Assembly (NCBI GenBank): GCA_003513015.1
Contig: DOTA01000069.1
Coordinates: 1-18,942 of the forward strand
Reading direction: 5' to 3'
Length of the DNA stretch: 18,942 bases
Source: Chloroflexota bacterium
GTDB taxonomy: Bacteria; Chloroflexota; Anaerolineae; Anaerolineales; UBA11858
Shown: positions 1 to 18,942 of the stretch, piece after piece
Numbering within the stretch: the first letter of the stretch is position 1
How the letters are laid out: each line of letters opens with the position of its first letter
Made by a program: the position numbers and the translations under genes
The notes under the pieces: generated by a model
The model's input: the letters and a program-made list of their open reading frames with translations, nothing else
What the model was told of the DNA's origin: nothing
The model's database searches: none

Positions 1-1598
1 CGCAGGTGCAGTTCGTAGAGCACGATGTCGGTGAAGGCGGCCAGTTCGGGTTTGGCGGTGGAATCCCAATTTTCCGGCAACAGCGCGGGATCGTTCAAAT
101 CCACGATCTGGCTGCGAGTGCCGTTGGTGTTCAGGCTGAAGGAGTATGGGTCGGTGACCAAATTGTGAACGAACTCACCCTGCTGGCGGATGAAGACTTC
201 CACATCGTAAAGATAGAACTGATTTTTCCAATCGGCCTGGCCGGTGACTGACCAGATGCCCGTGGTGGCATCAAATTCCATGGGGATGGATTCAGCCTCG
301 GAGGTGGTGCTATTCCCATAAAGAAGCAATTTAACGGATTTCGCGGTGGGTGCCCACACCCTCAGGGTGGGAATCTCATCCACAAATTCCACGCCCAGAG
401 TCTCTTCCGAGGCTGCGGTGGCGTATAAATCATCCAGCACCCCGGGGATTTGCAGGGCGGTCGCGCCTTCGGGGGTACCATCTGGCCCTTGGGCGGCAAT
501 CACTACCTGGCTGCGCAGCGCTTCGGGCACCTGATCCAAATACTCATCCAGAATGCGGAAGGTTTGCAGCCCTTGCAAGTGCGGGAATTTGATGGCGATT
601 TGCGGAGGCAGCGATTTTCCGGAGAAGATCAGCGGGATGGATTGGCCGCCTTCCAGCCCGTTTTCGCCCAGGGTGATTCGGCCTTCTGGGTCGTAGAACA
701 GGCGCACATCGGCGCTGGCCTCCAGGTTGACATCCCAGGCGATGGTGTTTTTAGAGACCCAGTAGGCCAGAGCTTTGTTGGTGATGTCTCCGGCTTTGGC
801 CGCCGCGCGGGCTTCGAGCGCTTCGCCCGGGGAGGCGAATTGCTGGGCGCTGCCCTCGATCAGCCAGATTTCGCGGCCTTTGGCGCCAAAGCTGAGGGTT
901 TGATCGGGGCCGGGGTCTTTTTGATCCCCTTTGTGAACGATGTAGTTGAGCGAGTCGGCGGTTGGTTGCATATCAACAATCCAGTAAATTCCGTAATCGT
1001 CTTGCCCAGCAGGTTGCAGGGCGTTATCCCAGGTGATGCCTTCCACGGCGGTGGGCCCCCAAATGTGCAGGCCCCAGCCATCATAATCGCCGTTGAGGCG
1101 CGTGTAGTGCAGGATGGCTTGACTTTCGCCCGCGGGCGGCGGGGTGGTGATGACCACGTTCAGCGAATCCAGGGCGCTTTGGGCATCCAGGAATTGATCG
1201 GCTTTGCCCTGCGTGAGCCAGATTTCACAGCCCACCGCGGGGAAGCTCATCACCTGATCGGGCCCGGGGTCTTTTTCGTCGCCGCGGTGGACGATGAAGT
1301 TGAGCAGATCAGCCCCGGCGCTCATGGGCACTTCCCAGATCAGGCCATAATCATCCTGTCCAGTGGGCTGGTAGGGGGCTGTCCAGGTGATGCCCGCGAC
1401 GGCGGTCGGCCCCCAGATGTGCAGGCCCCAGCCGTCATAATCGGTGTTGCGACGGGTGTAGTGCAGGATGGCGGTCTCACAAGTGTCAGCACCCTGAGCC
1501 TGTCGAAGGGTGTCGATGTTTTGGGCAAGGCCCACACCGGGCAGCAGCAACGGCAGGATGAAGGCCAACAGCAAGAAGATGGAAAAGGTGCGTTTCAA
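1..1598 (-). CDS. pulA: Secreted type I pullulanase, N-terminal 532 residues (partial at left edge)
   Basis: The reading frame runs open from a TTG at 1598 to the window edge, so the C-terminal catalytic part lies outside. A signal peptide covers residues 1-25 (KR, a hydrophobic stretch, then GVGLA before Q26). Two similar CBM41 (pullulanase-associated, alpha-glucan-binding) domains follow, starting near residues 43 and 161. Both open with AILHYTR, then DYDGWGLHIWGPTAV, and carry a GDxKDPGPDQ motif. After a linker region, a CBM48-like domain lies at about 400-490 (TLRVWAPTAKSVKLLLYG). The frame ends in DIVLYELHLR, the usual entry into the GH13 barrel. The family debranches alpha-1,6 links of pullulan, starch or glycogen outside the cell. 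The TTG start is supported by AGGAG seven bases upstream and by the signal peptide. It is downstream of the reductase genes on the same strand, but the 190-bp gap suggests its own promoter. Family assignment is strong; substrate is inferred. Confidence 0.88.
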   Translation of the reverse strand, partial: MKRTFSIFLLLAFILPLLLPGVGLAQNIDTLRQAQGADTCETAILHYTRRNTDYDGWGLHIWGPTAVAGITWTAPYQPTGQDDYGLIWEVPMSAGADLLNFIVHRGDEKDPGPDQVMSFPAVGCEIWLTQGKADQFLDAQSALDSLNVVITTPPPAGESQAILHYTRLNGDYDGWGLHIWGPTAVEGITWDNALQPAGQDDYGIYWIVDMQPTADSLNYIVHKGDQKDPGPDQTLSFGAKGREIWLIEGSAQQFASPGEALEARAAAKAGDITNKALAYWVSKNTIAWDVNLEASADVRLFYDPEGRITLGENGLEGGQSIPLIFSGKSLPPQIAIKFPHLQGLQTFRILDEYLDQVPEALRSQVVIAAQGPDGTPEGATALQIPGVLDDLYATAASEETLGVEFVDEIPTLRVWAPTAKSVKLLLYGNSTTSEAESIPMEFDATTGIWSVTGQADWKNQFYLYDVEVFIRQQGEFVHNLVTDPYSFSLNTNGTRSQIVDLNDPALLPENWDSTAKPELAAFTDIVLYELHL

Positions 1599-1605
1599 AA
1601 GCTTG

Positions 1606-1610
1606 CTCCT
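1606..1610 (-). promoter_or_regulatory. Ribosome binding site that fixes the TTG start of pulA
   Basis: AGGAG reads on the minus strand, seven bases before TTG 1598. No ATG in this frame gives a complete signal peptide, so this site decides the start. Confidence 0.7.
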
Positions 1611-1789
1611 TTATATTTACCAATGATGAACGGAGATCAACAGGGATGAAATCGAACTTGTGCCGTCTCAGTCTAGCACATGCGTGTGATCATTTTCACC
1701 ACAAAGGCACAAACTTTCTAGAGATCATACAAAAGAAAAGCTTTGAGTCTTTGTGGTGAGTTTTTACGTTGGCATCTGGTGATTTATCT
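1611..1789. other. Intergenic spacer with an 11-bp inverted repeat
   Basis: The spacer lies between the reductase stop and the pullulanase ribosome binding site. It holds a perfect 11-bp inverted repeat, TCACCACAAAG at 1696-1706 and CTTTGTGGTGA at 1749-1759, with a 42-base loop. A possible extended -10 box for pulA (TGC-TAGACT, minus strand, TAGACT at 1675-1670) is present without a convincing -35. The inverted repeat lacks a T-run, so I do not call it a terminator. Confidence 0.4.
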
Positions 1790-2929
1790 CTACCCCGCAA
1801 TCGCCAACTTTTCGTGGATTTTGGGCATCCACTCGCTGATGGGGATTTGCTGCGGGCAGAGTTCTTCACAATCTTTGCAATCCAGGCAATTGCTGGCGTT
1901 TTCATTACCGGGGAACCAGCGGTTGTAATGGGCGCGGGCTGAATCGAAGGAGTACATGGCCCCTTCGTTATAGATGGCAAAATTGCCGGGGATGTTGACC
2001 CCGTTGGGGCAGGGCAGGCAGTACTCGCATTTGGTGCAGGGAATCGGGGCCAGCTTTTCGTAGGCCTCCCGCACCTGATCGACCAGTTCGAGTTCATCCA
2101 TCGTTAAACTACTAACCCCGGATTGAGCCGCGCTGGCCACATTTTCGGTCACGTGCTGCAGGTTGCTCATGCCGCTCAGGATCAGGGAAACTTCGGGCTG
2201 ATCCCAAATCCATTGCAACGCCCAATCCGCGGGTTGGCGCGGGGTTTCAGCCGTATCCCAAACGGCTTGCACCGGTTCGGGGGCACTGGCCAGCCGTCCC
2301 CCCAGGATGGGTTCCATAATGACCACAGCCAGCCCCTTGGAGGCCGCGTAACGCAGCCCACGGGTTCCGGCTTGATTCAAAATATCCATATAGTTATACT
2401 GAATCTGGCAGAAAGTCCACTTGTCGTAAGCATCCACGATCATTTTGAAGGCCGCGTAATCATCGTGGAACGAAAATCCCAAATGCCCAATGCGCCCATC
2501 GGCGATGGCGCCCTCGGCCCAGTCGAACACCTCCAACTCCACCAGTTTGGGCCAGCGTTTGCCGTTCAGCCCATGAAGCAGATAAAAGTCAATGTGATCG
2601 GTTTGTAGTTTTTCGAGCTGCTCGTTGAGGTATTTGTCGAAATCGGAGGTTTGCTCGGTGAGCCAGGTGGGCATTTTGGTCGCCAGCTTGACCTTGTCGC
2701 GGTAACCGTTTTTGAGAAACTTGCCCACGAAGATTTCACTCTGCCCGCCGTGGTAGGGATAGGCCGTATCGAGGTAGTTTACTCCGTTATCGATGGCGTA
2801 GGCCAGCATTTCGGTGGATTGGGCTTCATCGATTTGGGATGATTCTTCTCCCGCCAGGGGGAAACGCATGCAACCAAACCCCAGGGCGGAGGGTTGCCAA
2901 TCGAGTTGTCCAAATTTTCGGTATTGCAT
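1790..2929 (-). CDS. Aldo/keto reductase with C-terminal 2x[4Fe-4S] ferredoxin-like domain
   Basis: This 379-residue oxidoreductase has an N-terminal AKR (beta/alpha)8 barrel. The AKR tetrad can be placed at D54, Y59, K85 and H119 (LDTAYPY, ATKMP, LLHGL). The C-terminus carries two cysteine clusters typical of this AKR subfamily: CTKCEYCLPCP, then CLDCKDCEELCPQ, which should bind two iron-sulfur clusters. Family knowledge says cytoplasmic, NAD(P)H-linked carbonyl reduction; the physiological substrate is unknown. I chose ATG 2929 (MQYRKFGQLDW) because AAGGAG sits six bases upstream and the family begins this way. The ATG at 2950, directly after the preceding stop, has no ribosome binding site, and the ATG at 2935 is too close to the AAGGAG. 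It is the second gene of a two-gene operon with another AKR. Confidence 0.9.
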   Translation of the reverse strand: MQYRKFGQLDWQPSALGFGCMRFPLAGEESSQIDEAQSTEMLAYAIDNGVNYLDTAYPYHGGQSEIFVGKFLKNGYRDKVKLATKMPTWLTEQTSDFDKYLNEQLEKLQTDHIDFYLLHGLNGKRWPKLVELEVFDWAEGAIADGRIGHLGFSFHDDYAAFKMIVDAYDKWTFCQIQYNYMDILNQAGTRGLRYAASKGLAVVIMEPILGGRLASAPEPVQAVWDTAETPRQPADWALQWIWDQPEVSLILSGMSNLQHVTENVASAAQSGVSSLTMDELELVDQVREAYEKLAPIPCTKCEYCLPCPNGVNIPGNFAIYNEGAMYSFDSARAHYNRWFPGNENASNCLDCKDCEELCPQQIPISEWMPKIHEKLAIAG

Positions 2930-2935
2930 TCTCAT

Positions 2936-2941
2936 CTCCTT
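2936..2941 (-). promoter_or_regulatory. Ribosome binding site choosing the 2929 start
   Basis: AAGGAG on the minus strand lies six bases before ATG 2929. It overlaps the sequence that would encode extra N-terminal residues from the ATG at 2950, which argues against that earlier start. Confidence 0.7.
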
Positions 2942-2950
2942 GAAATTCAT

Positions 2951-3892
2951 TTACGGCCCGGCAGATTCCAGGCGTTGCATTTGCTCAGGTGTCAGTTTCA
3001 CCTTCAGCGCATCCAGATTCTCTTGCATTTGTTCGGTGGTGCTGGCCGCGATCAACGGCAGCACCGGGGGATCACTTTGCAGCATCCAGGCCAAAATCAC
3101 CTGATTAGCGCTTGTGCTGGTTTCGGCGGCAACGGATTTGAGCACAGCCAAGCGGTTGTCGGTATCTGCCCCCAAATATTGTTCACTGAATCCGCGATCC
3201 GGGCGGGTGTACGCGCCACTTAACAAAGCCGAATAAGCCAGCAACGTAATGCCGCGGTTCTTGACATAATCCAGCAAATCTTCATTGGCGGCTACTTGCG
3301 GGGTAAAAACCGTGCCATGTTTGCGCCGGATGTAGGTGTGGCGCTGCTGCACACAGCAATATTCGGGCCATTCGCTGGTCAGGCTCAACCAATGGGCTTC
3401 TTCCAGCCGCCAGGCCAGATAGTTGCTCGCACCGATATAGCGAATTTTTCCGGCATCTTTCAGGCGATGAAAAGCCTCCAGGGTTTCTTCAAGGGGCGTG
3501 TAGCGATCATCGTTATGGGCGTAGTACAAATCGATGGTTTCCACGCCTAATCGCTGCAGGCTTTTGTTGCACTCCTGTTCGATGATCTCGGCCCGCAGGG
3601 TGACGGGCACATCCTGATAGTTAAATCCAACTTTGCTGGCGATAAACACCCGACCCCGATTGTTTCGTTCTCTCATCCAGGCGCCGAGCAAGGTTTCACT
3701 TTCGCCCCCTTTGAAACCTGGTACCCAGTGAGCGTAAATATTGGCAGTGTCGATAAATCTGCCGCCCGCCTCAAAATATTGATCAAGTAAGTGGAAGGAT
3801 TCCGCCTGATTCTGGCGTGTCCCAAAGTACATTGCCCCCAAACATAATGTACTGACCTTCTCCCCGGTGTTTCCGAGGGGTACTGTTTTCAT
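2951..3892 (-). CDS. Aldo/keto reductase
   Basis: This 313-residue protein is a single-domain cytoplasmic AKR of the YdhF/Tas-like general type. The tetrad is visible: D48 and Y53 in IDTANIY, K87 in IASKVGF and H126 in LYYAHND. The C-terminal NADP-binding region is present (ASNYLAW, LLAYSALLSG, LPLIAASTTEQM). Length is normal. ATG 3892 is preceded by AAAGGAG with nine bases between. The stop codon sits directly against an upstream ATG of the next AKR and the gap to that gene's real start is 21 bases, so the two are co-transcribed. Aldehyde, ketone or sugar reduction with NADPH is the family role; the substrate cannot be told from the sequence. Its promoter faces away from the palindrome-controlled membrane protein gene, so a shared regulator is possible. 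Confidence 0.88.
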   Translation of the reverse strand: MKTVPLGNTGEKVSTLCLGAMYFGTRQNQAESFHLLDQYFEAGGRFIDTANIYAHWVPGFKGGESETLLGAWMRERNNRGRVFIASKVGFNYQDVPVTLRAEIIEQECNKSLQRLGVETIDLYYAHNDDRYTPLEETLEAFHRLKDAGKIRYIGASNYLAWRLEEAHWLSLTSEWPEYCCVQQRHTYIRRKHGTVFTPQVAANEDLLDYVKNRGITLLAYSALLSGAYTRPDRGFSEQYLGADTDNRLAVLKSVAAETSTSANQVILAWMLQSDPPVLPLIAASTTEQMQENLDALKVKLTPEQMQRLESAGP

Positions 3893-3925
3893 GGTTTTAC
3901 TCTCCTTTCGGTTGATGTTTCTCTA

Positions 3926-3955
3926 ATTTTACCCGAGTTTGATTATTAGCATGAA
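3926..3955 (-). promoter_or_regulatory. Candidate promoter of the aldo/keto reductase operon
   Basis: On the minus strand, TTCATG (3955-3950) and TAAAAT (3931-3926) are separated by 18 bases. This would start the transcript near 3919, about 27 bases before ATG 3892. The -35 box is weak. The palindrome at 3963-3994 lies immediately upstream. Confidence 0.4.
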
Positions 3956-3959
3956 CCTC

Positions 3960-3990
3960 TTGACAAATATTAGAACGAGTGTTCTAATAT
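3960..3990 (+). promoter_or_regulatory. Promoter of the membrane protein gene, overlapped by the palindrome
   Basis: TTGACA at 3960-3965 is a perfect -35 box. TAATAT at 3985-3990 is the best -10 at 19-base spacing, with TCTAAT at 3983 as a 17-base alternative. The expected start near 3997 gives a leader of about 38 bases. Most of the -35 to -10 region lies inside the inverted repeat. Confidence 0.55.
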
Positions 3991-3994
3991 TTGT
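3963..3994. promoter_or_regulatory. Perfect 14-bp inverted repeat with GAAC-N4-GTTC core (probable operator)
   Basis: The arms ACAAATATTAGAAC (3963-3976) and GTTCTAATATTTGT (3981-3994) are exact reverse complements around GAGT. The core GAAC-GAGT-GTTC fits the Gram-positive LexA (SOS) box. The longer TAGAAC-N4-GTTCTA symmetry also suits TetR-family repressors. It lies between and over the -35 and -10 of the rightward promoter, so a bound protein would block transcription. It is also next to the leftward reductase promoter. No T-run follows, so it is not a terminator. Confidence 0.7.
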
Positions 3995-4021
3995 ACACAA
4001 TGTTTATTTGGTTCAATTTGC

Positions 4022-4027
4022 AAGGAG
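4022..4027 (+). promoter_or_regulatory. Ribosome binding site fixing the 4035 start
   Basis: AAGGAG lies seven bases before ATG 4035. The longer frame opening at TTG 3939 would have to translate the promoter and operator, so it is rejected. Confidence 0.75.
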
Positions 4028-4034
4028 ACATATC

Positions 4035-4805
4035 ATGTGGAATACGAATTTAGCAACTTTTTCAAAGCGTTTGCGTTTACAAAGGGGCTTATTATTTGGC
4101 TTGCTCATCGTGGGTGCTTTACTGGCTTTTGAGTTGTTCAACTACTCAACAACGGATTTCGCCCTTTCGGATTTACTTGGTGATTTGACTTTCCTGGGGA
4201 TTCGTTGGGCAACGATCCTTTCGCTGGCTTTTTGTGGCATCGATTTTGCCGGGATCGCGCGGCTTTTCACGCCTGAGCAGGGACGCGATGAACCCGCGGA
4301 GGTCTGGTATCTCTTTGGAGCCTGGATGCTGGCCGCTACCATGAATGCCATGCTCACCTGGTGGGGCGTTTCGATTGCTATTCTGAACCATCAGAGCCTG
4401 GGTACCGCCGTAGTAGCCTCGGGGACCTTACTTAAAGTGGTGCCCCTCTTTGTGGCTGTGATGGTCTGGCTGACCCGCGTTCTAATTATTGGCACACTTT
4501 CCGTAGCCGGTGATCGAATTTTTAGCCAAGTTGATATGCGTAAACCGGCCTCGTCCGCGGCGCAGAAACCGTATGCCCGTCCAGCGCAAACCAGCTCCCA
4601 GGCCGCTTCTCGCCCGGCACCCTCCCAGGCTTCAGCATTGCCCAGAGGGGTCACGCGGGGTGTCAGTGCCGCCTCATATCGATCTTACCAACCTGCTCCG
4701 AAACCGGAACCCACTTACGAAAACGATTCTCATTCTCATGAACCGGTTTATACGCCGGTATCCTTTAGCGGGAACCAAAATAATAATCGGCAGACGCGCT
4801 TTTAA
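4035..4805 (+). CDS. Four-helix membrane protein with disordered Pro/Ala/Ser tail, unknown function
   Basis: This 256-residue protein is not one I recognise. Four hydrophobic segments are visible at about 18-36, 52-75, 87-115 and 132-160. A roughly 90-residue C-terminal tail, rich in Pro, Ala, Ser and Gln with little hydrophobic content, should be disordered. After the four segments it most likely faces the cytoplasm (positive-inside rule: KRLRLQR before helix 1). Helices 2 and 3 hold unusual motifs (CGIDFAGIARLF and NAMLTWWGV). It stands alone: divergent from the reductase operon and closed by a strong terminator. The promoter is covered by a perfect palindrome of LexA or TetR type, so the gene is probably silent until an inducing signal. 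No enzyme motif is seen. A stress-induced envelope or division factor is one possibility, but that is speculation. Confidence 0.8.
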   Translation: MWNTNLATFSKRLRLQRGLLFGLLIVGALLAFELFNYSTTDFALSDLLGDLTFLGIRWATILSLAFCGIDFAGIARLFTPEQGRDEPAEVWYLFGAWMLAATMNAMLTWWGVSIAILNHQSLGTAVVASGTLLKVVPLFVAVMVWLTRVLIIGTLSVAGDRIFSQVDMRKPASSAAQKPYARPAQTSSQAASRPAPSQASALPRGVTRGVSAASYRSYQPAPKPEPTYENDSHSHEPVYTPVSFSGNQNNNRQTRF

Positions 4806-4810
4806 ATGCC

Positions 4811-4841
4811 AAAGCGTGCTTGCAGCACACAAGCACGCTTT
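4811..4841. repeat. Twelve-bp stem-loop, first part of the 4811-4905 terminator region
   Basis: AAAGCGTGCTTG (4811-4822) and CAAGCACGCTTT (4830-4841) pair perfectly around a seven-base loop. It lies six bases after the stop codon of the plus-strand gene. No T-run follows on either side, so it may stabilise the 3' end rather than terminate. Confidence 0.65.
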
Positions 4842-4851
4842 GAGAATATAA

Positions 4852-4905
4852 AAACCGGCAATCTCGGGAAGGCCCAACAACGAGATTGCCGGTTTCGTTT
4901 TTTTT
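4852..4905. terminator. Bidirectional intrinsic terminator between the membrane protein gene and glnA
   Basis: AAACCGGCAATCTCG (4852-4866) pairs perfectly with CGAGATTGCCGGTTT (4881-4895) around a 14-base loop. On the plus strand eight Ts follow at 4898-4905. On the minus strand the stem ends in Ts and continues TTATATT. It therefore serves both convergent genes. Confidence 0.85.
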
Positions 4906-4914
4906 AGCGCCAGA

Positions 4915-6252
4915 TCAGGCGATTTCGAGATAACGTTCGATTTCCCAATCGGTGACTCGTGTGCGATACTCTTCGATTTCAGCCCATTTGGCTCTTTCAA
5001 AGGCCTCGTAAATTTCGGGGCCGAGCGCATCTTTGATAACGGAATCCTTTTCGAGTTCCCGCATGGCTTCAGAGAGCGAACCGGGCAGCGAGGCAATGTT
5101 ACGTTCGGCGCGTTCCTCAAGGGTCAGGTGATAAACGTTGACGTTGTTGAGTGGTGTGGGGCAATTAATTTGACTATCAATACCATCCAGGCCAGCGGCT
5201 AGCATGGCGGTGATCGCCAGGTAAGGATTAGCAGACGGATCGGGGCAGCGCAACTCGGCGCGCACGGCTTTGTCGCGGCCGGGCATATAGCGCGGGATGC
5301 GAATCAACGCGGAGCGGTTGGTTTGCGCCCAGCCCACGTAGACGGGGGCTTCATAACCGGGTACCAGACGTTTGTAAGAGTTGACCGAGGGGGCTACCAC
5401 GGCAGCCATGGAACGGGCGTGATGCAATTGCCCGGCAATGTAGCCAAAGGCGATTTGGGAGAGATGGAATTCATCTTGGGCATCGTAGAACAGGTTATTG
5501 CCCTCCTGATCGAAGAGGGATTGGTGGCAGTGCATACCAGAGCCATTGATCCCGAAAATTGGTTTTGGCATAAATGAAGCTATCAACCCATGTTTGGCGG
5601 CGATGGCTTTCACGGTATATTTCAGGGTCAGGATGTTGTCAGCGGCTTCGAGGGCATCGGTGTAGCGAAAGTCGATTTCGTGCTGACCGAGGGCCACTTC
5701 GTGGTGTCCCATCTCGATTTGCAGGCCCATGGTGGAGAGGGCATCCATCAGTTCAGCGCGTACCCGCAGGGCCTCGTCAGATGCGGAAAAATCGAAATAG
5801 CCGCCCACATCATGGGGTACGGGGTGAATATTATCGGTTTCACTGCGTTTGAAGAGGAAAAATTCGGGTTCGGGACCAATGTTGAGGGTCCAGCCGCGTT
5901 CCTCGATTTTGGAAAGCAGACGTTTCAAGGTGCCGCGCGGATCTCCGGGGAAGGGATTCCCGTCGGGCTGGTAGATATCACAGAAAACCCGGCCGCGGCG
6001 GCGTTCTTCCGCACTCCAGGGCAAAACAGAATAGGTGTTTTTGTCGATTACCAGGCGCATATCGCTTTCCTGGATGCGGGCAAAACCTTCAACTGAGGAG
6101 CCGTCGAACCAAATGCCTTCATCCAGTGCCAATTCCAGGCGACTGGTGGGAATATCCACACTTTTTACTGCGCCGGTTACATCGGTGAATTGCAGAGACA
6201 CAAATGTGACGCCATCTGCTTTGACTTGAGCCATCAATGTTTTTGAATCCAT
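4915..6252 (-). CDS. glnA: Glutamine synthetase, GSI-alpha type
   Basis: This 445-residue cytoplasmic enzyme joins ammonia to glutamate using ATP and forms a dodecamer. Landmarks in order are WFDGSSVEGFARIQESDM (48-65), the GPEPEFFLF glutamate motif, GSGMHCHQSL, the ATP and glutamate segment VPGYEAPVYVGWAQTNRS, and RCPDPSANPYLAITAM. Length matches the Bacillus-type enzyme (444 residues). The adenylylation tyrosine loop of GSI-beta enzymes is absent. R59 lies where Bacillus Arg62 mediates feedback inhibition, so direct feedback control is likely. ATG 6252 is chosen because GGAGG lies five bases upstream; the in-frame TTG at 6264 overlaps that site. No glnR, glnB or amtB is adjacent. The leader carries a structured element and an intrinsic terminator, which suggests control by attenuation. 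The gene is monocistronic and ends in a bidirectional terminator. Confidence 0.96.
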   Translation of the reverse strand: MDSKTLMAQVKADGVTFVSLQFTDVTGAVKSVDIPTSRLELALDEGIWFDGSSVEGFARIQESDMRLVIDKNTYSVLPWSAEERRRGRVFCDIYQPDGNPFPGDPRGTLKRLLSKIEERGWTLNIGPEPEFFLFKRSETDNIHPVPHDVGGYFDFSASDEALRVRAELMDALSTMGLQIEMGHHEVALGQHEIDFRYTDALEAADNILTLKYTVKAIAAKHGLIASFMPKPIFGINGSGMHCHQSLFDQEGNNLFYDAQDEFHLSQIAFGYIAGQLHHARSMAAVVAPSVNSYKRLVPGYEAPVYVGWAQTNRSALIRIPRYMPGRDKAVRAELRCPDPSANPYLAITAMLAAGLDGIDSQINCPTPLNNVNVYHLTLEERAERNIASLPGSLSEAMRELEKDSVIKDALGPEIYEAFERAKWAEIEEYRTRVTDWEIERYLEIA

Positions 6253-6269
6253 CACAACCTCCAAAAGTT

Positions 6270-6295
6270 AAAAAATAAGCACGCCTCCGGCGTGC
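6270..6295 (-). terminator. Intrinsic terminator inside the glnA leader
   Basis: On the minus strand GCACGCC (6295-6289), loop GGA and GGCGTGC (6285-6279) are followed by TTATTTTTT ending at 6270. The U-run ends only seven bases before the GGAGG of glnA, so it would stop transcripts before the gene unless disrupted. Confidence 0.7.
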
Positions 6296-6305
6296 ATTGC
6301 ATGAT

Positions 6306-6388
6306 GGTTAGTTAGGAACCTTAACCTCACTGTCCTGGCTTGTCAGGATCCAATTGGTAATTTTTCGAACTCAAATTTCTAACTAACC
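6306..6388. repeat. Ten-bp inverted repeat closing the glnA leader domain
   Basis: GGTTAGTTAG (6306-6315) and CTAACTAACC (6379-6388) are exact reverse complements, 83 bases end to end. The internal hairpin TCCTG/CAGGA lies between them. Confidence 0.85.
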
Positions 6389-6395
6389 GGGCGTT

Positions 6396-6424
6396 ATGCT
6401 ATCAGATGCCTGTGTGGGTGTCAA
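6396..6424 (-). promoter_or_regulatory. Strong sigma-A-type promoter of glnA
   Basis: On the minus strand a perfect TTGACA (6424-6419) and TAGCAT (6401-6396) have the ideal 17-base spacer. The expected start at about 6389-6388 coincides with the first base of the leader's closing stem. Confidence 0.75.
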
Positions 6425-6503
6425 GAGAAAACCCAAGAGGGACGTGGGATTGGCAGCAGAAATTGACATCCATAAAAAATTGATAGGTTTTTCTAAGTAA
6501 CTT

Positions 6504-6534
6504 TTGTCTGAGATAAAGAATGGCGCGATATAAT
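6504..6534 (+). promoter_or_regulatory. Promoter predicting a leaderless transcript
   Basis: A perfect TATAAT lies at 6529-6534, with a weak TTGTCT at 6504-6509 (19-base spacer). Six bases separate the -10 box from ATG 6541, so transcription should begin at the A of that start codon. A perfect TTGACA at 6463-6468 has no good -10 partner. Confidence 0.5.
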
Positions 6535-6540
6535 TCTGTT

Positions 6541-9033
6541 ATGACCTCAGCAACGCAAATCGAGACCGGGAAACCAGCTATTCAAAACAACGGATCCCAG
6601 GAATCTGCCGAAGAGTTGAAGCGGATCTTGGATGCAGTTTCTTCGATCGAACAGATTGAGCTTTCTCAAGACGAAATCGATGGTATCGTAAAACAGCTAT
6701 CGCGGGTGATGCCGGCCGGCGATATCCCTGGAGTTATTGCCAGTGGTATGGCCCGTTTGCGTGAACGTCACATTTTGGGGGAATCTGTTGATAAGGATAT
6801 CAATTGGTTAGCAGGCAAGCTTAAACCGATCATTGATAAGGCAACATATTTGGGTGTCTTTGCAGGCCCGGCGTCAGCAATTTGGGTTTACCAAAATTTA
6901 TTGGAGTTGGCAGGCAAGAGCAGCGAAGATGCTTTCCCGGATGGTTTGTGGCAGTTCTATTGCGAATACGCTTTGCGCGAAGATACTGCCCGCCATTCCA
7001 ATGAAAGTTGTGGTTTCGACACCATCCTGAATGCCCACGATATTTATCTCGACCAAGTTGATCGCGTGTCGGCCTGGATTATGGCTGCGGTTCACAACCT
7101 GCACCAATATGATGATTTGTTGGAAAATGAGTGGCGCGAACGCATTTACACACATTTGATGAGCGAAGTAACTGCCGATTTGCCCGACGCCGCGCGGTAT
7201 GCACGCATTTACCGGGCCTGGCGCAGCCATTTGCCTTATCATCGTGATCTGGATGCCGGATTTGATGAGACCTATCCCGAATATCGCCGAAGAAAGTTTG
7301 ACAACTTTTTTAATGATGCCACTAAAAAAGTTCCTGCAAAATATCGGGCGGTTTGGAGGGAGCGAGTACGCGAACTCGAGGAAAGCGATTTACCCCGTTA
7401 TCAACGCCAGATGACCATCTTGGCGCAGCTCATCCCTGGCCCTTATCGCGAAGAACGCCGATTAATCGAGCTTAAAAAGGCCCAAATTGCGGTGATTTAT
7501 CAGGGAGTGTATTATCTGCTCCCGGTTTGTCAGGCTGATGGCAGCCCCATTGATGTTGATACCGTGCGTGGTATGGTTGCCGCAATCTTTGCGACACCCG
7601 TGAAAGGCAACCCCTTCCAGCTAACTTATTTCCCCGGAATGCAGCGCTCCTCTCTGGCTGAATTTTTGAAGAAAACTAAAAATCCGGATATACGGAAGTT
7701 GAGCATTCTCGAATCCGTGCCGATCATGATTAACTTTGACTCGCGCGATCCCAATGTGGGGTTATCCGGGTTGCGCCGGGCCGAACGCGGCATCGGTTCG
7801 CACCCGCTCACTCTGATTGACACCGGAAAAACGATGGTTTTTGATCAATCCCATATTTTCTTTGATGGGGCCTGGGGTGCGGCCTTTGCGGAGATCGTAA
7901 CCAACGAAGCCACATCTTGGGGTGTTTACCTTTACACGCTACCAACCGCAGAACCCGCCAGCACTTTGCCTTACACCCTGGATATTTCGTTAACGGATGA
8001 TGATCTGAAATTGATTCAAAAGTTGCCGCGTGTCGAACACGAAGCCTGGGCCGAAAGCTCAGCGATCAAAATTAAGGCCATTCTGGCTTTGCGAAAAATG
8101 TTCAAGCGCCGCAGCGATTTAATTCAGTTAACCGTCAATGATCTACTGGTGTTATACCGCGGTATTCACACCGCTTTGTACCAACCCTCGAATGAATTAT
8201 TGGATGAATTGAGTGGCTATATTCTAAAATTGGCGGGAGAAAAAACGGCTTTAGATGCTATGCAAGCCCTCAAACAAAGCTGGGAAACCCAGCGGATCAA
8301 CCCTTCAATCTTAATTCCGGTCGATGCGAGTGAGCAATCACCCCGGGAGCGAGTCCATCCCCTGGGATTCGAAGTACCCCTCTCGGATTTGAATTTGTTG
8401 GATCTCCACCGAAAGGTTGTCTCCGCCTTGAACGAATACTGGAATTGTACCGGCGATCGGCATGAAGCCTATCAGGAGTTCGACCATCTTCAGCGTGAAT
8501 ATCTGACGACTATCGCGGCTTTTGGTGGTGTTTTCAATAAGGCCAAAGCAATCGCCGCCAATGGTGAAAGCGCCAGCCTGGGCACCCTCCGGCTGTTGGC
8601 ACACCTGCCGACACCGGTACAGTATTGGCTGGATAATATCTCCACCCAAATCAATGTTCTAAACGATTTAATTAAAGGCAACGAGGTTTTCTCAAATGTT
8701 GGCGCGGTGGTTCCCACCAGTACCTTGACCCGTTTTTTAAGCGCCAAGGATGATAACGAGAAAAAAAATTTGGTTTGGGGCGTGTTAACCGATGCCGAGG
8801 GCGGCATGAAAGTAACTTTGCGTGATTTTCGCCCTCATGTGCACTTGTTTATTGAGACTGGCTTTCAAGATGTAGCCAACATGATTACCCAAGATTACTT
8901 GAACAGTTTTGCCGAGGGGTTGAACCAATTTGTCACGGATTTGCGCCGCATCACCGTAGCGAGTCGTGAAACTCGCTTGGCATTTATTCGAGATATTCGC
9001 GAATTGAACCAGGCCGGGAAATCAGATGACTGA
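6541..9033 (+). CDS. Large cytosolic protein with carnitine/choline acyltransferase-like centre, leaderless start
   Basis: This 830-residue protein has no signal peptide or membrane helix, and I do not recognise its full-length family. The segment from about 314 to 460 follows the order of carnitine/choline acyltransferases. It has a short strand pair (IAVIYQGVYYLLPV), an SSLAEFLKKTKNP helix, ILESVPIMINFDSRD, and then H438-IFF-D442-G443. That is the HxxxDG catalytic motif shared with CoA-dependent acyltransferases. The later carnitine-binding motifs of that family are not apparent. The N-terminal part (30-290) is helical with a conserved-looking REDTARHSNESCGFD stretch. The C-terminal half is mostly helical. 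ATG 6541 is chosen because a TATAAT box ends six bases before it and no ribosome binding site precedes either it or the ATG at 6520. The kinase gene overlaps its end by eight bases, implying joint function. Acyl transfer is inference only. Confidence 0.8.
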   Translation: MTSATQIETGKPAIQNNGSQESAEELKRILDAVSSIEQIELSQDEIDGIVKQLSRVMPAGDIPGVIASGMARLRERHILGESVDKDINWLAGKLKPIIDKATYLGVFAGPASAIWVYQNLLELAGKSSEDAFPDGLWQFYCEYALREDTARHSNESCGFDTILNAHDIYLDQVDRVSAWIMAAVHNLHQYDDLLENEWRERIYTHLMSEVTADLPDAARYARIYRAWRSHLPYHRDLDAGFDETYPEYRRRKFDNFFNDATKKVPAKYRAVWRERVRELEESDLPRYQRQMTILAQLIPGPYREERRLIELKKAQIAVIYQGVYYLLPVCQADGSPIDVDTVRGMVAAIFATPVKGNPFQLTYFPGMQRSSLAEFLKKTKNPDIRKLSILESVPIMINFDSRDPNVGLSGLRRAERGIGSHPLTLIDTGKTMVFDQSHIFFDGAWGAAFAEIVTNEATSWGVYLYTLPTAEPASTLPYTLDISLTDDDLKLIQKLPRVEHEAWAESSAIKIKAILALRKMFKRRSDLIQLTVNDLLVLYRGIHTALYQPSNELLDELSGYILKLAGEKTALDAMQALKQSWETQRINPSILIPVDASEQSPRERVHPLGFEVPLSDLNLLDLHRKVVSALNEYWNCTGDRHEAYQEFDHLQREYLTTIAAFGGVFNKAKAIAANGESASLGTLRLLAHLPTPVQYWLDNISTQINVLNDLIKGNEVFSNVGAVVPTSTLTRFLSAKDDNEKKNLVWGVLTDAEGGMKVTLRDFRPHVHLFIETGFQDVANMITQDYLNSFAEGLNQFVTDLRRITVASRETRLAFIRDIRELNQAGKSDD

Positions 9034-10060
9034 ATCGCAAAGAATCCGTTTTGCTAATTATCGACTAGACCTTCTTCTGGGCAGCGGAGGTTTTGCGCGA
9101 GTTTATAAGGGCTGGGATGGCAGTTCTGATATTCCAGTGGCCGTCAAAATTATTGATGCCAATTTCTCCGATTCAGATTTTGCGTATGCAACTGCTTTTT
9201 TGGAGCATACCGGGGTATTAACCTCCTGGCGGCACAAAAATATCATCCGTATCCATCGGGCTGGATTTGATGATAATTATCTCTATCTGGTGATGGAGTA
9301 TATCGATGGCACCGATCTGGCGGATGTGATAGAACGATATAGTGCCGAGGGTGAATTGATTTCCCATGATGATGTTGTTCAGGTGGCGCGTTCCATTGCC
9401 TTAGCATTGGATTACGCTCATCGGCGTAAGGTTTTGCATCTGGATGTTAAGCCTAGCAATATCTTGATGGAAAAAAACGGCCGGGTGGTGCTGACAGATT
9501 TCAACATCCCTTTGGGAAGCAAAAAAGAAGATTCTGGCGTATTCATGGGGAGTGCTCACTATATGGCCCCTGAACAATCTCAGGGCCTGGATCGGGCTAC
9601 GCATCTCTCGGATTTGTACTCTTTAGGGGTGATTTTGTACGAAATGCTTACCGGCACGGTTCCGTTTGATGATCCCTCGCCAATCACTGTGGCTTTACAG
9701 CATATCAACTTAGCGCCGCCTCCCCCCCGTAAAATCAATCCCAACCTGAACCCCGCCACCGAAGTAGTGTTACTCAAGGCCCTCAGTAAAAACCCCGCGA
9801 ATCGTTACCCCACTGGCGAGCAGTTGATCAGTGCCCTCGAAGAGGCCCTGGCCTTTCAGCTAACCACACCGGCCGAAATCCGCCCTTTGCCGCCAGCACC
9901 CGCCGGTGTTGAAATGCAGGTGAGGCGTCTCTCACAAAAAGCCATGGTTGAGCGCGCCATCACTCGCATGGTTGTTCTTCCCAAAATTACTGAAAAAGAA
10001 CAAATTACGCGCCAAACCCTGGAACGGGCTATCAATCGCTTGGCAAAATGGCACGATTGA
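9026..10060 (+). CDS. Soluble Hanks-type Ser/Thr protein kinase with variant HLD and DFN motifs
   Basis: This 344-residue protein has a complete kinase domain at about 12-275. It shows the glycine loop GSGGFARV (19-26), the ATP-anchoring K41 (VAVK), MEYIDG in the hinge, APE at 181-183 and DLYSLGVILYEMLTG in subdomain IX. Two core motifs are altered. The HRD loop reads H138-L139-D140 (HLDVKPSN), and the DFG magnesium motif reads D158-F159-N160. The essential Asp, Lys and Asn are kept, so activity is still likely. The tail of about 60 residues has no membrane helix or PASTA repeat, which suggests a cytosolic enzyme. The start overlaps the stop of the 830-residue gene (ATGACTGA), giving translational coupling and suggesting that protein is substrate or partner. 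It ends eight bases from a convergent gene with no terminator between. Confidence 0.92.
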   Translation: MTESQRIRFANYRLDLLLGSGGFARVYKGWDGSSDIPVAVKIIDANFSDSDFAYATAFLEHTGVLTSWRHKNIIRIHRAGFDDNYLYLVMEYIDGTDLADVIERYSAEGELISHDDVVQVARSIALALDYAHRRKVLHLDVKPSNILMEKNGRVVLTDFNIPLGSKKEDSGVFMGSAHYMAPEQSQGLDRATHLSDLYSLGVILYEMLTGTVPFDDPSPITVALQHINLAPPPPRKINPNLNPATEVVLLKALSKNPANRYPTGEQLISALEEALAFQLTTPAEIRPLPPAPAGVEMQVRRLSQKAMVERAITRMVVLPKITEKEQITRQTLERAINRLAKWHD

Positions 10061-10068
10061 CCGGATTT

Positions 10069-10569
10069 TTAGGGGGTGTTGCGTTTCAATTGCCTGAATG
10101 CCTGGCTCAATCCCACCAGTAAGATCATCCCCAACAGAAAAACCTGCCAAAATTCTAGTTTGAATTGCATGGCGAAGCTGATTAGCGGCAATGCCAACCC
10201 TAAGATCAAAACGCTGCCCAGCCGCGCCAGGTGGGTGCGGATCAATGTCTCTTCTTGAGAGATATTTTCGCTGGCCGCCAAACACTTGTGAAAACCGGCC
10301 AGGTCCCAGGCCGAAAGCGCTGCCAACAGGCTGATGAGCAAAAACAGCCTGGCGCCTCCGAACATCGCCTCCAAACTGATTCCCAGTATCATCACCAACA
10401 TGCTGATCGTGTTGCCATAAATCCAACTGCGCGCCAGCAGCATCCAACTTAATCCCACGGTTACTGCCACCACAATTCCCCAATAGAATCCTTGGGCTGC
10501 GAACGCTCCACCGAGGGTCAGCACCGAAATTGCGATGCTCAAAAAGCTGAGATGCAGAGGTTTGATCAT
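10069..10569 (-). CDS. Small membrane protein at the end of the MoxR/DUF58 cassette
   Basis: This 166-residue hydrophobic protein has about five membrane segments (roughly 5-25, 28-46, 53-85 possibly two, 112-132, 138-155). A short soluble stretch with HKCLAASENISQEE lies in the middle. I recognise no family. It begins one base after the stop of the DUF58 gene, so translation is almost certainly coupled and it belongs to that machine. No clear ribosome binding site of its own is seen. The gene is convergent with the kinase gene, with only eight bases between stop codons. Confidence 0.7.
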   Translation of the reverse strand: MIKPLHLSFLSIAISVLTLGGAFAAQGFYWGIVVAVTVGLSWMLLARSWIYGNTISMLVMILGISLEAMFGGARLFLLISLLAALSAWDLAGFHKCLAASENISQEETLIRTHLARLGSVLILGLALPLISFAMQFKLEFWQVFLLGMILLVGLSQAFRQLKRNTP

Positions 10570-10570
10570 A

Positions 10571-11854
10571 TCAAAGCGCCAGTGAAATTAACGCGGCCGG
10601 ATGGCTTAACGCTGCCGTTACAGCCTGATCCAAGGGGGTCTCGATGTGCCAATCCAGAATTTGAATGCCAGCCTGTTGCAACTTGCTAATCATCAACATC
10701 CTTTCCAACCCTGCTAGGTGCGCGGCCATCTGCGTATTTTTATCGACATCTGAAAGATAGGTGAGTTCAAACACAATCGGGTTCGGGCTGATCACCATCA
10801 CCGCATAACCGCGCGCTCGCAGCCCAATCAGCACGGGCAAATCACTCTCGTGTAACGGGCTGATGAACACAATTTGCGATTTCGACGGCAGCAGTCGAGT
10901 GGGCAAATTCTGCAAATCATCGAAAACCAGGCTTTCTCCGGGGCGGACAGTTGCCAAACGTTGCATAATGCGCTCGCGCTGCACTTTGCCATAATCGGGC
11001 AGCGTCCAATCCAACAAGGTGCCATACATCAGCAGCCCCACGCGGTTGCCATCCTTCAAAAATGTCTCTGCCAGCGCCGAAGCGGCCTGCACGCTAAACT
11101 CAAACAGCGATTCGCCGCTTTCGGCCACAATTTCGCTGCGCTGGCGTGTATCCAAAATCAGGCCCACATCGGCCACACGCTCTTGTTCGAACTCGTTGAT
11201 GAAAAACTTTTGATGGTGCCGGGCACTGGCCCGCCAGTTAACCCAGCGCAGCGGATCGCCCTGCTGGTATTCCCGCACCCCAAAAAACTCCACCCCCGAC
11301 CCGCCTGTGCGTGCCGGAATATAGCCTGAGTAAACGCGCGTGCGCCGCGGCCGAATTTCCAGGCGGTTCAGGCGCATTGGCTCAGGCTGGATAAAAAGGC
11401 GTTCGTCCGTTTCAAGCCGCGCTGTTTTAAGGCGCACTTGCAGCGTATCACTGCTGGAAATTTGCACGCCGCGAAAATGGTAAAAACCTCGTGGCCCGCT
11501 GACGGCGTAAGTCAATTCCACGCTTTCGCCGGATGATAGCTTGCTCAAAAGGCTATTTTCGCCCTCGACGACGATCAAACCCTCCGGGATTTGATCATTA
11601 ATTTTTAGGAGTTCCACACTGGAACCGAGGTTGCTGACCGTTAATCGGATTTGAATCGCGTCCCCTGGGTAGGCACGCTCCGCACTCAACTCGCGGCTGA
11701 CCGAAATTTCGACTTTTCCGGGGCTGAAGAAAAAACCGATCCCCAAGTAAATCAAAAAAGGCAGCATTAAAGCCATCAACGTGCCATTAGTGGCAGCCAA
11801 AGCCAGCACCAACAACGCATAAATGATTGTGCCCAGGGTGTAAACGCGCCGCAT
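10571..11854 (-). CDS. DUF58-family membrane-anchored protein with degenerate vWA-like domain
   Basis: This 427-residue protein has two closely spaced N-terminal membrane segments (about 7-43). An extracytoplasmic-type beta domain of about 90 residues follows (SRELSAERAYPGD to SGPRGFYHF). The DUF58 signature comes next: EFFGVREYQQGDPLRWVNW and then ARHHQKFFINEFEQER. In the following vWA-like fold, the expected metal-site DxSxS reads D235-TRQR, so metal binding is probably lost. DUF58 proteins pair almost invariably with MoxR ATPases, as here: moxR ends ten bases upstream. The family role is poorly known and envelope-related complex assembly is the usual suggestion. ATG 11854 is preceded by a modest AAGG. 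Confidence 0.88.
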   Translation of the reverse strand: MRRVYTLGTIIYALLVLALAATNGTLMALMLPFLIYLGIGFFFSPGKVEISVSRELSAERAYPGDAIQIRLTVSNLGSSVELLKINDQIPEGLIVVEGENSLLSKLSSGESVELTYAVSGPRGFYHFRGVQISSSDTLQVRLKTARLETDERLFIQPEPMRLNRLEIRPRRTRVYSGYIPARTGGSGVEFFGVREYQQGDPLRWVNWRASARHHQKFFINEFEQERVADVGLILDTRQRSEIVAESGESLFEFSVQAASALAETFLKDGNRVGLLMYGTLLDWTLPDYGKVQRERIMQRLATVRPGESLVFDDLQNLPTRLLPSKSQIVFISPLHESDLPVLIGLRARGYAVMVISPNPIVFELTYLSDVDKNTQMAAHLAGLERMLMISKLQQAGIQILDWHIETPLDQAVTAALSHPAALISLAL

Positions 11855-11864
11855 CGAAAAAACC

Positions 11865-12821
11865 TTACCCAGCCTCGATGACTGGCACTGGCACCAGTGC
11901 GGCTACCGAATCCAACACTTCATGGGCCGTGGATTTCTTCATCCAGTAATCCGGCTTGAGAATCAAACGATGGCTTAGGGCCGGGTGAATGAAATCTTTG
12001 ATGTCATCGGGCAGCACAAAAGCGCGCCCGGCTAGAGCAGCCTGGGCACGCGCCAGTTTGAGTAGCGCCAGCGAACCACGCGGGCTGGCACCCACCAGGG
12101 TGCGCTGATCGCGGCGGGTTTCGTGCACAAGTTCGGCGATGTAACGTTCCATGTCGGGATCAACGAAAACTTCTTCGAGAGTCTGGCGCATGGCCATGAG
12201 TTCAGCTGCTTGGGTGATTTGCTGCCAAGCGAAGGCATCTTGCTTGCGCACCCGGCGGCGGCGCAAAATTTCCTGCTCTTCGGCTAGGGAAGGGTAACCG
12301 ACCGAAAGTTTGATTAAAAAGCGGTCGAGTTGCGCTTCCGGTAACGGGAAGGTGCCCTCATATTCGATGGGGTTTTGGGTTGCCATCACGATGAAGGGCT
12401 GGGGCAGCGGCATGGTCTCGCCTTCGAGCGTCACTTGCTGCTCTTGCATGGCTTCCAGCAGGGCCGATTGGGTTTTGGGCGAGGCCCGGTTGATCTCATC
12501 GGCCAAAATGATGTTGGCAAAGATCGGGCCTTTGTGCAGTTCGAACTGGTTGGAACTCCGGTTAAAGATGTAGCTGCCGGTGATGTCGCTGGGCAGCAGG
12601 TCAGGCGTGAATTGGATGCGTTTGAATTGCAGCCCCAGGGTGTTGGCATAGCTGTTGGCGATCAGAGTTTTAGCTAAACCGGGGTAGTCTTCGAGCAGGA
12701 TGTGGCCTCCGGCCAGGATGGCGGCCATAATCTGTTCGAGCAGGGTGCGCTTACCGACAATGGCGCGCTCGACTTCAGCGATGATACGATTACTAGTAGC
12801 GGCGACTTCTTTGAATTCCAT
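11865..12821 (-). CDS. MoxR-family AAA+ ATPase
   Basis: This 318-residue ATPase has the MoxR layout. Walker A is at 45-52 (DYPGLAKT) and the family marker RIQFTPDLLPSDITG at about 68-82. Walker B is ILADEINRA with D108 and E109, followed by ALLEAMQEQQVTLEGE. The sensor region reads MATQNPIEYEGTFPLPEAQLDRF, and a C-terminal lid holds the GASPRGSLALLKLARAQA arginine segment. The proteins act as hexameric chaperone-like motors on vWA or DUF58 partners. ATG 12821 has GGAGG seven bases upstream. It sits 61 bases after the small membrane protein gene and ten bases before the DUF58 gene, so one operon is likely. Confidence 0.94.
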   Translation of the reverse strand: MEFKEVAATSNRIIAEVERAIVGKRTLLEQIMAAILAGGHILLEDYPGLAKTLIANSYANTLGLQFKRIQFTPDLLPSDITGSYIFNRSSNQFELHKGPIFANIILADEINRASPKTQSALLEAMQEQQVTLEGETMPLPQPFIVMATQNPIEYEGTFPLPEAQLDRFLIKLSVGYPSLAEEQEILRRRRVRKQDAFAWQQITQAAELMAMRQTLEEVFVDPDMERYIAELVHETRRDQRTLVGASPRGSLALLKLARAQAALAGRAFVLPDDIKDFIHPALSHRLILKPDYWMKKSTAHEVLDSVAALVPVPVIEAG

Positions 12822-12882
12822 GTGGGTACCTCCAGCAGGGGATTGGGATCAGGTTAGGGCTGGGGATTAGCCGGATGAAGGG

Positions 12883-13545
12883 CTAGTCCTGCCAAATTTC
12901 AGGGTCAAGCCCCAGGTAATTTTCTAAATAACGGATAATTATTTCGGGTTCCATATCCAACGGGGATTTGCTCACTTTGGGCGCTGGATGTTTAAATATC
13001 TTTTTCAAGAATTTATGCAGCCAATTGCTGTGGTTATCGCTGGCTAATCCGGTTTGTGAGAAAGGTTTTTGCGAGATTTGCAGGTAGGCGATCATATCCG
13101 ACGGCAAATCGACTTTGCCAGCTTCAATTTGGCGCAAGGCTTGCATGCGAGAAATGCCGCGCTGATAAGCGATGGTTTCGAGGAACAAGGCGCTGAGGTC
13201 TTGAGCTAGATTCCATTTGAAGTAGGCGCTGCGCTCGTTGCGGCGCATGGATTCGATCCAGATTTTCAGGCGGGTAGGATATTTTTGCTCGACCTGGATT
13301 TCTTGGGGTTGTTTCTCACCCCGCGCGGCCAGGCTGATGATGGCGATGATGGCCGCCAGCACCACAAAAAAGATCCACAAAGCTTGCTGCCCGATGCTGC
13401 TAGAGATTAAGCGGAAGAAAAAGATCAGGTAGGCCAGCGGAATGAGCACCATGCTGCGTAGCACATCGCGATAGGTGAATGCCAAAATCACCAGGATGGC
13501 AAAGGGCAGAATTTTTGTGAATGATGGACGAATTTTTCGGATCAT
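12883..13545 (-). CDS. Membrane protein in the MoxR cassette, unknown function
   Basis: This 220-residue protein has a basic N-terminus (MIRKIRPSFTK) and about three membrane segments between 12 and 75. A soluble, probably cytoplasmic helical part follows, with basic patches (KFLKKIFKHPAPK). I recognise no family. The soluble part contains LSALFLETIAYQRGISRMQALRQIEAGKVDLP, a stretch that looks like a conserved helical module. It starts four bases after the DUF4129 stop, so the two are coupled. Its position between DUF4129 and moxR suggests a membrane subunit of the same complex. Confidence 0.75.
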   Translation of the reverse strand: MIRKIRPSFTKILPFAILVILAFTYRDVLRSMVLIPLAYLIFFFRLISSSIGQQALWIFFVVLAAIIAIISLAARGEKQPQEIQVEQKYPTRLKIWIESMRRNERSAYFKWNLAQDLSALFLETIAYQRGISRMQALRQIEAGKVDLPSDMIAYLQISQKPFSQTGLASDNHSNWLHKFLKKIFKHPAPKVSKSPLDMEPEIIIRYLENYLGLDPEIWQD

Positions 13546-13549
13546 GAGG

Positions 13550-14404
13550 TTACGAGCAGGCTGCAGCGATGTCGGTCAGGCAGTCGATGGCTTCTTCTTC
13601 GGCTTCGTGGCCGAGTTCGGCATTGCCGTAGCGCGCCTCTTCGAAGAGGCGCGTCAGGCGGTGGACGGATGTGTGGGGCAGGCCCACTTCTTGCAGTTGG
13701 TTTTCAAACTCGCGCGGAGTCATGGCCTGCTTGCGTTGGAGGCCGCGCTGCTCATTCAAGGTTTTGCTCATATCGGCATAGCAGCGGATAATTACGTTGC
13801 GCAGTTCTACCCCCGCTTGGATTGCGCTGAGGGCATCTTCGACTTCAGCTTTGAGTTGATCGGTGGCGGAGGCCGGCTTGAGAAAAAATCGCCGGTACAA
13901 ATACCAGATCAGCACCCCGATCACAACCAGGATGACAAGATTGATCAGCAGGTTGAAATTTTGATCGGCCTGGCCCACTTTTGCAACGAAATCCACCGCG
14001 CCTTTTTGGGTTTCGCGGATCGTGGTATCGATCAGTTGATCTTCAATTTTTTCGAGTTCAGGAACCTCACCGCGGGATTTCCGGATGAACAAAAAGAAAA
14101 TGAAAGCATAAAGACAAAGATATAAAAGACGTTTTAGGAAGAGTTTGCGAAATTCCGGGAATTTGATGAATAAAACCACCGCAATTGGCACAATCACCCA
14201 AAAGGTAAACAAAAAAATGTAGTACAGGATCGGTGATAACAGGTCGGGGAGCTTAGGAGCGACCAGATTCGTCTGAGTGCGCTCAGTTTCTTTAATAATC
14301 CCGGATTGAAATTCCATCCCTGAGATGCCCGAAGCCAAAAAGACCACAATCAAAATTGTCAGAATCAATAAACCGCTGGCAAGATATTTTTTCTGTTGGG
14401 ACAT
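13550..14404 (-). CDS. DUF4129-domain membrane protein
   Basis: This 284-residue protein has membrane segments at about 7-26, 57-80, 88-108 and 149-170. The C-terminal cytoplasmic domain (about 185-284) carries the DUF4129 pattern. It reads NVIIRCYADM, then an AMTPREFE helix start, GLPHTSVHRLTRLFEEARYG, and a closing helix with CLTDI. In many bacteria this domain sits at the C-terminus of transglutaminase-like membrane proteins next to moxR and DUF58 genes. Here the transglutaminase domain is absent and only the membrane and DUF4129 parts remain. It is the first gene of the cassette, 127 bases from the sirtuin gene. The start has only a distant GGGAG, so initiation may be weak. Confidence 0.85.
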   Translation of the reverse strand: MSQQKKYLASGLLILTILIVVFLASGISGMEFQSGIIKETERTQTNLVAPKLPDLLSPILYYIFLFTFWVIVPIAVVLFIKFPEFRKLFLKRLLYLCLYAFIFFLFIRKSRGEVPELEKIEDQLIDTTIRETQKGAVDFVAKVGQADQNFNLLINLVILVVIGVLIWYLYRRFFLKPASATDQLKAEVEDALSAIQAGVELRNVIIRCYADMSKTLNEQRGLQRKQAMTPREFENQLQEVGLPHTSVHRLTRLFEEARYGNAELGHEAEEEAIDCLTDIAAACS

Positions 14405-14531
14405 TTTGCTTTAGACTGAACAGCTCCCTTTTTGGGTTTTATTCGCGATTATTCGCTCAATTCGTGTTATTCGCGTTCTATTTCTACGCTGGCAAAATAC
14501 TTATCGGGAATCAGAGAAAAATAAGGCAGGT
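14405..14531. repeat. Intergenic spacer with a 9-bp-period degenerate repeat
   Basis: At 14439-14474, on the minus strand, GCGAATAAC, ACGAATTGA, GCGAATAAT and CGCGAATAA follow one another with a period of nine bases. The rest of the spacer holds no confident promoter or terminator, so the sirtuin transcript may continue into the DUF4129 cassette. Confidence 0.5.
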
Positions 14532-15287
14532 TTAGACCATCTCAGACCAGACCGCTTTGACCAATTCGGGTAGCACTTCACCGGATGGCCCCTGCAAGGT
14601 ATGTGCCGCCAAAATGGAGATTTGCGTGGGGGTGGGGTTGATCTCGATCACCTCCGCACCATTTTGCAAGGCTACAATCGGCAAAGATGCCGCTGGCTGC
14701 ACCAACGAAGATGTGCCGATGCTAAAGAAAACCTCACAATTTTGGGCTGCCTCCCAGGCCGATTGCAAAGCCGCAGTGGGCAGATTTTCCCCAAACCAGA
14801 CTACATCCGGGCGCAGCAGCCCGCCGCAATGTACGCAGTGGGGAATTTCTCCACCCTTGGGAATGTCATTTTTCGCAATTTGGTCACAATCTAGGCATTT
14901 GCTGCGGTGGATATTGCCATGCAGTTCGATGATATTTTGGCTCCCGGCGCGTTGGTGCAGGCCGTCCACGTTTTGGGTGATCACGGTAAACGCCGCACCT
15001 GCCTCGGCGAGGTGGGATTCCATTTTCGCCAGGGCAAAATGACCGGGGTTGGGTTGGGCCAGATTGACAATTTCCTGCCGCCATTGATACCAACGCCAGA
15101 CCAACTCAGGATTGCTGCGAAAAGCCTGGGGCGTGGCTAAATCTGCGGGGTCGTACTGCGCCCACAGGCCGGTTTGGGCCTCCCGAAAGGTGGGGATGCC
15201 GCTTTCGGCCGAAATCCCCGCGCCGGTCAGCACGGTGACTTGCCGCGCGTTTCGCAATGTCTCGATCAGGCTCTCAGGGATTTGCAT
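14532..15287 (-). CDS. cobB: Sirtuin, NAD-dependent protein deacylase with class III motif
   Basis: This 251-residue single-domain sirtuin has the NAD site GAGISAESGIPTFR (22-35) and TQNVDGLHQRAG (104-115). The catalytic base is H123 (ELHGN) and the zinc ligands are C131, C134, C151 and C154. Y67 and R70 (WYQWR) match the Tyr-x-x-Arg pair that in SIRT5 and CobB selects succinyl and malonyl lysine, so desuccinylase as well as deacetylase activity is likely. It removes acyl groups from lysines with NAD, giving nicotinamide and O-acyl-ADP-ribose. It follows the metallo-beta-lactamase gene by 38 bases, so the two are probably co-transcribed. The start at 15287 has no strong ribosome binding site. 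Confidence 0.92.
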   Translation of the reverse strand: MQIPESLIETLRNARQVTVLTGAGISAESGIPTFREAQTGLWAQYDPADLATPQAFRSNPELVWRWYQWRQEIVNLAQPNPGHFALAKMESHLAEAGAAFTVITQNVDGLHQRAGSQNIIELHGNIHRSKCLDCDQIAKNDIPKGGEIPHCVHCGGLLRPDVVWFGENLPTAALQSAWEAAQNCEVFFSIGTSSLVQPAASLPIVALQNGAEVIEINPTPTQISILAAHTLQGPSGEVLPELVKAVWSEMV

Positions 15288-15325
15288 GGGGGATTTTCAA
15301 AGTTACAGATTGCGAATTGCAGGCT

Positions 15326-16225
15326 TTAAGCAGCCCGAAACTTGTTCCAATACCGCAGGATGCCATCAGCACCCATTCCCAGGGGCATGGCCAGGCTGTA
15401 GGCATGCACGTTGGCTTCATCCAGACCGGCTACGGCGCAACGGGCATATTCCCATTCCGCAAAGGATTCTCTCAGAGCTTCGCGCTCGGGAACCTGGGGC
15501 AGCGTGGCTTCCATCCATTGTTCCACAGCATTTAAGGTATCTTCTAACAGGCTGAGATGTTGTTGGGCATCCTCGAAAATGCCAAAATGTGTGGGTGCAA
15601 TGTGTTTGAAATCGGCCGTTTTCATTTTTGCAATGCTGCTGCGCCAGCTTTCGATGTCAAACTCCGGCGGCGGGGTGGGTAGGCGTAAAAATGGCGGTCC
15701 AGGCAGGCGCACGCCGCCCACATCGCCTGAAAAACACACATCTTCAAAAATGTAGACCATGTGATGGTAGGCATGCCCGGGCGTGTCGAGGTGGCGAAAA
15801 ACCAGACCATCAATGCTGAATTCGCCATCGCCCTTGAGCACGTGCAGATTTTTAAAGGGCACAGGCAAAAACTCACCCCAAAGAGACCCCATGCGGTCGC
15901 CGTAAATACGCGTGGCGCTTTCGATCAGGCGTTTGGGGTCGCGCAGGTGTGGCGCGCCGACTTCGTGCACATAAATTTGGGCACCTTGCTGGGCCAGCCA
16001 ACCCGCCGCCCCGGCGTGATCTAAATGGATGTGGGTCAGTAGCACGTGTTTTACGTCGGCGAGAGAAAAACCTAATTTAACGAGACCCCTCTCGAGTTCC
16101 GGCAGGGTTGATCCGGGGCCGCTTTCGACCAGAATCAAGCCTTGATCAAAAGGAATCGCATAAGATGCAATCGTCTGGGGGATTCCCTGAAAATTCAAAT
16201 CGAGCGTAAAGATTTTGGCAAGCAT
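15326..16225 (-). CDS. Metallo-beta-lactamase-fold hydrolase
   Basis: This 299-residue cytoplasmic protein has the MBL metal motif THIHLDHAG, with H65, H67, D69 and H70. The later ligands are in DTPGHAYHH, FSGDVGG and APTHFG, so both zinc sites look complete. A C-terminal helical extension of about 70 residues is present (EDTLNAVEQWMEATL to RYWNKFRAA). It resembles the glyoxalase II-like subgroup; thioester or ester hydrolysis is possible, but the substrate is unknown. A short AGGA lies six bases before ATG 16225. Next to a sirtuin, a role in acyl-thioester metabolism is an attractive but unproven link. Confidence 0.87.
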   Translation of the reverse strand: MLAKIFTLDLNFQGIPQTIASYAIPFDQGLILVESGPGSTLPELERGLVKLGFSLADVKHVLLTHIHLDHAGAAGWLAQQGAQIYVHEVGAPHLRDPKRLIESATRIYGDRMGSLWGEFLPVPFKNLHVLKGDGEFSIDGLVFRHLDTPGHAYHHMVYIFEDVCFSGDVGGVRLPGPPFLRLPTPPPEFDIESWRSSIAKMKTADFKHIAPTHFGIFEDAQQHLSLLEDTLNAVEQWMEATLPQVPEREALRESFAEWEYARCAVAGLDEANVHAYSLAMPLGMGADGILRYWNKFRAA

Positions 16226-16256
16226 AAATCATCCTAAAATTGGATTTCGAAGGCCT

Positions 16257-16303
16257 ATTTTAGCACGCTCTCACAGGGATGGACGATCAATTTGGGTTTG
16301 ATC
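16257..16303 (-). promoter_or_regulatory. Extended -10 promoter of the hydrolase/sirtuin operon with upstream inverted repeat
   Basis: On the minus strand TGC-TAAAAT (TAAAAT at 16262-16257) forms an extended -10 box, giving a start near 16250 and a leader of about 25 bases. No good -35 is seen. GATCAA (16285-16290) and TTGATC (16298-16303) form a small inverted repeat over and just upstream of the -35 region and could be an activator site. Confidence 0.4.
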
Positions 16304-16348
16304 CGGTTTATGGAAGGGACCCCCGGACTCTGTTTGGGGTGGGCCGCG

Positions 16349-17320
16349 TTAATCTAATTTTGCTTCATCCCAGGTGGATACCCGGTTTCTCCCCGCTTTT
16401 TTGGCATGATAAAGGGCTTGGTCGGCCTTGTCGATGAGTTGGTCAAGGCTTAGTTCGGTGTTGCCATCCCAGCAGGCCACGCCCAGGCTGATGGTGATTA
16501 AAACATTGGCTCGCCCAGTGGCCATAAAGGATTGAAAAACCACCTGCCGCAGCCGCTCGGCGGTCTTTTGGGCGAATTCACCGTTGGTATCGGGCATCAG
16601 AACGACAAATTCTTCACCGCCATAGCGGGCAAAAATATCCGTTTCCCTGATTTTGCTCTGGCATAATTGAGCCAGATTGTGCAAAATTTTATCTCCCGTT
16701 AAATGGCCGTGCGTATCGTTGATTTTCTTGAAGTGGTCAATATCCAGCATAATCAGGGCGATGGGTAAATTGGTGCGCTGGGCGCGTTCGATTTCTCGAT
16801 TTGCCAGTTCGAAAAAATGACGCCGGTTAATGGCCTTGGTGAGAAAATCTGTGCGGGCCATTCTTTCAAGGGCTTGTTCGTACTCTTGGCGTTTGGCGAT
16901 TTCGTGCTTGAGTTCCTGATTTTTCTCAGCGAGTTCTTTGTTAAGCTCGCGCAGCGCTAAGTGAGTGCGGATGCGAGCCAGCAATTCTTCGATTTGGAAA
17001 GGTTTGGTGATGTAATCGGCACCTCCTACCGAAAAAGCCTGGACTTTATCGAGCAATTGATCTGAAACGCTGATAAAAATTACTGGAATATCTTGGGTTC
17101 TCGGATTATTTTTTAGTTGTTTGCAGACTTCGTAGCCGTTCATGCCGGGCATTTCAATATCACACAAAATTAAATCGGGGGGTTCCGCATCAATTTTTTG
17201 GAGTGCGTTCCAGCCTGTGGTGGAGGCTTGCACCTGATAATCTTGCTGCCTCAAAATATCCAGAATCAATTCAAAATCACGGAGATGATCATCGATTACG
17301 AGTAGATTTGCTTTCGCCAT
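16349..17320 (-). CDS. Response regulator diguanylate cyclase (REC-GGDEF)
   Basis: This 323-residue protein has an N-terminal receiver domain (about 4-120). The acidic pair is D10/D11, the phospho-acceptor D54 (LCDIEMPGMNG), with S84 and K106 (ITKPF). A short coiled coil covers about 122-155, followed by a GGDEF domain (156-318). The active site is intact: GGEEF at 234-238, and RETD (225-228) five residues upstream is the inhibitory I-site. It should make cyclic di-GMP upon phosphorylation and be feedback-limited by its product. ATG 17320 is chosen because GAGG lies six bases upstream and MAKANLLVIDD is the natural domain start; the GTG at 17347 adds nine unlikely residues. No sensor kinase is adjacent, so it is an orphan. 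A possible -10 box TATAAA is at 17379-17374 with a weak -35. Confidence 0.94.
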   Translation of the reverse strand: MAKANLLVIDDHLRDFELILDILRQQDYQVQASTTGWNALQKIDAEPPDLILCDIEMPGMNGYEVCKQLKNNPRTQDIPVIFISVSDQLLDKVQAFSVGGADYITKPFQIEELLARIRTHLALRELNKELAEKNQELKHEIAKRQEYEQALERMARTDFLTKAINRRHFFELANREIERAQRTNLPIALIMLDIDHFKKINDTHGHLTGDKILHNLAQLCQSKIRETDIFARYGGEEFVVLMPDTNGEFAQKTAERLRQVVFQSFMATGRANVLITISLGVACWDGNTELSLDQLIDKADQALYHAKKAGRNRVSTWDEAKLD

Positions 17321-17421
17321 ATTTTTCCTCTTGCTCAAAAAAGTCACATTCTCTGAAAATCCGGAAGATGATATTTATAGTTTACCCTAAATGGCGAATC
17401 CACTGGTTAGTACATTGCTCA

Positions 17422-17482
17422 TATAATGAAACGGTCACTAATTGCGTCTCCTGCCTGCTAAAAAAGCGCAATTTGTGACCGT
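17422..17482. repeat. Long imperfect inverted repeat preceded by TATAAT
   Basis: ACGGTCACTAATTGCG (17431-17446) and CGCAATTTGTGACCGT (17467-17482) pair over 16 bases with one mismatch, around a 20-base loop. A TATAAT at 17422-17427 would start a plus-strand transcript near 17434, at the left arm. No T-run follows. It could be an operator, a leader hairpin or a small RNA. Confidence 0.55.
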
Positions 17483-17513
17483 GACGGGTATCGCGAACGT
17501 AAACTCGCCGCAA

Positions 17514-17542
17514 TTGACCTAGGAGGCGATGTGTTATACACT
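17514..17542 (+). promoter_or_regulatory. Candidate promoter of the 68-residue protein gene
   Basis: TTGACC (17514-17519) pairs with TACACT (17537-17542, 17-base spacer) or TATACA (17535-17540, 15-base spacer). A start near 17549 would give a leader of about 55 bases. The match is moderate. Confidence 0.4.
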
Positions 17543-17603
17543 GGTAGAAAGTTCGGCTTATCTCAAATAACCATTTTCAAGAATCCCAAAGAAAGGCATT
17601 CCC

Positions 17604-17810
17604 ATGTACGGAAACTTAAAAATTGCCACGCTCGACGAAGCCACAATTGCCAAAATTAAAACTCTGGAAGAGAAGATTGGCAAACATATTATGGCTTACG
17701 AACCCGGTGTTTCGCTGGCGCGCTTAAAGCCTGATGAAATCGAATTGGTTGCCGCGCTGGAAAAAGAAATCAGCGGCGTGACCTTGTTGGTCTACAACCA
17801 ACCGGATTAG
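17604..17810 (+). CDS. Small acidic soluble protein, unknown function
   Basis: This 68-residue protein is predicted mostly helical (LDEATIAKIKTLEEKIGK, then LKPDEIELVAALEKEI) and ends in a hydrophobic strand, SGVTLLVYNQPD. There is no membrane segment, cysteine or catalytic motif. I recognise no family. A GAAAGG lies seven bases before ATG 17604, a promoter candidate lies upstream, and a strong terminator follows, so it looks like a real single-gene unit. Its codon use resembles the neighbours. An adaptor or a regulator of a larger partner is possible but not shown. Confidence 0.72.
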   Translation: MYGNLKIATLDEATIAKIKTLEEKIGKHIMAYEPGVSLARLKPDEIELVAALEKEISGVTLLVYNQPD

Positions 17811-17824
17811 GTGGCTCGAAATAA

Positions 17825-17872
17825 AAAAGGCCGGACGAACGAATTGCCTCGTTTGCCCGGCCTTTTGTTTTT
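17825..17872. terminator. Bidirectional intrinsic terminator between the small gene and valS
   Basis: AAAAGGCCGG (17825-17834) pairs with CCGGCCTTTT (17857-17866). The stem continues inward through CGAACGA and TCGTTTG after one mismatch. GTTTTT follows on the plus strand and TTTTTTATTT on the minus strand, so both convergent genes end here. Confidence 0.88.
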
Positions 17873-17884
17873 GGATTGGGGAGA

Positions 17885-18942
17885 TTAGTTTGAGTTTTGG
17901 ATTTGTGTTTTCAGCTTCTCGGCGGTTTCGGTAAACCCGGCCAGCCGCTCGCGTTCGCCCTGCACCACATTGGCGGGTGCTTTCTCGGCAAAGGGACTGT
18001 TGAGCAGTTTTTCCAGGCGGGCGATTTGGCTTTCAGTTTCGGCCAGTTCTTTTTCCAGACGGGTGCGTTCTTCAGCGAGATCGACCATCCCGGCCAGGGG
18101 CAGGTAGATTTCGACCGCGCCTACGACCAGCACAATGCTGTCTTCCGGCTTTTCGGCCAGTTCGTGATGGATGCTCACTTGATCGAGATCAAGCCGGGTC
18201 AAATTCGCCAAGGCCGCGGCTTCGTGTTCCAGCGTGTGGGCAAATTCACCGGCTACGAAGGTCGCGGGGATTTTTTGTCCAGGCTTGACGTTCTTCTCAG
18301 CTCGCACATTACGAATGCTGCGCACGATCTCTTGCAACAGTTCGAAATCGTTGATGGCCTGATTTTCCCAGCCTTCGTCGGGCATCGGTTCGGGCCACGG
18401 AGCCACGATAAGCGCCGCGGACCAGTTGCCCTCTGCTACATCGGGCAACCCGATTTCGCCGCCGTGTTCCTGACAAGCGGCCTTTAAATACCCCCAAAGC
18501 TCCTCGGTGAGGAAGGGCGTGAAGGGGTGCAGCAACCGCAGGCAGGTATCCAGCACGCTGACCAATGCATCAGCGGTGTAAAACGCTCGATCGCCGCCTT
18601 CTGCCATTTGCAATTTGGCAATTTCCAGGTACCAGTCGGCAAACTCGCTCCAGAAGAAATCGTAGATTTGTCGCCCGGCTTCACCGTATTGATGGCTCTC
18701 AAACAGGCGTTTGACGTTTTGGCGTAGTTGCTTCTGTCGCGCCCAAATCCAGGCATCAGCGCTGGTATATTGTGGCGCTGCTTCGGCGGATTTCGGAGCG
18801 TTTTCGAGCGCGCCCAAAATCAAGCGGCTAGCATTCCAAATTTTGTTGGCAAAATTACGGTTGGCCTCCACCTTTTTCAGGCTGAGATTCATATCGTTGC
18901 CGGGTGTGGAACCCACCAACAGCGTGAAGCGCAGCGCGTCGG
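17885..18942 (-). CDS. valS: Valyl-tRNA synthetase, C-terminal part (partial at right edge)
   Basis: About 351 residues of the C-terminal region are visible and the frame runs open to the window edge, so there is no start codon here. The visible part begins DALRFTLLVGSTPGNDMNLS, the segment just after the KMSKS loop. The anticodon-binding helical domain follows (NFANKIWNASR, FFWSEFADWYLEIAK, LHPFTPFLTEELW). The terminal tRNA-binding coiled-coil arm begins at VDLAEERTRLEKELAETES. This cytoplasmic enzyme charges tRNA-Val with valine using ATP; the catalytic and editing domains lie outside. It ends at the shared terminator with the 68-residue protein gene. The GTG at 18919 is an internal valine, not a start. 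Confidence 0.96.
   Translation of the reverse strand, partial: DALRFTLLVGSTPGNDMNLSLKKVEANRNFANKIWNASRLILGALENAPKSAEAAPQYTSADAWIWARQKQLRQNVKRLFESHQYGEAGRQIYDFFWSEFADWYLEIAKLQMAEGGDRAFYTADALVSVLDTCLRLLHPFTPFLTEELWGYLKAACQEHGGEIGLPDVAEGNWSAALIVAPWPEPMPDEGWENQAINDFELLQEIVRSIRNVRAEKNVKPGQKIPATFVAGEFAHTLEHEAAALANLTRLDLDQVSIHHELAEKPEDSIVLVVGAVEIYLPLAGMVDLAEERTRLEKELAETESQIARLEKLLNSPFAEKAPANVVQGERERLAGFTETAEKLKTQIQNSN

Follow-up and report, generated by a model that had tools for sequence, protein, structure and literature searches.

The window, i.e. the whole stretch of 18,942 nucleotides from a contig of a Chloroflexota bacterium (Anaerolineales) that was analysed here, contains no letter N. On its minus strand it encodes a glutamine synthetase, GlnA, which reached 535 bits against TIGR00653 (cut-off 429) and also matched PF00120 and PF03951. 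The leader of this gene holds a promoter-like site, a perfect stem that encloses a domain of 83 nt, a terminator-like hairpin with a T-run and a ribosome-binding site (Table 1), all of them at the places where an earlier sequence-only reading had put them. The hairpin consists of 7 bp with a GGA loop and precedes the start codon of glnA by 43 nt; the position of the transcription start is one that we infer. Divergently from glnA, a frame of 837 aa is located on the plus strand (6520-9033), followed by a serine/threonine kinase. A Pfam search with this frame gave no match.

Table 1. Features of the glnA leader and gene in the window.
Feature	Position	Strand	Basis
Promoter-like site TTGACA / 17-base spacer / TAGCAT, extended TG -10	6424-6419 and 6401-6396 (span 6396..6424)	minus	pattern
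Perfect 10-bp stem GGTTAGTTAG / CTAACTAACC	6388-6379 / 6315-6306	minus	sequence
83-nt domain closed by the 10-bp stem	6306..6388	minus	sequence, folding vs shuffles
GAGGTTAAGGTTCCT, possible relic, 13/15 identical to the ribozyme core strand GAGGTGGAGGTTCCT	6314..6328	minus	alignment vs shuffles
Terminator-like hairpin GCACGCC-GGA-GGCGTGC, then T-run TTATTTTTT	6295-6279, 6278-6270	minus	sequence, folding
Ribosome-binding site GGAGG, seven bases past the T-run	6258..6262	minus	sequence
glnA, type I glutamine synthetase, 445 aa, ATG at 6252-6250	4915..6252	minus	TIGR00653, PF00120, PF03951

The structure of the leader was compared with chance. Of 500 dinucleotide shuffles of the 172-nt leader, 3 contained a perfect 10-bp stem. 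The 83-nt domain folded with a z-score of -2.75 (5 of 500 shuffles as good) and a leader stretch of 132 nt with -3.02 (1 of 200). The region inside the stem folded at chance level (z -0.49, 152 of 500 shuffles as good). Of the multi-hairpin domain that had been proposed, the closing stem is thus beyond chance, but its interior is not. The layout had also been called textbook attenuation. The terminator-like hairpin with its T-run agrees with this, but a competing antiterminator is absent, as the best upstream duplex with the 5' arm of the hairpin reached -5.1 kcal/mol. No competing pairing was predicted for the terminator, and forbidding the hairpin costs exactly its own 12.6 kcal/mol. Shuffles of the region yielded on average 0.8 promoter-like and 0.3 terminator-like sites, so that neither is rare by pattern alone and the weight of both comes from relatives.

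The sequence-only reading had proposed an Rfam scan and a collection of related glnA leaders. No Rfam family matched in the window at gathering level and none in a leader stretch of 341 nt at E values up to 5. This includes the glmS ribozyme (RF00234) in the leader as well as the glutamine riboswitch and the T-box, whose absence had been stated before. When the leader (251 bases) was used as DNA query against its own genome and 60 related genomes, it matched itself only. A candidate second copy of the hairpin motif in the own genome (contig C261) was rejected as it sits within a long reading frame. Many of the collected leaders did contain RNA structure in the same slot, namely a ribozyme of the glmS type, whose core is missing from the leader in the window. 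Since the leader has no DNA relative in the 60 genomes, the idea of an undescribed nitrogen-responsive RNA is not supported for the window. What the relatives carry is a known RNA class at an unexpected site.

From the named genomes and further relatives, 155 unique glnA leaders were gathered. Twelve archaeal ones (<54% identity) were removed, which left 143 for the counts, a few of them with a short upstream part. A core of the glmS type was found in 70 of these 143. It was recognised by pattern in 67, at most 520 bases upstream of glnA; L217 and L218 were added by sequence and Rfam, L218 being one bit below the cut-off, and L230, which is broken by Ns, was added by model search. Among 40 scanned loci, the gathering score of RF00234 was passed at glnA in ten, while the core pattern was present in 32. 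In whole genomes, RF00234 was detected in 180 of 251 members of the order at E values up to 0.01 and in 85 above the cut-off. This search overlooks some glnA copies (e.g. in G004 and G005, where the only listed match is at glmS), and others score under the cut-off. Of 20 relatives in the family of the window, 16 yielded a glnA gene, and wherever 500 bases or more precede it, which holds for 15 of them, the core is present upstream. The sequence of the sixteenth (L016) begins 89 bases upstream of glnA and holds GGCGTGCC with a T-run; in the same genome, another contig ends soon after a ribozyme and a hairpin of the same type. The expectation that glnA leaders of this lineage often bear a structured regulatory RNA and a terminator-like hairpin was therefore confirmed in the relatives. 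According to their sequences, the order is ribozyme core with cleavage motif, P3 helix, mostly a hairpin with T-run, ribosome site and glnA. As a raw count that is not corrected for chance, 30 of 66 ribozyme leaders have a promoter of the same extended type 5' of the cleavage site.

The helices of these leaders were named P1, P2, P2.2, P3, P4 and P4a, which we take to be those of the glmS ribozyme class. The cleavage motif AGCG was present in 67 of 71 ribozyme rows with a loose pattern, in whose listing three more rows were chance matches, and in 64 with a stricter one. Among 34 diverse copies, chosen for having the motif, AGCG, ACGAGG and AAAATCG were invariant and CAGCGGATGCC nearly so. In the catalytic half of the same copies (P1, P2, P2.2, an inserted hairpin and the distal P2 helix), 97.1% of the cells were paired compared to 41-50% with slid partners. 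The covariation score was 0.447 against 0.07-0.13 with slid partners, P2.2 itself being nearly constant. For P4/P4a, compensatory change was observed at 15 of 15 predicted pairs in 44 copies. Two models were used, R2 for the catalytic half and R1 for the P3-P4 half. R2 scored 94-131 bits on five complete copies outside its training set (L187, L225, L091, L229 and L222), some of which closely resemble training rows. The ribozymes of L187 and L091 sit 0.6 and 1.1 kb upstream of glnA. Lower scores were obtained for L037, which lies 2.1 kb upstream (47.8 bits), and for L230 with its Ns (29.5 bits). Of the 66 loci searched, the remaining 59 gave no match at E values up to 1. The glnA leaders of the relatives look like sound ribozymes of the glmS type, for which cleavage with glucosamine-6-phosphate (GlcN6P) is predicted.

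A hairpin with a T-run at most 110 nt from the glnA start was found in 48 of the 70 ribozyme leaders compared to 12 of 72 others, the window being excluded. RYGCC occurs in the 5' half of the hairpin in 41 of the 70 and in 5 of the 72 (Fisher p 1.5e-11). By the criterion of T-run and 110 nt, 22 ribozyme leaders have no hairpin, and the T-runs 3' of the hairpins differ in length, some being short. The 5' arm of the hairpin (GGCA-Y-GCCC) has its complement in the P3 3' strand and the adjoining flank (GGAAGGGY-N-UGCC), and both vary jointly, e.g. UGCUG with CAGCA. In 53 of the 70 leaders, namely those where strand and hairpin were located by script (the strand wrongly in at least one case, L017), the duplexes had a mean of -13.9 kcal/mol with their own and -12.2 kcal/mol with swapped partners. 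The permutation test gave a z-score of -6.0 (0 of 5000), although permutation leaves part of the relatedness in. It gave -4.9 (0 of 5000) for 15 non-redundant leaders that are less than 70% alike. For the 53 leaders, mirror (z -0.06) and complement controls were near 0. The predicted antiterminator shares the GGG with P3, so that the two would exclude each other. Together with the terminator they are predicted to form an attenuator platform on a ribozyme in the relatives. About 10 bases before the cleavage site, these leaders also have a purine-rich strand (GGAGAGA) that is complementary to the pyrimidine strand UCUUUCUCC beside P3; this candidate helix had a z-score of -4.5, yet its mirror control reached -4.1.

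Further elements were observed upstream of glnA in some relatives. In the last 260 bases before glnA, L182 and L191 retain the hairpin GGGCACGCCCCGGCGTGCC and a GGGGCGC strand, and a GC-rich domain closed by AGCGATG/CATCGCT occupies the place of the ribozyme. This domain gave no match with Rfam and R2 at E values up to 1; it is possibly a second sensor on the same platform. In L194, a 6S RNA (66.7 bits, 217-393 minus) lies directly upstream of glnA and is followed by a small hairpin. Of the 40 scanned loci, 12 (L003-L005, L010-L012, L015, L017, L019, L021, L023 and L025) have a selenocysteine tRNA no more than about 1.2 kb upstream of glnA.

The RF00234-type ribozymes were also traced to the genes behind them at 61 places, 60 of them off known glnA starts (among the matches listed) and one, L239, found through its hairpin. 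These genes were 53 times glmS, once a distant glnA (39% identity) and seven times another gene. Five of the seven, whose proteins had sufficient length for the search (L259, L261, L267, L286 and L298), matched a partial region of PF01645, the glutamate synthase conserved region, above the cut-off with 24.8-40.7 bits. L239 and L280, which are truncated pieces, had no Pfam match and are 64-74% identical to members. Since the nearest solved chains for these proteins are those of L-lactate oxidase with 27 bits, the genes are called glutamate-synthase-like only. The pattern GCRYGCC..GCRYGC occurred in none of the 53 glmS leaders (two matches fall inside the gene) and in six of the eight non-glmS leaders, while L259 and L290 show a variant hairpin by eye. 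The hairpin is thus not a general part of the ribozyme. The duplexes of P3 strand and hairpin arm in the eight had -11.6 to -19.4 kcal/mol in seven cases and -4.7 kcal/mol in one. Between P3 strand and glmS ribosome site, a weak difference was obtained (own 7.19, permuted 6.96). In the family of the window, a glutamate-synthase-like gene was present in 3 of 21 genomes (PF01645 with 22.0-27.0 bits; one is the L239 place again), each time with core and hairpin 0.5-1 kb upstream. Ribozyme and hairpin were observed before such genes at L239 (=L303), L259, L261, L267, L280, L286, L298, L301 and L302. In G015, two frames, one of them MOSC-like, lie between the ribozyme and the glutamate-synthase-like gene.

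For the relatives, the following mechanism can be proposed. An unpaired P3 3' strand would bind the 5' arm of the hairpin and RNA polymerase would read through; with P3 closed, the terminator would form. GlcN6P and cleavage would tip this balance, so that less glutamine is synthesised when GlcN6P is plentiful. Cleavage might perhaps act by removing the strand that pairs beside P3. The synthesis of GlcN6P uses up glutamine. On a wider scale, a second lineage of glmS-type ribozymes may have been recruited in the Anaerolineales to glnA and glutamate-synthase-like genes with terminator and antiterminator, where self-cleavage with GlcN6P would stop GS-GOGAT transcription, and the window would have lost the sensor and kept promoter and terminator. 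We regard this recruitment as a tentative proposal with somewhat less than an even chance of being right; it is weakened by the fact that the glutamate synthase label stems from a partial Pfam match. It is also conceivable, but rather unlikely, that the ribozyme of the relatives works by cleavage and mRNA decay only, that the hairpin shields or stabilises the glnA mRNA and that the P3 pairing is incidental. Cleavage and decay are the mechanism described for the glmS class in passages of PMC6154101, and the variable, partly short T-runs and the 22 leaders lacking the hairpin would fit it. The covariation of P3 strand and hairpin arm, however, as well as the absence of the hairpin pattern from all glmS leaders speak for the attenuator platform.

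For the window, the question is whether its leader descends from such a ribozyme. In its sequence, the cleavage motif A/GCG and the core strands ACGAGG, AAAAUCG and CAGCGG are missing. When R2 was run unfiltered on the entire 18.9-kb window, it nevertheless matched best in the glnA leader on the correct strand (6360-6279, 7.3 bits, E 0.43; rescaled, E is about 0.0015 for 136 nt on one strand), a modest signal beside the 94-131 bits of the five complete copies. Within this match falls the core block GAGGTTAAGGTTCCT with 18.25 bits. Under four gap settings, 1, 3, 7 and 9 of 300 shuffles reached this score. In a fifth setting, where gaps cost little, the leader gave a longer alignment against the catalytic half as a whole, but 41 of 300 shuffles reached its score and only the short block was therefore counted. 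A relic of the P3-P4 half was considered and rejected: R1 did not match the leader even with filters off at E values up to 10, the 14.9 bits of a P4 profile were equalled by 19 of 300 shuffles, and an nhmmer search with the P3-P4 domain found nothing for the leader. These hints favour the core-strand block over the P3-P4 half as candidate relic of a ribozyme. In the whole own genome, a place on contig C506 scored higher with R2 than the window (12.1 bits, E 3.87; G000:C506:1330-1474 minus, L304). The own genome does have a ribozyme at glmS (L235, about 1530-1800 minus, contig C350), with a partial RF00234 match of 24.9 bits and two Ns in the stretch. These Ns may explain why it is absent from the whole-genome RF00234 results.

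The reading we prefer is that the leader in the window is an eroded remnant of the glmS-type ribozyme leader for which, in the relatives, a role in attenuating glnA transcription is predicted; we give it about an even chance. The hairpin would then not respond to a ligand and would either terminate transcription at a fixed, leaky level or stabilise the glnA mRNA at its 5' end. Next in likelihood comes an ordinary leader, in which glnA never had a ribozyme, stem and hairpin arose independently and the promoter alone sets expression. We consider this doubtful but worth serious attention. In a GlnA tree with 77 rows, the window lies outside the ribozyme clade of its family and without firm placement, next to both ribozyme-bearing and ribozyme-free lines, and the presence or absence of the ribozyme needs 8 changes on this tree. 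The closest GlnA proteins (77-78% identical) belong to leaders without ribozyme, so that the glnA of the window may never have had one, and some leaders of this kind bear a different hairpin, GACGCCTC...GAGGCGTC. The frequency of terminator-like sites in shuffles and the shuffles that reached the core-block and cheap-gap scores also suit an ordinary leader. The higher R2 score on contig C506 strengthens it and weakens erosion. On the other hand, all 15 testable leaders of the own family carry the ribozyme, the hairpin with GCACGCC at its distance from the start codon resembles that of many ribozyme leaders, and the glnA leader is the place in the window that R2 matched best.

A riboswitch or attenuator of an undescribed kind, with the 83-nt domain sensing the nitrogen status, ranks third and appears quite improbable. 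The 10-bp stem beyond chance, the hairpin with T-run, the glnA context and the lack of an Rfam match had made it attractive, but the inner domain folds at chance level, an antiterminator is absent and similar DNA was found neither in the 60 relatives nor elsewhere in the own genome. Erosion of a ribozyme leader thus remains the most likely explanation. A new riboswitch is improbable in the window, which probably leads instead to a variant of the glmS ribozyme on nitrogen genes that is apparently unreported. Among the matches listed in a literature search covering titles and the beginnings of abstracts (the McCown 2011 class survey lies outside this scope), no glmS ribozyme with glnA or glutamate synthase was found. 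If the proposal is true, GlcN6P would be a feedback signal on nitrogen assimilation, a self-cleaving ribozyme would be coupled to transcription termination and the window would represent a natural case of ribozyme loss. The system of the relatives is open to direct test in the cultured Levilinea saccharolytica (L030) and Thermanaerothrix daxensis (L026), whose glnA leaders both score under the Rfam cut-off.

Compared with known systems, the window shares its glnA context with the glutamine riboswitch (glnA RNA, RF01739, so named in a passage of PMC3766115) and the T-box. It differs from both in giving no match, neither in the window at gathering level nor in the leader at E values up to 5. The relatives resemble riboswitch platforms of transcription attenuation in that P3, antiterminator and terminator share strands and are predicted to exclude each other. 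Unlike these, they attach the platform to a ribozyme class described, in the part of PMC6154101 cited above, as acting by cleavage and mRNA decay, and the window retains the terminator-like hairpin only. According to passages in PMC2258182 and PMC6154101, glmS ribozymes are located in front of glmS or of genes that serve GlcN6P production, and they act by cleavage and mRNA decay. The leaders of the relatives are like this class (RF00234) in the AGCG motif, P1, P2, P2.2, AAAAUCG and the CAGCGGAUGCC core as well as in P3/P4 with a mostly GNRA-like P4a loop, and some pass the gathering score. The window itself differs from the class by lacking cleavage motif and core. The copies of the relatives differ from it in another way: they precede glnA or glutamate-synthase-like genes rather than glmS, and behind most of them comes a terminator-like hairpin, with which a predicted antiterminator strand covaries.
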